DNA from: Lachnospiraceae bacterium
GTDB lineage: Bacteria; Bacillota; Clostridia; Lachnospirales; Lachnospiraceae
Length of the DNA: 64,000 nt
Reading direction: 5' to 3'
NCBI GenBank assembly: GCA_022793375.1
Contig: JAAWCS010000077.1
Span: 1 to 64,000, forward strand
The stretch's first letter is position 1, and the number at the start of each line of letters is the position of its first letter. A model generated the notes under the pieces. It ran no database searches. It worked only from the letters and a program-made list of their open reading frames with translations, and was not told the DNA's origin. Below are positions 1 through 64,000 of the stretch, one piece after another. A program made the translations under genes and the position numbers.

Positions 1-1
1 C

Positions 2-469
2 ATAGGACTTTCACCATTCAATAATACACCAACAATATATAGAGTTATTGTAGAGGGTGTTGTGTATTACATAGGTGTTGCAATAATGGAAGAAATTTAT
101 CTGAGAGGATTGTTGCAGAATATCATTGAAAAATGGTTTGGCATACGAAATAATGCTACATTATTTGCAGTTATTATATCATCTGCACTATTTGGGTTTG
201 GACATATTTTTGGCGCACTTGGGCAACCGATTTTGACAATTATATGCAAAGCTGTTTGGGCTACTGCATTAGGAATTTACTTTGGGGCGGTTTATGTCAA
301 AACCCGAAATTTATGGATACCGATTATTTTACATTTTATAGTGGATTTGTGTGGTATACCTTTTTGCTTTTCTAAAAGTAATCAATATCCGACAATAGGA
401 TTGGTCTGCTGTCTATCAATGTATTTGTTATTAGGACTATATGGCATTTATATTATTCGCAAAAAATAA
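2..469 (+). CDS. CPBP family intramembrane metalloprotease, 5'-truncated by window edge
   Basis: Frame is open from base 2; EEIYLRG and later FGFGH / HFIVD motifs typical of CPBP (Abi) proteases; multiple hydrophobic segments. Confidence 0.75.
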   Translation: MGLSPFNNTPTIYRVIVEGVVYYIGVAIMEEIYLRGLLQNIIEKWFGIRNNATLFAVIISSALFGFGHIFGALGQPILTIICKAVWATALGIYFGAVYVKTRNLWIPIILHFIVDLCGIPFCFSKSNQYPTIGLVCCLSMYLLLGLYGIYIIRKK

Positions 470-574
470 AATAACTTCTGCCATATTTGCGAGCATTAAA
501 ACTATAAAATCATTTAACGGGGCGGAGATAAGAAAAATAAATAGTGTTTACCTTTAGGTAGCGATTATCTCCTC

Positions 575-612
575 GTAAAAAATGGCTATGTGTTTCCACA
601 TAGCCATTTGTG
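575..612. terminator. Strong hairpin AATGGCTATGTG-tttc-CACATAGCCATT; possible terminator
   Basis: Perfect 12-bp stem with 4-nt loop; no strong T-tract. Confidence 0.45.
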
Positions 613-767
613 TAGTAACTCCATTAGAGTTGCTAACGCTTTTAGCAGTCCACTATGCGGTAGGACTCACCACTAATAGTATAATACCATATCTCTGAAA
701 ATAGTCAATATTTTTGCGTAAACACACAAAATTCTCTTCCTTATGTTTTTATCTTAATCCAACTTTA

Positions 768-1001
768 TTATAATTGCAAATTTTCAAAATAGCATTTTTT
801 GTCTACGATAAGCCTATATCCACCCGATAATAAATCTTGATTCACAATCATCTCAGATTTATTTGATGTAATGATAACAATATCCAAATCTGAGCTTTCT
901 TTGCTTGTTCCTCTCGCATAAGAGCCTACAATAAGGATGCTCTCAACATATGAAGTATTCTCTGCATATTCTTTGAGTTCAATAAAAAAATCTTCAAGCA
1001 T
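768..1001 (-). CDS. Nucleotidyltransferase-domain protein (short, possibly truncated)
   Basis: GSYARGTSKESSDLDIVI matches the GSxxRG..SDxD nucleotidyltransferase motif; only 77 aa. Confidence 0.6.
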   Translation of the reverse strand: MLEDFFIELKEYAENTSYVESILIVGSYARGTSKESSDLDIVIITSNKSEMIVNQDLLSGGYRLIVDKKCYFENLQL

Positions 1002-1028
1002 ACTATTAACACTTCTATAAATGAGAAT

Positions 1029-1454
1029 TTACCGACTTGCCTGAAAGCCCAAAAATTCCTGCGCGCTTTCTTTTATGAGCTTATTAACATCTTCCCTGCT
1101 TGCAATTTCTTTCAAAATATCCATCCATTCCTCGGTATGTTCCCCTGCATTGATACATCTGTTTACCATCCAAACCGTTGTAATGGTGGGGGTTCTTTTT
1201 ACGGATGCCGCAAGAAAATCTTCATATTCCCCGCCGAATTGCTCAATAAAACTCACAATCGCACCAGGGTCGCCAAAGTAGGCTGTGGGATGTCGCTCAA
1301 GCAACTGTAATAAGGGCTCAACTGCCTCCGATTTATAACCCGCATTTGTAATAGTATCTATGCTGTCATAGATTACAAGAGTATCCGCCTCATCATATTC
1401 ATCAATGGATTCCTCAATCTTTGTAATCTCCTGCTCCAAAATTTCCCTGTCCAT
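1029..1454 (-). CDS. Hypothetical protein (141 aa, acidic, helical)
   Basis: Complete ORF with upstream GGAGGA; no family recognised with confidence. Confidence 0.6.
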   Translation of the reverse strand: MDREILEQEITKIEESIDEYDEADTLVIYDSIDTITNAGYKSEAVEPLLQLLERHPTAYFGDPGAIVSFIEQFGGEYEDFLAASVKRTPTITTVWMVNRCINAGEHTEEWMDILKEIASREDVNKLIKESAQEFLGFQASR

Positions 1455-1640
1455 TCCTCCTCCGTAAATCCCAGTTGGGGCTGCTGCAAAACTCAGATAA
1501 AACGCAAAAATCCGCTAATGTATCCAGCCATCATCACCGCAAGGATATCTATTATCCATAGTTTCCCGCCGCTTCCCTGCTCCGTCTTATATGGATACCG
1601 GGCCGCTGTGTTTTAGCGGCCCGGCTGTATTCGTCTTATA

Positions 1641-3374
1641 TCAGTCGATCTTCTCGACAATCTCCTCCAGGGCCTGGCCCAGCGCCTTGGATTTCTCCGC
1701 CGCATCCTCCATCGATGCGCCTTTTACGCCGTAATACATTTTCAGCTTCGGCTCTGTACCGGAGGGGCGCACGCACACCCAGGCGTCGTCGGTCAGATCA
1801 TAGTAGAGCACCTTGGAGGAGGGCAGGCCGGTCGGCTTTACCTCGCCGGTCGCCAAATCGGTCACCGTATCCTTCATGTAATCCCGGGCCGAGGTCACCT
1901 GGTAAGCGCCAATCGTGGCCGGGGCCTGCTTCTGCAGGGTATCCATGATGCGGGCAATCTTCTCCAGTCCCTCCTTGCCCTTTAAGGTAAACGTCTTGAT
2001 ATCGTCCTTGTAATAGCCGTAGCGCTCGTACATGGCGATCATGGCATCCCACAGCGTCATGTTTTTGCTCTTATAGTAGGCGGCCGCCTCGCACAGCGCC
2101 ATCACGGCCACGATCGCGTCTTTATCCCTGGCATGGGTGCCGATCAAACAGCCATAGCTCTCCTCAAACCCAAAGAGGTATGTACCCTTGCCGCTCTCCT
2201 CAAAGCCCAGGATCTGCTGGCCAATATACTTAAATCCCGTCAGCACCTCGATCAGGCGCACGCCGTACCAGCGCGCGATCGCGTCGGCCAGGTTGGAGGT
2301 CACGATCGTCTTAATCAGCGCCCCGTCCTCCGGCAGACCCTTTAATTCCTTGATCTGGCCGATCTCATAGTCGGCCAGCAGACAGCCGGACATATTGCCG
2401 GTTAAGGTAATGTACTCTCCGCTCTTTGCGTCCTTTACATACACGCCCAGACGGTCGGCGTCGGGATCCGTCGCCAGCACCAGGTCGGCGTCCACCTCCT
2501 TTGCCAGCTTTAAGCCCAGCGTAAAGGCCTCGGCCGCCTCCGGATTCGGGTAGCTGACGGTCGGGAACTCGCCGTCGGGCAGTTCCTGCTCCGGCACCAC
2601 CCACACATTTTCAAAGCCCAGCTCCTTCATGATGCGGCGCGCCGGGATATTGCCGGTGCCATGGAGCGGAGAATAGACAATGCGCAGGTTCTTGGCCTGC
2701 TCGGCGATGCAGTCGGGACGGCGCACCTGCGATTTGAGCGCCGCGATGTAGGCATCGTCGATCTCCTTGCCGATCGGCACATACAGGCCGGCTGCCTTAG
2801 CCGCTTCCTTATCCATTGTCTTTACTTCGGCAAAATCGGTCACGGCCTGTACCTCGGCCATGATACCGCTGTCATGGGGCGGCGTGATCTGCGCGCCATC
2901 CTCCCAATATACTTTATAGCCGTTGTATTCCGGCGGGTTATGACTGGCCGTGATATTGATGCCGGCGATGCATTTTAAGGTGCGCACGGCAAACGACAGC
3001 TCCGGTGTCGGCCGCAAAGACTCGAATACGTAGGCCTTGATCCCGTTTGCACACAGGCACAGCGCCGCCTCGTCGGCAAACTCCGGCGACATCCGGCGCG
3101 AATCGTAAGCGATCGCCACGCCACGCTCCTGCGCGCCCTGCTTGGTGATATAATTTGCCAGCCCCTGGGTGGTCTTGCGGACTGTATAGATATTCATGCG
3201 GTTTGTGCCGGCGCCGATTACGCCGCGCAGACCAGCCGTACCAAACGCTAAGGACATATAGAAACGGTCCTCGATCTCCTTCTCATTGTCCCGGATCGCC
3301 TCCAGTTCCGCTTTTGTCGCCGCGTCAAAATAAGGATTGGCCAGCCACTGCTCGTAGGTTTCTTTGTAACCCAT
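1641..3374 (-). CDS. Phospho-sugar mutase (phosphoglucomutase/phosphomannomutase family)
   Basis: GTAGLRG, TASHNPPEYNGYK, DPDADRLG and RPSGTEPK motifs; ATG start at 3374 preceded by GGAGGA. Confidence 0.93.
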   Translation of the reverse strand: MGYKETYEQWLANPYFDAATKAELEAIRDNEKEIEDRFYMSLAFGTAGLRGVIGAGTNRMNIYTVRKTTQGLANYITKQGAQERGVAIAYDSRRMSPEFADEAALCLCANGIKAYVFESLRPTPELSFAVRTLKCIAGINITASHNPPEYNGYKVYWEDGAQITPPHDSGIMAEVQAVTDFAEVKTMDKEAAKAAGLYVPIGKEIDDAYIAALKSQVRRPDCIAEQAKNLRIVYSPLHGTGNIPARRIMKELGFENVWVVPEQELPDGEFPTVSYPNPEAAEAFTLGLKLAKEVDADLVLATDPDADRLGVYVKDAKSGEYITLTGNMSGCLLADYEIGQIKELKGLPEDGALIKTIVTSNLADAIARWYGVRLIEVLTGFKYIGQQILGFEESGKGTYLFGFEESYGCLIGTHARDKDAIVAVMALCEAAAYYKSKNMTLWDAMIAMYERYGYYKDDIKTFTLKGKEGLEKIARIMDTLQKQAPATIGAYQVTSARDYMKDTVTDLATGEVKPTGLPSSKVLYYDLTDDAWVCVRPSGTEPKLKMYYGVKGASMEDAAEKSKALGQALEEIVEKID

Positions 3375-3476
3375 AAATGTTTTCCTCCTGTGATCTTTTT
3401 GCGGGCCTGTCCACCTCTGCGGATGGAACGCTGCCGACAGCCTGTTCTGCCGCCGGCCTTTGCCCATTCGCTTCTA

Positions 3477-4445
3477 TTATATAACACTCTGCCGTAAAAA
3501 GTCCAGAAACTTCTTGCGTTCCGGCTCCTGTTCTTCCAAAATTTTCAGCTTTTCCGTATTCCTGGCCGGAATCCATGCCTTATTCGAGTTGTAATAGAAA
3601 TTGATCTGTTTCCAGTATTTTTCAGGATACAAAAAACGGATATACAAATACTCCCGGTCGTGCGGCGACAGCGGCAGATAGCGGTCGTACTCCTCCAGCA
3701 TCCGCTTTCCCGTGCGGCAGCAAAATCCCTGCTTTTCCATTGCCTTGCGCATAAAATAGTACAGATCCGAAGCCTGTGTCCCGCGCGTCATGCCCATGAA
3801 ATCGGTGACCATCGCAAACTCACCGTCATAGAGGATATGATGATGGCTGTACTCGCCATGGCAAAGCTGACTTACGCACAGCGTCTGCTCCTGCTGCTTT
3901 AAAAGCCGCTCCGCCTCCTCTGCCTGTTCAAAGAACATCGGGAAACTGCGCATCATGCACAGTTCAAATTCCGATTTATGGCGCACTTTGCGTACAAAGC
4001 TCCGCGCACGGCGCAGTTCGGCCGTGTGGCGGCCGTACCCCTGCAAAAGGCTGTCCCCCTCTTTATACGAATCGCCCGCAAGCTGCCGCAGGCCGCTGTG
4101 AAGCAGGGCCAAAAGCCGTACCCCCCGCAGCACCTCCGCTTCGTTCATCAGATCGCATTCCCGTCCGCCGTTCCATTCTTTTACCACATAGGGCGTCTGC
4201 TCGGCATCGAGACTCAATAGCTGCCCCTCACGGTTTGGAATTACGCGGTCTACCGCCACGGCAGTACAGGCTTCCAGCGCGGTGAGCGTTTCCTGTACCT
4301 GCGAAAGCCTGGCCTCCGTCCCTTTATATTCCTTCAACAGCCGGCAGCCTTGTCTCGTTTCGCACAGCACCGCTCCCCGGACCCGGCTGGTGCGGATTAT
4401 GTCTAATTCATACTGCTGTAATACGTCAAGCCCTTTTTCGTTCAC
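3477..4445 (-). CDS. CotS-like spore coat / aminoglycoside phosphotransferase-fold protein
   Basis: Kinase-like fold with CHGEYSHHHILYDGEFAMVTDF, as in CotS/YutH-type proteins; GTG start with upstream GGAGG. Confidence 0.65.
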   Translation of the reverse strand: MNEKGLDVLQQYELDIIRTSRVRGAVLCETRQGCRLLKEYKGTEARLSQVQETLTALEACTAVAVDRVIPNREGQLLSLDAEQTPYVVKEWNGGRECDLMNEAEVLRGVRLLALLHSGLRQLAGDSYKEGDSLLQGYGRHTAELRRARSFVRKVRHKSEFELCMMRSFPMFFEQAEEAERLLKQQEQTLCVSQLCHGEYSHHHILYDGEFAMVTDFMGMTRGTQASDLYYFMRKAMEKQGFCCRTGKRMLEEYDRYLPLSPHDREYLYIRFLYPEKYWKQINFYYNSNKAWIPARNTEKLKILEEQEPERKKFLDFLRQSVI

Positions 4446-4581
4446 CGTTACCCCTCCGCCTCCTTCGCTACTGTCATTGTATGAACCACAGCCCGGAAAA
4501 ATTCCTGGTATACTTGACAAACCCGTCCATTCCGGGTACACTGAGTGCCAGTAGCACCTGTAAGTCTAGGAGGAACTTATT

Positions 4582-5787
4582 ATGCTGACATTAGACAAAA
4601 TCTATCACGCGGCTTTCGTTTTAAAGAACGTGGCCCGTAAGACCGACCTGATCGCTGCCACAGGCCTTGGCGGAAGCGGCGAACTGTATCTGAAAACGGA
4701 GAATCTGCAGATCACCGGCAGCTTCAAGCTGCGCGGCGCTTATTATAAGATTAGTCAACTGACAGAAGAGGAAAAAGCGCGCGGCATCATCGCCTGCAGC
4801 GCCGGCAACCACGCGCAGGGCGTTGCCCTGGCCGCCACCGAAAACGGCATCGCCAGCACAATCTGCATGCCGGACGGCGCTCCTATCAGCAAGGTCGAGG
4901 CTACTAAGCGTCTTGGCGCCCAGGTATGCCTTGTAAAGGGCGCTTATGACGACGCCTATGAATACGCCTGTAAACTGCGCGAGGAGACCGGCGCTACCTT
5001 CATTCATCCCTTCGACGACGACCTGGTGATTGCCGGCCAGGGAACGATCGGCTTAGAGATCCTCGACCAGCTTTCCGATGTGGATGCCGTGCTGGTACCG
5101 ATCGGCGGCGGCGGCCTGATCGGCGGCGTGGCCTTTGCCATCAAGAGCCTGCGCCCCGACGTCAAGGTCTACGGCGTACAGTCGGCCGGCGCTCCCAGCA
5201 TGTTCAACAGCTTGAGCGCGCATGAGGCCATCACACTGGACCGTGTCTCGACCTTTGCCGACGGCATCGCTGTCAAGCATCCCAGCGAAAAGACCTTCGC
5301 GCTGGTCGAGCAGTATGTGGACGGCGTCGTCACGGTCACCGAGGACGAAATCGCCGCCGCTATCCTCGCCCTGATCGAAAAGCAGAAGCTGATTGCCGAA
5401 GGCGCCGGCGCTGTCGGCGTGGCGGCCGCCATGTTTGACAAGGTGGATTTAAAGGGTAAAAAAGCCGTCTGCCTGGTATCCGGCGGCAACATTGACGTAA
5501 ATATCCTAAACCGCGTCATCACCCGCGGCCTGGTGATGAGCGGCCGCAATACCAACCTGATGATCGCCCTGGAGGATAAGCCCGGCCAGCTGCAGGGCGT
5601 CAGCGAAATCATCAGCCGCTGCGGCGGCAATGTGGTCAGCGTCTACCACGACCGGGCCGATACCAGTATGACGATCACCAGCTGCTACCTGCGGCTTGGA
5701 CTGGAGACACGCGACCGGACACAGATCAAGGAAATCCGCGAGGCTTTGACCGCCGCCGGCTTCCGTCTGGTCAGCGAACGGGCCTGA
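4582..5787 (+). CDS. ilvA: Threonine ammonia-lyase
   Basis: TGSFKLRGA PLP-lysine motif, GGGGLIGG loop, SAGNHAQGVA, C-terminal ACT-like domain. Confidence 0.93.
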   Translation: MLTLDKIYHAAFVLKNVARKTDLIAATGLGGSGELYLKTENLQITGSFKLRGAYYKISQLTEEEKARGIIACSAGNHAQGVALAATENGIASTICMPDGAPISKVEATKRLGAQVCLVKGAYDDAYEYACKLREETGATFIHPFDDDLVIAGQGTIGLEILDQLSDVDAVLVPIGGGGLIGGVAFAIKSLRPDVKVYGVQSAGAPSMFNSLSAHEAITLDRVSTFADGIAVKHPSEKTFALVEQYVDGVVTVTEDEIAAAILALIEKQKLIAEGAGAVGVAAAMFDKVDLKGKKAVCLVSGGNIDVNILNRVITRGLVMSGRNTNLMIALEDKPGQLQGVSEIISRCGGNVVSVYHDRADTSMTITSCYLRLGLETRDRTQIKEIREALTAAGFRLVSERA

Positions 5788-5831
5788 ACAGCGCCGGATT
5801 TTCAAAGCGGCCTTACTAAAAATCTTCACGG

Positions 5832-5864
5832 AAAAAGGGAGCGGCCTACCGCTCCCCTTTTGTT
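5832..5864. terminator. Bidirectional rho-independent terminator
   Basis: AAAAAGGGAGCGG-ccta-CCGCTCCCCTTTT between convergent genes. Confidence 0.8.
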
Positions 5865-6319
5865 CCCCATAAATGCGCGTTCAATTTTTTGACCATATAT
5901 TTGCCGGTGATAAATTCAATTGCCCAAACCGCCGCAAAAATCAGGGCAAAGATGCCAAAGTAACTCAAAAATCCCCACATGCTGTGTTCCATCCAGTGCA
6001 GCACATAGGCAATCGGCATCATTATCATGGAAACAATTGCAAAATATACCCCGGTTTGTCTGACAAGACTCCAGCGCTCCATTTCCCATATTATGGAAGC
6101 CGCCCCAAATCCTGCCCCCAGCACACCCCAGAACAGGGTCTGCAGACGAACTGCCTCAAGTTCGTTTTCCACTGCCGCAATCAGCCCCGGCACGCACGGC
6201 ACGTAATGCCCCTGCCCCCATGCCTGAGAACCGGCAACCGTAATCAGGTATCCGATGGCAATCCCCGGCAAAATTCCCTGAAGGCCGCGCAGAATGATTT
6301 TCCTTTTCATGTTCTCCAC
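5846..6319 (-). CDS. DUF3021 family membrane protein
   Basis: Four-TM protein directly downstream of a LytTR regulator, the usual LytTR/DUF3021 arrangement. Confidence 0.75.
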   Translation of the reverse strand: MENMKRKIILRGLQGILPGIAIGYLITVAGSQAWGQGHYVPCVPGLIAAVENELEAVRLQTLFWGVLGAGFGAASIIWEMERWSLVRQTGVYFAIVSMIMMPIAYVLHWMEHSMWGFLSYFGIFALIFAAVWAIEFITGKYMVKKLNAHLWGTKGER

Positions 6320-6320
6320 C

Positions 6321-6761
6321 TCACATTCCTAATATTTTTTTGATTTTCGGCACATACCGCCTGGACACATAGCTGACCGTCCCGTCGGACAGTTTGACGC
6401 AGATCGTCCCCGTAAAGCTTAAGTCAAAGGTCCTGATCTGTTTTAGATTCAGGATCTCCGAATTGGAAATGCGGACAAAAAAGCGGGGATCCAGGCGCGC
6501 TTCTGCTTCGTACAAGCGAAGGCGCAGCATATATTCGCCGTTTTTCGTGACCGCAAAAACCTTTCCCGCATTCGCATATACCCGGATCAGGCTGCCAGGC
6601 TCCAATACTTCAAATTTGTCGTCTTTGCAGCCAGAAAGAATCTGCGGGGGATTTTCCGATATCTTTTCGACAATCCTTTCCACCTCCTCCGTTATGGAAT
6701 CTGTTAGGATCCATACTTTAGGTTCCGTACAGGACGGATCAATCTTTATTTCAACTTGCAT
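6321..6761 (-). CDS. LytTR family DNA-binding protein
   Basis: C-terminal FVRISNSEILNLKQIRTFD...VKLSDGTVSYVSRRYVPKIKK LytTR domain. Confidence 0.85.
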   Translation of the reverse strand: MQVEIKIDPSCTEPKVWILTDSITEEVERIVEKISENPPQILSGCKDDKFEVLEPGSLIRVYANAGKVFAVTKNGEYMLRLRLYEAEARLDPRFFVRISNSEILNLKQIRTFDLSFTGTICVKLSDGTVSYVSRRYVPKIKKILGM

Positions 6762-7019
6762 CCTCTCACTCTCTTTCTTTTATATTACCGATATTCCCCA
6801 AAACGAACCGAGCGTCCGGTATTTCTCTTTATGGTTATTATAGATAAAACAAAATCCGCCCGCAACCAATTTACAACAAGCGGTCGATTTCGGCACACGA
6901 ACGGCAGCCGCCCTTTGCGGTTTGTCGATAAAAAATTGCCCTTTGCACCGGCTTTTGATTGCAAAATCTTTTCGATATGCTATTCTTAATAGTAGAAAGC
7001 GCAGAGAAAGGAGACTCCT

Positions 7020-8756
7020 ATGTGTAAAACGGACCGCAAGAAGAAACTCCCGGTTGGGATTGAAAGCTTTGAGGAAATCCGTCAAAACGGGTTTTATTAT
7101 GTGGATAAAACATCTATGATTCGAGACCTGCTCCATAAATGGGGAAAAGTAAATCTTTTTACCCGCCCCCGGCGCTTTGGCAAATCCCTGAATATGAGTA
7201 TGCTCAAATCCTTTTTTGAAATCGGCTGCGACAAAACGCTCTTTGACGGCCTGAAGATTGCAGAGGAAAGCGAGTTGTGCCGCGAGTACATGGGCCGCTT
7301 TCCGGTTGTCTCGATTAGCTTAAAGGGGGTGGACGGCCAGGATTTTTCGGCCGCCCGTTCCATGGTCTGTTCTGTCATCGGCAGCGAAGCCCTGCGCTTC
7401 CAGTTTTTATCCGCAAGCGAGGCCTTGACGGACAAGGAAAAGCTTCTGTACAATCAGCTCACGACCGTCAACGAGACGAATCAAGATGTTTTTTCCATGC
7501 CGGACTCTGTCCTTTCTGGCAGTCTGCGGACCTTGACCGCCCTGCTGCAAAAGCATTATCAGAGCAAAGCGATTGTATTGATTGACGAATACGATGTCCC
7601 TCTGGCCAAAGCGCATGAGAAGGGATATTACGAACCGATGGTCGCCCTGATCCGGAGTATCTTTGATCAGGCGCTAAAGACCAATGAACATCTGTACTTT
7701 GCCGTAATGACCGGCTGTCTGCGGATTGCCAAGGAAAGCATCTTCACGGGCCTGAACAATACAAAAGTGTTTTCCGTTACCTCGGTCCGCTTTGACGAGT
7801 ATTTCGGCTTTACCGATCCGGAGGTCCGCGAAATGCTGCAATACTATGGCCTAAAGGAGCGATACCATCTCATGAAAGACTGGTATGACGGCTACCGCTT
7901 TGGAAACGTGGAGGTATACTGCCCCTGGGATGTCATCAGTTACTGCGATGAACTGACCGACGATGCGGCTCTTGAGCCAAAGGATTACTGGTCCAACACC
8001 AGCGGCAACGATGTTGTGCGCCATTTCATACAGCGGATTGACCACGGTCTGACAAGGAGCGAACTGGAGACGCTCATCGCCGGGGAGACGATCACCCGCG
8101 AGATTTATGAGGATCTGACTTACAACAATCTATATGACACGATGGATCATATGTGGAGCGTGCTGTTTGCGACCGGTTATCTGACCGGGCGGGGACGTAG
8201 CGGCGGAAGGGAAATCCGGCTTGCGATCCCTAATATGGAAATACGCAATATTTTTACCAGCCAGATTCTGACTATTTTTAAGGAAGGAACCGGCAAAGAC
8301 GAAAGCCTGCTGGAGGAATTCTGCACCGCGCTCAAATCCGGCGAAGCAAAGGAAGTGGAACGGCTTCTGTGCACCTATTTAAGCCGCACGGTAAGCATTC
8401 GGGATACATTTGTCCGAAAACCTTTAAAGGAAAACTTTTATCACGGTATTCTTCTTGGCATACTGGGGTGCAAGAATGGCTGGTATGTAAAATCCAACAA
8501 AGAAGCCGGCGACGGCTACAGCGACATCCTTGTTAAAATTGAAAGCGAGGAAATCGGGATCCTTATTGAGGTGAAATACGCGGAAAACGCCAGCCTCCTG
8601 CCCGTCTGTGAGCAGGCATTGAAGCAGATTGACAGCCGCCATTACGACGCGGCATTTAAGAACGACGGTTTTCAAACCCTCGTCAAGTACGGAATTGCCT
8701 GTTTTAAAAAAAGCTGCCGGGTGGCTGTCAAAAGAGAAAGCAGTCTTGGGGGGTGA
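7020..8756 (+). CDS. AAA-ATPase-like protein with C-terminal PD-(D/E)XK (DUF1703-type) domain
   Basis: LPVGIESFEEIRQNGFYYVDKT, RPRRFGKSLNMSML, and C-terminal GYSDILVK...GILIEVKYAE. Confidence 0.88.
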   Translation: MCKTDRKKKLPVGIESFEEIRQNGFYYVDKTSMIRDLLHKWGKVNLFTRPRRFGKSLNMSMLKSFFEIGCDKTLFDGLKIAEESELCREYMGRFPVVSISLKGVDGQDFSAARSMVCSVIGSEALRFQFLSASEALTDKEKLLYNQLTTVNETNQDVFSMPDSVLSGSLRTLTALLQKHYQSKAIVLIDEYDVPLAKAHEKGYYEPMVALIRSIFDQALKTNEHLYFAVMTGCLRIAKESIFTGLNNTKVFSVTSVRFDEYFGFTDPEVREMLQYYGLKERYHLMKDWYDGYRFGNVEVYCPWDVISYCDELTDDAALEPKDYWSNTSGNDVVRHFIQRIDHGLTRSELETLIAGETITREIYEDLTYNNLYDTMDHMWSVLFATGYLTGRGRSGGREIRLAIPNMEIRNIFTSQILTIFKEGTGKDESLLEEFCTALKSGEAKEVERLLCTYLSRTVSIRDTFVRKPLKENFYHGILLGILGCKNGWYVKSNKEAGDGYSDILVKIESEEIGILIEVKYAENASLLPVCEQALKQIDSRHYDAAFKNDGFQTLVKYGIACFKKSCRVAVKRESSLGG

Positions 8757-8843
8757 TAAAGTTTTGACTTATATGCCGTTTCTCTATCGTTTTTCCGCAA
8801 ATAAAACAACCCAAAACGCCCGCACAAGAAAAGGATTAAAACC

Positions 8844-9374
8844 ATGATTCAATACCATAGATTAGAAGCCAACGAAATAAACCGTGCGCTCTTTAACAAT
8901 TTTATCCGCCGTCAGCGCGTGACCAAGTGCTGGCGCCAGGAGCAGGGCCAATGGGTCATAAAAGACGATCCCTTCATCGACGATTGGTCGGAGGAGGACT
9001 ACCAGACGCTGATTGCCTGCCTGCAAAATACCGCCGCTGCAGGCGGCTTTGTGTGCGGGGCGTTTTATGACGGCGTCCTCAAGGGGTTCGCTTCCGTGGA
9101 AGCGGGACTCTTTGGCGGAGAGAACCGCTATCTTGACCTGTCCAGCATTCATGTATCGGAGGACATGCGCGGCCACGGCCTGGGAAAGGCTCTTTTTGGC
9201 GCGGCCAAAGAATGGGCAAAAGCCCACGGGGGTGCAAAGCTGTACATATCGGCCCATTCCGCAGTCGAGAGCCAGGCCTTTTATAAGGCAATGGGGTGCG
9301 TGGAAGCGCAGTGGTATCATGCGGGGCATGTGCAGGCCGAACCGTATGACTGCCAGTTGGAGTGCCAGCTGTAA
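8844..9374 (+). CDS. GNAT family N-acetyltransferase
   Basis: IHVSEDMRGHGLGKALFGAAKEWAKAHG acetyl-CoA motif A. Confidence 0.88.
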   Translation: MIQYHRLEANEINRALFNNFIRRQRVTKCWRQEQGQWVIKDDPFIDDWSEEDYQTLIACLQNTAAAGGFVCGAFYDGVLKGFASVEAGLFGGENRYLDLSSIHVSEDMRGHGLGKALFGAAKEWAKAHGGAKLYISAHSAVESQAFYKAMGCVEAQWYHAGHVQAEPYDCQLECQL

Positions 9375-9714
9375 CTCCTTTGCCAACGACGGATTCAACG
9401 CTTTTGCCCGGAACGCCGGGCCGAATATTTCAGCATATACGGCCCGGTCAAACGATCGCCGGCCAATCATTTGAAAGCGCAATCGCCCATAAAGCGACAC
9501 GCCCTCGGCATAAAGAGCCAGAGAACCGCTTCCGTCTCCCGCCTCCCGCCCACGATACGGGCGAATCGTAAAAAATATGCCAAAATTCGTAAGCAAATTG
9601 TAAAACCCTCCCTGCTTGACCATTCTCTGCATCCATACTATAATGCAGTGGAGACGACACAAGCGGGGATTTTTCCGCAAGATGCCGCCTGGAAACGGAG
9701 TGAGACGGAGCACT

Positions 9715-11304
9715 ATGACCTCCTATTGTTCTTTGCTGTACTTAATGATATTTCTGCCGGCCGTGATTGTGGCTTATGCCCTTGCGCCGGCACGGCTTAG
9801 ATGGCTGGTGTTGTTAGGCGCCAGCTATGCGTTCTTTTGGGAACTCAGCGGGAAACTGCTGCTTTTTCTTTTGCTTTCCACAGGGGCGGTCTGGCTGGCA
9901 GGGCTCAGGCTGGCTGCCCTGCAGGAGGAACGAAACCGCACGGTAAAGGAGCTTCCCAAACCGGAACGAAAGGCGCAGAAAGCCCTGTTCCAAAAAAGGC
10001 AGCGGCGTGTGCTTGCCGTGACGGTTCTTTTTGAACTGGGGCTTTTAGCCGTGCTGAAATACGCGGGCTTTACCGTCACGAACCTGAATCACCTGCTGGC
10101 GGCGGCCGGCGGCCCCATATTGCCGATACCGGCCTTTGTGCTGCCGATCGGTATTTCCTTTTATACGCTGCAGGCGGTTTCCTATTTGACCGACGTGTAT
10201 CGCGAGAGTATCAAAGCCGACCGCAATTTAGGACGGCTGGCCTTGTTTATGGGCTTTTTCCCGCAGATCATGGAGGGGCCCATCTGCCGCTACTTGCAGA
10301 CAGCTCCGGCGCTGTGGGCCGGCCGGCCGATTACCTGGCGCGGCCTTACGTTTGGCTGCCAGCGGATTGCCTTTGGTCTGCTGAAAAAAATGGTTGTTGC
10401 CGACCGGCTCAATATCCTTATTGAAACGGTGTTTGACAATTATGCGCAGTATGACGGCGGCATCATCGCCCTGGCTATGTTCAGCTATACCTTCCAGCTT
10501 TACATGGAATTTTCCGGCACAATGGATGTAGTCATCGGCAGCGCGGAAATCTTTGGCGTGGCCTTGCCGGAAAATTTCCGTCAGCCGTTTTTGTCGCGCA
10601 GCATCGCAAAATTCTGGACGCGGTGGCATATCACACTGGGAACCTGGTTTAAAGACTATGTGTTCTACCCCCTGTCCGTCTCAAAAAAACTCGGTGCCTT
10701 GACACGCGCGGCGCGCAAACGCCTGGGAAACCAGTTCGGTCCAATGGCTGCGGCGGCGGTCGCGCTCTTTGCGGTCTGGCTGGGCAACGGAGTCTGGCAT
10801 GGGGCCGGGTGGAATTATATCTTTTTTGGATTGTATCATTTTTGTCTGATTATGCTTGAGAATGTGACGGAACCGTTTGTCGAAGCGGCCGCCAAACGCC
10901 AAAAGTTTGACCGCAACAGCCGCCCCTGGCGCATCGTACAGATCCTGCGGACCTTTCTGCTTGTCAATATCGGCGAGCTGTTTTTCCGGGCCGAAAGCCT
11001 CAGAGCCGGCATGGCAATGTTCGGACGCATGGCCGGCAGCTTTTCGCTGGCCGGCTTTAGGGACGGGACGGTCTGGACACTGGGCATAGACGGCCACGAT
11101 TTTGTGATTACGGCCATTGCCCTGCTGATTGTATTTTTCCTTCACGGCCTGCGTGAGCGCGGCATATCGGTCCGCGAACGGCTGGCCGCGTGGCCCCTTG
11201 CGCTGCGCTGGGCGGCCTACGCGGGGCTTTGCCTGTTTATCCTCATATTCGGCGCTTATGGGAAGGGATATATCCCGGTTGATCCGATCTATGCGAATTT
11301 TTAG
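9715..11304 (+). CDS. MBOAT family O-acyltransferase (DltB/AlgI-like)
   Basis: Multi-TM; LPIGISFYTLQAVSYLTDVYR, FWTRWHITLGTWFKDYVFYPL, NGVWHGAGWNY. Confidence 0.92.
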   Translation: MTSYCSLLYLMIFLPAVIVAYALAPARLRWLVLLGASYAFFWELSGKLLLFLLLSTGAVWLAGLRLAALQEERNRTVKELPKPERKAQKALFQKRQRRVLAVTVLFELGLLAVLKYAGFTVTNLNHLLAAAGGPILPIPAFVLPIGISFYTLQAVSYLTDVYRESIKADRNLGRLALFMGFFPQIMEGPICRYLQTAPALWAGRPITWRGLTFGCQRIAFGLLKKMVVADRLNILIETVFDNYAQYDGGIIALAMFSYTFQLYMEFSGTMDVVIGSAEIFGVALPENFRQPFLSRSIAKFWTRWHITLGTWFKDYVFYPLSVSKKLGALTRAARKRLGNQFGPMAAAAVALFAVWLGNGVWHGAGWNYIFFGLYHFCLIMLENVTEPFVEAAAKRQKFDRNSRPWRIVQILRTFLLVNIGELFFRAESLRAGMAMFGRMAGSFSLAGFRDGTVWTLGIDGHDFVITAIALLIVFFLHGLRERGISVRERLAAWPLALRWAAYAGLCLFILIFGAYGKGYIPVDPIYANF

Positions 11305-11314
11305 GAGGGCCGCC

Positions 11315-12271
11315 ATGAAACAAAAAGCAACCTGCCTTTTACGGGCCTGCGGTTTTCTGCTCGTTTTGGGCGCCTTGATGGCCGCGCTTACGCTGCTCTT
11401 TCTGCCCAAAAACAACCGCGAGGATTTTGGCATGGGCGAGATGAAAGCCAACGCGATCCTGACTGAGCCGGCGGATACGATCGATGTACTGGCTCTTGGT
11501 GACAGCGAATGCGCGACAGCGATCGTGCCGATGGTACTGTGGCGGGAGCAGGGCATCACAGCCTACAACTGCGGGACCGCCGGACAAAAGCTGTACGACA
11601 CGCTTTACTATCTAAAACAGGCGTTTGAGAACCAAAGCCCCTCGGTCGTGATTTTGGAGACGAACACGATTTTTCAGGAATGTATGCTCAGCGACACGCT
11701 TTACGCAAAACTCGAGGGATGGATCCCGCTGCTTCGCTGGCACGACCGCTGGAAATCCCTGCGTTCGGAGGATTGGGGGCCGATCGAATATACCTGGCGC
11801 GACGAGATGAAGGGGCATATGTTTTATCTGGATGTAAATCCTGCCTGCCCAGGGGATTACATGAAGTACCGCTCAGATGTACGCCAGGCCGCCAAGTGGA
11901 ATCGTCAGTGCCTGAAAGAAATCCTGGCTTTGTGCCAGGAAAACAATGCCCGGCTTCTGCTTGTCAGCACGCCCAGCGCCGTCAACTGGAATTATACCAA
12001 TCACAACGGGATCGCAGCGCTGGCCGAGGAGTTTGGCCTCGTATATCTCGACTTGAATCTGATGACCGAGGAAGTCCCCGTCAACTGGGAAACCGATACC
12101 AAGGACGGCGGCGACCATATGAATGCCTGGGGCGCGGAAAAGGTGTCCGTTTATCTGGCGCAGTATTTGTCCGAACAGTATGACCTCGCCGATCACCGCG
12201 CAGAAGAGGGGTACGCAGAATGGGATGAAGCGCTTCGCCTGTATGAGAAGGCCTGGGACGAAACCGAATAA
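11315..12271 (+). CDS. DltD/AlgX-like SGNH-type protein paired with the MBOAT acyltransferase
   Basis: N-terminal TM; ALGDSECATAIVPM and late GGDHMNAWGAEK motifs; immediately downstream of MBOAT with AGGAGGG RBS. Confidence 0.75.
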   Translation: MKQKATCLLRACGFLLVLGALMAALTLLFLPKNNREDFGMGEMKANAILTEPADTIDVLALGDSECATAIVPMVLWREQGITAYNCGTAGQKLYDTLYYLKQAFENQSPSVVILETNTIFQECMLSDTLYAKLEGWIPLLRWHDRWKSLRSEDWGPIEYTWRDEMKGHMFYLDVNPACPGDYMKYRSDVRQAAKWNRQCLKEILALCQENNARLLLVSTPSAVNWNYTNHNGIAALAEEFGLVYLDLNLMTEEVPVNWETDTKDGGDHMNAWGAEKVSVYLAQYLSEQYDLADHRAEEGYAEWDEALRLYEKAWDETE

Positions 12272-12505
12272 GCCGGCCGTAGGCGCCCTGGTCTGGTTTG
12301 CGCGCATAATCGAGTGGGAATTTCCCGGCTTCTGCGTCAAAGACTGCCTGCCGCAGCTCTACCATGCGCAGGAAATCCTCGAGGAGCGCGACGTAATCGA
12401 AGGACGAATCCACCGCTTTCTTCTGGCTGTACGCAAGATGGCCTTATAAAACAAGCCCGCCTTACGGCGAGCCTGCACAAATGATATGGTATTACGGCGC
12501 TTTTC

Positions 12506-13291
12506 TTAGGCCATCGCCACAAACGGACGGCGTTCTTCCGGTTCCGTCTCCGGCATCTCTGTCTCCTTCTTCGCGGCCGTCGTCGTCCGCGTGTTGCCGC
12601 CGGAGACATAGACCTTGCCGCACTCCGGGCAGACAGAGGTTTTCAGCGTCACGCTCTGGCTGACGACCTCGCGGCCCTCCCGCTCGGCCTTGGCCTGTTC
12701 ACGAACCACATGCTCCTGCTCATGGCCGCGCACACGGGCCGCCGCGTTTTCGGGGGCGATGTGGGTCGGCGTCTGGAAGGATACGCCCATATCGTCGGAA
12801 CCGTCCTGATATTTGCGCTTCTCACATGTTTCGCACTTTCCCTCTTCTGCCGCTTCCTGGGCACTCTCAATGCCGGCAACTTCTTCGCTGCCGGCCGGCT
12901 TAGACGCCGCCTCTACAGACGAGGGCTCCTCATACTGAATACGCATCCGCACGGCCAGTTCAGCCGGATCAATCCCCCGGCCAAGAGACAAACCGACACG
13001 GGCTTCTGTCTCCGCCTCCGAAGCCGCCCAGCCCGGACGTACCGCCTGCTTTCCCTCCGGCGCATCGGACATATCGGAGCGAAGCTGTTCCCCGGCCCCT
13101 CCCTGTATGGAGCGTACCGGCCGTACCGGCTCACGGACCGAAACACGGCTCGCCGGCTCGACCGAATTTACGTTCGCCGCCGGAGCCGCCGCCTGCGTCC
13201 CCGCACCGCGCACGGCGGCACGGCTGTGGACCGAACGTCCGTAATAGTACATGCTGTAATAAGAATGAAATCCTGAAATACCGCCTACCAT
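12506..13291 (-). CDS. SprA-related / putative metalloprotease CJM1_0395-like protein
   Basis: AAARVRGHEQEHVVREQAKAE with HExxH motif, followed by CPECGKVYVSGGNT; ATG at 13291. Confidence 0.7.
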   Translation of the reverse strand: MVGGISGFHSYYSMYYYGRSVHSRAAVRGAGTQAAAPAANVNSVEPASRVSVREPVRPVRSIQGGAGEQLRSDMSDAPEGKQAVRPGWAASEAETEARVGLSLGRGIDPAELAVRMRIQYEEPSSVEAASKPAGSEEVAGIESAQEAAEEGKCETCEKRKYQDGSDDMGVSFQTPTHIAPENAAARVRGHEQEHVVREQAKAEREGREVVSQSVTLKTSVCPECGKVYVSGGNTRTTTAAKKETEMPETEPEERRPFVAMA

Positions 13292-13451
13292 CCTTCTTAC
13301 CTCGGTTTCCTTATATTTCTTAATATGAACCGTTTCGCAGAAAGCAACCAAATGCTCTTCAAAACCTTCAGGTATATTTTAGCAAATAGAAAAGAAAATC
13401 ACAAGAGGAATCTTGTTGACAATTAAAAAGTTTCATCGAAGGAACGGAAAC

Positions 13452-14129
13452 TTACAGCACCATCACTCCCACCACTTTCACCTTGCTGATCCGCAAAACC
13501 TCCACCAGTTTCGCGATTTCCTGCCTGTCCGACTCGCCGGCTTCTTCCACCAGCACCACTGCATACTGCCTAACCTGCGTAAGCGCCTGCTCGTTGTAGG
13601 TTATGTTTTCCTCTGTGCAGACCCGGAACGTTTCCTTTGGCAGCAACGCCTTCAGTCTTTCTCCCGCTTCATGCAGAAGCTGCGCTTTTGCCGTCCCCGT
13701 CACCATAAGCGCGACCGGCGTTGTCTCTACCGCCATTTGGATTCGCGCGGCGATCAGCCGATACTCTTTCTCTTCCTCCCATTCGCTCGTATACCCGGCC
13801 CAACGATCCAGAAGTTTCTCGAAAGGGCCGGCCTGCGCGGATTCCGGCCTGCTTAAATCGCTCAAAATATAGTAACCATACTGCTCCTTTAGTTCCTTTG
13901 CATTGCGCAGTTTAGGACTAAATATGTATTGCATAAATAACAGTCCGGCCCCGCAGAATGCCCCCAGCAGCGCGCCTATCAAGGCATACGAAAGCGTCGA
14001 CTGAAAGATTCCCAGAATCAGGGCACCCGCCAACGTCATTCCCAGCAGAAGCTTCCATTTCCGCAAAGCGAAAATGCACAGCTCCTTCAGGTCAATTTCT
14101 TCCTCATACCGTATGTTATCATATTCCAT
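13452..14129 (-). CDS. Wzz-like chain-length-determinant-related protein lacking the extracytoplasmic loop; C-terminus resembles a BY-kinase fold
   Basis: EIDLKELCIFALRKWKLLLGMTLAGALILGIF (TM1), short linker, ALIGALLGAFCGAGLLFMQYIFSPKLRNAKELKEQYG (TM2 and Wzz-type exit), C-terminal VVLVEEAGESDRQEIAKLVEVLRISKVKVVGVMVL. Confidence 0.65.
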   Translation of the reverse strand: MEYDNIRYEEEIDLKELCIFALRKWKLLLGMTLAGALILGIFQSTLSYALIGALLGAFCGAGLLFMQYIFSPKLRNAKELKEQYGYYILSDLSRPESAQAGPFEKLLDRWAGYTSEWEEEKEYRLIAARIQMAVETTPVALMVTGTAKAQLLHEAGERLKALLPKETFRVCTEENITYNEQALTQVRQYAVVLVEEAGESDRQEIAKLVEVLRISKVKVVGVMVL

Positions 14130-14185
14130 CGTATCTTCCACCCTGCACTATTTTCTATTTACAGAAGCTCAAGCGTTCCCCTGCA

Positions 14186-14269
14186 TCAGCCGATCAGCCG
14201 ATAAAGAAGTATCACGGCAACCAGGACCAGCGCGGCGGCTAAATACGTCTCTGTCTTGTTCCTCTTCAT
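14186..14269 (-). CDS. Putative 27-aa single-pass membrane peptide MKRNKTETYLAAALVLVAVILLYRLIG
   Basis: ATG overlaps the sortase stop codon (ATGA); positively charged N-terminus plus one TM segment; not in the supplied ORF track. Confidence 0.5.
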   Translation of the reverse strand: MKRNKTETYLAAALVLVAVILLYRLIG

Positions 14270-15180
14270 TCTGTCGTTTCCTCCTCCAGGAAATCGCTGT
14301 AATACAGAGCGATTTCCGTCAGCCGCCCCACAATCAGGTACCGATACCCCTCCACATGGCGTATGCAGGTGGAAAGCGTCAAAAGCTTATCCTCCTCTGT
14401 CAGCTCCACGCCCGGAAGGATGTAGGTCAGTTCCTCGCCCTCCAGGGCCACGACGCTTTCCCAAAACTCCTCAATTCCCTTGTATGTATACAGATTATAA
14501 TAGTAAGGGATCGACCGGTCCGAATAGACCACCGCCGCCAGTATTTCATAGGTCAGCCGGCAGTCGGGCCGGTATATCAAAATCTGGCGGTTTTCCTCAA
14601 AAAATTCTTCGTCCTCAAAGCGGTGCAGGCTCCCGAACATTCGGTCCCTGGTCAGATTATGCCCGTACAAAACCGTATGAGAATCCGAAAAATCCTGCTC
14701 GTTGCAGGCATTGGAATAGATACACCCCGGATACCCCTGAGAGTGATCGAGATTATGGTCCAGATAGTAATTGTCCGTCTCGCTTTGCAGCACCGGATAA
14801 TCCACCGCCGTACCTGGTACGAGAATCCAGGCATAGATATCCTCGTTTTCCTCCTGTAGTTTTGTAAAATCCTGCACCGGATCGCAGAATACAAGCCCCG
14901 CCGCACTCTCCGTTTCCTCTTCGGTCTCGGGAATGGTTTCTCGTTCGGGTACGGTCGTCTCCGGAAGCGTTTTTGTTTCCTCCTCGGTTACCGCTTCGGT
15001 TGCCATCTGTGCCCGAAGCGATTCATACCGTTCTTCCTCCTGTTTTTCCCGGATATATCCATGCAGCAGAAATCCGCCCAGCCCTACCGCTGCCGCCAGC
15101 AGCAGCAAAAAAATTACCAGCCTGCGCATTTTCTGCTGCCTGCGCCTTTTTTCTCTTTTATCCATCCTTTTCATCCTCAT
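14266..15180 (-). CDS. Class B sortase
   Basis: N-terminal TM; AWILVPGTAVDYPVLQ, YGHN, LLTLSTC catalytic Cys and later R. Confidence 0.9.
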   Translation of the reverse strand: MRMKRMDKREKRRRQQKMRRLVIFLLLLAAAVGLGGFLLHGYIREKQEEERYESLRAQMATEAVTEEETKTLPETTVPERETIPETEEETESAAGLVFCDPVQDFTKLQEENEDIYAWILVPGTAVDYPVLQSETDNYYLDHNLDHSQGYPGCIYSNACNEQDFSDSHTVLYGHNLTRDRMFGSLHRFEDEEFFEENRQILIYRPDCRLTYEILAAVVYSDRSIPYYYNLYTYKGIEEFWESVVALEGEELTYILPGVELTEEDKLLTLSTCIRHVEGYRYLIVGRLTEIALYYSDFLEEETTE

Positions 15181-16262
15181 GTGCTTTCATCATAAAACAT
15201 CCGAATCACCCCAGCCTGGACCGCCATTTCGTCTAAATGATATTCCTCATATGTTTCCCCTCTCTGAATCTCTCCCGGCAAAACCCAGATATCCTCCTCC
15301 GAAAAACGGCACGACAGAGCTTGAAGAGCCAGATATGCTATATCCTCTTCTGTTAAATCCGTCTCAAAATTCCCCTCCGACTCGCTCAGCAGTTCCAGGA
15401 CAATGCTTATATCGTCCTTTAAGACCGCTTTGGCCTGCGAAGCAAAGGCCCTCAGGTAGGTTTTCTGCCGCATCAGCCTTTCGTATGCGCTGCCGGCCTG
15501 GCTTGTGTCGCGCATTTGAATAAAACGCAGCGCCTGACTGCCCTTCAGACGCACGGTCTCGCCTTTGCGAAACGCACGATCCAATTTCGTGTAGTCCTCT
15601 GTCATCGTCACCTCGACCCCGCCAATGGCATCGTTAATCGCCGGAATCATATTCAGATTCAGCGCCACGTAGCCATAGATCGGTATCCCGCACAAAACCT
15701 CGGAAACCCGGTCCCGCATCAGCTCGCAGCTGCGCTTCTGCCCGTCTGCGTAGGCATATTGCAGGGTAAGCTGTCCTAGCTCTCTCGCCACATACTCCCC
15801 TTTGTCGTTGTACATCTCCAGCGATACCATCGTATCGCGGGGGATCGCAATCAGGCGCAGCGTCCCGGCTTTCAAATCCAGGGACGCCAGCAAAACGGTA
15901 TCCGCCTGTCCAATGCTGTTATTGCCGGGATCCCGCTCCCACATTTTCGTTTCCTTATCAATTCCCATCACAAGAATATTGATCAAATCGTCACGATACT
16001 GGAACACCCGGTCCGTCTGAGTCCGGTCCGCCGCTTCCACGACCTCGGGGTCTCCCCCTGCCATCATTTTCTCCCACTGCGTATCCGTCAATACGATCTG
16101 CGCGCTGCGGTCATTTTTCATCCGCTGTTTGCGCTGTTCGTTCCACCATATATAGCGGATCGCCGCCGCACAGAGCAGGATAACCAGCACGGCCAGGCAT
16201 ATTTTCCCGGCGCGGCGAGTGATTTTTCGTTTTTTCAGTGGCTTTGCTTCTTTTTGCGCCAT
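15177..16262 (-). CDS. LCP (LytR-CpsA-Psr) family protein
   Basis: N-terminal TM; DDLINILVMGIDKE, LLASLDLKAGTLRLIAIPRDTMV, GGVEVTM, RFIQMRDTSQAGSAYERLMRQ. Confidence 0.9.
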   Translation of the reverse strand: MAQKEAKPLKKRKITRRAGKICLAVLVILLCAAAIRYIWWNEQRKQRMKNDRSAQIVLTDTQWEKMMAGGDPEVVEAADRTQTDRVFQYRDDLINILVMGIDKETKMWERDPGNNSIGQADTVLLASLDLKAGTLRLIAIPRDTMVSLEMYNDKGEYVARELGQLTLQYAYADGQKRSCELMRDRVSEVLCGIPIYGYVALNLNMIPAINDAIGGVEVTMTEDYTKLDRAFRKGETVRLKGSQALRFIQMRDTSQAGSAYERLMRQKTYLRAFASQAKAVLKDDISIVLELLSESEGNFETDLTEEDIAYLALQALSCRFSEEDIWVLPGEIQRGETYEEYHLDEMAVQAGVIRMFYDEST

Positions 16263-16324
16263 GGTTCTCTCTCCGTTTTGCCAGACCAGAAATGGAAAGG
16301 CTTTTCTTTGACCGATAAAGAGGC

Positions 16325-16362
16325 TATATGCCGCCGTGACATATAGCCTCTGTGTTCTTGGA
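16325..16362 (-). terminator. Hairpin terminator downstream of the SPNTG protein gene
   Basis: AGAGGCTATATG-tcacggcgg-CATATAGCCTCT followed by TTTAT on the minus strand. Confidence 0.65.
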
Positions 16363-16376
16363 ATCGAGGAAGTTAC

Positions 16377-17144
16377 TTATCTCGCATTACCAAAGCTCTT
16401 TTTGCCATACCAGGCGGCTCCGCCTAATGCCATCACAAATAACACGATCAAAGCCATGTTGGAATCCGCGCCCGTGTTCGGAGACTTAGCCGGATTGTTT
16501 GTGGGGGTCGGAGCGGGCTGCTGCGGCTGCTGGGCCGGCTGCTGCGGCTGTTGCGGCTGCTGAGCCGGGGGCTGCGGCTGCGGCTCCTGCGGTCCAACGG
16601 TAGTTCTTTCTACAACCATGTACACCACCGGGGACAGAGACGTAAAGGTAGCCGTAATCGTACCGTCGCCGGCTTTCGCACTGATCGTTTCCCATGTGCC
16701 GTCCGCTTTCAGATGATACATAAAGACCTGATGGGAAGCTTTTACGCCAGGCACCTTAATTGTGTAGGTAACGGAGCTGGCCCCCTCCGGCATGGTCAAA
16801 TTGACCATCTTGCTGGCGATTACCTTGCTGGAAGTCAAATCCGCTTTCATCTCCTCGCGAACAAACTTCTCGCTGGCCGTTGCATTTGCCGCATCGTTGG
16901 TCAGATCCGCATCCTTGAACGCGGCGGAGCCATTGAGCGCGGCTTTCTGCTTCTCCTCCAGCTTGTTGAGCATGTCCGCGTCGACCTTTGCCGCTTCAAG
17001 ATCAACCGTCTGTGTCTCCGTCGTACTGTTGTCCACCTCAGGACTGGAATTCTTTGTCTCTTCCTCCGCCAAAGCGGTTGCACACAGACCCAGGCACAGC
17101 ACCATCGTCAGCATGACTGAAAGAATTCGCTTTCTCACTTTCAT
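16377..17144 (-). CDS. Secreted cell-wall protein with Pro/Gln-rich linker and C-terminal SPNTG sorting signal
   Basis: Signal peptide MKVRKRILSVMLTMVLCLGLCATALA; C-terminus KSPNTGADSNMALIVLFVMALGGAAWYGKKSFGNAR; good RBS at 17144. Confidence 0.8.
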   Translation of the reverse strand: MKVRKRILSVMLTMVLCLGLCATALAEEETKNSSPEVDNSTTETQTVDLEAAKVDADMLNKLEEKQKAALNGSAAFKDADLTNDAANATASEKFVREEMKADLTSSKVIASKMVNLTMPEGASSVTYTIKVPGVKASHQVFMYHLKADGTWETISAKAGDGTITATFTSLSPVVYMVVERTTVGPQEPQPQPPAQQPQQPQQPAQQPQQPAPTPTNNPAKSPNTGADSNMALIVLFVMALGGAAWYGKKSFGNAR

Positions 17145-17311
17145 CTTACCTTTCCTCCTTCTGGATAAAATATACAAAATTATTCTACCCCCCCCCCAAA
17201 GCATTTTGTCAATATCTTTTTTATTTTTTTAGCTTTTTTACAAATCTCTTTTTATACGAATCCGAAAAATGCGCGCCGTTCTAAAACAAAGGCCCCCTGC
17301 CGGAGTATTTT

Positions 17312-19228
17312 TTAGCCCTTTTCCCAATCCAGCCGCACAAGCTGCTCCATAAAAGCATCGTACCGCCGGCAGGCCGCCAATCGTTCCAGGTTCCCCCTGC
17401 CGGCGCAGACGCCGGCCAAAAAGGAAAACACCTCCGGATATAGCGCCAGATCCTGTCGGCTGACCGCCAGCATAAACAGAATTTTCACCTCCGAATTGCC
17501 CCAATCTACCGGATTTGCCAGCAGCGATACTCCGATCGCCGACTCGTTGGTATAATAGTCAATCGGGTGCGGAATTGCAATACCGCCGAAATCCGAGGGC
17601 GATATCTGCTCCCGCTCGCGTATCTTTTCAATAAATTCCCCGGATACCAAACCGCAGCGAATCATGCGCTCCCCCATCTTTCGGATCGCGTCCTCTTTGG
17701 AAGAATAAAAAACGCCGCTTTCAAATAATTCCGCCCGGATCATACGCGGCAAAAGACTTGCTATACGCTCCCGCATTTGTTCCTGCTTGATTTTTCGGAT
17801 TCTGGCGGCAATGGCCTCCTGATCTGCCGGGTAAAAAAAGTTTGAAATCAATACACATTCACAGGAAACAGCCATCGGAACCGTAGAAATAATCAGATCG
17901 GCTTCTGTCTGAAGGATTTCCGCCGGATTCGTTACCACGTTCTCCAGTACAATCTCATCTTGAAAGCAAGCGTACATTCGTTCAAATTGACGATTCGGAT
18001 AAGAATAATACTGAGGGCATACCAATACGGCTTTCAGTTTCCCCTTCGTCCGATTGATTTCTTCGATGCAGGCGCCTACATGAAGAGCAATATAAGCGAT
18101 TTCATCCTCGTAAATATCCACATGACAGCGCTGTTTTATGATCGTAGAGATATAAACCCCAATATCATAGATAAAAGGAGAGGTTATTTTTATATGATTG
18201 AGCAGCGGATTATGGAGCCGGATCTGTTCTTTCAGCCGGATTAACATATTCTGGATGTGCAAGGAGAAGGCGACTACAAACTCCCTGTTGTTTAAGTCAA
18301 TATTGTAAACCCGAAAAACCTGCTCGAGGATTTCCTGTACCAGCTGCCAGTTTTCCGTATGAATCGGCAGCTTTGGACTGTCCGGATACCGTTCTCTCTT
18401 GTTGTGAATCGCACGCGTCATTAACAACAGCCCAAACTGATACCGGCTGTCACTCGTGAATTTCAGGCAATACGTTTCCTCCAGTTTTTTACAGATTTCC
18501 TCCATGACCGCTATACAGGAAGGCGCTGTCCGCGCGCCGCTGCCGTTCTCTGCCGCCATTGCCAGATCAGGAGCCAGACTTGACTGGTCCATTGCGATCA
18601 AAATATGCAAAAGCAGGTTGATTAAGGAATATTCATCCATAAAAAGCTGCTCGGCATGAAGTTTTTCGAGGATCATCCTACGGATCTCTTTTACCGGATA
18701 TCTGAAAAATATATCGCTCAACGTATCCAGACTCACCATCGATTTCTGCGCTTCCTCGTAGATCTCCCGAATCATAAGCGATTTTTTGTCTTTAATATCG
18801 CCGTCAATAAACAGACGATTGTTTTTTGTCCTCAGCGCCAGCCGAAAAGCTTCCAGACTTTTTCGAATCCGTTTGATTTCATTCTGAAGCGTAATCTCCG
18901 AGATACACAGTCGGTCGGCCAGCCAGTCCATATCCACCGAAGCGCCGTTTATAAGAAGCTTGCGGAGAATATATCTTTTTCGTTCCTTGTATGTGGAAGG
19001 AATCTCGCCGGCCGCTTCTAACGGAATGGGCTTCTTTACGCGGATTCCCTTACGCGATATTTCGATCGATTCCTGATATTCGTCTTTGATCGCCCGCAGA
19101 TAATTCTGCACGGTCCGCGTTGTGACCCCAAAATAAGAGGCGATACTTTTTGTCGTGTGAGTTGAAGTACTGTTGTGATTCAGCCATATCAGAAGTTCTC
19201 GTTCTGTCATACCATCTGCCCTCTCCAT
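17312..19228 (-). CDS. PRD-domain transcriptional regulator (LicR/MtlR-type) with PTS EIIA-like C-terminus
   Basis: N-terminal HTH pair, PRD-type histidine-rich region (IALHVGACIEE), C-terminal GGIAIPHPIDYY. Confidence 0.88.
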   Translation of the reverse strand: MERADGMTERELLIWLNHNSTSTHTTKSIASYFGVTTRTVQNYLRAIKDEYQESIEISRKGIRVKKPIPLEAAGEIPSTYKERKRYILRKLLINGASVDMDWLADRLCISEITLQNEIKRIRKSLEAFRLALRTKNNRLFIDGDIKDKKSLMIREIYEEAQKSMVSLDTLSDIFFRYPVKEIRRMILEKLHAEQLFMDEYSLINLLLHILIAMDQSSLAPDLAMAAENGSGARTAPSCIAVMEEICKKLEETYCLKFTSDSRYQFGLLLMTRAIHNKRERYPDSPKLPIHTENWQLVQEILEQVFRVYNIDLNNREFVVAFSLHIQNMLIRLKEQIRLHNPLLNHIKITSPFIYDIGVYISTIIKQRCHVDIYEDEIAYIALHVGACIEEINRTKGKLKAVLVCPQYYSYPNRQFERMYACFQDEIVLENVVTNPAEILQTEADLIISTVPMAVSCECVLISNFFYPADQEAIAARIRKIKQEQMRERIASLLPRMIRAELFESGVFYSSKEDAIRKMGERMIRCGLVSGEFIEKIREREQISPSDFGGIAIPHPIDYYTNESAIGVSLLANPVDWGNSEVKILFMLAVSRQDLALYPEVFSFLAGVCAGRGNLERLAACRRYDAFMEQLVRLDWEKG

Positions 19229-19407
19229 AAAATCCCTTCCCTATTTTCCCCTAATATCGGCATTATAGTATGGAGGCTTCCAAAAAAATAGTTTCAAAAT
19301 TTCGCCTTTCCCGAAAACCCCGGACTTTTTTCATAAAAAAAACAGACGCATAATAAACGCATGTCCCAGACAATTGGGCAAGCAAAAAAGAAAGGAGAGA
19401 CACGACT

Positions 19408-19725
19408 ATGAGTTATCGCGTATTGCTGTGCTGCGGAGCCGGAATGAGCTCCGGGTTTCTCGCCCAAAGGGCGCAGGCGGCCGCCAAGGCCAAATGCCCC
19501 GGCATGTCAATTTCAGCCAAAAGCCAAAGCGTGGTGGAGGACGTAATCGAAGAATACGATATCCTTCTGCTGGGGCCTCATTATGAGAGCCATTTGGATG
19601 AATTTGAGGAAATAGCCGAGCCGTACCACATACCGGTGGCCGTAATCCCGCAACAAATCTATGGCGCTCTCAATGGGGATGCTTTGGTAGAGTTTACTCT
19701 GCAAACGCTCCGCGGGCAAGACTAA
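19408..19725 (+). CDS. PTS sugar transporter subunit IIB (lactose/cellobiose family)
   Basis: VLLCCGAGMSSGFLAQRAQ phosphocysteine motif; operon context. Confidence 0.9.
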   Translation: MSYRVLLCCGAGMSSGFLAQRAQAAAKAKCPGMSISAKSQSVVEDVIEEYDILLLGPHYESHLDEFEEIAEPYHIPVAVIPQQIYGALNGDALVEFTLQTLRGQD

Positions 19726-19755
19726 CGTTCCGCAAAAAGAAAGGGGATATTTCAA

Positions 19756-21027
19756 ATGAAAAAGTTTATGGATTGGCTCCAATACAAATTAACGCCGGCC
19801 GTACAGACATTCACCCGGCGGCCATGGGTATCCGGGTTTTCCGCCGGTATCGTTAAATGTCTGCCATTCATTCTAACCGGCTGCGTTATCTTTTTTTACA
19901 ACGTCATCCAGCCATATTTTCCGAGCGTCCTGCCGGATTTGAGCGCCGTATCCACGTACACGTTTAATCTGCTGGCTCTTTTGGTCTCGTTTATGATGGT
20001 GTATCAGCTGATGGGTTCCCTGCGGCACCGCGGCTATCAGGTGGTCGGCGGGCTGACAGGCATCTGTGCCTATATCCTGACAATGAAGGGGACGGTGACC
20101 GACGGCGTATATTCGGTCGCGTGGAACCGGTTTGGCCCCACCGGCATCGTTGTATCGATCTTCGTAGGCCTGTACATTGCTTTTGTATTTCACATGATCG
20201 CCCGATTGAACCTGTTTAAAAACAACAAAACGCTCCCCGAATTTGTCCAGGAATGGATCAAAAACATCATCCCCATTTTCCTGTCGATTTTTCTGTTAAA
20301 AATCGTCATTCTGGACTTTGATGTGGATCTGTACCCGATCGTCCTTAAAATCTTTGAACCCATCCAGGGAATTGCCCAGACGTACCCCGGCTTTTTACTG
20401 GTGGTTTTTATCCCGGTATTTTTCTACTCGCTGGGAATCTCCGGTTGGACCTGGTCCGGCCCCCGAAACGCGATCTTTATCCCGGCCCAGGCCGCCAACG
20501 TAGCGGCGGTAGCTGCCGGGACCGCCACGGCCGCCACCATGAATCTGACCACTTCCGAGGTCTGCAACGGCATTGCTCTATGTGTGTTGGGCGGCATGGG
20601 CTGTACCCTTTCTTTTAATATCTGGCTGCTGACTTCCAAAAGCAAACGCTTAAAAACCCTCGGGCGGGTATGCATAGGTCCTTCCATTTTTAATATCAAT
20701 GAGCCGGTGCTGTACGGCGCCCCCATGGTATTTAATCCGGTTCTGATGCTCCCTATGTATATTTGCACATTTGTAAATGCCACGATTGTTTATTGTATCA
20801 TGCGGATGGGCCTTTTGGCCGTCCCGACGATCGAACTGGCGATGGTTGCAACGATTCCCGCGCCGATTTCCACCGTTATGTTCACCGGGGACATGCGCGG
20901 AATCCTCTGGTGGGCCGTGGTCATGGCCCTCAATCTGGCGATCTACTATCCGTTCTTTAAATCGTTTGAGCGGACCGTACTGGCAGAAGAGGAGGCAAAG
21001 ACAGAAACGGTGCAGGTCAAGGCATGA
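19756..21027 (+). CDS. PTS sugar transporter subunit IIC (cellobiose-type)
   Basis: Multi-TM; SIFNINEPVLYGAPMVFNPVLMLP typical of EIIC cellobiose. Confidence 0.93.
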   Translation: MKKFMDWLQYKLTPAVQTFTRRPWVSGFSAGIVKCLPFILTGCVIFFYNVIQPYFPSVLPDLSAVSTYTFNLLALLVSFMMVYQLMGSLRHRGYQVVGGLTGICAYILTMKGTVTDGVYSVAWNRFGPTGIVVSIFVGLYIAFVFHMIARLNLFKNNKTLPEFVQEWIKNIIPIFLSIFLLKIVILDFDVDLYPIVLKIFEPIQGIAQTYPGFLLVVFIPVFFYSLGISGWTWSGPRNAIFIPAQAANVAAVAAGTATAATMNLTTSEVCNGIALCVLGGMGCTLSFNIWLLTSKSKRLKTLGRVCIGPSIFNINEPVLYGAPMVFNPVLMLPMYICTFVNATIVYCIMRMGLLAVPTIELAMVATIPAPISTVMFTGDMRGILWWAVVMALNLAIYYPFFKSFERTVLAEEEAKTETVQVKA

Positions 21028-21060
21028 TCCGGCCCGCAAAAGCAGGAGGTATTTTTTCCC

Positions 21061-21405
21061 ATGAGTGAAAAAATGATAAATACAGCAATGGAAATCATCC
21101 TGAATGCGGGAGATGCCAGAACCCAGGCGGCCAAAGCATTAAAAGCAGAGCTGGCCGGCGAAAAGGAAAGCGCCGATTCTTGCCTGGCTTCGGCAAAAGA
21201 AAGCATTAAAAATGCTCATAACGCACAGACCGGTGTGATCTGCGAAGAAGCGGCCGGCGGTCAAACAGAATTGTCCTTGTTGTTTATACATGCTCAGGAC
21301 ACTGTCATGACGATCAATTCCGAAGTCGGAATGATCGAATGGATGATAAAAATGAATCGAAATCTGGAGGATAAAATCAATGGAATATGTAACCGGTTTT
21401 CCTGA
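21061..21405 (+). CDS. PTS lactose/cellobiose transporter subunit IIA
   Basis: INTAMEIILNAGDARTQAAKAL...AHNAQTGVICEE...LFIHAQDTVMT. Confidence 0.92.
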   Translation: MSEKMINTAMEIILNAGDARTQAAKALKAELAGEKESADSCLASAKESIKNAHNAQTGVICEEAAGGQTELSLLFIHAQDTVMTINSEVGMIEWMIKMNRNLEDKINGICNRFS

Positions 21406-22825
21406 AGGCTTTATGTGGGGCGCCGCCACCAGCGCCTACCAGTGTGAGGGCGCTGCGGCCCAAGACGGCAAAAAAGAGAATCAGCAGGATGTCATCAACC
21501 GAGAGATCCATGAGGAATACGGCTATGCCGACGCCAGCGTGGCCTCGGATCACTACCATCATTACAAACAAGACGTGGCTCTTATGGCGGAGATGGGGTT
21601 TTCGTCCTACCGTTTTTCCATTAACTGGGCCAGGGTCCTGCCCGACGGCGTAGGCGCACCGAATCCCCAGGGAGTCGCTTTTTACCACAACCTGATCGAT
21701 GAACTGAAAGCTTACAACATCGAGCCAGTGGTTACCATGTGGCATTACGACCTGCCCATGGCGCTGGTAGATGCCTACGGCGGCTGGGCCGACCGGCAGA
21801 TTGTTGACGATTTTGCATATTTTGCCCGCTTCCTCCTTACGGAATATGGAAGCAAGGTAAAATACTGGCTTACCATCAACGAACAGAGTATTGTCGTCAA
21901 CTATATTGACCGTAAAAACAAAATTACCCCGGAAGAAAGCTTTAATCCCCGGTTCCGCTACCAGGCCAATCATTATATGAACCTGGCTCATGCCAAAGCG
22001 GCTATCCTTGTACACGAACTGGTCCCCGGCGGACAATGCGGCGCGGCCCTGGACATGGCACCTTACTATCCGCAGACCTGTGACCCGGCCGATCTGCTGG
22101 CCGCCAAAAATGCCAATGCGTTCAAAAATTATTTCTATATGGACGCTTATATCAAAGGCATTTACACCGATTCGGTGATGGCTTATTTAAAACGTCAGGG
22201 GCTGGACTTTGAAATTCTGCCGGGAGACATGGAACTGATAAAAAAAGGTTCGCAATGCTTTGATTTCCTGGGTGTCAATTATTACCAAAGCGCCTGTGTC
22301 AAAGCGCCCTCTCCCGGCGCGGCGCGGCGTTCCAAGTCAAATAACAAGATCGGCAAAGGCGGCAGCCTTACCTATGAGATACAGCCGGACCTGTTTGAGG
22401 GGTGCAAAAACGAGCACATCGGAGAAACCGATTACTCCATGCCCATCGATCCGACCGGGCTGCAGTATGTCCTGGAGGATATCAACGACCGTTACCATGT
22501 ACCGATGATGATCTGCGAAAACGGCTTCGGCGCTTTTGACGTCCTGGAAAAAGACGGACGAATCCACGATCCTTACCGCATCGCCTATCTCCGGGCGCAC
22601 ATCAAAGCCATGAAGCTTGCGATTGCCAACGGGGTACGGCTCATCGCCTATAATCCCTGGTCCGCCTTTGACCTGCTTTCAACCAGCAACGGTTTTGCCA
22701 AACGCTACGGCTTTATATATGTAGACCGTACCGACGAAGATGTCAAAGAATGCCGGCGTTACCGCAAGGATTCGTTCTATTGGTACAAAAATGTAATCGC
22801 CACGAACGGCCGCAACCTGGAATAG
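21380..22825 (+). CDS. Glycoside hydrolase family 1 (probable 6-phospho-beta-glucosidase)
   Basis: FPEGFMWGAATSAYQCEG, YRFSINWARVLP, LTINEQ, ICENGFGAFD. Confidence 0.92.
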   Translation: MEYVTGFPEGFMWGAATSAYQCEGAAAQDGKKENQQDVINREIHEEYGYADASVASDHYHHYKQDVALMAEMGFSSYRFSINWARVLPDGVGAPNPQGVAFYHNLIDELKAYNIEPVVTMWHYDLPMALVDAYGGWADRQIVDDFAYFARFLLTEYGSKVKYWLTINEQSIVVNYIDRKNKITPEESFNPRFRYQANHYMNLAHAKAAILVHELVPGGQCGAALDMAPYYPQTCDPADLLAAKNANAFKNYFYMDAYIKGIYTDSVMAYLKRQGLDFEILPGDMELIKKGSQCFDFLGVNYYQSACVKAPSPGAARRSKSNNKIGKGGSLTYEIQPDLFEGCKNEHIGETDYSMPIDPTGLQYVLEDINDRYHVPMMICENGFGAFDVLEKDGRIHDPYRIAYLRAHIKAMKLAIANGVRLIAYNPWSAFDLLSTSNGFAKRYGFIYVDRTDEDVKECRRYRKDSFYWYKNVIATNGRNLE

Positions 22826-22886
22826 GGAGACACATGCCATGCGCCCACCGGCGCTTACGGCGGCTGTCCGCGGCCGCCCGCTTTAA

Positions 22887-22925
22887 AAACAGGACGCACT
22901 GCCATGCGCAGCCGTCCTGTTTTTT
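22887..22925. terminator. Bidirectional terminator between GH1 gene and carB
   Basis: AAAAACAGGACG...CGTCCTGTTTTTT. Confidence 0.8.
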
Positions 22926-22931
22926 GGGATT

Positions 22932-25900
22932 TTATTTGTCCGCAATCTCCCGATGAAATTCCTGCAGCGATTTCACCGGCAGCTTGCCGTCCCGCTTGGC
23001 CGAGCGGATGCCTTCTGCGGCCGCCTTGGCCGCCGCCATGGTCGTGATATACGGGATCTTGTTCTTGATCGCGGCTTTGCGGATGTAGCTGTCATCCACC
23101 GTGCCCTTCTTGCCGGCCGGCGTATTGACGATCAGCTGGATACGGCCGTTCGTGATTTCGTCAAGGATATTCGGGCGGCCTTCATTGATCTTATTGACCC
23201 TTGTCACCGCAATTCCGGCCGCTTCAAGCCGGCGGCAGGTCCCTCCGGTCGCCAGGATCGTAAAGCCGCATGCGTAAAAGCCCTGCGCCACCTCCTCAAG
23301 CTCCGCCTTGTCGCGGTCGTTTACGCTGATTAGTACCGTGCCCTCCATCGGAAGCCGGCTCTTTGCCGCTTCCTGCGCCTTATAGAAGGCGTCGCCAAAA
23401 TCCGAGGACAGCCCCAGCACTTCGCCGGTGGAGCGCATCTCCGGCCCCAGAAGCGGATCCACCTCCGGGAACATATTGAAGGGGAATACGGCTTCCTTTA
23501 CGCCGTAGTGGGCAAATTTCTTTTCCTTCAGCGCCGGCACCGGGCTGGGACGGCCGGTAAAGACTCTTGTGATGATATCGGTGGCGATCTGTACCATGTT
23601 GATACCGCAGACCTTCGATACCAGCGGCACGGTCCGCGAGGCGCGCGGGTTGGCTTCGATTACGAATACCCGGCCGTCCTCGATCGCATACTGCATGTTC
23701 ATCAGGCCGACCACCTGCATCTTTCCGGCAATGCGGCGCGTATATTCCTTGATTGTCTCGATCTGCTCTTCGGTAAGCCCGCGCGGGGGAATGATGCAGG
23801 CCGAATCGCCGGAATGGATGCCGGCCAGCTCGATGTGCTCCATCACCGAGGGCACAAAGACCTGCCTGCCGTCGCTGATCGCATCCGCTTCGCACTCGGT
23901 CGCATGGTGCAGGAAGCGGTCGATCAAAATCGGCCGGTCCGGCGTCACACCTACGGCCTGCTGCATATAAAAGCGCAGGGCTTCGTCGTCGTATACGACT
24001 TCCATCCCGCGGCCGCCCAGTACATACGAGGGGCGGACCATCACAGGGTAGCCGATGCGGTGCGCCGTTGTCAAAGCCTCTTCGGCATTTACGGCCATGC
24101 CGGCCTCCGGCATCGGAATTTCCAGTTTTTCCATCATTTCGCGGAAGCGGTCGCGGTCCTCGGCCAGATCGATCGTCTCCGGCGTCGTCCCCAGGATGTT
24201 GACTCCGTATTTCTTGAGATCGGCGGCCAGGTTCAGCGGCGTCTGCCCGCCGAACTGGGCGATCACGCCGACCGGCTTCTCCTTCTCGTAGATCGCCAGC
24301 ACATCCTCCAGCGTCAGGGGTTCAAAATACAGCTTATCGGACGTATCGTAGTCCGTTGACACCGTCTCCGGATTGCAGTTGACAATGATTGTCGAGAAGC
24401 CCAGGCTGCGCAGGGCCTTGGCCGCATGTACGCAGCAATAGTCAAACTCGATTCCCTGGCCGATACGGTTCGGGCCGCCGCCTAAAATCATTACCTTCGG
24501 CCGCGACATATCGACCGGGCTCTCGTCCTTCATATGATAGCTGGAGTAATAGTAGGCATTGTCTTTGGTGCCGCTTACATGGACGCCCTCCCAGGCCTCC
24601 ACAATCCCGGCTTCTGTCCTGGCTCTGCGCAGTTCTTCCTCCGGCACTTCCAGGATTTCGCTCAGGTATTTGTCGGAAAAGCCGTCAAGCTTTGCCCGGC
24701 GCAGCGGTTCGGCCGCCGGGACGCGGCCCGCGCTTTCTTTAACCAGGGCTTCCTCCTCCTCTACGAGTTCTTTCATCTGTTCGATAAACCAGGGTTTGAC
24801 TTTGGTAAGCGCATGGATCTCTTCTACGCCGGCGCCTTTGCGCAGGGCTTCGTACATGATAAAGTGACGTTCGCTTGAGGGGCTGGCCAGCAGCGCCAGC
24901 AGTTCTTCGCGGCTCTTTTTGTCAAAACCGGCCGCATGGCCCAGGCCGCAGCGTCCCTTTTCCAGCGAACGGATTGCCTTCTGGAACGCTTCTTTGTAGG
25001 TCTTGCCGATGCTCATGACCTCGCCGACGGCCCGCATCTGCGTCCCCAGCTTATCCTCTACGCCCTTGAACTTTTCAAACGCCCAGCGCGCAAACTTAAT
25101 GACCACGTAGTCGCCGCCCGGTACGTACCGATCCAAGGTTCCATATTTGCCGCAGGGGATTTCGTCAAGAGTAAGACCGCTGGCCAGCATGGCCGATACC
25201 AGGGCGATGGGAAAGCCGGTGGCCTTGCTGGCCAGAGCCGACGAACGGGAAGTTCGGGGATTGATTTCAATGACAACGATACGGCCCGAAACAGGGTCGT
25301 GGGCAAACTGTACGTTGGTGCCGCCGATTACTTCGATGGCGTCTACAATGCGGTAGGCCTGTTCCTGCATCCGTTTCTGTACGTCCTCGGATATCGTCAG
25401 CATCGGCGCACTGCAGAAGGAATCACCGGTGTGAACGCCCACAGGATCGATATTTTCAATGAAGCAGACCGTAATCATATGGCCTTTGGCGTCGCGGACA
25501 ACCTCCAGCTCCAGTTCTTCCCAGCCAAGGATCGACTCTTCTACGAGCACCTGGCCGACCAGGCTGGCCTGCAGGCCCCTGGCACAGACGGTTTTTAATT
25601 CTTCCTTATTATATACCAGACCGCCGCCCGCGCCGCCCATCGTATAAGCGGGACGCAGCACCACGGGATAACCAAGGCCGTCGGCAATCGACAACGCTTC
25701 TTCTACGGAGTAGGCGACGTCGCTTTTTGCCATCTCCACGCCGAGGGCGTTCATTGTATTTTTAAATTCGACGCGGTCCTCGCCGCGTTCGATTGCGTCT
25801 ACCTGTACGCCGATCACCTTGACGCCGTAGCGGTCCAGCACGCCGGCATCCTTTAATTCGGAACATAAATTCAGGCCCGACTGGCCGCCGAGGTTCGGAA

Positions 25901-26156
25901 GCAGGGCATCGGGGCGTTCTTTTTCAATAATCTGTTCCAGACGGTCTACGTTCAGCGGCTCAATGTAAGTCACGTCCGCTGTCTCCGGATCGGTCATAAT
26001 CGTGGCCGGGTTGGAATTTACCAACACGATCTCATAGCCCAGGCTTTTTAACGCCTTGCAGGCCTGGGTGCCGGAGTAGTCAAACTCGCACGCCTGGCCG
26101 ATGATGATCGGGCCGGAACCGATAATCAGTACTTTGTGGATGTCATTTCTTTTCAT
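22932..26156 (-). CDS. carB: Carbamoyl-phosphate synthase large subunit
   Basis: 1074 aa; KVLIIGSGPIIIGQACEFDYSGTQACKAL, duplicated ATP-grasp halves, MGS-like C-terminus. Confidence 0.97.
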   Translation of the reverse strand: MKRNDIHKVLIIGSGPIIIGQACEFDYSGTQACKALKSLGYEIVLVNSNPATIMTDPETADVTYIEPLNVDRLEQIIEKERPDALLPNLGGQSGLNLCSELKDAGVLDRYGVKVIGVQVDAIERGEDRVEFKNTMNALGVEMAKSDVAYSVEEALSIADGLGYPVVLRPAYTMGGAGGGLVYNKEELKTVCARGLQASLVGQVLVEESILGWEELELEVVRDAKGHMITVCFIENIDPVGVHTGDSFCSAPMLTISEDVQKRMQEQAYRIVDAIEVIGGTNVQFAHDPVSGRIVVIEINPRTSRSSALASKATGFPIALVSAMLASGLTLDEIPCGKYGTLDRYVPGGDYVVIKFARWAFEKFKGVEDKLGTQMRAVGEVMSIGKTYKEAFQKAIRSLEKGRCGLGHAAGFDKKSREELLALLASPSSERHFIMYEALRKGAGVEEIHALTKVKPWFIEQMKELVEEEEALVKESAGRVPAAEPLRRAKLDGFSDKYLSEILEVPEEELRRARTEAGIVEAWEGVHVSGTKDNAYYYSSYHMKDESPVDMSRPKVMILGGGPNRIGQGIEFDYCCVHAAKALRSLGFSTIIVNCNPETVSTDYDTSDKLYFEPLTLEDVLAIYEKEKPVGVIAQFGGQTPLNLAADLKKYGVNILGTTPETIDLAEDRDRFREMMEKLEIPMPEAGMAVNAEEALTTAHRIGYPVMVRPSYVLGGRGMEVVYDDEALRFYMQQAVGVTPDRPILIDRFLHHATECEADAISDGRQVFVPSVMEHIELAGIHSGDSACIIPPRGLTEEQIETIKEYTRRIAGKMQVVGLMNMQYAIEDGRVFVIEANPRASRTVPLVSKVCGINMVQIATDIITRVFTGRPSPVPALKEKKFAHYGVKEAVFPFNMFPEVDPLLGPEMRSTGEVLGLSSDFGDAFYKAQEAAKSRLPMEGTVLISVNDRDKAELEEVAQGFYACGFTILATGGTCRRLEAAGIAVTRVNKINEGRPNILDEITNGRIQLIVNTPAGKKGTVDDSYIRKAAIKNKIPYITTMAAAKAAAEGIRSAKRDGKLPVKSLQEFHREIADK

Positions 26157-26214
26157 AAATAATCTCCCGCTTCGTCTTTTCTCGCCTTAGTGACATACCT
26201 CTTTATTCGGATTC

Positions 26215-26252
26215 GGGGCTGCTGCCGGGCGGTAAACCCAGGCAGCAGCCCC
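26215..26252. other. GC-rich 12-bp hairpin in the carB leader region
   Basis: GGGGCTGCTGCC-gggcggtaaaccca-GGCAGCAGCCCC. Confidence 0.6.
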
Positions 26253-26377
26253 TTCATCTTTAAAGGTCGTTAGTATGATAGCACACTTTGGCGGCGGGGG
26301 CAAGAACTATTTTTAGAAGGAGGGGAAGGCGCACAAGCAGGCCGGCTCCCTTTTCCTCACCCCCAAATCCCCTCTGC

Positions 26378-27052
26378 TTAATTGCCCTTTGGCAGCAGGC
26401 CGGCCAGAGCGGCCGCCACGCTGGAGATAGGCATCGTTTGCAGCATGACGCGGCCGGGGCCCGTTAAATAGGTATGGAAGAGTCCTTCGCCGCCGACAAG
26501 CTTATTTTTGAGACCGGGAACCTGGCGCACATCCATCGTGACCGTACTTTCAAAGCCGGCTACATTGCCGGTATCCACGACGATCTGCTGGCCGGGCGCA
26601 AGGTTATATTCGATGAGATCGCCGTCGATTTCCACAAAAGCGATTCCGCGGCCGGAAAGGCGCTGCATGATGAAGCCCTCGCCGCCGAAAAAGCCGACGC
26701 CCATTTTTTTGTTAAAGGCAACCGACAGCTCAACGGTCGGCTCGGAGGCCAGAAAAGCGCTCTTTTGCATAATTAACTCGCGGCCGGGTTCGATTTCCAG
26801 CGCCAGGATGCGCCCGGGGAAACTGGAGCCAAAGGCAATCATGCCGTCGCCTTTGGCTGTGTAGATGTTTTGAAACATGCTCTCGCCGGAAAAGGCTTTG
26901 GAAAACATCTTGCCCAGACCGCCGCCTTTTGTGTCCATTTCCATGTTCGGGGACATCCATACCATTGAACCTTTTTCGGTAATCATCCGTTCGCCGTCTT
27001 TGAGCTGGCAGACCACGACCGGGTAGTCGCCGCCTTTGATTTCGTACTGCAT
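26378..27052 (-). CDS. AIM24 / TIGR00266 family protein
   Basis: MQYEIKGGDYPVVVCQLKDGERMITEKGSMVWMSPNMEMDTKGGG. Confidence 0.88.
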   Translation of the reverse strand: MQYEIKGGDYPVVVCQLKDGERMITEKGSMVWMSPNMEMDTKGGGLGKMFSKAFSGESMFQNIYTAKGDGMIAFGSSFPGRILALEIEPGRELIMQKSAFLASEPTVELSVAFNKKMGVGFFGGEGFIMQRLSGRGIAFVEIDGDLIEYNLAPGQQIVVDTGNVAGFESTVTMDVRQVPGLKNKLVGGEGLFHTYLTGPGRVMLQTMPISSVAAALAGLLPKGN

Positions 27053-27278
27053 TGCATATACCCCCTTTGTTGGTTTGGCAGTGTCCGATACTGCTTTCGT
27101 TTTATGTATGCCAAACGCTGCAGCGCGCCGGTTTACAAAGAAATTATACGCCGGCCGGGCAGACCGCGTCAAGAGCAGGTAACCTTACCTTTTTCTTGCA
27201 TTTTTCTTTATGCGGACCGTTTTCGACATGCGTAAGAGCCAGGGCGGCGTCGGGGGCGAAATTCTGCGCTCTCCCCGG

Positions 27279-27307
27279 TTGACCCTTGACGGGAACCGCT
27301 GTATAAT
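27279..27307 (+). promoter_or_regulatory. SigA-type promoter upstream of the CobW-like gene
   Basis: TTGACC - 17 nt - TATAAT. Confidence 0.7.
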
Positions 27308-27357
27308 ATACTCCGTTGACGGCAATATTCCAGAAAAATGCGACAGGAGGCATTTCT

Positions 27358-28395
27358 ATGACTAAAATCGATATTATTTCCGGCTTTTTGGGAGCCGGCA
27401 AGACAACTTTGATTAAAAAACTGATTGCGGAAGCGTTTCAGGGCGAAAAGCTGGTGCTGATTGAGAATGAATTTGGAGAGATCGGCATTGACGGCGGTTT
27501 TTTGAAGGAGGCCGGCATCCAGATCACGGAGATGAATTCCGGCTGTATCTGCTGCTCACTGGTCGGCGACTTCGGCGCGGCGCTCAAGGAGGTGCTTACG
27601 CAGTTTAAGCCGGACCGCATCCTCATCGAGCCATCGGGCGTAGGCAAGCTGTCCGATGTCATCCGCGCCGTGCAGGGCGTGCAGGCGGAAGTCCCCGTGG
27701 AGCTGAACAGCTTTGTTACCGTGGTAGACGCTGCAAAATGCAAGTTATATATGAAGAATTTCGGCGAGTTTTTCAATAATCAGGTGGAAAGCGCCAATAC
27801 GATTATCCTCAGCCGCACACAAAAGACAGCGCAGGAAAAGCTGGAATTGGCGGTATCGATGCTGCGTGAGCATAACGCGAAGGCCGCTATCATTACAACA
27901 CCCTGGGATTCCTTGACCGGGGCGCAGATTCGCGAGGCGATGGAGAAGGGACAGGGCCTGGCCGATGAAATGCTGGCAGAGCTTGTGCGGGAGCAGGAGC
28001 ATTCCCATGAGCATGAGAACGGACATGAGCATGGACATGAGCGTTGTCACGACCATCACCACGGTGATGACAGCTCCTGCGGCTGCCACGACCACGGGCG
28101 CCATCATCACCATGCCGACGAGGTCTTTACAAGCTGGGGCGCGGAAACGGCGCACAAATATGAGCGGGCCGAGCTGGAAGCTTTGCTGGAGGATTTGGCG
28201 GACACGACGTTTTACGGGACGGTTTTGCGAGCCAAGGGGATGCTGCCGTCTCCTGACGGCGCCTGGCTGTATTTTGACTTGACGCCCGGCGAGTACGAGA
28301 TTCGCGAGGGCAGCCCGGAGTATACGGGACGGCTATGCGTAATCGGTTCCGATTTGAAAGAGGACGAACTCAAAAAGGCTTTTCACCTGGAGTAG
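27358..28395 (+). CDS. COG0523/CobW family GTP-binding metal chaperone with His-rich loop
   Basis: SGFLGAGKTTLIKKL P-loop, CICC motif (MNSGCICCSL), HSHEHENGHEHGHERCHDHHHGDD. Confidence 0.92.
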   Translation: MTKIDIISGFLGAGKTTLIKKLIAEAFQGEKLVLIENEFGEIGIDGGFLKEAGIQITEMNSGCICCSLVGDFGAALKEVLTQFKPDRILIEPSGVGKLSDVIRAVQGVQAEVPVELNSFVTVVDAAKCKLYMKNFGEFFNNQVESANTIILSRTQKTAQEKLELAVSMLREHNAKAAIITTPWDSLTGAQIREAMEKGQGLADEMLAELVREQEHSHEHENGHEHGHERCHDHHHGDDSSCGCHDHGRHHHHADEVFTSWGAETAHKYERAELEALLEDLADTTFYGTVLRAKGMLPSPDGAWLYFDLTPGEYEIREGSPEYTGRLCVIGSDLKEDELKKAFHLE

Positions 28396-28401
28396 GAAAC
28401 A

Positions 28402-28473
28402 GCATGCCCTGAGAACACGGGCAGGCAGAGGACGCTGCAAAAGTGCATAAAATGCCGTGGAAACGCGGGCATC
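28402..28473 (+). repeat. Paired short hairpin repeat (two ATGCCCTGnnAACACGGGCA-type units)
   Basis: GCATGCCCTGAGAACACGGGCA and AATGCCGTGGAAACGCGGGCA, 48 nt apart; similar pair at 62731-62805 (-). Confidence 0.65.
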
Positions 28474-28494
28474 TATTAAGAAAGGGTTTTTGGC

Positions 28495-29445
28495 ATGCTG
28501 AACAATACAGGGATACCGATTTATCTGATCGCCGGCTTCTTAGAGGGCGGCAAGACGGAATTTATCAATTTTACCATGCAGCAGGAGTATTTTAACGATG
28601 GCGAGAAAACGCTGCTGATTGTCTGTGAAGAGGGGGAGGAGGAGTATGACCCGGCTCTTCTGGCAAAGCTCCACACAGTGATGGTGACGCTGGAAAGCGA
28701 GTCTGCCCTGACCACGGAGTTTTTGAAGGAGATGAAGAAAAAATACCGGCCTCAGCGTGTTATCATTGAGTACAACGGGATGTGGCGCATGAGCACGATC
28801 ACGGATCTGAAACTGCCGTCCGGTTTTGAACTTTATCAGATCGTGACGATCTTTGATGCGTCTACCTTCCAGCTGTATCTGGACAACATGAAATCGCTGG
28901 TGATCGATCTGGTATCCGTCGCGGACATGATTGTCTTTAACCGCTGTACAACCGAGCTGCCGCTTTCTATGTTTAAGCGCAGCATCCGCGCGGTGAACCG
29001 CCAGGGCGATGTGATTTTTGAGGATGAGAACGGCGAATTGGAGGATTTTGAGGAGGAGCTGCCCTACGATACAGAAGCTCCGGTAATCGAAATCGGCGAG
29101 GATGATTTTGGCATCTGGTATGTGGATGCCCTGGATCACCCGGAACGCTACGACAATAAGGTCGTGCATTTCAAGGCACGGATTCTGCGCACGCCCGCTT
29201 TCCCCAAGGGCAGTTTTCTGCCGGGGCGCAATGCGATGACCTGCTGTGCGGATGATGTGGCTTTTATCGGGTTTCTGTGTTACTATGAGCATGCGGCAGA
29301 TTTTAAGAGCCGGCAATGGGTCACAATAACAGCACGTCTGCGTTGGCAGTATTGCGAAGCTTACCGCGACGAGGGGCCGGTGCTGTATGCGGCGGCGGTC
29401 GAGGACAGCCAGCCGCCGAAAGAGGATTTGGTTTACTTTAACTAA
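28495..29445 (+). CDS. COG0523-like P-loop protein fused to DUF1980/TIGR03943-like C-terminal domain
   Basis: AGFLEGGKTEF P-loop; C-terminal ALDHPERYDNKVVHFKARILR...AMTCCADDVAFIGFLCYY...WVTITARL resembles the YcgQ/TIGR03943 C-terminal domain. Confidence 0.75.
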   Translation: MLNNTGIPIYLIAGFLEGGKTEFINFTMQQEYFNDGEKTLLIVCEEGEEEYDPALLAKLHTVMVTLESESALTTEFLKEMKKKYRPQRVIIEYNGMWRMSTITDLKLPSGFELYQIVTIFDASTFQLYLDNMKSLVIDLVSVADMIVFNRCTTELPLSMFKRSIRAVNRQGDVIFEDENGELEDFEEELPYDTEAPVIEIGEDDFGIWYVDALDHPERYDNKVVHFKARILRTPAFPKGSFLPGRNAMTCCADDVAFIGFLCYYEHAADFKSRQWVTITARLRWQYCEAYRDEGPVLYAAAVEDSQPPKEDLVYFN

Positions 29446-29530
29446 CGGAAGATGCCGGCGATATGTTTTGTGCCGGCCGGGCGTCTGAGTGGATCGGCGA
29501 GCTGGTCAATGCCGAGATTGGGATTGTCCG

Positions 29531-29573
29531 GGTTGGGAAGTGATGTCAGGCATCGCTTCTCAACCCGTTTTTA
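29531..29573. terminator. Hairpin terminator between convergent genes
   Basis: GGTTGGGAAGTGATG...CATCGCTTCTCAACC-cGTTTTT. Confidence 0.75.
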
Positions 29574-29590
29574 AAACAGCTTTTTCGCTC

Positions 29591-30058
29591 CTACGCCGAA
29601 AACGAAACCGTCGGTTCCGGCTGCGGCGGGGCCGCTATCTCTCCGCTCTTTGTGTAGGTAACCGGGTCGCCCTCCACCGGCGCCGCTGTCTCTGCCGGAC
29701 ATTCCTGCAGGGCGGCTTTTCCGGCTTCGCTGATCTCGACCATGTCCGCGCTTTCGCCCCGGCCGGCCCGGACGCTTTGTTCTGCCTCTTTTCTTTCGTT
29801 CCGTATTTCTTCGAGGGCTTCTTCCTGCTCCACCTTTGCTTGCTCGCGCTCGGCTTTTTTCTCTTCTTCCCGGCCCTGATCGACCTTCTCCTGATATTGT
29901 TCCGCTTTTTCCGTACACTCACCGGCAAATCCCAGCGCCCGTTCCATTTTCGCGGTATCGCCTTCGCGGCTTGCCTGCTCATAGACTTTCATGGGCGTAT
30001 CCGACAATTTGGCGTTCATGCTTGCGCCTACCAGTCCCTCCATCATCTTGGCATTCAT
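29591..30058 (-). CDS. Hypothetical charged coiled-coil protein (155 aa)
   Basis: Complete ORF, Glu/Lys-rich helix, ADMVEISEAGKAAL segment; GGGAGG RBS. Confidence 0.65.
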   Translation of the reverse strand: MNAKMMEGLVGASMNAKLSDTPMKVYEQASREGDTAKMERALGFAGECTEKAEQYQEKVDQGREEEKKAEREQAKVEQEEALEEIRNERKEAEQSVRAGRGESADMVEISEAGKAALQECPAETAAPVEGDPVTYTKSGEIAAPPQPEPTVSFSA

Positions 30059-30157
30059 AGTAGAACCTCCCTTCTTTGTTGTGTCTATGTTTCCGGCGCA
30101 TAATGAGATACCGTTTCTGCTGCGCCGGTTTCAGTTTACCAACTCAAAAACCTCCCT

Positions 30158-31471
30158 TCAAGGCTTTTGGTCCGAGATGTTCTTTGGATGTAACGAAACG
30201 TCCAGCAGGACATTCAAAGAAAAACGCCGACCAGCTTTTTCGGTCAGCATCGCGCCATGGTATTTTTCCGCCACTGCTTTAATATTGGAAAGACCGGTCC
30301 CCATCGGCGAGAGCGGGACCTCCGGACAAGTATTTTCAAAACACAGCATGTAATAGTCGCCCTGCTGCTCTCCGGTGATGCCGAGGAAGCTGTTTTCTTC
30401 GCCCGGTTGGCAGGCGGCAAGCGCGTTGTCGAGCGCATTGGCAAAGATCACGCACAAATCAAAGTCATCAATCCCGCAGGGATTTGGCAGCACAAGCGAC
30501 ACCTCGACAGCAATACCGCCCGCTTCGGCCAGGTTCAGTTTTTCCGAGAGCAGAATATCCACTACCGGGTTGCCGGTCTGGTAGGGAAAAGAGAGCGCCG
30601 ACGAAACAATTTCTAATTTTTTTAAATATTCGCGTCCCTCTTGCAGCTTCCCGCTGCCTAATAGCCCGTCCAGCACGGACAAGTGGTTTTTAATGTCGTG
30701 GCGAAACGCCCTGGTCTGCTCATAACGCGCCTTTGCTTCGGCAATATAGACCTTCTGCGCCCGGGATGCCTGGGCCAGAGACGAAAGCTTTGCCTGCGCC
30801 TGAAAGCTGCGGCAAAGACGCCGATACACGTAAAGCGTACACAAAAGGGCTCCCAGCCCAAGGGCCTGCAAGAGCAGCAGGGCGGCATGTTTTCCCATTT
30901 CCGGCAGCGTGGGAAGAAAAGGCAGGGAGTCGATACCGTAGGAGGTCCGCAGGATATACCACTGTGCGATAAAGAAAAACAGGCCGGGGAACAGAAGCAG
31001 GCCGATGTACGGCGTCTGCTCGTGTTCTGCCAGTGAAAATAATTTCAGCACGGCGCCATAGCAGCCGGCGCAGACCGCAAACGCTGCCAGCGTTGCCAAA
31101 AACAGCACCGGATACAGAAACCACGACCCGACCAGATAAGGAAGCACAACGGCCTCCACCGAATTGACAAGCCCATAGGAAAGCTGCGAAATATAGACCG
31201 CAAAGATCGCCGCAATCCATGATACCGAGCGCCGATTGCCAAACGCCAAACAGCTCATGCCATATAACGCGAGCACCCACGCGCCGAGCCCCAATATTTC
31301 AGGAAGGGCAGAACAAGAAAAAAGTCCCTCCAGCGCACAAACCAGCAAAAAATACATGAGGAAATGCCGTTTCTTTTGCTTTTTCCCGGTAAGATGGCCG
31401 ACAAAGAAAAGCTGCAGAAGGCTTTGCCCGGCCAGGCTGAAGCCGTCAAAGCACAGGCTGAAGTAGTCCAT
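30158..31471 (-). CDS. GHKL-domain sensor histidine kinase (AgrC-like)
   Basis: Multiple N-terminal TM; FRHDIKNHLSVLDGLL, NPVVDILLSEKLN, GTGLSNIKAVAEKYHG. Confidence 0.88.
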   Translation of the reverse strand: MDYFSLCFDGFSLAGQSLLQLFFVGHLTGKKQKKRHFLMYFLLVCALEGLFSCSALPEILGLGAWVLALYGMSCLAFGNRRSVSWIAAIFAVYISQLSYGLVNSVEAVVLPYLVGSWFLYPVLFLATLAAFAVCAGCYGAVLKLFSLAEHEQTPYIGLLLFPGLFFFIAQWYILRTSYGIDSLPFLPTLPEMGKHAALLLLQALGLGALLCTLYVYRRLCRSFQAQAKLSSLAQASRAQKVYIAEAKARYEQTRAFRHDIKNHLSVLDGLLGSGKLQEGREYLKKLEIVSSALSFPYQTGNPVVDILLSEKLNLAEAGGIAVEVSLVLPNPCGIDDFDLCVIFANALDNALAACQPGEENSFLGITGEQQGDYYMLCFENTCPEVPLSPMGTGLSNIKAVAEKYHGAMLTEKAGRRFSLNVLLDVSLHPKNISDQKP

Positions 31472-31472
31472 C

Positions 31473-32186
31473 TTAGAAATCCCTTTCTTTCATATGAAGT
31501 AAAAGGGCCTGCGTCAAATCCTTTTCCCGCAGCCGGGAAACCGGAATCGCTTCGCCCTGCGGCAGCAGCACCTGCCCGCCGCTGCATCCGCGGACATAGT
31601 CGAGATTGACCAGGTAGCTCCTGTGGCATTTGAAAAAACGCCGGTCAAGCCGGCGCTCCAAGTCCTCCAGCCTGTCATAGTAATCAACGACCGTGCCCTC
31701 GCTTTGATGAATGTAAATTTTCCGCCCCTGCACCTCGCAGTACACGATCTGCGCCAGCAGGACCACCTCGCAGGAGGTCCCCCGCCGAATTAAAATACTC
31801 TTTGCCCCCCGCTCTTCAATCATTTTCAGCGCCCGCTCCAACGTCCGCCGAAAACGCATGTCGTCGATCGGCTTAAGCAGGTAATCGCAGGCTTCCACCT
31901 CAAACGCGTCATAGACGCACTCCTTTAAAACCGTCACAAAAATAATCAGCCCCCGTTTTCCCCGCTGCCTAAGCATCTTTGCCGTCTCCATCCCGTCCGG
32001 CCCCGCCATCTGGATGTCCAGGAAAATCAGGTCAAAGTCGCCGCCGCTCTTTAGAAGGGCGCGGCCGTTTACAAACAAATGCACACTGTAAGAAGCCAGG
32101 TTTCGTTCCGCCATATAGTTTGAAAGCCGCTCGGAGAGTTCCTGCCCCATCCGCGGCTCGTCGTCACAAATCGCAATTTTTAACAT
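31473..32186 (-). CDS. LytTR family response regulator (AgrA-like)
   Basis: MLKIAICDDEPRMG receiver, DLIFLDIQMAGPDG, C-terminal LytTR FFKCHRSYLVNLDYVRG. Confidence 0.92.
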   Translation of the reverse strand: MLKIAICDDEPRMGQELSERLSNYMAERNLASYSVHLFVNGRALLKSGGDFDLIFLDIQMAGPDGMETAKMLRQRGKRGLIIFVTVLKECVYDAFEVEACDYLLKPIDDMRFRRTLERALKMIEERGAKSILIRRGTSCEVVLLAQIVYCEVQGRKIYIHQSEGTVVDYYDRLEDLERRLDRRFFKCHRSYLVNLDYVRGCSGGQVLLPQGEAIPVSRLREKDLTQALLLHMKERDF

Positions 32187-32481
32187 CGTCTCACCACGTT
32201 TTTTAATTAGGATAACAAACCTCCGGCAAAAGAACAAGGCCTTTGCCCTCAATCGGCCGGATTTTGTAATGAAATGCCCCGGATCGTTAAGAAACGCTCA
32301 ATCTTCCAAAAAATCTGTCACCAAACCGTAATGATTTTCTGCTATACTAAAACCACCGGCGATTACGCTAAAGCGGCTGCGGCTTGGAGCTTTTCCCAGA
32401 CCTCTTTACGCAGCCCTTTCCGCAGCTTGTTTTCTCGCCCATACACATTAGCCCCTGCACCAGAAAAGGCGGAGCCAAATC

Positions 32482-33153
32482 ATGCTTGAACTGTACTATA
32501 TAGAGGACGACCCCTCGATTGCCCTGGCCGTAAAAGAGTACCTCGACCAAAAAAATTTTCATGTGACCGTCTGCCCGACGCTTGCGCAGGCCAAAGCGGC
32601 CCTAACACAGCGTCTGCCGGTCTGTGTTTTGCTGGACTGGAACATGCCCGACGGCCGCGGCGACAGCCTGTGCCGCTGGATTCGCTGCCGCTTTCACGAA
32701 CTTCCCGTGATTTTCCTCACGGTCCGCGGCGACTGCGCCGACATTGTCTCCGGCTTTGAAAACGGCGCCGACGACTATGTGGTCAAGCCCTTTGAATTAG
32801 AAGTACTGTACTCGCGAATTCTCGCCCTGCTGCGGCGAAGCGGCAAAACCGCAAAACAATACCTTTCCTGCGACGGCATCCGCATCGATTTGAACCGTCA
32901 GGCCGTTTTCCTTCATTCCCTGGAAATCCGGCTCAGCGCGGCCGAATACCAGCTGCTTCTCTGCCTGATGCAGAACAAGGGAAAAACCGTCACACGGGCA
33001 GGCATCCTTGCGCAGGTCTGGGATGCAAACGGCAATTATGTCAATGACAATACTCTCACCGTCACCATGAAGCGGCTGCGCGACAAGCTTGGCCTGCCCG
33101 CCTGCCTGAAAACCGTCCGCAGCATAGGTTACCGCATGGAGGACACCCAATGA
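32482..33153 (+). CDS. OmpR-family response regulator
   Basis: YYIEDDPSIALAV, LLDWNMPDGRG, GADDYVVKPF, winged-helix C-terminus TVRSIGYRM. Confidence 0.92.
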   Translation: MLELYYIEDDPSIALAVKEYLDQKNFHVTVCPTLAQAKAALTQRLPVCVLLDWNMPDGRGDSLCRWIRCRFHELPVIFLTVRGDCADIVSGFENGADDYVVKPFELEVLYSRILALLRRSGKTAKQYLSCDGIRIDLNRQAVFLHSLEIRLSAAEYQLLLCLMQNKGKTVTRAGILAQVWDANGNYVNDNTLTVTMKRLRDKLGLPACLKTVRSIGYRMEDTQ

Positions 33154-34331
33154 GCGAAAAAAACTCTCTCTTCATTTCATTTAGCCTCATACTCTCGATC
33201 AGCCTGGCCGCCTGCGCCATGACGGCCCTGCTTATCTCCCGGCGCGACGAAACGGCTGCCTTCCGACTGCTGAACGGGATTTGCGCACAGGTGCTGGAGC
33301 TGGAACCAGAAGCCGCCCCTGTCCTCCAAAAAGCTCTCAAGGAATATCATTCCCCTGCCGGCCGCGGGGATCAAAGTGATATCCTGACGCAGTGGGGATA
33401 CCGCCCTGCGGACTTCGCCGCCGTTTCTTCCAGGTCAAATCTCCGCTTTGCGGCAGGCGGATTCCTGGCCGCCCTCTTGCTTTTTACCTTTGTCTGCCAG
33501 CGCCGCCGCCAAAAACAAACGCGGCGTATCAAGGCCCTGACCGATTATCTTGAACAGACCAATATCGGAAAGGCGCCGTTTCTTTCTGTCTCCGGGGAGG
33601 ACGATTTTTCCAGGCTGGAGGACGCCATCTACAAGACCGTGACCTCCCTCCATCAGACAAAAGACGCCGCAATCCAGGCAAAAAACCGCTTTGCGGAAAA
33701 TCTGTCCAATATCGCCCATCAAATCCGCACGCCGATCACCGCTATTTCCCTTTCGCTGCAAATGGCCGCGCCAACATTTGACAAAAACCTACCAAGCAAA
33801 ATACAAAAACAGCTCCTGCGTCTCACCCGTCTGCAGGAAGCCCTGCTCGTGCTGTCCCGTCTTGACGCCGGCGTGCTGCTTTTGCAGAAAGACGAAATCG
33901 ATGTTTTTACCGTTCTCGTCCTCGCCGCCGATCACCTCCAGGAAACGGCGCTTCGCCTGGGCAGCACCATCGATATCCCCGAGCGCGGTGAAATGGCTAT
34001 TACCGCCGATCTCGACTGGACCATGGAAGCCCTTATAAACCTGATGAAAAACTGCCTGGAACACAGCGGCGGCAGCTGCGTCCGCTGCTTTTATGAGCAG
34101 AACCCCCTGTACACGGAAATCTACATTGAGGATCAGGGAAGCGGATTTGCCGAAACAGATATCCCCCATCTGTTCGAGCGCTTCTATCGCGGACAAAACG
34201 CCGGCGAAGGCGGCATCGGAATCGGTCTCGCCCTTGCAAAGGAAATCATCGAGCGCCAAAACGGGACCCTGCGGGCACGAAACGTCCCCGGCGGCGGCGC
34301 TCTCTTTGAAATCCGCTTCTACCGTCACTGA
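33150..34331 (+). CDS. Sensor histidine kinase
   Basis: Two TM, ENLSNIAHQIRTPITAISL H-box, GSGFAETDIPHLFERFYRG, GIGIGLALAKEI; overlaps regulator stop. Confidence 0.92.
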   Translation: MSEKNSLFISFSLILSISLAACAMTALLISRRDETAAFRLLNGICAQVLELEPEAAPVLQKALKEYHSPAGRGDQSDILTQWGYRPADFAAVSSRSNLRFAAGGFLAALLLFTFVCQRRRQKQTRRIKALTDYLEQTNIGKAPFLSVSGEDDFSRLEDAIYKTVTSLHQTKDAAIQAKNRFAENLSNIAHQIRTPITAISLSLQMAAPTFDKNLPSKIQKQLLRLTRLQEALLVLSRLDAGVLLLQKDEIDVFTVLVLAADHLQETALRLGSTIDIPERGEMAITADLDWTMEALINLMKNCLEHSGGSCVRCFYEQNPLYTEIYIEDQGSGFAETDIPHLFERFYRGQNAGEGGIGIGLALAKEIIERQNGTLRARNVPGGGALFEIRFYRH

Positions 34332-34356
34332 GCTGTAACTTTTCCTTGCTATACTG

Positions 34357-34371
34357 TAAGAAAATCTTACC
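34357..34371. promoter_or_regulatory. Perfect inverted repeat GTAAGA-aaa-TCTTAC in ABC transporter promoter region
   Basis: 6-3-6 palindrome one base after TATACT -10-like hexamer. Confidence 0.5.
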
Positions 34372-34391
34372 AGGAAAGGAGCTGCATCTAA

Positions 34392-35072
34392 ATGGAAATT
34401 TTAAAATGTGAAAATGTCCGCAAAATCTACGGCTTTGGCGAAAATCAGGTAACCGCCTTAAACGGGATCGACTTATCCGTTGACAAGGGGGAATTTGTCG
34501 CCATTGTCGGGGCTTCCGGTTCCGGAAAATCCACTCTTTTGCACATTCTCGGCAGCGTAGACAAGCCCACCGACGGCAGAGTCATCGTTGACGGAACCGA
34601 TCTGTCCACGCTGAACCAGACGCAGGCGGCGATCTTTCGGCGCAGGAAGGTAGGGCTTGTGTATCAGTTTTACAACCTGATCCCTACCTTAACCATCGAA
34701 AAAAACATCCTCATGCCGCTCGCGCTCGACAAAAAGAAGCCAAATAAGGAGCATTTTGAAGCCGTTGTCCGCTCCCTCGGCATTGCCGACAAACTCAGCG
34801 CCCTGCCGCACCAGCTGTCCGGCGGCCAGCAGCAGCGGGCCGCGATCGCCCGCTCTCTCGTTTACCGTCCCGCCCTGCTTCTGGCGGACGAACCCACCGG
34901 CAACCTCGACCAAAAGCATTCCCGGGAAATCATCGATATGCTGAAGCTCTCTCATCACAATCTCGGACAGACTATTTTACTGATTACGCATGACGAAAAA
35001 GTCGCCCTGGAAGCCGATCGGATCATTACCATGGAGGATGGGCGCATCCTCCAGGACGAAAAGCGGAGGTAA
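34392..35072 (+). CDS. ABC transporter ATP-binding protein (LolD/BceA-type)
   Basis: GASGSGKSTLLHILG, QLSGGQQQRAAIARSL, LLADEPTGNLD. Confidence 0.95.
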   Translation: MEILKCENVRKIYGFGENQVTALNGIDLSVDKGEFVAIVGASGSGKSTLLHILGSVDKPTDGRVIVDGTDLSTLNQTQAAIFRRRKVGLVYQFYNLIPTLTIEKNILMPLALDKKKPNKEHFEAVVRSLGIADKLSALPHQLSGGQQQRAAIARSLVYRPALLLADEPTGNLDQKHSREIIDMLKLSHHNLGQTILLITHDEKVALEADRIITMEDGRILQDEKRR

Positions 35073-35077
35073 CGGAT

Positions 35078-37288
35078 ATGTGGAAAGAATATTCAGCCAG
35101 TTACATTAAAAACAACCGCTCCTCCAGCCTTTCCGTGCGCGTCGCCGCCTTGATCTGCGCCTTGCTTTTGTCGCTTTTGTGCGGATTGTTTTACAATTTA
35201 TGGAAATACGAGGTGGAAAATATTGAACAAGAAGAGGGGCGCTGGCACAGCCGCCTTACCGGCGAGCTGGACGCCGCACAGCTGGAGACAATCCGCAATT
35301 TCGCCCATGTAGAAGAAGTACAGATATATGAGCCGGAAAACGGCGGCACACAAACCGTCGTCGAGCTTATCTTTGACGACAAGGGCGCGGTTCTGGAAAA
35401 TACGCCTAAGCTGGCCGAGCTGGCCGCAATTCCCCCGGAAAAAATCGATTATCACCACAGACTGCTGGCAATGTACCTGATCCGCGATCCTAATGACACG
35501 GCGCCGCGGCTTCTGTTTCCGTTTTTTCTCCTGATTACGGCCCTGGCCTCCTGTTCGCTGGTTGCCATTATACACAATGCTTTCGCGGTAACGATGCAGA
35601 CGCGCATCCACCAGTTCGGCATTCTTTCCAGTATTGGCGCGACGCCAAAACAGCTGCGCGCCTGCCTTTTACAGGAAGCGGCCGCTCTGTGCGCCGTGCC
35701 GGTCCTCACCGGGAGCCTGATCGGCATCGTGGCCGGCCACGGAATCCTCAAGGTGACGAATCTCCTTCTGGCAGATATGGCCGGGCGGCGCGATGTGGTT
35801 TTTCACTATCCTTTGCCGATCTTAGGGTTATCTTTGCTTGTCACGATGCTGACAATATGGTTTTCCGCCTGGCTGCCCGCCCGCCGGTTAAGCCGCCTTA
35901 CGCCGCTTGAAGCCATAAAAAACACCCGCGAATGGCAGCTAAAACGCCGCCACAAGTCGCCGGTTCTGGCTCTCCTGTTTGGTGTCGAGGGAGATCTGGC
36001 CGGCAGCGCCCTAAAGGCACAGCGCAAGGCCCTGCGCACGGCCTCGCTCTCGCTTGTGCTTTCCTTCCTGGCCTTCACTCTCATGCTCTGCTTTTTCAAA
36101 ACCTCCTCCATCAGCACGAGAGAGACCTATTTTGAACGCTATCAAGACGCCTGGGATATCATGGTCACGGTAAAAAATACCCGCCTTGATTCTTTTGAAG
36201 AGACAGAACAGCTTCAATCCCTCCCCGGCGCGGCAAGCGTTGTCGTATACCAGAAAGCAGCGGCAAGCCGGCTGCTTACCGCAGACGAACTGAGTGAAGA
36301 AATGCTGGCTCTCGGCGGATTCTCCCAGGCTTCTGCCCAGTATGTGACGGAAACCGCGGACGGATGGCTCGTCCATGTCCCCATCCTTATTCTGGATGAC
36401 GCCAGCTTCCTGGCCTACTGCGGGCAGCTCGGCCTTGCACCGCGCCTGGACGGAGCCATCCTGCTCAATCAAATCCGCGATGTAACCAACCCCGACTTCC
36501 GGCATCCCCGATACGTGCCTTATATAAAAGAAGAGAGCGCCATAAGCATCCTCCGGTTTGCGGAAAACGAAGAAACGACGGCCCAGGCCCCTGTCCTCGC
36601 CTACACAAAAGAACCCCCCGTTTTGCGGGAGGAATACGCAAAGCTTGATTACTATGAACTTGTGCACTTCGTTCCTCTGTCCTTGTGGAACGAAATCAAA
36701 GAAGCCCTCGGCAGCCCCCGGGAAGATACCTATATACGCATCCTTGGCAGCGACCGCTCGTCGGCCGAACCGCTTCGCGCCCTGCAAGATGAAATCGGGC
36801 GCCTGCTGGGTCCGTCCTACACGCTTGAAAGCGAAAACCGTATTGACAAATACGAGGTAAACGCCCGCCAGATCCAGGGAATGGAGCTGATATTCGGCGG
36901 TTTCTGCGCCCTGCTGGCCGTCATCGGACTTGGCAGCGTTTTTTCCAATACGCTGGGCTTCGTGCATCAACGGAAACGAGAATTTGCCCGCTATTTGTCG
37001 ATCGGAATGACGCCGGCCGCGATTCGCCGTATGTTCTGTATCGAAGCCCTGGCGGTCGCCGGCCGCCCGGCCCTTTATACACTCCCCCCCGCCGCCCTCG
37101 CCGTGTGGGGAATGCTGAAACTGAGCTACCTGGATGTCAGCGAATTTGTGGCCGAAGCGCCGTTTCTCCCGATTGCCCTTTTCCTGCTGGCGATCGTCGG
37201 GGCGGTGGCGCTGGCTTATTACCTTAGCTGGCGCAAGATGCGCCAGATCCGCCTCGCCGAGGTCCTGCGCGACGACACGATGATATAA
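35078..37288 (+). CDS. FtsX-like ABC transporter permease
   Basis: 736 aa, FtsX-type halves (IHQFGILSSIGATPKQLR; KREFARYLSIGMTPAAIRRM). Confidence 0.9.
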   Translation: MWKEYSASYIKNNRSSSLSVRVAALICALLLSLLCGLFYNLWKYEVENIEQEEGRWHSRLTGELDAAQLETIRNFAHVEEVQIYEPENGGTQTVVELIFDDKGAVLENTPKLAELAAIPPEKIDYHHRLLAMYLIRDPNDTAPRLLFPFFLLITALASCSLVAIIHNAFAVTMQTRIHQFGILSSIGATPKQLRACLLQEAAALCAVPVLTGSLIGIVAGHGILKVTNLLLADMAGRRDVVFHYPLPILGLSLLVTMLTIWFSAWLPARRLSRLTPLEAIKNTREWQLKRRHKSPVLALLFGVEGDLAGSALKAQRKALRTASLSLVLSFLAFTLMLCFFKTSSISTRETYFERYQDAWDIMVTVKNTRLDSFEETEQLQSLPGAASVVVYQKAAASRLLTADELSEEMLALGGFSQASAQYVTETADGWLVHVPILILDDASFLAYCGQLGLAPRLDGAILLNQIRDVTNPDFRHPRYVPYIKEESAISILRFAENEETTAQAPVLAYTKEPPVLREEYAKLDYYELVHFVPLSLWNEIKEALGSPREDTYIRILGSDRSSAEPLRALQDEIGRLLGPSYTLESENRIDKYEVNARQIQGMELIFGGFCALLAVIGLGSVFSNTLGFVHQRKREFARYLSIGMTPAAIRRMFCIEALAVAGRPALYTLPPAALAVWGMLKLSYLDVSEFVAEAPFLPIALFLLAIVGAVALAYYLSWRKMRQIRLAEVLRDDTMI

Positions 37289-37303
37289 TCCTCCTGCGCG
37301 GCA

Positions 37304-37370
37304 GGCAGTCACGCCACACCGCGTTGCGCTGCGGGCAGTCACGCCACACCGCGTTGCGCTGCGGGCAGTC
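37304..37370. repeat. 30-bp tandem repeat, about 2.2 copies
   Basis: GGCAGTCACGCCACACCGCGTTGCGCTGCG repeated perfectly at period 30, plus trailing GGCAGTC. Confidence 0.9.
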
Positions 37371-37707
37371 AATTTGCCCGCAGCTTACTCACCACGACTT
37401 TGGCCATGATCGCAAATTGTCTCCGCTTAATCGCGTTGTCCGGCGCGCCCGCTTCTAAATAGCCCCGGTCATCGTAACTGAAAAGCATGTCGGTAATCAG
37501 CATGCGCCAAATCCGTTCATTGGCGGTGGGAATCCCTTTTGCCAGCTCATAAAAGTCCCCGCAAAAGGAATCAAACATCTCTTCTTTGATCTTCGGGCTG
37601 TACGCCGCGAAGATATCCCGAAACATTTTGCGGATCCGTTCCAGGTCAAATTCGCAAAAAGCGATATTGTTGCGGTTGATTTCCCTGCTGTAGGAATATG
37701 TACTCAT
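37369..37707 (-). CDS. Hypothetical protein (112 aa)
   Basis: Complete ORF with GGAGAAGAGAT upstream; no family recognised. Confidence 0.6.
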   Translation of the reverse strand: MSTYSYSREINRNNIAFCEFDLERIRKMFRDIFAAYSPKIKEEMFDSFCGDFYELAKGIPTANERIWRMLITDMLFSYDDRGYLEAGAPDNAIKRRQFAIMAKVVVSKLRAN

Positions 37708-37809
37708 GATATCTCTTCTCCTTTTTTATCTCTGTTTTCAGGCGTGCGGGAAAGAATCTTATGCGATTCTTTCCCCGTATTTTCAGAAAGCGGTCGAACG
37801 TTTCTGCTT

Positions 37810-38640
37810 TCAGATCAGACCGTACTTTTCAAACATCTTGTACAGCCCGTCCTCGACCGCCGGCGGGCAGATATCGTCGGCAATCTCCCGCAGTTTTGCA
37901 TTGCCGTCGGCCATGCACAGCCCGACGCCGGCCGTCTCGATCATTTCCTTGTCATTCATGCTGTCGCCAAAGCCAAACGTATCTGCGACAGCGACGCCTA
38001 AATGCCCACAGACCCGCCGCACCGCCTGCCCTTTGTCAAAGCGCCGGTTGATTAACTCGCCGTTGGCAAAACCATTTTTGGTAAAATCCTGGAGACACAG
38101 AAGAAAATCCTCCTGCAGCGGCTCATAGGCCCGCATCATCTGTTCTCCGTCCTGGCACATGATAACAATCTTGTAAAGCGGTTCTCCCGCATACTCAGCA
38201 ATCGGCCGCAGGTTCATCTCCTGTGCCATCGCTTCTTTCCAGCGTTTTAATTCGCTGCTACCGCCCTCCGGTGCTTCCCGTTCCATAAAATCCGACACCG
38301 AAGGGTCAACGTATGCGGCGTCCAGCCCCTCCAGCATTCGCGCCACTCCGTGTTCTCCCAAAATCCGCACCGTCCGTTCCCGCAGCTCTTCCTCCATCGG
38401 GCAGTTATAAATCAGCTCTTCCCCGCAGAGGATGTAGCCGCCCGCATTGGCGATCACACCGTCAAACCCATATTGAAGCATCGGCGACAGCATCCCGTAG
38501 TTGCGTCCCGTGCACAAATACACCAGATGCCCGTTTTCCCGCGCCCGCCGGACTGCCTCCACGGCCGAGACCGGCGGCTCTGTCTGCCCCATGCCGATAA
38601 ATGTCCCGTCAATATCCAAAAAAATTATTTTCCTATTCAT
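37810..38640 (-). CDS. Cof-type HAD-IIB family hydrolase
   Basis: IIFLDIDGTFIGMG, GKAVRRVCGHLG-type region, FGDSMNDKEMIE. Confidence 0.92.
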   Translation of the reverse strand: MNRKIIFLDIDGTFIGMGQTEPPVSAVEAVRRARENGHLVYLCTGRNYGMLSPMLQYGFDGVIANAGGYILCGEELIYNCPMEEELRERTVRILGEHGVARMLEGLDAAYVDPSVSDFMEREAPEGGSSELKRWKEAMAQEMNLRPIAEYAGEPLYKIVIMCQDGEQMMRAYEPLQEDFLLCLQDFTKNGFANGELINRRFDKGQAVRRVCGHLGVAVADTFGFGDSMNDKEMIETAGVGLCMADGNAKLREIADDICPPAVEDGLYKMFEKYGLI

Positions 38641-38690
38641 GCTTTTCCTCCGTTCTTTCTCCCCCCCTCACGCATTTTCAGCCCGCCGCG

Positions 38691-39356
38691 TTACCCTTGC
38701 CGTATATTCACAGCGCCCGGCTGCCCCTGCTTTGCATCGGTTTCACGCACCGGCACCCCGGCTGAGCGCAGCTGTCTGCGCAGGCGCGCCATATCCCCGT
38801 CAAATACGGCGCCGTCCATGCCTGTGCACCATGCGCCTTCGATGTTCGCCGGCTGATCGTCAATGAAAAAACACTCCTCCGGTTTCAGGTCATAGACCTC
38901 GTAAAGCTTCTCATAGATTTCCCGCTGCGGCTTCAGCAAAAGCCAGTCCGCCGAGACAATTCGCCCGTCAAAATACCCGGCCCCCGGGATCCGCTCAAAA
39001 TACTGCGGCAGCTGGCGGTTGGCATTTGACAGCAGATAAATCCCGTACCCCAGCCCCTTCAGCTCCCCCAAAAGCTCCGCCATTCCCTCCACCGGCAAAA
39101 GCGGCCGCTTCCACCAGCCGCAGACCAGCTCGCGCACCGCCTCATGCAGATGGCCCGGCAGCCGCCCGCAAATCGCCCTCACGGCATCTTCCTCCGAAAG
39201 GGTTCCCCGGTCAAGCTGTACCCACTCCCTGTCCTTAAATACCTCCCTGAGCAGCCGCCGTCCGTCCTCCTCAGAAACGCCCAGGCGTTCGATAAAGGTC
39301 TTTGGGCTGAAGTATACCAGAACGTGACCCATGTCAAAAACGATGTTTCGAATCAT
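38691..39356 (-). CDS. HAD family phosphatase (HAD-IA)
   Basis: IRNIVFDMGHVLVYF, YLLSNANRQLP, EECFFIDDQPANIEGA. Confidence 0.92.
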   Translation of the reverse strand: MIRNIVFDMGHVLVYFSPKTFIERLGVSEEDGRRLLREVFKDREWVQLDRGTLSEEDAVRAICGRLPGHLHEAVRELVCGWWKRPLLPVEGMAELLGELKGLGYGIYLLSNANRQLPQYFERIPGAGYFDGRIVSADWLLLKPQREIYEKLYEVYDLKPEECFFIDDQPANIEGAWCTGMDGAVFDGDMARLRRQLRSAGVPVRETDAKQGQPGAVNIRQG

Positions 39357-39439
39357 GTTTGTTTCCTTTCTTGTGTCTTGCAGGCTTCTTGCGGCAGCAT
39401 ATCAACTACTTTTTTCAAAAGAAGATACACTGTACTTGC

Positions 39440-40165
39440 TCAATACCTCGGACAAAGTTCTTCTTTATCCGTATGTAATTCTTCCGCTCTCTTCATTGCC
39501 AGTTTTATATTTTCAGCCGTATAATCCGAAAATCTAAGATGCTTTTCGTCCTTTAATGCAACCCCCAATGCGCGCAGACGCTCTCTAAAATGAGTTGTTT
39601 TTTCATACGCGTGTTGATCCGTTACGGCAAAAAGCATATCCTCCTTTGACAATTGATCGTGATGCAGCAACAGCCATACTTCAAAAAAAGGATTACTTAC
39701 CGCATAGCGATATCCTCTTTCACGGCACAGAGCGATCGCCTGCCGCCACTCATCCAGCAAAGTTTTTCCGCTCTTTTTATGGATTACCGTCTCTGACCAG
39801 TTATTATCGATGTCGGTAACCATCCAAAACTCATCCTCCGGATATTTAGAAAACTCATACCGATCGTCGTACTCCTCTTTAAACCATTCAATCCTTTCCA
39901 CCAATTGAAGCGGGCGTGCTTTACTCAACATCCTGTTCTGCTCCTCGGTTCGGAATTTAGGGATCGTATGCACCGCATCCTCTGCCACGGAAATAAATTG
40001 TATCTTGCCCTTGATCTCCCCGAATATTTCCGAAACGCGTTGAAAATATTCCTCTTCCGTAACGCTTCCTTCCAGTGACAAAAACAGTATTTTGCTGGTT
40101 GCCGGTCGGGCGGGCCGATATGGCCGTTGCGGTGAAAAAGGCACGCGGCTTTTTATTGAGCGCAT
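39440..40165 (-). CDS. RloB family protein
   Basis: ILFLSLEGSVTEEEYF...WMVTDIDNNW...AVSNPFFEVWLLLH, typical RloB layout; partner of RloA-like ATPase. Confidence 0.85.
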   Translation of the reverse strand: MRSIKSRVPFSPQRPYRPARPATSKILFLSLEGSVTEEEYFQRVSEIFGEIKGKIQFISVAEDAVHTIPKFRTEEQNRMLSKARPLQLVERIEWFKEEYDDRYEFSKYPEDEFWMVTDIDNNWSETVIHKKSGKTLLDEWRQAIALCRERGYRYAVSNPFFEVWLLLHHDQLSKEDMLFAVTDQHAYEKTTHFRERLRALGVALKDEKHLRFSDYTAENIKLAMKRAEELHTDKEELCPRY

Positions 40166-41495
40166 ATGCTGCTCCCTCCTATCATGGGGATCGCCCCAAA
40201 CCTGCCGCACAGATATGCTTTCAGCGTATCCTGCCCCTCTCTGATTTCAAAATCAGAAAATGGCCTTAAAATGGACTCACCCCGTCCATTTTTCTCAATG
40301 AACCAAATCTCATCTTGCCGAACGCTATGGAGATTTATCAGATTTATATCATGTGCGGTAAAAAGGATCTGACTGCCCCCATTACAGGCCGTACTCGCAA
40401 ATTCCGCGAGCAAAAATTGAGACAGCTTCGTGTGCAGGCTCCGATCGATCTCGTCCACCAAATAAACCGTTTCGTTCTTTCCGATTGCAAACAACATCGG
40501 AAGCAAATCCAGCAGTCTCTGTGTTCCATCCGACTCTTCGTCTATATTAAACCGAACGACTCTTCCATTCAATTTATGTGTAAGTTTAAGCTGGATCAGC
40601 ATTGTCCGTTTTTTCTTGTTTTCCCCAAAAATAAAATACTTTCCTGCCAGATTAACAATTCCGTTTTTGATCTCCTCGATCTCTTCAACAAGCGCCCTGG
40701 GCAAATCTATTTTAGCCGCAATTTCATGGAAATCAATCTCATCGCTGGCCACCGATACTTCAAAAACTCCCGTATCCATCCGTTCCAGCATTCTCCCGAT
40801 ATAGGTCCGCAATTCTTCATCTGCTTTCATACGGACTGGCAAAGCCCGTACTTTTGTTCCCGGAAAAATAACCTGTATACTCCGAAACCACTCGACAATT
40901 TTTTCTGCTTTTTTTATCCCGTTCTCCTGAAGTTTGGAAAGAAAGAGCTGATTTCTCTGGTTTTCCTGGATACTCTCTTTTAGCACCTCCGCCAACGCCC
41001 GTTCCTTGGACTTTTTTCTGCAAACCTTGATTCAATTTCAATCTCGGTTTTTCCTTCTTCATCCGTGACACGAGAAAATAAAGGCACAAACTCTTTTTCC
41101 GTCAACTGCATCAGCCATTCCTCATAGACCTGGCGCCGATCCAGTGAAAAGCCATACTCGTAGACCTCTTCCTCTATATAAAACATAAACTGAAACGAAG
41201 AAATTCCTTTCAGTTCCTCAATTTCTCCGCGAAACTGCTCAATCCCCGTCCCTTTTCCGCTCTTCTGTCCATTTACTATATAACCTCGCGCAAAGTCAAC
41301 GGATTCAATGAAAGATGTTTTTCCGGACGCATTCGGGCCAAAAAAGCCGCCTCGATGCAGCACCTTCCATTCGCCGGCTTTTGTTGTAATTGTCTTTAAA
41401 AACCGCTCATCCGTATTTTTCTCAGCCGGAAACATACTAAATTCAACCGGATGCCCGATTGATTTAAAATTGCTTACAATATATCTTAAAAGCAC
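40153..41495 (-). pseudogene. RloA/COG1106-like AAA family ATPase, reading frame interrupted once
   Basis: ORFs 40980-41555 (FGPNASGKTSFIES Walker A) and 40153-40995 (LVDEIDRSLHTKL Walker B, LFTAHDINLI) join in different frames at A6 run 41012-41017 (minus strand); adding one A gives ...SRFAEKKSKERALAEVLKESIQ... Confidence 0.8.
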
Positions 41496-41639
41496 TTCTG
41501 TCCCTCCTTCTACGCGATTGCTGTCCGGGAAGCCTTGCCCGTCCGGGGCTTTCATAGTAGATTATACCACATGAAAGAACATTTACAACATAAAAAGAGA
41601 CGGGATACTTCCCGCTCTGGCAATCTCTCGACCAAACCT

Positions 41640-42134
41640 TCATTCCCCCATCATCCCCCGCGCCGCCCCAAGCGCCCGCACGAGCGGCCCGTACAGCACA
41701 AGCGTGGTCGCAAAATTCCCGGCGCAGTGGAGCAAATCAAACAAAAGCCCCGAGGTCCAGGACGCCAGCGCTGCCCCCGGCCCGCCCGCAATCAGATACG
41801 GAATCGTACACAATGCGCCAAAACTCAGCCCATAAAACCCGGCCACCGCCGCCCACACAAGCGCCGAGGTATTGCGCCGCAAAACCCGCGCCGTCCCGTA
41901 CAGCACCGCCCACACATACAGGTACATCATCCACCAGAGCCCAAATCCGTATGTGACCCCCTCCAGCAGGACAAACACATAGATCGGCAGAAGCGCCCGG
42001 CGGCCAAACACCACCGTATAGGCGATCACCAGCACCGAAACCACTTCGATGTTCGGCAAAAAGGCAAGCGCCGTCTGCCCCACATAAAGAAGGGCTCCCA
42101 AAAGAGCCAGGAGCGTAAGCTCCCCGGCTCTCAT
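41640..42134 (-). CDS. ECF transporter S component
   Basis: Hydrophobic about 6-TM protein, LTLLALLGALLYVGQTALAFLPNIEVVSVLVI; start chosen by RBS GAAGGGG. Confidence 0.75.
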   Translation of the reverse strand: MRAGELTLLALLGALLYVGQTALAFLPNIEVVSVLVIAYTVVFGRRALLPIYVFVLLEGVTYGFGLWWMMYLYVWAVLYGTARVLRRNTSALVWAAVAGFYGLSFGALCTIPYLIAGGPGAALASWTSGLLFDLLHCAGNFATTLVLYGPLVRALGAARGMMGE

Positions 42135-42215
42135 AGTCAGCCCCTTCTCTTTTGTCCGGCAGTCCCTCCTGCCGGGCGTTTCTTCCGTATGGCCGGAACG
42201 TTTTTTTTCCATGGC

Positions 42216-42617
42216 TTAATAACCTGTCGTCAGCGTGATCTCAAAATGGTCCCCGTCAGCCACCGGCGTCGTGTCCACCCCGGTATTTACCTGCCCGCCG
42301 TCCTGCGTAAAGCACCACCACTCCTGCTTTGCATCGTCCGCCGTATAGCCGTCCACCGTCTTGACAAACATCCCATACTCCGAATCCTCCCCGGCGATCA
42401 GTCCCGCCGGTTCCAGCACATTGCGCAGATATTCCTCGTCGGTGTCATACTCGTACTCCTTCGACGCCCCATCCGCATGGACCACCTCAACGACAATGTG
42501 CTTGTCTCCTTTACTCACCGCCGGCCGTGTAAACACATACACGCCCCCCAGAATCAAGACTGCCGCAACCAGTGCGGCTACCGCAAGCAGCGCCTTTTTG
42601 TTCCCTTTTTGTTCCAT
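42216..42617 (-). CDS. DUF4430 (transcobalamin-like C-terminal) domain protein with N-terminal TM
   Basis: VVEVVHADGASKEYEYDTDEEYLRNVLEPAGLIAGEDSEYGMFVKTVDGYTADDAKQEWWCFTQDGGQVNTGVDTTPVADGDHFEITLTTGY. Confidence 0.85.
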   Translation of the reverse strand: MEQKGNKKALLAVAALVAAVLILGGVYVFTRPAVSKGDKHIVVEVVHADGASKEYEYDTDEEYLRNVLEPAGLIAGEDSEYGMFVKTVDGYTADDAKQEWWCFTQDGGQVNTGVDTTPVADGDHFEITLTTGY

Positions 42618-42737
42618 CTCTGTCCTCTTTTCCGCCCTTTGGCTGTTTTGGTCACCACTTTTTCGGAATCCCGGCTCATGGATCGACAGGACAGCCGCCA
42701 GGCAGGAACACCTGCCGGCCCGCATCGCCCGTACAAA

Positions 42738-42772
42738 GAAAAAAGCCCGCTGCCAAAAAAGTGCAGAGGGCC
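42738..42772 (-). terminator. Rho-independent terminator between riboswitch and DUF4430 gene
   Basis: Minus strand GCCCTCTGC-acttttttg-GCAGCGGGC-TTTTTTC. Confidence 0.75.
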
Positions 42773-42814
42773 CCCATCCTACAAATCCCAAATCCGCGTG
42801 GTATTGTATTATGA

Positions 42815-42990
42815 ACATCAGGCAGGTCTTCTGGCTCAAAGATCACAGCCGGCCGCCGCCTTCCCGGTTTCCCAGTGGCATAAATGGCGGCCCGCTCCCT
42901 TTACACAGCGACGGGTTCGCACAGGATTTCCACCTGTTTCCCTTTTAATCCCGGGCCGTTTGCATATCTCCCGGGAACCTGTTGCCCTTT
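42815..42990 (-). ncRNA. Cobalamin riboswitch
   Basis: Minus strand: GGAAACAGGTGGAAATCCTGTGCGAACCCGTCGCTGTG...GCCACTGGGAAACCGGGAAGGC...GAGCCAGAAGACCTGCC. Confidence 0.93.
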
Positions 42991-43106
42991 TCTTTTTTAT
43001 TTGATTGTTTCGGCCGTCTCGCCGGCAAAGCGGCGCTGCCGCCGCATCCTTCTGGCGCCTCTGCCTTACGGCCTGCGCCAATCATCGGACCGCTTCTGCC
43101 GCCCGG

Positions 43107-44288
43107 TCAGCCGGCCGCCGTCGTCTCCGCCGCGCTGCTCTGCGCGCCGTCCTCACCCGCAGCCGTCTCGCCGCCGGCTTCGCTCTGCGCCGGAGCAGTC
43201 GTCTCCTCGCCGGCTCCCTGTGCCGCTGTTGTCTCCTCGCCGGCCGTCGTCTCCTCCGCCGTCGGAATCACAAAAATCGTATCAAAAGGAACGGCTTTCC
43301 ACACTTTTTCATCGACCGTAAACGTCACGGCCTCCTGCCAGGCCGGATACGTCTCGTTAAAGACCTCTGCCTGCCGCTGTGCGATTATGCTTTCACGCCG
43401 CGCATTGGTCGCCGCTTCATCCATCTCCGAATCCAGCACCATCACATACCAGCCTGTCCCATCGACTTTAAACAGCTCGCTCTCGCCTTCCGCAAGCGCC
43501 AGCGCATGCGCGCCCAGCGTTCCCGCATCAAACGTATCGCCGATAAAATACGTCGCGCTCGACGGCGTCAAAGCATACAGGGCCGCCGCATCCGCCAGCG
43601 TACTGCCGCCGCGCACCGCGTCATAAATCTCCTGCGCCATCACCTTAGGCGACGCGGCCTCCTCTCCCTCGGCCTGTGTTTCCTCCGCCGCCTGGCTCTC
43701 GCCCTCGGCCTTTTCCGCCACCAGCACATACGAAGCGCCCACACAGCGCGCCTCCTCGTCCGATACATTTGTATCAGCCGCCGCTACGACCGCCTCCCAC
43801 ACACGGTTTGCCAGCGCATTCTTTGTCATAATCTCAACCATGCGCTCACGGTCCATGTTAATCCGCTCTAAAAGCGCGGGGTCTGACTGCTCCAGACTGC
43901 TGTCGATCGTCTCCTCCACCTTTGCCAGATCCGCTTCGCTCAGGCTGACTCCCAGCTCGTCGGCATGGCTGCAGAGAATGTATGTCTGCCGCAGCGTCGC
44001 CAGCACGCTCTCGCGCATATCGTCGGCCATCGTCACGCCCGTCGATACCTCCATGTTCCAGATATCGCTCGTGCCGTACATATACGAATACATCATCTCA
44101 TAATAATACTGATCCGAACGCAGATAAAAATTCGCTTCGTCCAGATAAATCGTCTCCTCGCCCACGGTCGCTACCGGCGTCGTCGCGTAAGCCTCCGGCT
44201 TTACCGCGCTGCCGCAGCCCGCCAGCAGCGACACCGCCAGCACAAAAACGGCTGCCGCCGCCCACATCTTTTTGCAAAATCTTTTCAT
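43107..44288 (-). CDS. PpiC/SurA-like peptidylprolyl isomerase lipoprotein (PrsA-like)
   Basis: Signal peptide/lipobox MKRFCKKMWAAAAVFVLAVSLLAGCG; SurA-like N-domain; Thr/Glu-rich C-terminal tail. Confidence 0.75.
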   Translation of the reverse strand: MKRFCKKMWAAAAVFVLAVSLLAGCGSAVKPEAYATTPVATVGEETIYLDEANFYLRSDQYYYEMMYSYMYGTSDIWNMEVSTGVTMADDMRESVLATLRQTYILCSHADELGVSLSEADLAKVEETIDSSLEQSDPALLERINMDRERMVEIMTKNALANRVWEAVVAAADTNVSDEEARCVGASYVLVAEKAEGESQAAEETQAEGEEAASPKVMAQEIYDAVRGGSTLADAAALYALTPSSATYFIGDTFDAGTLGAHALALAEGESELFKVDGTGWYVMVLDSEMDEAATNARRESIIAQRQAEVFNETYPAWQEAVTFTVDEKVWKAVPFDTIFVIPTAEETTAGEETTAAQGAGEETTAPAQSEAGGETAAGEDGAQSSAAETTAAG

Positions 44289-44442
44289 CGTATTCCTCCA
44301 TCCGGCGGGCCGTCCCGCTCTCACTCTCTCTGCGTCCTTCTGCCCCGGACAGGCAGAGACAGACGCCGATTGACCGCCGCGCCCGCCTTTTTGCCGCAGG
44401 CGTAAAAATCCCGGCAATCGGCTCTATTATAGTACGTTTCCC

Positions 44443-47400
44443 TCATTCTAGCAACATTTTTATATCAATTAACAGTTTTTTCACGGCCGCCAGCAGCGCG
44501 TCCTGCTCAAAAACCGCGCTTCCCCGCGGTTTCAGCAAGAAGAACGGCGCCTCTCCGCCCGTCACCCGCAGACTCCCGCCATATGTCTCAATCAACTGCG
44601 GAATCTTTGCCACCTCCACGCGCGCCTGCGCAAACATCACTACCTTGATCCCGGTTCGGTCCCCGGAGACGGCCGTCGCTCCCGCCTGGTGCGCCATGGC
44701 GCGGATTTCCGCGATTTTTAAGAGGTTTATCACCGCTCCCGGCAGATCGCCGAAACGGTCCAGAAGTTCATCCTGCATGTCGCAAAGTTCCTCGTCGTTC
44801 TCAATCGCCGCAATCCGCTTGTAGACATCCAGCTTCTGGCTCTCGCTGCGGATATAAAAGGGCGGAATATACGCATCCATGTCAAAATCAACCGTTGTCT
44901 CAAAATCCGGCGCCTCCAGCGCTTCGCCCTTTAAGACCTGCACCGCTTCGCCCAGCATCTTGCAGTACAGGTCATAGCCCACGGCTTCCATGTGCCCATG
45001 CTGTTCCGCGCCCAGCAGATTGCCCGCGCCCCGCAGTTCCAGGTCGCGCATGGCAATACGGATGCCGCTGCCCAGCTCCGTAAATTCGCGGATCGCGGCC
45101 AGGCGCTTCTCCGCTTCCTCCTTCAGCATCCGCCCGCGCGGATACATCAAAAATGCGTATGCCGTGCGGTTGGAACGCCCCACGCGACCGCGCAGCTGGT
45201 ACAGCTGGGAAAGCCCGTAGCGGTCGGCGTCGTGGATAATGATCGTATTGACATTGGAAATATCCAGCCCTGTCTCGATAATCGTTGTCGAGACCAGCAC
45301 ATCGATATCCCCGTTGACAAAATCGGACATCACCCGCTCCATGTCGCGGGCCGGCATCTGTCCGTGGGCAAACGACACATTCGCCTCCGGCACCAGCGCC
45401 GCAATGCGGTTTGCCAGTTCGTCGATCCCCCGCACCCGGTTAAACACGTAGTAGATCTGTCCGCCGCGCACCAGCTCGCGATTGATCGCTTCCCGCACCA
45501 TCTCCTCGTTGTATTCCATTACATAGGTCTGGATCGGGACGCGGTTCATCGGCGCCTCCTCCAGCACGCTCATGTCGCGGATGCCGATCAGGCTCATGTG
45601 CAGGGTGCGCGGGATCGGCGTCGCGGTCAGCGTCAGCACGTCCACGTTCTCTTTCAGCTGTTTGATCTTCTCCTTGTGCGCCACGCCAAACCGCTGTTCC
45701 TCGTCAATAATCAAAAGCCCCAGATTTTTATAGACCAGATCCTTTGACAGCACCCGGTGCGTGCCGATGACCACATCCACCAGCCCTTTTTGCAGATCGA
45801 CCAGCACTTTCTTCTGCTCGGCCACACTGCGAAACCGGCTCATGAGCTCCACCCGCACCGCATAATTGCCCATGCGCTGGCAAAACGTATTGTAATGCTG
45901 CTGGGCCAAAATCGTCGTCGGCACCAGATACACGACCTGACGCCCCTCCTGTACGGCCTTAAAGGCCGCCCGCAGCGCCACCTCCGTTTTCCCGTAACCT
46001 ACATCGCCGCAGATCAGACGATCCATGATCTTGCTGCTCTCCATATCGTGCTTCACCGCCTCGATCGCCGCCAGCTGGTCCTCCGTCTCCTCATACGGGA
46101 AAAGCTCTTCAAATTCCTTCTGCCACACGGTATCCGGCCCGTACCGAAAGCCCTCCGACTGCTGTCTGGCCGCGTACAGCTTCACCAGGTCGGCCGCAAT
46201 CTCGCGCACCGCCGATTTTACCCGGCTCTTTGTTTTCTTCCACTGCTCGCCGCCCAGACGGTTGAGCTTTGGCCGTCGGCCCTCGGCTCCTGCGTATTTC
46301 TGCACCAGCGACAGCTGTGTCACCGGCAAGTAGAGATTGCCCCCGTCACCGTATTCGATTTTTATATAATCCTTGACGACCCGCTCTACCTCAACTTTTT
46401 CGATGCCCCGGTAAATACCCAGCCCGTGATTCTCATGGACGACATAATCCCCCGGCGATAGCTCGGTAAAGCTCTGGATGCGCTGTCCTTCATACCGTGT
46501 TTTCTTCCGCCGCTTCTTCTGCGCCCGCCCGAAAATCTCCCCCTCGGTAATCACGACGAACTTAATCAGCGGATATTCAAATCCTCGGTGCAGACTTCCG
46601 TATGTCACACAGATTTCTCCCGGCCCCACCGGAGGGTCGCCGGCCATGTTTGACTCGTCTCCCTCTTTGCCGCCTTCCGGCCCTCCGGCCGCTTCTTCCC
46701 GGACGCCGTCTCCGCCGGCCCCCTCTGCCTGCTCCCCACGGCAGTATGCGCGCAGGTCATAATCCCGCAAGTCGTTTGCCAGCCGTGACACCCGCGTGCG
46801 CGAAGCGCACAAAAGCACCACCCGGTATCCGTTTCGTTTCCACGACTGCAAATCCTCAAGCAGCATGTCAAAATTATTTTGATACGAACCGGTACTGCGC
46901 ACGGAAAATGAAAACCGCCTTCTCACAGCCACCTCCCGCACCGCCTGATCCAGCGCCGACAAGCACAGCGTCCGTCCCCGCTCCAGGGCCGCAAAAATCA
47001 CCTCCGGCGAAAACAGGTCCATCCTCTCTTCGTCCGTTACCCCTTTTTCCAGGCGATTGACCATGCTCTCGCGAAATTCCTCCTCCGTCACCCGTGCTTT
47101 TTCCGCCAGGCGGGCCGGCTCATCCAGATAGATATCGGTATCGTCCGCCGGGAAGTAATCGAGAAACGACACGGTCCCGTCCAGACTCGTAATGCTGTCC
47201 GAAGCCGGATAAATCGTCACCTGCTCCCGGTTCTCCACCGACCGCTGGCTCTCCGTGTCAAAACTGCGGATCGAATCGATCTCGTCGCCAAACAGCTCCA
47301 GCCGCACCGGCAGTTCCTCTGTCAGCGGATACACATCTACAATTCCCCCGCGGATCGAAAACTGCCCCGCGTTTTCCACCTGCCCTACACGCTCATACCC

Positions 47401-47970
47401 CATTCGCGTTAAGCCGCCGGCCAAAAGGCCGCTGTTTATCTCCTGCCCGCTTTCTAACGTCAGGCATCCTGCCGACAACGCGGCCAGCGGCTGCAGATGG
47501 TCCATCAGCCCGTCGATCGTCGTCACCACCGTCACCGAAGCGGCCGGCGTCGCAGTCGGCCCGCCGGACGCTTTCTGCTGCGGTCCCAAAGCTCCCTTTG
47601 CCGCCCCGTCAAGCGCCGCCCGTCTTTCCTCATACTCTGCCAGACGCCGCACTACGCCAAGCCGCGCCCGCGCCGTCACGCTGCCCTGTACATCCGCCGC
47701 GTAAAACAGCATATCCTTCGCCGGATAGAGACACACGCCCCCGACAAAAAGTGCCAGATCTTCCGCCAGTTCCTTGGCCCGCTTCTCGCTGTAAGTCACC
47801 ACCAGATGACAGCCGCAGCCGACCTGCGCCATCAGCGCCCCCAGCAGATGCGCCTTCTGTGACTCCAAACAGCCGCCGGCCTGCAGCGGCCCGCGGTTCT
47901 TGCTCAAATCCGTCCGCAGTTCGTCATACTCTACCAACTCCTGCAGCGGTTCCAAAAATATACGTTTCAT
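44443..47970 (-). CDS. mfd: Transcription-repair coupling factor
   Basis: 1175 aa; [52 protein letters not shown]. Confidence 0.97.
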
Positions 47971-48623
47971 GCCCTCTCCCCGGCTGTTTGCCCGCCGTTT
48001 GTCTCCACTTCGGCCTTCTGCCCGACGGCCCCCGGTTCCCCGGCTTGCTGCTTCGGCTTCTTTACCTTATTATATCGGTTCATCGCCGTCTGCACGCCCT
48101 CGGAAATCAGCAGTTCCACGGCTTTTGCCGCCGCTTCTGCCGCCTTCTCAATCTCTTCCTCCTCCGCTTTTGTAAAGCGGCTCAAAACGTAGTCCGCCAA
48201 ATCCATCCGCGGCGGCTTGTCGCCGATGCCGACCCGCACCCGCGGATACGCCTGCGTTCCCAGGTGGGCAATGATGCTCTTCATTCCGTTGTGCCCGCCG
48301 GCGCTGCCCTGCGCCCGCACCCGCACGCTCCCCACCTCCAGGCTGATATCATCGTAAATGACAATGACCTGCTCCGGCTTTAGCTTATAAAAATCAGCCG
48401 CTGCACGAATGCTCTCACCGCTGTTGTTCATGTACGTCTGCGGCTTTAAGAGCAGCACTTTTTCACTGCCCAGGATTCCGCTGCCCGTAAGGCCCAGAAA
48501 CTTGCGCGTTCCCACCTCGCACCCTATCTTTTCCGCCAGACAATCCACGACCCGAAAGCCCGCGTTATGGCGGGTCGTGGCATACTCTTTACCGGGATTG
48601 CCCAGGCCCGCGATCAAATACAT
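47967..48623 (-). CDS. pth: Peptidyl-tRNA hydrolase
   Basis: YLIAGLGNPGKEYATTRHNAGF, LLLKPQTYMNNSGES, GGHNGMKSI. Confidence 0.96.
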   Translation of the reverse strand: MYLIAGLGNPGKEYATTRHNAGFRVVDCLAEKIGCEVGTRKFLGLTGSGILGSEKVLLLKPQTYMNNSGESIRAAADFYKLKPEQVIVIYDDISLEVGSVRVRAQGSAGGHNGMKSIIAHLGTQAYPRVRVGIGDKPPRMDLADYVLSRFTKAEEEEIEKAAEAAAKAVELLISEGVQTAMNRYNKVKKPKQQAGEPGAVGQKAEVETNGGQTAGERA

Positions 48624-49380
48624 GGCTGCGCTCCTTTCCCCGCCGTCCGAAAACCACTACCATACACACGCCGACGATTAAAATAAAAAGCGAGATAAAC
48701 TGAGACGTAGACAAACCGCCCACCGCCCCGCGCGGGTCATCCCGCAGAAGTTCGATCAGCGAGCGTCCAATGCTGTAAAAAATCAGATACAGCCCTGCCA
48801 CCTGCCCGTCCGCTTTTACCCGCTTCGCCGCCCACACCAGCACGGCAAAGTGCGCAAAATTCGCCAGACTCGAAATAAGCTGCGTCGGGATCAGCGGCAC
48901 GCCGTTCGGCGCGATCGGCGACTCCGTAAACACAATGCGGAACCAGCCGTCCGTCTGCCGCCCGTAGCAGCACCCGGCCAGCAGGCAGCCCAGCCGGCCA
49001 AATCCCTGCGCCAGCGCCACCGAGGGCATCACCAGGTCAAAATACTTTAGAAAACTCAGCTTTTTGAGCCGGCAGTATAAAAAACCACCTAAAATCCCGC
49101 CCAAAATTCCGCCGTACACCACAAACCCATGCCCGATATCCAGAAGGATCGCCGGGTTCTCCAGAATGCTCGGCAGTTCCACGATCCAGTACAGCACTTT
49201 TGAGCCGATTACTCCGCCCGTCACCCCCCAGATCGCGATGCTGAAAAGGTGGTCGCCGTTCAGCCCCAGCTTAGGCGCGCGCTTCTCGCCCACAAACAAA
49301 GCCGCCGCCACGCCCAGCGCGATCATCAGCCCGTACCCATGCACCACAAAAGGCCCAATTGCAAATAAATCCGGTTTCAT
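48589..49380 (-). CDS. lgt: Prolipoprotein diacylglyceryl transferase
   Basis: GGILGGILGGFLYCRL, GQGFGRLGCLLAGCCYG-type signature, C-terminal ISLFILIVG. Confidence 0.95.
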   Translation of the reverse strand: MKPDLFAIGPFVVHGYGLMIALGVAAALFVGEKRAPKLGLNGDHLFSIAIWGVTGGVIGSKVLYWIVELPSILENPAILLDIGHGFVVYGGILGGILGGFLYCRLKKLSFLKYFDLVMPSVALAQGFGRLGCLLAGCCYGRQTDGWFRIVFTESPIAPNGVPLIPTQLISSLANFAHFAVLVWAAKRVKADGQVAGLYLIFYSIGRSLIELLRDDPRGAVGGLSTSQFISLFILIVGVCMVVVFGRRGKERSHVFDRGPGQSR

Positions 49381-50798
49381 TCCTTACCTCGTTTCTGTCC
49401 CGTCTCAAGTTCCGTCCCCTCCGCGCAGATCTGCCCCAGCAGATAGTCCCGCGTATTGCGCTGCGGGTCCTCCAGCACCAGCTCCAGCAGGCGCGAAAGC
49501 TCCCGCCCCATCTGCGGCCCCGGCTTCATGCCTGCCGCGATCAAATCGCTGCCGCCGACGGCCAGCTGTTTCAGCGTCAGACACTCTTGCTGCGCCAATA
49601 TTTCTTCTGCCAGCGTCTCTGTCTGTGCCAGCAGCGGCAGGATTTTTTCCTTGGCATACTCGCTCTTGGCCATCGTATCCGCACGGCACACCTGCAAAAA
49701 ATCCGCGAACAAATCCGTCCCCATCTTACTCATAAGACGGCGCACGCTCTTTTTTCCCGGCACAAACCCGGTATCATGCCACCGCACCAGCGCCTTTACC
49801 CGCGCAGTCGTCTCGTTGTCATACTTCAGCCCTCTGAGAAAGCGCTCCGCCCAGGCCGCGCCCTGCGCCGCGTGCCCGTAAAAATGGCTGCATCCCGCTT
49901 CGTCCACCGTGCCTGTCCAGCCCTTTGCCACATCGTGTAAAAGCATGGTCAGCCGCAAAGCCAGCACCGCCGGCACTTCCTCCACGGCCCGCAGCGTATG
50001 CTCCCCTACCGTATAGCAGTGAAAGGGGTTATTCTGCGGTAAATCCATCAGCACATCGAACTCCGGCATCAGCACACGCGTGATCCCCGTCTCGTACAGC
50101 AGGCGGAAATACCCCGGATTTGCGGATACAAGCAGCTTGTTGAACTCTACCTGGATGCGTTCCCGGCTGATGCGCGCAAGCGACGGCGCCAGCTCCTCCA
50201 CGGCCCGCAGCGTATCCTCTTCAATCACAAAGCCCAGCTGGGCGCTGAAGCGCACCGCGCGCAGAATCCGTAGCGCATCCTCGCAAAACCGCTCCGAGGC
50301 CTCTCCCACACAGCGGATCACGCCTTGTTTCAGATCGCCGATCCCGTCAAATGCGTCCACCAGGCCCTCCTCTTCATTGTAGGCCATCGCATTGATCGTA
50401 AAATCCCGCCGTTTCAAATCCTCTGTCAGGCTCCGCGTAAAAGCCACGCTCACCGGATGGCGGCCGTCCTCATACGCCCCGTCAAGCCGGTACGTCGTCA
50501 CCTCATAGCCTTCGCCGTCCTTTAGCACCGTCACCGTGCCATGCTGGATTCCCGTATCGATCGTCCGCCGGAACAGCCCCTTGACCTCCTCCGGCCGCGC
50601 CGAAGTCGTAATATCCCAGTCGCCCGGCTCACGCCCTAAAAGCGAGTCCCGCACACAGCCGCCCACGATGTAGGCTTCATGCCCGGCCTTCGAAAGCCGC
50701 CGCAAAATCTCCGCGGCTGCCGCCGGCATCTCAATCCGCACAGCCGCTTTCTCCGTCTTGTTATGGATTGTCCGAAAAATCTCTGTCTGCCGCTCCAT
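49377..50798 (-). CDS. cca: CCA tRNA nucleotidyltransferase
   Basis: AYIVGGCVRDSLLGREPGDWDITTSA; RRDFTINAMAYN; HD-type domain. Confidence 0.93.
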   Translation of the reverse strand: MERQTEIFRTIHNKTEKAAVRIEMPAAAAEILRRLSKAGHEAYIVGGCVRDSLLGREPGDWDITTSARPEEVKGLFRRTIDTGIQHGTVTVLKDGEGYEVTTYRLDGAYEDGRHPVSVAFTRSLTEDLKRRDFTINAMAYNEEEGLVDAFDGIGDLKQGVIRCVGEASERFCEDALRILRAVRFSAQLGFVIEEDTLRAVEELAPSLARISRERIQVEFNKLLVSANPGYFRLLYETGITRVLMPEFDVLMDLPQNNPFHCYTVGEHTLRAVEEVPAVLALRLTMLLHDVAKGWTGTVDEAGCSHFYGHAAQGAAWAERFLRGLKYDNETTARVKALVRWHDTGFVPGKKSVRRLMSKMGTDLFADFLQVCRADTMAKSEYAKEKILPLLAQTETLAEEILAQQECLTLKQLAVGGSDLIAAGMKPGPQMGRELSRLLELVLEDPQRNTRDYLLGQICAEGTELETGQKRGKE

Positions 50799-51039
50799 GC
50801 GCTCTCCCTCCTTTCGCCCCGGTACGATTTTCCCGGCGCATTCTCCTTTTCATGCGCCGGCTCCCCCCCCTGCTGTTTTGCCGTCCGCGTATCTTTTCCC
50901 ATACGGCGGCTTCTTACGATTATATGCAAAGCAGACGTAAAAGGCAAGCCCTCCGCCATATTTTTCTTGTGCAAACCCTTGAATTTATTGTAACCGCTCT
51001 CTCAGGCCGGCAGCGCTCCGCCTTTGTTTTCAAACGAAA

Positions 51040-51074
51040 AGAGGGCCGGCTTTTCGATGCCCGGCCCTCCCATA
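51040..51074 (-). terminator. Terminator downstream of the S9A peptidase gene
   Basis: Minus strand GAGGGCCGG-gcatcgaaaag-CCGGCCCTC-TTTTCGTTT. Confidence 0.75.
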
Positions 51075-51085
51075 TCGTTTTTCGT

Positions 51086-53056
51086 TTATTCCTTCATCAG
51101 CGCCGTTTCCAAAAACACCTGCATCTCGGCGATCGTCCGCCAGAACACCTCTCCTCTGCCCCGGTCGTGGCTGCCCTCCGCCAGCACCCGCAGAAGGATC
51201 GGGGAATCGCTCTGGTTGGCGGCCTGCATCCGGGCGGCAAATTTCTTGCCGTGGTAAGGCGGCACGTTGTTGTCCCGTTCGCCGGTCTGGACATAGACAG
51301 GCGGATAGCAGACCTCTTTTACATTGTGGTACGGGGAGTAGCTCAAAAGATACTCAAACATCTCCTCGCTCTCCCGCGGATTGCCGTACTCGGTCACATA
51401 CATCGGACCGCGGTCGTCCTCGGCAAAATGAATCATATCCGTATGCGGCACCGAATCAATCACACAGCCCCACAAATCGGGGCGCATCGTTACCAGGGCC
51501 GACATCAGAAGGCCGCCGTTGGAGCAGCCGCAGATACCGATGCGGCCGGCCGCGGTCCAGCCGTCAGCGATCAGCTGCTCGGCAATACCGATAAAGTCTT
51601 CAAAACAGTGGCGCTTCTCCCTGCGCATCCCGGCTTCGTGCCAGCGCGGGCCGTACTCATTTCCGCCGCGCAGGTTGCAGTGCACATAGATTCCGCCGCG
51701 CTCGACCCAGGCCGGTATCGAGGTCATGGTTACCATTTCCTGATACCATGGCGGCATACCGCCGTTGTAGCCGCCGTAGCCGTACATCAGGGCCGGCGCC
51801 CTGCCGTCGGCCTTTTCGTCTTTTCGGCGTACCAGATAGTAGGGAATCGGCGTACCGTCGCCCGCCGATGGCGCAAATCGCTGCTCTACAACGATCTGCG
51901 GATGCGTCTGCCCGCTGGTACGCAGCACCGCTTTTAACTCCCGCCCGTCAAAGGACAAAAGCTGCGGCGCGTCCACAAAGGACTCAAAGTGCAAAAACAC
52001 CTGTTCCCGGCCGCTTCCCACATAAGACAGGGCGCCCATATCGCTTGGAAGCGCCACCTCCGCCCCGCTTTCGATATCAATCAGGCGGCTGCTTACATCC
52101 TGCTTGGCAAAGGCATAGAGCCGGCCGCCGCAGGAGAAGCCCCCTTCGAGAATTCGCTCGCTCTCCGGCAGCAAGACGGTGCGCTCCCCGGACGCATCGA
52201 TCGCAATCACCGCCCCGTTCGCCGCTTCCGACAGCGTGATAAAGCAATGCCGGCCGTCTATGGTATCAATATACTCCCATTCCACATCCGTCTCTGTGAG
52301 CGTCTGGACCTGTCCGCTTTCCGTATCGATCGCCACCCATTTGGCCAGGCAGTAGTCCTTGCAGATCTTCGCTGTCACGAAGGAGCCGTCCTCCGAATCC
52401 GACACCATGCCGAAAATCGCGTAGGCCGGCTCCCGGTAGACCAGAGTCGTCTCCCGGCTTGCCGGATGAAAACGGTATACGCTGGTGACGCTCTCCTGCG
52501 TCTTTGCGTTATCCTCGGTCGAAGAATAGTACAGGCAGCCGTCCTTTTTCGACCAGCAGTAGCTGAAAATTCCGTCCATGCGGCCAAGAATCTCCCATGT
52601 TTCATTGTGGCAGACCGCCACCGACGGACGCGCCGCGCCGAATTTCTGGCACTGGATACAGAGCACTGCTTCGTCGGCCGGGTTGGGGGTTACCGCGAAT
52701 ACGTCGTAGCCCTCAAGCGCAGGGATCTTCGGAAAATCGGCCACCGGCTTTAAGTCGGCATCCACGATACGGATAAAGGGCTTGCCCTCGCGGCGCTCGG
52801 TGGCCAGATAGCCGTCCCCGAAGCGCACCAGCGAATAAAAGAGTTCGGGCAGCTTCTCCTCCTTCAGCCGCGCAATCTTCGCCTGCAGACGGTCCGCGTC
52901 AAACCAGGCGTCGGTAAACGCATTTTCCCGGGCCACAAAATCCAGCACCTGCGGATCGCCGGCCTGTTTCAGCCAGGCATACGGATCGGGCAGCTTTGTG
53001 CCGAACCACTCTTCTGTTACATCAACCGTTTTACAGGCCGGATACTCATATTTCAT
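51086..53056 (-). CDS. Prolyl oligopeptidase family serine peptidase (S9A)
   Basis: RIGICGCSNGGLLMSA nucleophile region, ALMYGYGGYNGGMPP, AEGSHDRG. Confidence 0.92.
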   Translation of the reverse strand: MKYEYPACKTVDVTEEWFGTKLPDPYAWLKQAGDPQVLDFVARENAFTDAWFDADRLQAKIARLKEEKLPELFYSLVRFGDGYLATERREGKPFIRIVDADLKPVADFPKIPALEGYDVFAVTPNPADEAVLCIQCQKFGAARPSVAVCHNETWEILGRMDGIFSYCWSKKDGCLYYSSTEDNAKTQESVTSVYRFHPASRETTLVYREPAYAIFGMVSDSEDGSFVTAKICKDYCLAKWVAIDTESGQVQTLTETDVEWEYIDTIDGRHCFITLSEAANGAVIAIDASGERTVLLPESERILEGGFSCGGRLYAFAKQDVSSRLIDIESGAEVALPSDMGALSYVGSGREQVFLHFESFVDAPQLLSFDGRELKAVLRTSGQTHPQIVVEQRFAPSAGDGTPIPYYLVRRKDEKADGRAPALMYGYGGYNGGMPPWYQEMVTMTSIPAWVERGGIYVHCNLRGGNEYGPRWHEAGMRREKRHCFEDFIGIAEQLIADGWTAAGRIGICGCSNGGLLMSALVTMRPDLWGCVIDSVPHTDMIHFAEDDRGPMYVTEYGNPRESEEMFEYLLSYSPYHNVKEVCYPPVYVQTGERDNNVPPYHGKKFAARMQAANQSDSPILLRVLAEGSHDRGRGEVFWRTIAEMQVFLETALMKE

Positions 53057-53110
53057 CGGATACCTCCCATTCTGGTCTGGCCGTGTACCCCGCACACGGC
53101 GCATATAGAT

Positions 53111-54904
53111 TTACATTAAGTGTTCCTTCAAAAACTGCGCCGCCTGCGGGTAACAGTCCAGCTTGTTTTTCAGCTTGCTTAAACCATGTCCCTCGTCCTC
53201 GTAGCGCAGATACTTCACCGGCACGCCGCGCTTTTCAAGGCTTTCAACGATCTGGTCGGCCTCGCTGACCGGCACGCGGGGGTCATTCGCCCCATGGATG
53301 ACCATCAGCGGCGCGACAATCCGATCGACCTTGTGGATCGGAGAAACCCGTCTTAGTACCTCCCGGTGCTCAGCCAGGCTTCCGTACTCGGATTCCCGGT
53401 GCGCGCGGCGGTACTCGGCCGTATTTTCAAGGAAAGTTTCCAGGTCGGACATGCCGACCGTGTCGATGGCAGCCGCCCACAAGTCGGGATAATTCGTGAT
53501 GCTGGCCAGCGTCATATAGCCGCCGTAGCTTGCGCCCATGACGGCAATCCGCCCGGGCGCGGCAATGCCGGCATCGATCAGGTGCTCTACCAGACAGGCC
53601 ACGTCGTGTACGCTGTCCAGGCGCTTTTCCACATCGTCCAGGTGATGGTATTTCTTGCCATAGCCGACGCTGCCGCGGATATTCGGGGCGACCACGGAAA
53701 AGCCCTGGCCTACCAGATACTGGATCAGCGGCGAATACATCGGAAACTCCTGCCCCTCCGGGCCGCCGTGGATTTCCAGCACCACCGGGCCGGGCCCCGG
53801 TTCCTTACCCGGCGCGCGGTAAAGCCAGTAGGGCACCCGCAAACCGTCAAAGGAATGGAATTCGCCCAGTTCCGGTTCCGCCATCTCCTCGGGCGCAATG
53901 CCCGAAACGGCGCTGTCCGTCACCGCATACAGGCTGTCCGCCTCCAAATCGAGCACCCAAAGCCCCGTGGGCCGGCGGCCGCTGGAAAAGGAGAAAAGAA
54001 GCTTATGCCCCACGGGCGACCACTCCATGCCCGCATAGGTATAGATAAAGCCCTTGGGCGGCCGCGGCGTCTCCAAAAAGCCGCCGCTCTTCGTGTCGAG
54101 GATTTTCAGTTCCCCGTAGCCGTCATTGTTTACAACCAGCGCCAAATAGCGGTCGTCGCGACTTAATGCCAGCGCGCTTACGTCCCAGCCGGTACGATAT
54201 ACGTCCCGCAGGCTGCCCTTTGCCACATCGTAATATGAAATATGAAGGAACTCATCCTCTTCGTCGTTGGTCACGTAAAAGCCGCTGCTGTCCGATTTCC
54301 AGGCCGTGGACTCGTACTGGGCGTAGCCGCCCTGCGGATTGAGGTCGCGGGTCTCGCCGGTCTCCATATTTACAATGTACATGCGGTTGTCCGACATGCC
54401 CTTTAATTTATTGTACAGCATGTATCTGCCGTCCGGGGACACGCTGGCCGGCAGGTTGTAGTTGTCGTGGTTTTCCAGCACAATCTTCGTCTCGCCACTC
54501 TCAATATCCATCCGGCAGATATCAAAGCTGGCCTTGCTGCGCTGGTTGCAGGCATAATACAGGGTGGAAACCGTGCGGTCCGTGCCGCCCATATAAAAAC
54601 GGGAGCTCCCGTCCCTGGTCAAATCCACTGCCTCCTGCGCCCCTTTTCGCAGCAAATAAATCTGCTCCTGCTCGTTGCCGCCCAAATCCGTGGTAAAAAT
54701 CAGATCTTCATGGTTGCCGGCCGCGCAAAGCCGCCAGATGCGCTCCGTATAAAACGTCAGCTGCTGCGGCTTTTTATCGCTCAGCGACAGTTTCCAGACC
54801 TGCGTCACCCCGCTTTGGTCGCTGAGATACGCAATCTCGTCCTCGCCGATCCAGACACCGCTTCGGTTCTCGACGACGGTAAAGTAATGTTTCAGTTCTG
54901 CCAT
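53111..54904 (-). CDS. S9 family peptidase (acylaminoacyl/dipeptidyl peptidase-like)
   Basis: Beta-propeller repeats, VMGASYGGYMTLASI, MVIHGANDPRVPVSEADQ. Confidence 0.93.
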   Translation of the reverse strand: MAELKHYFTVVENRSGVWIGEDEIAYLSDQSGVTQVWKLSLSDKKPQQLTFYTERIWRLCAAGNHEDLIFTTDLGGNEQEQIYLLRKGAQEAVDLTRDGSSRFYMGGTDRTVSTLYYACNQRSKASFDICRMDIESGETKIVLENHDNYNLPASVSPDGRYMLYNKLKGMSDNRMYIVNMETGETRDLNPQGGYAQYESTAWKSDSSGFYVTNDEEDEFLHISYYDVAKGSLRDVYRTGWDVSALALSRDDRYLALVVNNDGYGELKILDTKSGGFLETPRPPKGFIYTYAGMEWSPVGHKLLFSFSSGRRPTGLWVLDLEADSLYAVTDSAVSGIAPEEMAEPELGEFHSFDGLRVPYWLYRAPGKEPGPGPVVLEIHGGPEGQEFPMYSPLIQYLVGQGFSVVAPNIRGSVGYGKKYHHLDDVEKRLDSVHDVACLVEHLIDAGIAAPGRIAVMGASYGGYMTLASITNYPDLWAAAIDTVGMSDLETFLENTAEYRRAHRESEYGSLAEHREVLRRVSPIHKVDRIVAPLMVIHGANDPRVPVSEADQIVESLEKRGVPVKYLRYEDEGHGLSKLKNKLDCYPQAAQFLKEHLM

Positions 54905-54966
54905 TTTATTTTCCTTTCGTTTCCCGGCTTTCATGCCCTGCGGCGCGCCGCACCGGGCGTGAGCCT

Positions 54967-56340
54967 TTATTTTTCAGGGTTCAGATAATCGGCCACGATC
55001 ATGCCGCTTTCCAGCTGGATACTCACAAGTTTCTTGATCGGTGTCACCTCGTAGTGGATGTCGCGCTCCACCGTCTCGCCGCGGGCTGCGAATTCCTTTT
55101 CGCAGGCGTCATGCACCTTTGCCAGCAGCGCCTTGTCCTCGTCCGTGTGCTCTTTTTCCAATTCATGCTCGCAGGCACGGATCGTCAGCGTCCACATAAA
55201 AAGACCGAAAAACTTAGGTAGTTCCAAATTATCAAACGCTTCCGATTCCTTGCAGGGACCGGCGTAATCCTCGCTGGACTCCACAAAAGCCTTCTCCGTC
55301 TCATAGCTTTGCTGCGCATGCTTTAAGGACAGCTCGACCATCTTGGCAAACGGATTGTCCCCGGAAATCAAATGCTTCACCTGGCTGTAATACGTCTCGA
55401 CCGTCCGCTCGTTCTCATGATAATAATCCAGCTTTTTGAGCGCGGCCTCCCGGCGCGTAAACGGCATCTGCTTGTCGCTCTGGATGCGTTCCTCATAAAA
55501 ATAAGGAAGTTCGGTCACCAGCGTCACCGTATCGTATTTGGCCGCGTAGCCGCCGCTGCTGCCGCCGGCGCTCATCAGCGTTTCCGGGGGCGCGTCCGCA
55601 AATTTCTCATAGTAATCGTAGGTGTCCTCCTGGCCGATCAGCGGGAAAATCGCCGGCGCATACGGTGTAATATAATTGACCTCCGGCTCTCCTAAGTGCA
55701 GCGGGATATTCTGCTTTTTGCTGGCGGCATAGAGCTTCTCCCAGATCGGCGACAGGTCCTTTGTCAGATACCAGTATGTCCCGCCGAAGCCGGAATTGTG
55801 CAGCGAATACATAAAGACCGGCTTTGCCTCGTCGATGATCTTCATCAGCACCTGCGTCTCAGGAATCGGCTTGTCAAAGGTATACTTTTTGTACGACAGC
55901 GGGAACGTCCACTCGGCCTGTTCATAGCCGGCCGGCCGAAAATAATTCCGCGCGTAATTCGTCAGCGTGAACGGTCCCTTGAACCATTTCTCATTCAGCT
56001 GTGTGCCGTCCACGTCAATGCTCTTGATGATGTACCAGGTGTAGCCCAGGCTTTCCCTGAGCGCATCGTCCTCCACAATCGCCCGTGTAAAGTACTCCAG
56101 CATCATCGCGCCCATCGGCTCGTTGGGATGCGGGCAGCCGAACATAAAGGCATTCTTCTTGCCGCCGGCAATTTTCAGGCAGTAAATCGGACGGCCCTTC
56201 CGCGAGCGGCCCGCTTCGGTGACCTGCACTTTGTCGGGGTATTCGGCCTGCAGTTTTAGGGTGCTGGCGTCCATTTCGTCTACGGTGAGGAATTCTTGGT
56301 AGTCGGGGATGTTTTTGATCAGGTTGGTAAAGTCGCGCAT
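54967..56340 (-). CDS. M14 family zinc carboxypeptidase
   Basis: MFGCPHPNEPMGAMMLEYF zinc-ligand motif; YSLHNSGFGGTYWY. Confidence 0.85.
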   Translation of the reverse strand: MRDFTNLIKNIPDYQEFLTVDEMDASTLKLQAEYPDKVQVTEAGRSRKGRPIYCLKIAGGKKNAFMFGCPHPNEPMGAMMLEYFTRAIVEDDALRESLGYTWYIIKSIDVDGTQLNEKWFKGPFTLTNYARNYFRPAGYEQAEWTFPLSYKKYTFDKPIPETQVLMKIIDEAKPVFMYSLHNSGFGGTYWYLTKDLSPIWEKLYAASKKQNIPLHLGEPEVNYITPYAPAIFPLIGQEDTYDYYEKFADAPPETLMSAGGSSGGYAAKYDTVTLVTELPYFYEERIQSDKQMPFTRREAALKKLDYYHENERTVETYYSQVKHLISGDNPFAKMVELSLKHAQQSYETEKAFVESSEDYAGPCKESEAFDNLELPKFFGLFMWTLTIRACEHELEKEHTDEDKALLAKVHDACEKEFAARGETVERDIHYEVTPIKKLVSIQLESGMIVADYLNPEK

Positions 56341-56484
56341 GGTTCTTCTTTTTCTCCTTTTGGGGTGGTTTATGCACTGGTGCGGTGGTTGCTTCTTGTT
56401 ATTAGGGATGGGGTTATAAGGGGCAGGTTGTTTCGGGAGGGGGCGGCGGGTTGCGGGGTGGGATGGGACGGGGAGGGGCGGGAC

Positions 56485-56633
56485 GCCGTGCGCCCTGGGC
56501 AGGTCCTGTCCGGGCGCGCTCTCGCTCCGTGGCGGACGCAGCGGTGCTAAGTTCGCACTTCGCCTGCGGCTCGCGCTCACTAAGTACCGGCGTCCGCCAA
56601 GGGCCCGGTCACGACCTGCCCAGGGCTCACGGC
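56485..56633. repeat. Palindromic element A (149 nt)
   Basis: GCCGTG-c-GCCCTGGGCAGGTC ... GACCTGCCCAGGGC-t-CACGGC outer stem, inner TGGCGGACGC/GCGTCCGCCA stem. Confidence 0.9.
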
Positions 56634-56915
56634 TGTTACGCTCCACGTTCCCATAACAGCCGGCAACGGCAGGCGGCCATGAAAGGTTGATGCTTCAAGG
56701 CTGTTTATTATAACTGTATAGCACTTCAAACAGTTTTTTGGACGTAGGCTGCGGGTTGCAAGCTGTGGAATTATAGACTACGGCTATAGGGTCATAAAAC
56801 ACCGGCCGCAGGCCCCGATTCAGGAATGAGGAGCAAAGAAAGAACTCTGTGCAATCCTTCCCTCTCGGGGCACCCTAAATTGGGCGGCAATGCGGTAGAA
56901 GCGGGACGGCGACAG

Positions 56916-57062
56916 CCCGGCGCCCTGGTGCGGTCATGACCGGGCCCTTTCCAAACGCCGGCCCTTGGTGAGCGCGAGCCGCAGGCGAAGTGCGAACCTA
57001 GTGCCGCTGCGTTTGGAACGGAGCGAGAGCGCGCCCGGACAGGACCGCACCAGGGCGCCGGG
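56916..57062. repeat. Palindromic element B (147 nt), inverted copy related to A
   Basis: CCCGGCGCCCTGGTGCGGTC ... GACCGCACCAGGGCGCCGGG perfect 20-bp outer stem, inner TTCCAAACGC/GCGTTTGGAA stem; shares core GCGAGCCGCAGGCGAAGTGCGAA (reverse complement) with A. Confidence 0.9.
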
Positions 57063-57079
57063 CGTTCCCCCTCCCCCTC

Positions 57080-58102
57080 CTACCGCATCCCCCCACACCT
57101 ACGGCAAGCCACGAAATGCCCTCCTCCCACATCCGTCAGCTCCGGATACGTTTCGTTACATCCCTTCTCCGCGCAGTAACACCGCGGCGCGAAATAGCAC
57201 CCCGGCCCATTGTCGATCGGCGTCGGCGGTTCACCTTCGATGGCGATCGCCTCCTGCTTTTCCAGCGGATTCAGGGAGGCGCAGTTGGAGATCAGCACCT
57301 TAGTATAGGGATGCTGCGGATTGTGAAGCACCTCGTCGGTGGGCCCCATTTCCACAATGCGGCCAAGATACATAACCGCTACTTTATCGGAAATATAGCG
57401 GGTTGTGGCAATGTCATGGCTGATAAATACCAGGGCCGTGTTTTTCTGCTTTACAAGATTCTCCAGCATATTGATGATATCGGCCCGGATCGAGACGTCG
57501 AGCATCGAAACCGGCTCGTCGGCCACCATGAAGGTGGGGTTTAAAAGCATTGACCGCAGAATCGCGATCCGCTGCAGCTGGCCGCCGGACAGTTCGTGCG
57601 GGAAACGGTCTACATAGTCGATCGCCGGCGTCAGGCCGCTCTTCTCAAGAACCTCCAGCACCATCTGCATGCGCTCTTCCTCCGATGCGCCGATGCCGTG
57701 CAGCTTCATCGGATCCATGAGGATCTTTTTCAGCCGGTAGCGGGGGTCGAAGGTGTCAAAGGGATTCTGGAAAATCATCTGGCAGTTGCGCCTGAATTTC
57801 AGCGGGTCCTTTTTTAAGAGTTCCTGGCTCGACTCGCCAAAAAGGCGGATATCGCCGCCCGTAGGGGGCTCTAAGTGAATCAGCAGGCGGCCCAGCGTGG
57901 ACTTGCCGCAGCCCGATTCTCCGATCACGCCCAGCGTTTCGCCGCGTTTCAGCCGAAAGCTGACGCCGTCCACGGCCTTGATCTGCTGGCGGCGCTGTAC
58001 CTTGCCGTCCTTCTTCTGTACTTTTTTCTGGACATACCATTTTTTGACTTGCTCTACTTCGATTACGTATTGCGAATTTTCAGGCGCGCTCATTTCCTTC
58101 AC
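57080..58102 (-). CDS. Oligopeptide/dipeptide ABC transporter ATP-binding protein (DppF-like)
   Basis: GESGCGKSTLGRLL, ELSGGQLQRIAILRSM, C-terminal oligo_HPY-type Cys-rich region (CYFAPRCYCAEKGC). Confidence 0.95.
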   Translation of the reverse strand: MKEMSAPENSQYVIEVEQVKKWYVQKKVQKKDGKVQRRQQIKAVDGVSFRLKRGETLGVIGESGCGKSTLGRLLIHLEPPTGGDIRLFGESSQELLKKDPLKFRRNCQMIFQNPFDTFDPRYRLKKILMDPMKLHGIGASEEERMQMVLEVLEKSGLTPAIDYVDRFPHELSGGQLQRIAILRSMLLNPTFMVADEPVSMLDVSIRADIINMLENLVKQKNTALVFISHDIATTRYISDKVAVMYLGRIVEMGPTDEVLHNPQHPYTKVLISNCASLNPLEKQEAIAIEGEPPTPIDNGPGCYFAPRCYCAEKGCNETYPELTDVGGGHFVACRRCGGMR

Positions 58103-59063
58103 CTCCTACCAGATGGCAGGCTACCTGCCAGTTTTGTGTTTCGTCGCCCACGGACTGCAGCTGCGGCAGCTGTGTCCGGCATTTGTCCGTCGCATAGGGA
58201 CAGCGGGGGGCAAATACGCATCCTGTGGGCTTTACCGAGAGATCGGGCAGCGAACCGGGAATGCCCCGCAAGTCGGTTTTTTCCCCATGGAAGGAGGGGA
58301 AGGATTTTAAAAGCCCCTGGGTGTAGGGGTGCCTGGGGTTTACCAGCACGTCCACGACACGGCCTTTTTCCATGATGCGGCCGGCATACATGACCACGAC
58401 TTTGTTGCAGGTCGAGGATACGACCGATACGTCGTGCGTAATCATCAGCCGGGTTAGGTGCAGCTGTTCTTGCAGCTGGAGGATTTCCCGCAGAATCTGG
58501 CTCTGCGTTACCACGTCAAGCGCTGTCGTGGCCTCGTCCATGACCAGCAGGCTGGGGTTCATAATCAGGCTCAGGGCAATGGAGATGCGCTGCATCATGC
58601 CGCCGGACAGTTCGTGCGGGTAGAGCTCGTAGACGCGGTCGGACAGATTTACCACGCGGAACAGCTCATAGATGCGCTCGCGGATTTCCTTCTTGGGCGT
58701 CCCCGGCTTATGGATCAGGTATACGTCCTCCATCTGCTTGCCGATCTTGTGAACCGGGCTCAGGGCGTTCATCGATTTCTGGAACACGACCGCGATTTTG
58801 TTCCAGCGGACCTTGGAGAGTTCCTCGGGCGGCATCTGCATCAGGTCGTTTCCTTCAAAAAGGGCTTCGCCGGTTGTCTCGGCCGTCTTTGGCAAAAGGC
58901 GCAAAATCCCCATCGCCAGCGTGGATTTGCCGGACCCGGACTCGCCGACAATGCCGATGGCGTCCTGCGGCTCCAGTTCCAGGCAGGCGTCCTGGACCGC
59001 ATAGACTTCTTTTTCCTTCATCTTATAGGTAACATTAAAGTTTTTAATCTCTAATAATGCCAT
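58080..59063 (-). CDS. Oligopeptide/dipeptide ABC transporter ATP-binding protein (DppD-like)
   Basis: GESGSGKSTLAMGIL, ELSGGMMQRISIALSL, CVFAPRCPYATDKC. Confidence 0.95.
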   Translation of the reverse strand: MALLEIKNFNVTYKMKEKEVYAVQDACLELEPQDAIGIVGESGSGKSTLAMGILRLLPKTAETTGEALFEGNDLMQMPPEELSKVRWNKIAVVFQKSMNALSPVHKIGKQMEDVYLIHKPGTPKKEIRERIYELFRVVNLSDRVYELYPHELSGGMMQRISIALSLIMNPSLLVMDEATTALDVVTQSQILREILQLQEQLHLTRLMITHDVSVVSSTCNKVVVMYAGRIMEKGRVVDVLVNPRHPYTQGLLKSFPSFHGEKTDLRGIPGSLPDLSVKPTGCVFAPRCPYATDKCRTQLPQLQSVGDETQNWQVACHLVGGEGNERA

Positions 59064-59077
59064 TCGTTCTTCCTCCC

Positions 59078-59923
59078 TTACTTGTTGCTCTGCATCTTCG
59101 GAGAGATGAAGCGGTTCAGGCCTTCACCAATCATGAAGAACGTCAGCACGGTAACGACGACAAAGATGCCCGGTATGGCCGAGATCCAGGGGCATTTCAC
59201 GAGATATTGTTTGCCGGCGCTGATCATCTGGCCCCAGCTGATTACATTCGGATCGCCCAGGCCCAGGAAGGACAGGCCGGCTTCGGTCAGAATCGCGCCT
59301 GAAATCTGCATGGTCGTGTTGGCGATAATCGGGAAAATCCCGTTGGGGATGATATGCCGGAACATGATGCTGGCACGCCCCTCGCCCATGGCCTGGGCCG
59401 CCCGCACAAACGTGCGCTCTCTGAGGGAGATCGCCTGGGCGCGCATCAGCCGAGCGTTGCCGGGCCAGGATGTTAAGCCGATGACGATCATCACGTAGCG
59501 GATGTTGCTGCCAAACATGGCGACAATGATCAGAATCAGGAAAAAAGAGGGCGTCATGACAAAAATATTGATAAATTCCAGGATCACCTTGTCGACCGTG
59601 CCGCCAAAATAACCGGCGACGCCGCCTAAGAGCGTGCCGACCACCGCCGAAATGGTCGCGGCGATGATGCCGATCTGCAAAGAGGTCCTCGCGCCGTAAA
59701 GAATCTGGCTGAAAATGTCCCGGCCCAGATTGTCGGTGCCGAACAAAAAACCGTCCACACCGGGGGCCACCCGGATACTGTCATACAGCTTAAACGGATC
59801 GTGTGTGGCAAAAACCGGCGCGCCGATGGCGCCGATCAAAAGGATGGTCAGCAAGATCAGCCCTGTGCGAAGCTGTGAGTTACGTCCTAACTCCTTTTTA
59901 AAAGCTGTGATTTTCTTCTTCAT
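59078..59923 (-). CDS. Peptide ABC transporter permease (DppC-like)
   Basis: FGTDNLGRDIFSQILYGARTSLQIG; MRAQAISLRERTFVRAAQAMGE. Confidence 0.95.
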   Translation of the reverse strand: MKKKITAFKKELGRNSQLRTGLILLTILLIGAIGAPVFATHDPFKLYDSIRVAPGVDGFLFGTDNLGRDIFSQILYGARTSLQIGIIAATISAVVGTLLGGVAGYFGGTVDKVILEFINIFVMTPSFFLILIIVAMFGSNIRYVMIVIGLTSWPGNARLMRAQAISLRERTFVRAAQAMGEGRASIMFRHIIPNGIFPIIANTTMQISGAILTEAGLSFLGLGDPNVISWGQMISAGKQYLVKCPWISAIPGIFVVVTVLTFFMIGEGLNRFISPKMQSNK

Positions 59924-59933
59924 GGAGTTCCTC

Positions 59934-60899
59934 CTACTCGTACTTGATGCGCGGATCGATCAGGCTGTAAACCAAATCGACGATAATCATCATCGCCGCC
60001 ACGGTAATCGCCAGGATCAGATAAATACCGGATAAAAGAGGGTAATCCCGCTTGCTGATCGAGGTAAACAGCAGCGTGCCCATGCCGGGCCATGAAAAGA
60101 CGGTCTCAATATACACGGAGCCGGCCAGCAGAAACGCCAGGCTGGAACCAAGCACCGTAACCGTGGGAATCAGCGCGTTGCGCAGCACATATTTGTTGAA
60201 AATCCGCGATTCTTTCATACCGGTCGCCCGCAGCGTCGTAATAAAGTCCTCCGACATCACCTGCAGCACCGAGGAGCGGGCTATGCGGAAATAGTACGGA
60301 AACTGTACCAGGGCCAGCGTGCCCACGGGAAGCACCATGTGATAGGCCACGTCCGCAACATAGCGCCATCCGGTGTAGCCGCCCCGCATATTGACCATGC
60401 CGGAAGTCGGAAACCACCCCAGCCGGGAAGCGAAAATCAGGATCATCATTAACCCCAGCCAGAAACTGGGCGTTGAATCAAAGAAATACGAAATCGTACA
60501 CATCAGGCGGTCAAAGATGCCGCCGCTTTTGCGCGCCGAACGGATTCCCAGGAGCGTGCCGAACAAAACCGCGATCAGAAGAGCCGCCAAAGACAGCAAA
60601 AGCGTCGGCATCAGCTTTTCTGCGATCAGTTCCAGCACCGGCCTTTCATTTGCATACGAATATCCGAAGTCCCCTTTGCAGACATTCACGATAAAGCTGA
60701 CAAACTGCTCCGGCAAAGACTTGTCCAGGCCGTATTTGATCGTCAGCGCCTCAATCTGCGCCGGGTTGGGATTGTCCACCCCTGCCAGGATACGGACCGG
60801 GTTGCCGGGCGCGCTGCGGATCAGCACAAAATTGATGCAGACCGAAACTAACACCACTAATATACCGGTCAGAAACCTCTTTATTACATAGCGTTTCAT
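59934..60899 (-). CDS. Peptide ABC transporter permease (DppB-like)
   Basis: MKRYVIKRFLTGILVVLVSVCINFVLIRSAPGNP; DFITTLRATGMKESRIFNKYVLRNALIPTVTVLG. Confidence 0.95.
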   Translation of the reverse strand: MKRYVIKRFLTGILVVLVSVCINFVLIRSAPGNPVRILAGVDNPNPAQIEALTIKYGLDKSLPEQFVSFIVNVCKGDFGYSYANERPVLELIAEKLMPTLLLSLAALLIAVLFGTLLGIRSARKSGGIFDRLMCTISYFFDSTPSFWLGLMMILIFASRLGWFPTSGMVNMRGGYTGWRYVADVAYHMVLPVGTLALVQFPYYFRIARSSVLQVMSEDFITTLRATGMKESRIFNKYVLRNALIPTVTVLGSSLAFLLAGSVYIETVFSWPGMGTLLFTSISKRDYPLLSGIYLILAITVAAMMIIVDLVYSLIDPRIKYE

Positions 60900-60961
60900 T
60901 ACTACTCCTCCTTCACGCCCCGCAGCTCTTCGCTGCGGCCGCTTGATCGGTCTATGAAAGA

Positions 60962-61003
60962 AAAAGCCCGACAGACATCCCATCGGACTTTTTCATCTAC
61001 TCT
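60962..61003 (-). terminator. Hairpin between binding-protein and permease genes (likely partial terminator)
   Basis: AAAAAGTCCGA...TCGGGCTTTTTC on minus strand. Confidence 0.6.
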
Positions 61004-61033
61004 TTTATCAGAGAAATCCTGTCCTCTGTTTTA

Positions 61034-62716
61034 CTACTCCGCCGCAAATGCCAGATAGGTAAACTCGCTGGCAGCCGCTTTCTCCGGCAGATCGTAAGGC
61101 GTGTTGACCAGAGAATTCTTGACCGGGTACTTTGCGCCGTTTTCCAGCAGCAGAACCATGGGCACTTCCTCATCCATGATTTTCTGGATCTCGCTGAAAT
61201 ACTCCGCTCTCTTTTCAGTGTCGGGTTCTACATTGCTCAGCGCCAGCAGTTCGTCCACTCTCTCGTTGCTGTAGCCGCCTACGTTGCTGGAAGCGCCGGT
61301 CTGGATACGTCCGGCCAGGCCTGAGATATCCGGGCCCTGGTAGCCGGCCAGAGCGGTTATCGAGAAATTGTGCTCGGTCTGGACTTTATCAACCCAAGCC
61401 GCGTACTCCAGCATATTTACCGTAAGGTCGATGCCGATCTCCGCCAGATTGGCCTTGATGACCTGGGCCATATCGCCAAAGTAACCGCTCTCAAATACGT
61501 CGATTGTGGCATGGATGTAGAAGCCTTCCGCGTCCTTTGTATAGCCGGCCGACTCTAAAAGCCGCATCGCCTCTTCGATGTTGCGGTCAGGCTGCTTATA
61601 ATTCTCGTCCAAATAATCCGTCTGCACCGGGGATACGTAGTAATCCGCCGCAAAACGGGTGCCGCCGCCTACGCGCTGCTCCAGGCCAGGACGGTCGATT
61701 GCCAGCTGTACGGCTTTGCGGACCTCTACTTTGCCGAAATCCGGATCTTCAAAATTGAAGGTAACATAGGTACGGTTCTGCCAAATCTGTTCAAAGACGC
61801 GGTAATCCGGGTCATTGTCCTGATCGCCTGTGTTCGCCACGGGAACAGAATATAAGTAATCTACTTCGCCGTTGAGCCATGCCTGATAACCGGCATCCTC
61901 ATCTTTGTAAATCGCAAAAATCAGCTTGTCCGGGTTCGGCTCGTCGCCCCAGAAATCCTCGTTTTTGACCAATGTCGTTGCCACGTCTACTTCATAGGAT
62001 TCAAACTTGAAGGGCCCTGTTCCAACAGGATTCTTGGTAGCCGCGTCGCAGGTGCCTGCGTCCTGTCCCTCGTAGAGGTGTTTCGGCAGAATAAACGTGC
62101 CGTACCAGCCCAGTTTGGATACGATCGTTACATCCGGAACCGTCAGGTTAAATACCACCGTGTTCGCATCCGGGCACTCGATGGATTCCACGGATTCTAA
62201 AACCGTGGCCTTGAACCACTGTTCTTCCATCATCGTATCATAGGTCCACTTTACATCCTCGGAGGTAAAGTCCACGCCGTCATGCCACTTTACGCCCTCA
62301 TGCAGGTGGAACGTAAGCGTCTTGCCGTCCTCGGAAAACTCATAGCTTTCCGCCAGGTCGGGAATGACCGTGTCGTAGTTGGTCAGCTTGATCAGACGGT
62401 TGAAGATATTCTGCGCAATCGGATACAGGTTGTCGTCGCTTCTGTAGTCCGGATTGAACATGCTGGGAGAACCGCCGGCGCCGATTACAAACGTACCGCC
62501 CGGAACAATGTCTCCGCTTGCCGCCCCGCTGCCGCCTGCCGTCTCATCCTCTCCGGCCGGCTGTGTCTCGCCGCCCGCGGCCTGTGTCTCGCCGCCTGCG
62601 GCCTGAGTCTCCCCGCTGCCGCCGGCCGCCGCCGTCGTGTTGGTATCGCCGCCGCCGCAGCCTGCTAAAGAAAGCAGCATCGCAAACGCCAATACCAGTG
62701 CAAGAACTTTTTTCAT
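61034..62716 (-). CDS. Peptide ABC transporter substrate-binding lipoprotein
   Basis: Lipobox MLLSLAGCGG; SBP family 5 features (WHDGVDFTSEDVKWTYD); AAGGETQ repeat linker. Confidence 0.94.
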   Translation of the reverse strand: MKKVLALVLAFAMLLSLAGCGGGDTNTTAAAGGSGETQAAGGETQAAGGETQPAGEDETAGGSGAASGDIVPGGTFVIGAGGSPSMFNPDYRSDDNLYPIAQNIFNRLIKLTNYDTVIPDLAESYEFSEDGKTLTFHLHEGVKWHDGVDFTSEDVKWTYDTMMEEQWFKATVLESVESIECPDANTVVFNLTVPDVTIVSKLGWYGTFILPKHLYEGQDAGTCDAATKNPVGTGPFKFESYEVDVATTLVKNEDFWGDEPNPDKLIFAIYKDEDAGYQAWLNGEVDYLYSVPVANTGDQDNDPDYRVFEQIWQNRTYVTFNFEDPDFGKVEVRKAVQLAIDRPGLEQRVGGGTRFAADYYVSPVQTDYLDENYKQPDRNIEEAMRLLESAGYTKDAEGFYIHATIDVFESGYFGDMAQVIKANLAEIGIDLTVNMLEYAAWVDKVQTEHNFSITALAGYQGPDISGLAGRIQTGASSNVGGYSNERVDELLALSNVEPDTEKRAEYFSEIQKIMDEEVPMVLLLENGAKYPVKNSLVNTPYDLPEKAAASEFTYLAFAAE

Positions 62717-62730
62717 AATGTCTCCTTTCT

Positions 62731-62805
62731 GTTCGCCCGTGTTCACAGGGCATTGTGGGGCACCCTTGCAGTGTCTCTCCTGTTTGCCCGTGTTTCCAGG
62801 GCATG
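62731..62805 (-). repeat. Paired short hairpin repeat upstream of the binding-protein gene
   Basis: Minus strand GCATGCCCTGGAAACACGGGCAAACAG and ATGCCCTGTGAACACGGGCGAACAG; related to 28402-28473. Confidence 0.7.
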
Positions 62806-63104
62806 CTGGGACACCTTCAAAGGCGTCTTTCTCCTTCCTGCCGAAATACTTTTATGTAATGATGTGATAAAACTGCAAGTCTTTACCATCCTGATGCGTT
62901 AAGGTGCAAAAAAATGCTATGGAACCGATGGCCTTTCATCGGGATAGCTTTACATGAGTTGGTATTTCGGATAAGAATATGTTATAGGATATCATATGTC
63001 ATTCTGTTTTGCAAGTATTTTTATTTTTTAAATTGCCCATTTTCCAGCAATGCCGCAATTTGTACACTCCTTGCCCTCCACCCCGCCTACAATTTGTATA
63101 AATC

Positions 63105-63156
63105 AAAGAAGCGGTCGAGGATTTCCGCCGCTTCTTTAATCCCTGTTGCCGCTACA
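63105..63156. terminator. Hairpin AAAGAAGCGG ... CCGCTTCTTT
   Basis: Inverted repeat with flanking T/A tracts in intergenic space. Confidence 0.6.
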
Positions 63157-63197
63157 GGAAGGGTTATTGGGCGCCGTGTTCCTGCTGAAAAAAGCCT

Positions 63198-64000
63198 TCA
63201 GGCGTATCTTTCTATTTTACATACATGCTGCTTGCTCTTTTCATTATAGCTGATCCCCACCAGCAGAATATTGCTTCCAAATTGCTTTACCGCCTGCGGA
63301 TAATTTTTCTGCTTAATCTGTGCGATCGCGCTTTGCGCAGATTTATTCCATTTTAATTCTACGATCATAAGCGGTTTGTCTGACCCTTTGCGCGGTAAAA
63401 ATACCATGTCCGCATATCCGGTACCGGAGGCCAGTTCCTGAATTTCTATATAATCATCCATACTACTGTAATAGGCAAATCTCACCACGCTTCGCAGCGC
63501 CTGCTCATTATTATAAAATTCCGGAGCCGCCACCGTACTGTGGATCATTTGTATCGCAGCTGCAACTCTTTCTTCTTCCCCGTTGATCGTTGCCTGCAGC
63601 AGGCGATCCGATGCTAAAATCGCCTTTGCCACTTCTTTGTGTTTTCCGCCCCGGACAGCCCGCACAAATTCTTCCCGGACTTCCTCATTAGGGATAAAGA
63701 CCGACTGTGTTGCCTCCTCGTATGCCAAATACCCTAAATGCACCAGCAGCGTCAGGATATCGTCCCGGCTCTTAAAGGTTGTCATATCGTTCTGAAACAT
63801 ACCCGTATCAATTCTTTGGCGTTCTCCGCCCAGCATGGCGATAAGCGACTCCCGCAAGCCGTCCTCGTCCAGATCAATATACACCTGCAATGCCTCGTAT
63901 GTCTCCGTGCTGGTCCAAAAGCTTTTAAGCGTGCGGCTCTGCATCCCGTCAACCACCGATTTCGGGTTGTAGACGCGCAGCCCCTCCCCCAGGCGATATC
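63198..64000 (-). CDS. AAA-ATPase-like / PD-(D/E)XK (DUF1703-type) protein, 5'-truncated by window edge
   Basis: Frame stays open to base 64000 (YRLGEGLRVYNPKSVVDGMQSRTLKSFWTST); GYADMVFLPRKGSDKPLMIVELKWNKSA. Confidence 0.85.
   Translation of the reverse strand, partial: YRLGEGLRVYNPKSVVDGMQSRTLKSFWTSTETYEALQVYIDLDEDGLRESLIAMLGGERQRIDTGMFQNDMTTFKSRDDILTLLVHLGYLAYEEATQSVFIPNEEVREEFVRAVRGGKHKEVAKAILASDRLLQATINGEEERVAAAIQMIHSTVAAPEFYNNEQALRSVVRFAYYSSMDDYIEIQELASGTGYADMVFLPRKGSDKPLMIVELKWNKSAQSAIAQIKQKNYPQAVKQFGSNILLVGISYNEKSKQHVCKIERYA

Follow-up and report, generated by a model that had tools for sequence, protein, structure and literature searches.

Elements A and B, two inverted sequences in a 64 000-nucleotide stretch of DNA from a Lachnospiraceae bacterium (the window; assembly GCA_022793375.1, contig JAAWCS010000077.1, positions 1 to 64,000), on balance probably make up a single copy of a mobile, non-autonomous repeat, of which each is one head. 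The repeat would have a strand-specific, selected core and stems that are kept complementary mainly by template switching, and it would resemble MITEs and REP/BIME pairs.

Element A (56485–56633) and element B (56916–57062) are oppositely oriented copies of the same element, the element-sense strand being the minus strand for A and the plus strand for B. The inverted homology of about 148 nt given in a preliminary description was confirmed, its true extent being slightly greater: 56471–56636 and 56912–57077 form an inverted repeat of 166 nt with 82% identity. Measured from foot to foot, A spans 56480–56636 on the minus strand (5′ foot ACAGCC at 56631–56636, 3′ foot GGCGTCCC at 56480–56487, both in the minus-strand reading) and B spans 56912–57069 on the plus strand (5′ foot ACAGCC at 56912–56917, 3′ foot GGCGTTCCC at 57061–57069). 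A purine-rich outer tail is seen in the sequence on the 3′ side of A (56440–56479), as in units of the congener G006, and a pyrimidine-rich outer tail, recognized from the sequence and the inverted repeat, lies on the 3′ side of B (57067–57097). The 5′ sides face each other across a spacer (56637–56911); neither the spacer nor the elements occur at this site in the congener G001. The pair is flanked by an oligopeptide ABC transporter ATPase gene (57080–58102, minus strand) and, beside A, by an M14-type carboxypeptidase gene (start at ∼56338, minus strand). Elsewhere in the window a cobalamin riboswitch was located by Rfam search (42804–42997, minus strand, 124.1 bits).

Folded alone, A and B each gave −103 to −111 kcal/mol on either strand (z scores of −9.1 to −10.7), none of 200 shuffles being as stable, and the predicted folds of both are the same three-way junction. 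According to the folds and alignments, the plan on the element strand runs from the foot ACAGCC through the outer stem P1 (about 20 to 28 bp in the A/B plan) into the three-way junction, P2 and P3, and returns through the second P1 arm to the foot GGCGTC. The apex of P2 (CGCCGGTACTTAGTGAGC...GCGAACTTAGTACCGCTGCG) is conserved and contains a U.U mismatch and tandem G.A mismatches, and P3 is the hairpin GGAGCGAGAGCGCG. In A the two arms of the hypervariable P1 (56485–56515 and 56603–56633) form an inverted repeat of 31 nt that is 90% complementary and shows two-sided changes across copies; P2 (56527–56602, minus strand) combines a variable lower helix of the GGCGGA type with the conserved apex (CGCCGGTACTTAGTGAGC...GCGAACTTAGCACCGCTGCG; inverted repeat, fold and alignment), and P3 (56516–56529, minus strand) closes on a GNRA-type loop, GAGA (sequence and fold). 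In B the corresponding parts are P2 at 56946–57021 on the plus strand, with a lower helix of the TTCCAA type and the conserved apex (inverted repeat, fold and alignment), and P3, again GGAGCGAGAGCGCG, at 57020–57033 on the plus strand (sequence and fold). The outer helix described earlier is present but was drawn too short; it actually reaches the feet ACAGCC and GGCGTC and in some cases passes them. In the inner helix the outer ∼6 bp (TGGCGG/TTCCAA) are indeed variable, but the adjoining ACGC is conserved, and the core previously read as unpaired consists of a small GNRA hairpin and an apical arm that is paired and has tandem G.A mismatches.

When G000, the genome to which the window belongs, was searched with blastn, 19 matches were obtained, five inverted pairs among them. 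A covariance model of the 99 nt core (R1) was built from 41 copies and matched A at 56510–56608 on the minus strand (112.9 bits) and B at 56940–57038 on the plus strand (111.9 bits). With this model, for which E-values are rough, 15 matches were obtained in G000 and 69, at least 150, 16 and 43 in four other genomes; the covariance-model search that had been proposed as a check of the element therefore returned many genomic copies, together with the strong covariation given below. The repeat family is restricted to Lachnospiraceae within the scans made. It was found in 120 of the 299 Lachnospiraceae genera sampled, at most 13 candidates being scored per genome, and in a class-wide scan eight of 341 genomes were positive, all eight of them in Lachnospiraceae and none outside. 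Of the named records in which the core pattern occurs exactly, the majority carry the label Lachnospiraceae and some are labelled Blautia, Roseburia, Robinsoniella, Butyrivibrio or otherwise; most of these records are metagenome-assembled, and most of the genomes used are draft or metagenome-assembled. A phage or viral element was considered and rejected, the core pattern having matched no viral contig.

The element matched no family in Rfam 15 at either the curated gathering or loose thresholds, in agreement with the earlier statement that it could not be assigned to a known RNA family; the only matches at loose thresholds were to plant-type microRNAs, far under their cut-offs. No description of a Lachnospiraceae MITE or intergenic palindrome matching the element was found in the open-licence literature. 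The element appears to represent an undescribed, abundant repeat family of common gut bacteria. Some related-looking sequences were noted in passing. A tandem repeat of ∼95 nt at G000 contig ends (L016 14–135 on C18 and L015 67–93 on C47) contains pieces that resemble the element apex (CTTAGTGCGAACTTA, GAGCCGCAGGCGAAG), the C18 copy adjoining the end of a phosphoglycerate-kinase-like gene. Apex-like stretches also lie at about 1505 and 2087 of L024 in G025 (CTTGATGAGCGCGAGCCGCAGGCGAAG; CTTAATGAGC...GCGAATTTAG), between ribosomal protein operon genes, where the core model gave no match. In L085–L093 of G231 part of the 5′ flank of the hairpin is conserved between copies, several of which have CCTGTAGTATCACAAAACTGCGGCGGCGGAATT, and L088 has this part in duplicate.

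Copies occur singly or as divergent pairs. Among 31 pairs of neighbouring copies less than 2 kb apart, 27 were divergent, with 5′ sides facing, two were ++, two were −− and none was +− (P = 6e-13). Each of the five pairs in G000 joins a head with a GC-rich P2 (GGCGGA or GCCGGA) to one with an AT-rich P2 (TCCAAA or TACAAA). In G001, which belongs to the window's genus, the same two genes are separated by an intergenic gap of 33 nt, compared with ∼740 bp in the window; in the congener G004 element B is kept and an apparent deletion remnant lies at the site of A. In G006 the pair is a dispersed unit of ∼0.65 kb. The flanks of the 19 G006 pairs that were fetched all differ, and most of the pairs share the spacer and the purine- and pyrimidine-rich tails; a few, such as L245, L250, L253 and L256, have diverged. 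Dispersed copies, unrelated flanks and an empty site, by which a non-autonomous mobile element is generally recognized, are thus all found here.

Just outside the G006 units L238, L239, L242, L243 and L248 there is promoter-like sequence (of the GACGGACTTCGTCCGATAAGGTATAAT kind) pointing away from the unit, which may belong to the unit or represent promoters of the host. In L005 (1632–2577, contig C1 of G000) a pair 0.96 kb apart surrounds a type IV pilin-like gene, and both of its heads have orthologues in G004. The idea of a gene cassette between two elements was discarded: the wider pairs enclose ordinary, unrelated host genes and no transposase. The orientations of neighbouring genes are mixed (43 tandem same, 40 tandem opposite, 28 divergent and 22 convergent), which makes a shared cis-regulatory role unlikely; a cis-regulatory leader or terminator was rejected on this ground.

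A link to a transposase was found in one lineage. In G081 the core lies inside palindromes of ∼258 bp ending in GTTACTTTTCATGGGGTGGGGAAA, and 52 forward and 52 reverse matches to these terminal repeats were counted, compared with 0 and 0 for a control pattern. Target duplications of 8 bp were exact in three of the copies checked, were one base off in two and were absent from the others. The genome also carries a resident 2.3 kb element with the same ends that encodes a 581-residue transposase of the IS66 type (PF03050, 1.5e-17) and lacks the core. Because of the shared ends, the 8 bp duplications and the resident IS66-type transposase, a DDE transposase may move the element in this lineage. 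Target duplications were not clear in any genome outside G081, and an IS66-type partner for all lineages was rejected, no PF03050 match being obtained in G000, G001, G004, G022, G095 or G231; in G006 only a short fragment matched. At the thresholds used (1e-8 for PF01797) the window's genome gave no match to either PF03050 or PF01797. A Y1/RAYT partner was rejected as well, since in a set of 299 genomes its presence was not associated with that of the element (odds ratio 0.81, P = 0.41). Recurrent neighbour proteins were also considered as partners and dismissed; the largest clusters look like common host families and not like a transposase.

The paired differences in the helices, on which the preliminary description was founded, are real. 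In the 99 nt core (41 copies) 26 of 33 pairs showed two-sided changes, with a covariation of 0.467 compared with 0.185 for shuffled and at most 0.102 for slid controls. In P1 (17 copies from the window's genus) two-sided changes were present in 19 of 29 pairs, 94.9% of cells were paired and covariation was 0.565, compared with 0.166 shuffled and at most 0.128 slid. In the 13 copies from G000, identity was 52% in the P1 arms and 85% in the core, and each copy keeps 16 to 18 of 18 Watson–Crick pairs in P1. In G115 a core of ∼89 nt is nearly identical in all copies; the outer arms are copy-specific and mostly still pair.

Stems selected as RNA are expected to tolerate G.U over A.C on the functional strand and to change mostly by transition-type replacements. 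Isolated mismatches with three Watson–Crick pairs on each side were therefore counted in a simple gapped extension from the core, with G.U and A.C scored alike. In unique contexts the variable stems contained 61 G.U and 53 A.C mismatches (P = 0.51), counts that are not independent across related copies, and in the model alignment inner P1 and lower P2 together contained 21 and 26, respectively. Nearest copies differed by 137 two-sided changes (96 transversion-type and 41 transition-type) versus 63 one-sided changes, the ratio of 96 to 41 being near the 2:1 of random replacement. A conflicting count was obtained for the one-sided changes between nearest copies (29 G.U versus six A.C), which derives from repeated comparisons in few genomes, and more weight was given to the larger unique-context count. 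Three orthologous heads of G000 and G004 showed six two-sided Watson–Crick replacements (four transversion-type and two transition-type), one base pair lost from both arms and a few one-sided differences. In a fourth (L019 versus L003) the arms have decayed in G004, so correction of the arms is not universal.

It has been proposed that compensatory changes in hairpins can arise by template switching (PMC8794818). Change by whole Watson–Crick pairs, mostly of the transversion type and with G.U not commoner than A.C, points to template-switch copying of DNA rather than to selection on RNA, and the stem pattern agrees with the correction of long DNA palindromes by template switching (quasipalindrome correction), which we infer from sequence comparison. 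It had been suggested that the helices reflect selection on a folded RNA or on a hairpin or cruciform DNA. For the variable helices the RNA half of this suggestion is not supported in the form given (61 versus 53 mismatches; 96 versus 41 changes); the DNA half comes closer for the stems, since their changes fit correction of DNA palindromes.

The core behaves otherwise. In the model alignment P3 contained 53 G.U cells and one A.C, most of them in one column, and the P2 apex contained 55 G.U and 35 A.C, 20 of the 35 being in one column that is apparently misaligned. The P3 loop could be parsed in 237 of 254 elements and was GNRA in all 237 (GAGA 173, GGGA 29, GAAA 26, GGAA four, GCAA three and GCGA two), with a purine at loop position 3 in every case; these core counts overstate independence because the copies are related by descent. 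The core looks like a strand-specific fold, and to that extent the earlier suggestion of a folded structure is supported. The GNRA loops, the purine at loop position 3, the conserved G.A mismatches and the excess of G.U in P3 and the P2 apex indicate that the core is probably a folded RNA with the sequence of the element strand.

On this reading each head would be a long DNA palindrome whose conserved three-way-junction core acts on one strand, and the units would be moved in trans by resident transposases, of the IS66 type in one lineage. Selection would keep the core as a folded RNA or, less likely, as folded single-stranded DNA, and the variable stems would be under little sequence constraint. 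A mutation in one arm would be copied across to the other or restored by template switching when the palindrome is replicated, so that the pairs would change together; the compensatory pattern of the stems would then be mainly a mutational product and the core the selected part.

It is unlikely, in our estimation, that the whole element including the stems is a structured RNA (a small RNA or an mRNA-processing element) and that the stem covariation comes from selection on RNA pairing. The pairing of 95% of P1 cells at a pairwise arm identity of 52% would be expected of such an RNA, as would the GNRA loops, the G.A mismatches and the low folding energy, but G.U is not commoner than A.C in P1 and lower P2, the two-sided changes (96 transversion-type versus 41 transition-type) do not follow a G.U path and the neighbouring genes have no consistent orientation. 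We give a similarly low chance to a purely DNA structure, a cruciform or folded single strand recognized by a structure-specific transposase or recombinase by a logic like that of attC or IS200/IS605 and with no RNA involved. The symmetric mismatch spectrum of the stems and the REP-like dispersal and pairing agree with it, and a preference for one strand is also expected of single-stranded DNA; the core, however, is biased to one strand with a purine always at loop position 3, as in RNA GNRA loops, and no association between the element and a Y1 transposase was seen in the 299 genomes (odds ratio 0.81, P = 0.41).

Very unlikely is an origin of the copy differences in recombination among a pool of variants, by gene conversion of whole heads instead of correction within the palindrome. 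There are many copies per genome, and the five G000 pairs join GC-rich and AT-rich P2 subtypes, so variants do circulate, but orthologous heads differ in few scattered pairs, including a 1 bp deletion matched in both arms, and this weakens the explanation because conversion of whole heads would not readily yield such differences. Quite unlikely, as an extension of the preferred reading of a mobile repeat with a selected core and template-switched stems, is that the core is a new class of RNA, made from the many mobile copies in Lachnospiraceae, that directly helps to move or target the repeat (by binding a transposase, for example), with the template-switched stem as a copy-specific double-stranded handle.

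Among known systems, REP, BIME and REPIN repeats are associated with RAYT and tagged with GTAG, and REPs are 20–40 nt long with one short stem (PMC3733652). They are high-copy intergenic palindromes, often in inverted pairs, and heterodimers are preferred in most families; CGTC-tagged REPs, with a stem of 8–9 bp and a loop of 4–5 nt, have no known transposase (PMC3733652). The element is likewise a high-copy intergenic palindrome that often occurs in inverted pairs with unlike heads joined. Its head is longer than a REP (∼150 nt or more), contains a three-way junction and has a stem of about 20–40 bp or more. In contrast to GTAG-tagged REPs and REPINs, the copies in the window have no GTAG foot and the genome has no PF01797 match at 1e-8. 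CGTC is present in the foot GGCGTC of the window's genus and some others, as in CGTC-tagged REPs, but neither G022 nor G115 has this foot, no tag common to the whole family was found and the stem and loop sizes are not 8–9 bp and 4–5 nt.

The ∼258 bp palindrome of G081, with its GTTACTTTTCATGGGGTGGGGAAA ends, its 8 bp duplications and a resident IS66-type element with the same ends, is like MITEs of the IS66 family; the copies in the window, unlike these, do not have such ends, and PF03050 was not matched in their genome. Correia/NEMIS and other structured bacterial MITEs are 100–200 nt long, have terminal inverted repeats and can be transcribed and fold. The element resembles them in size and folding, by description only; to our knowledge they have no conserved three-way-junction core or copy-specific stems. 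Hairpins maintained by template switching have been described mainly in the histories of rRNA and microRNA, with simultaneous multi-base compensatory changes and with perfect stems produced by copying one arm from the other (PMC8794818), which the stems described here resemble. Unlike in those cases, the process would here act on a mobile repeat with many parallel copies.

Within one molecule, covarying helices that show no signs of RNA selection stand beside a core that does show them, and this combination is found throughout a large natural family. That a sequence functions as an RNA is ordinarily proved by compensatory base changes. The many parallel copies offer a means of measuring how much covariation is due to DNA template switching, and with it how far RNA discovery based on covariation can be misled. 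For the gut bacteria themselves, the elements make up an abundant repeat family with a conserved core, apparently undescribed until now.
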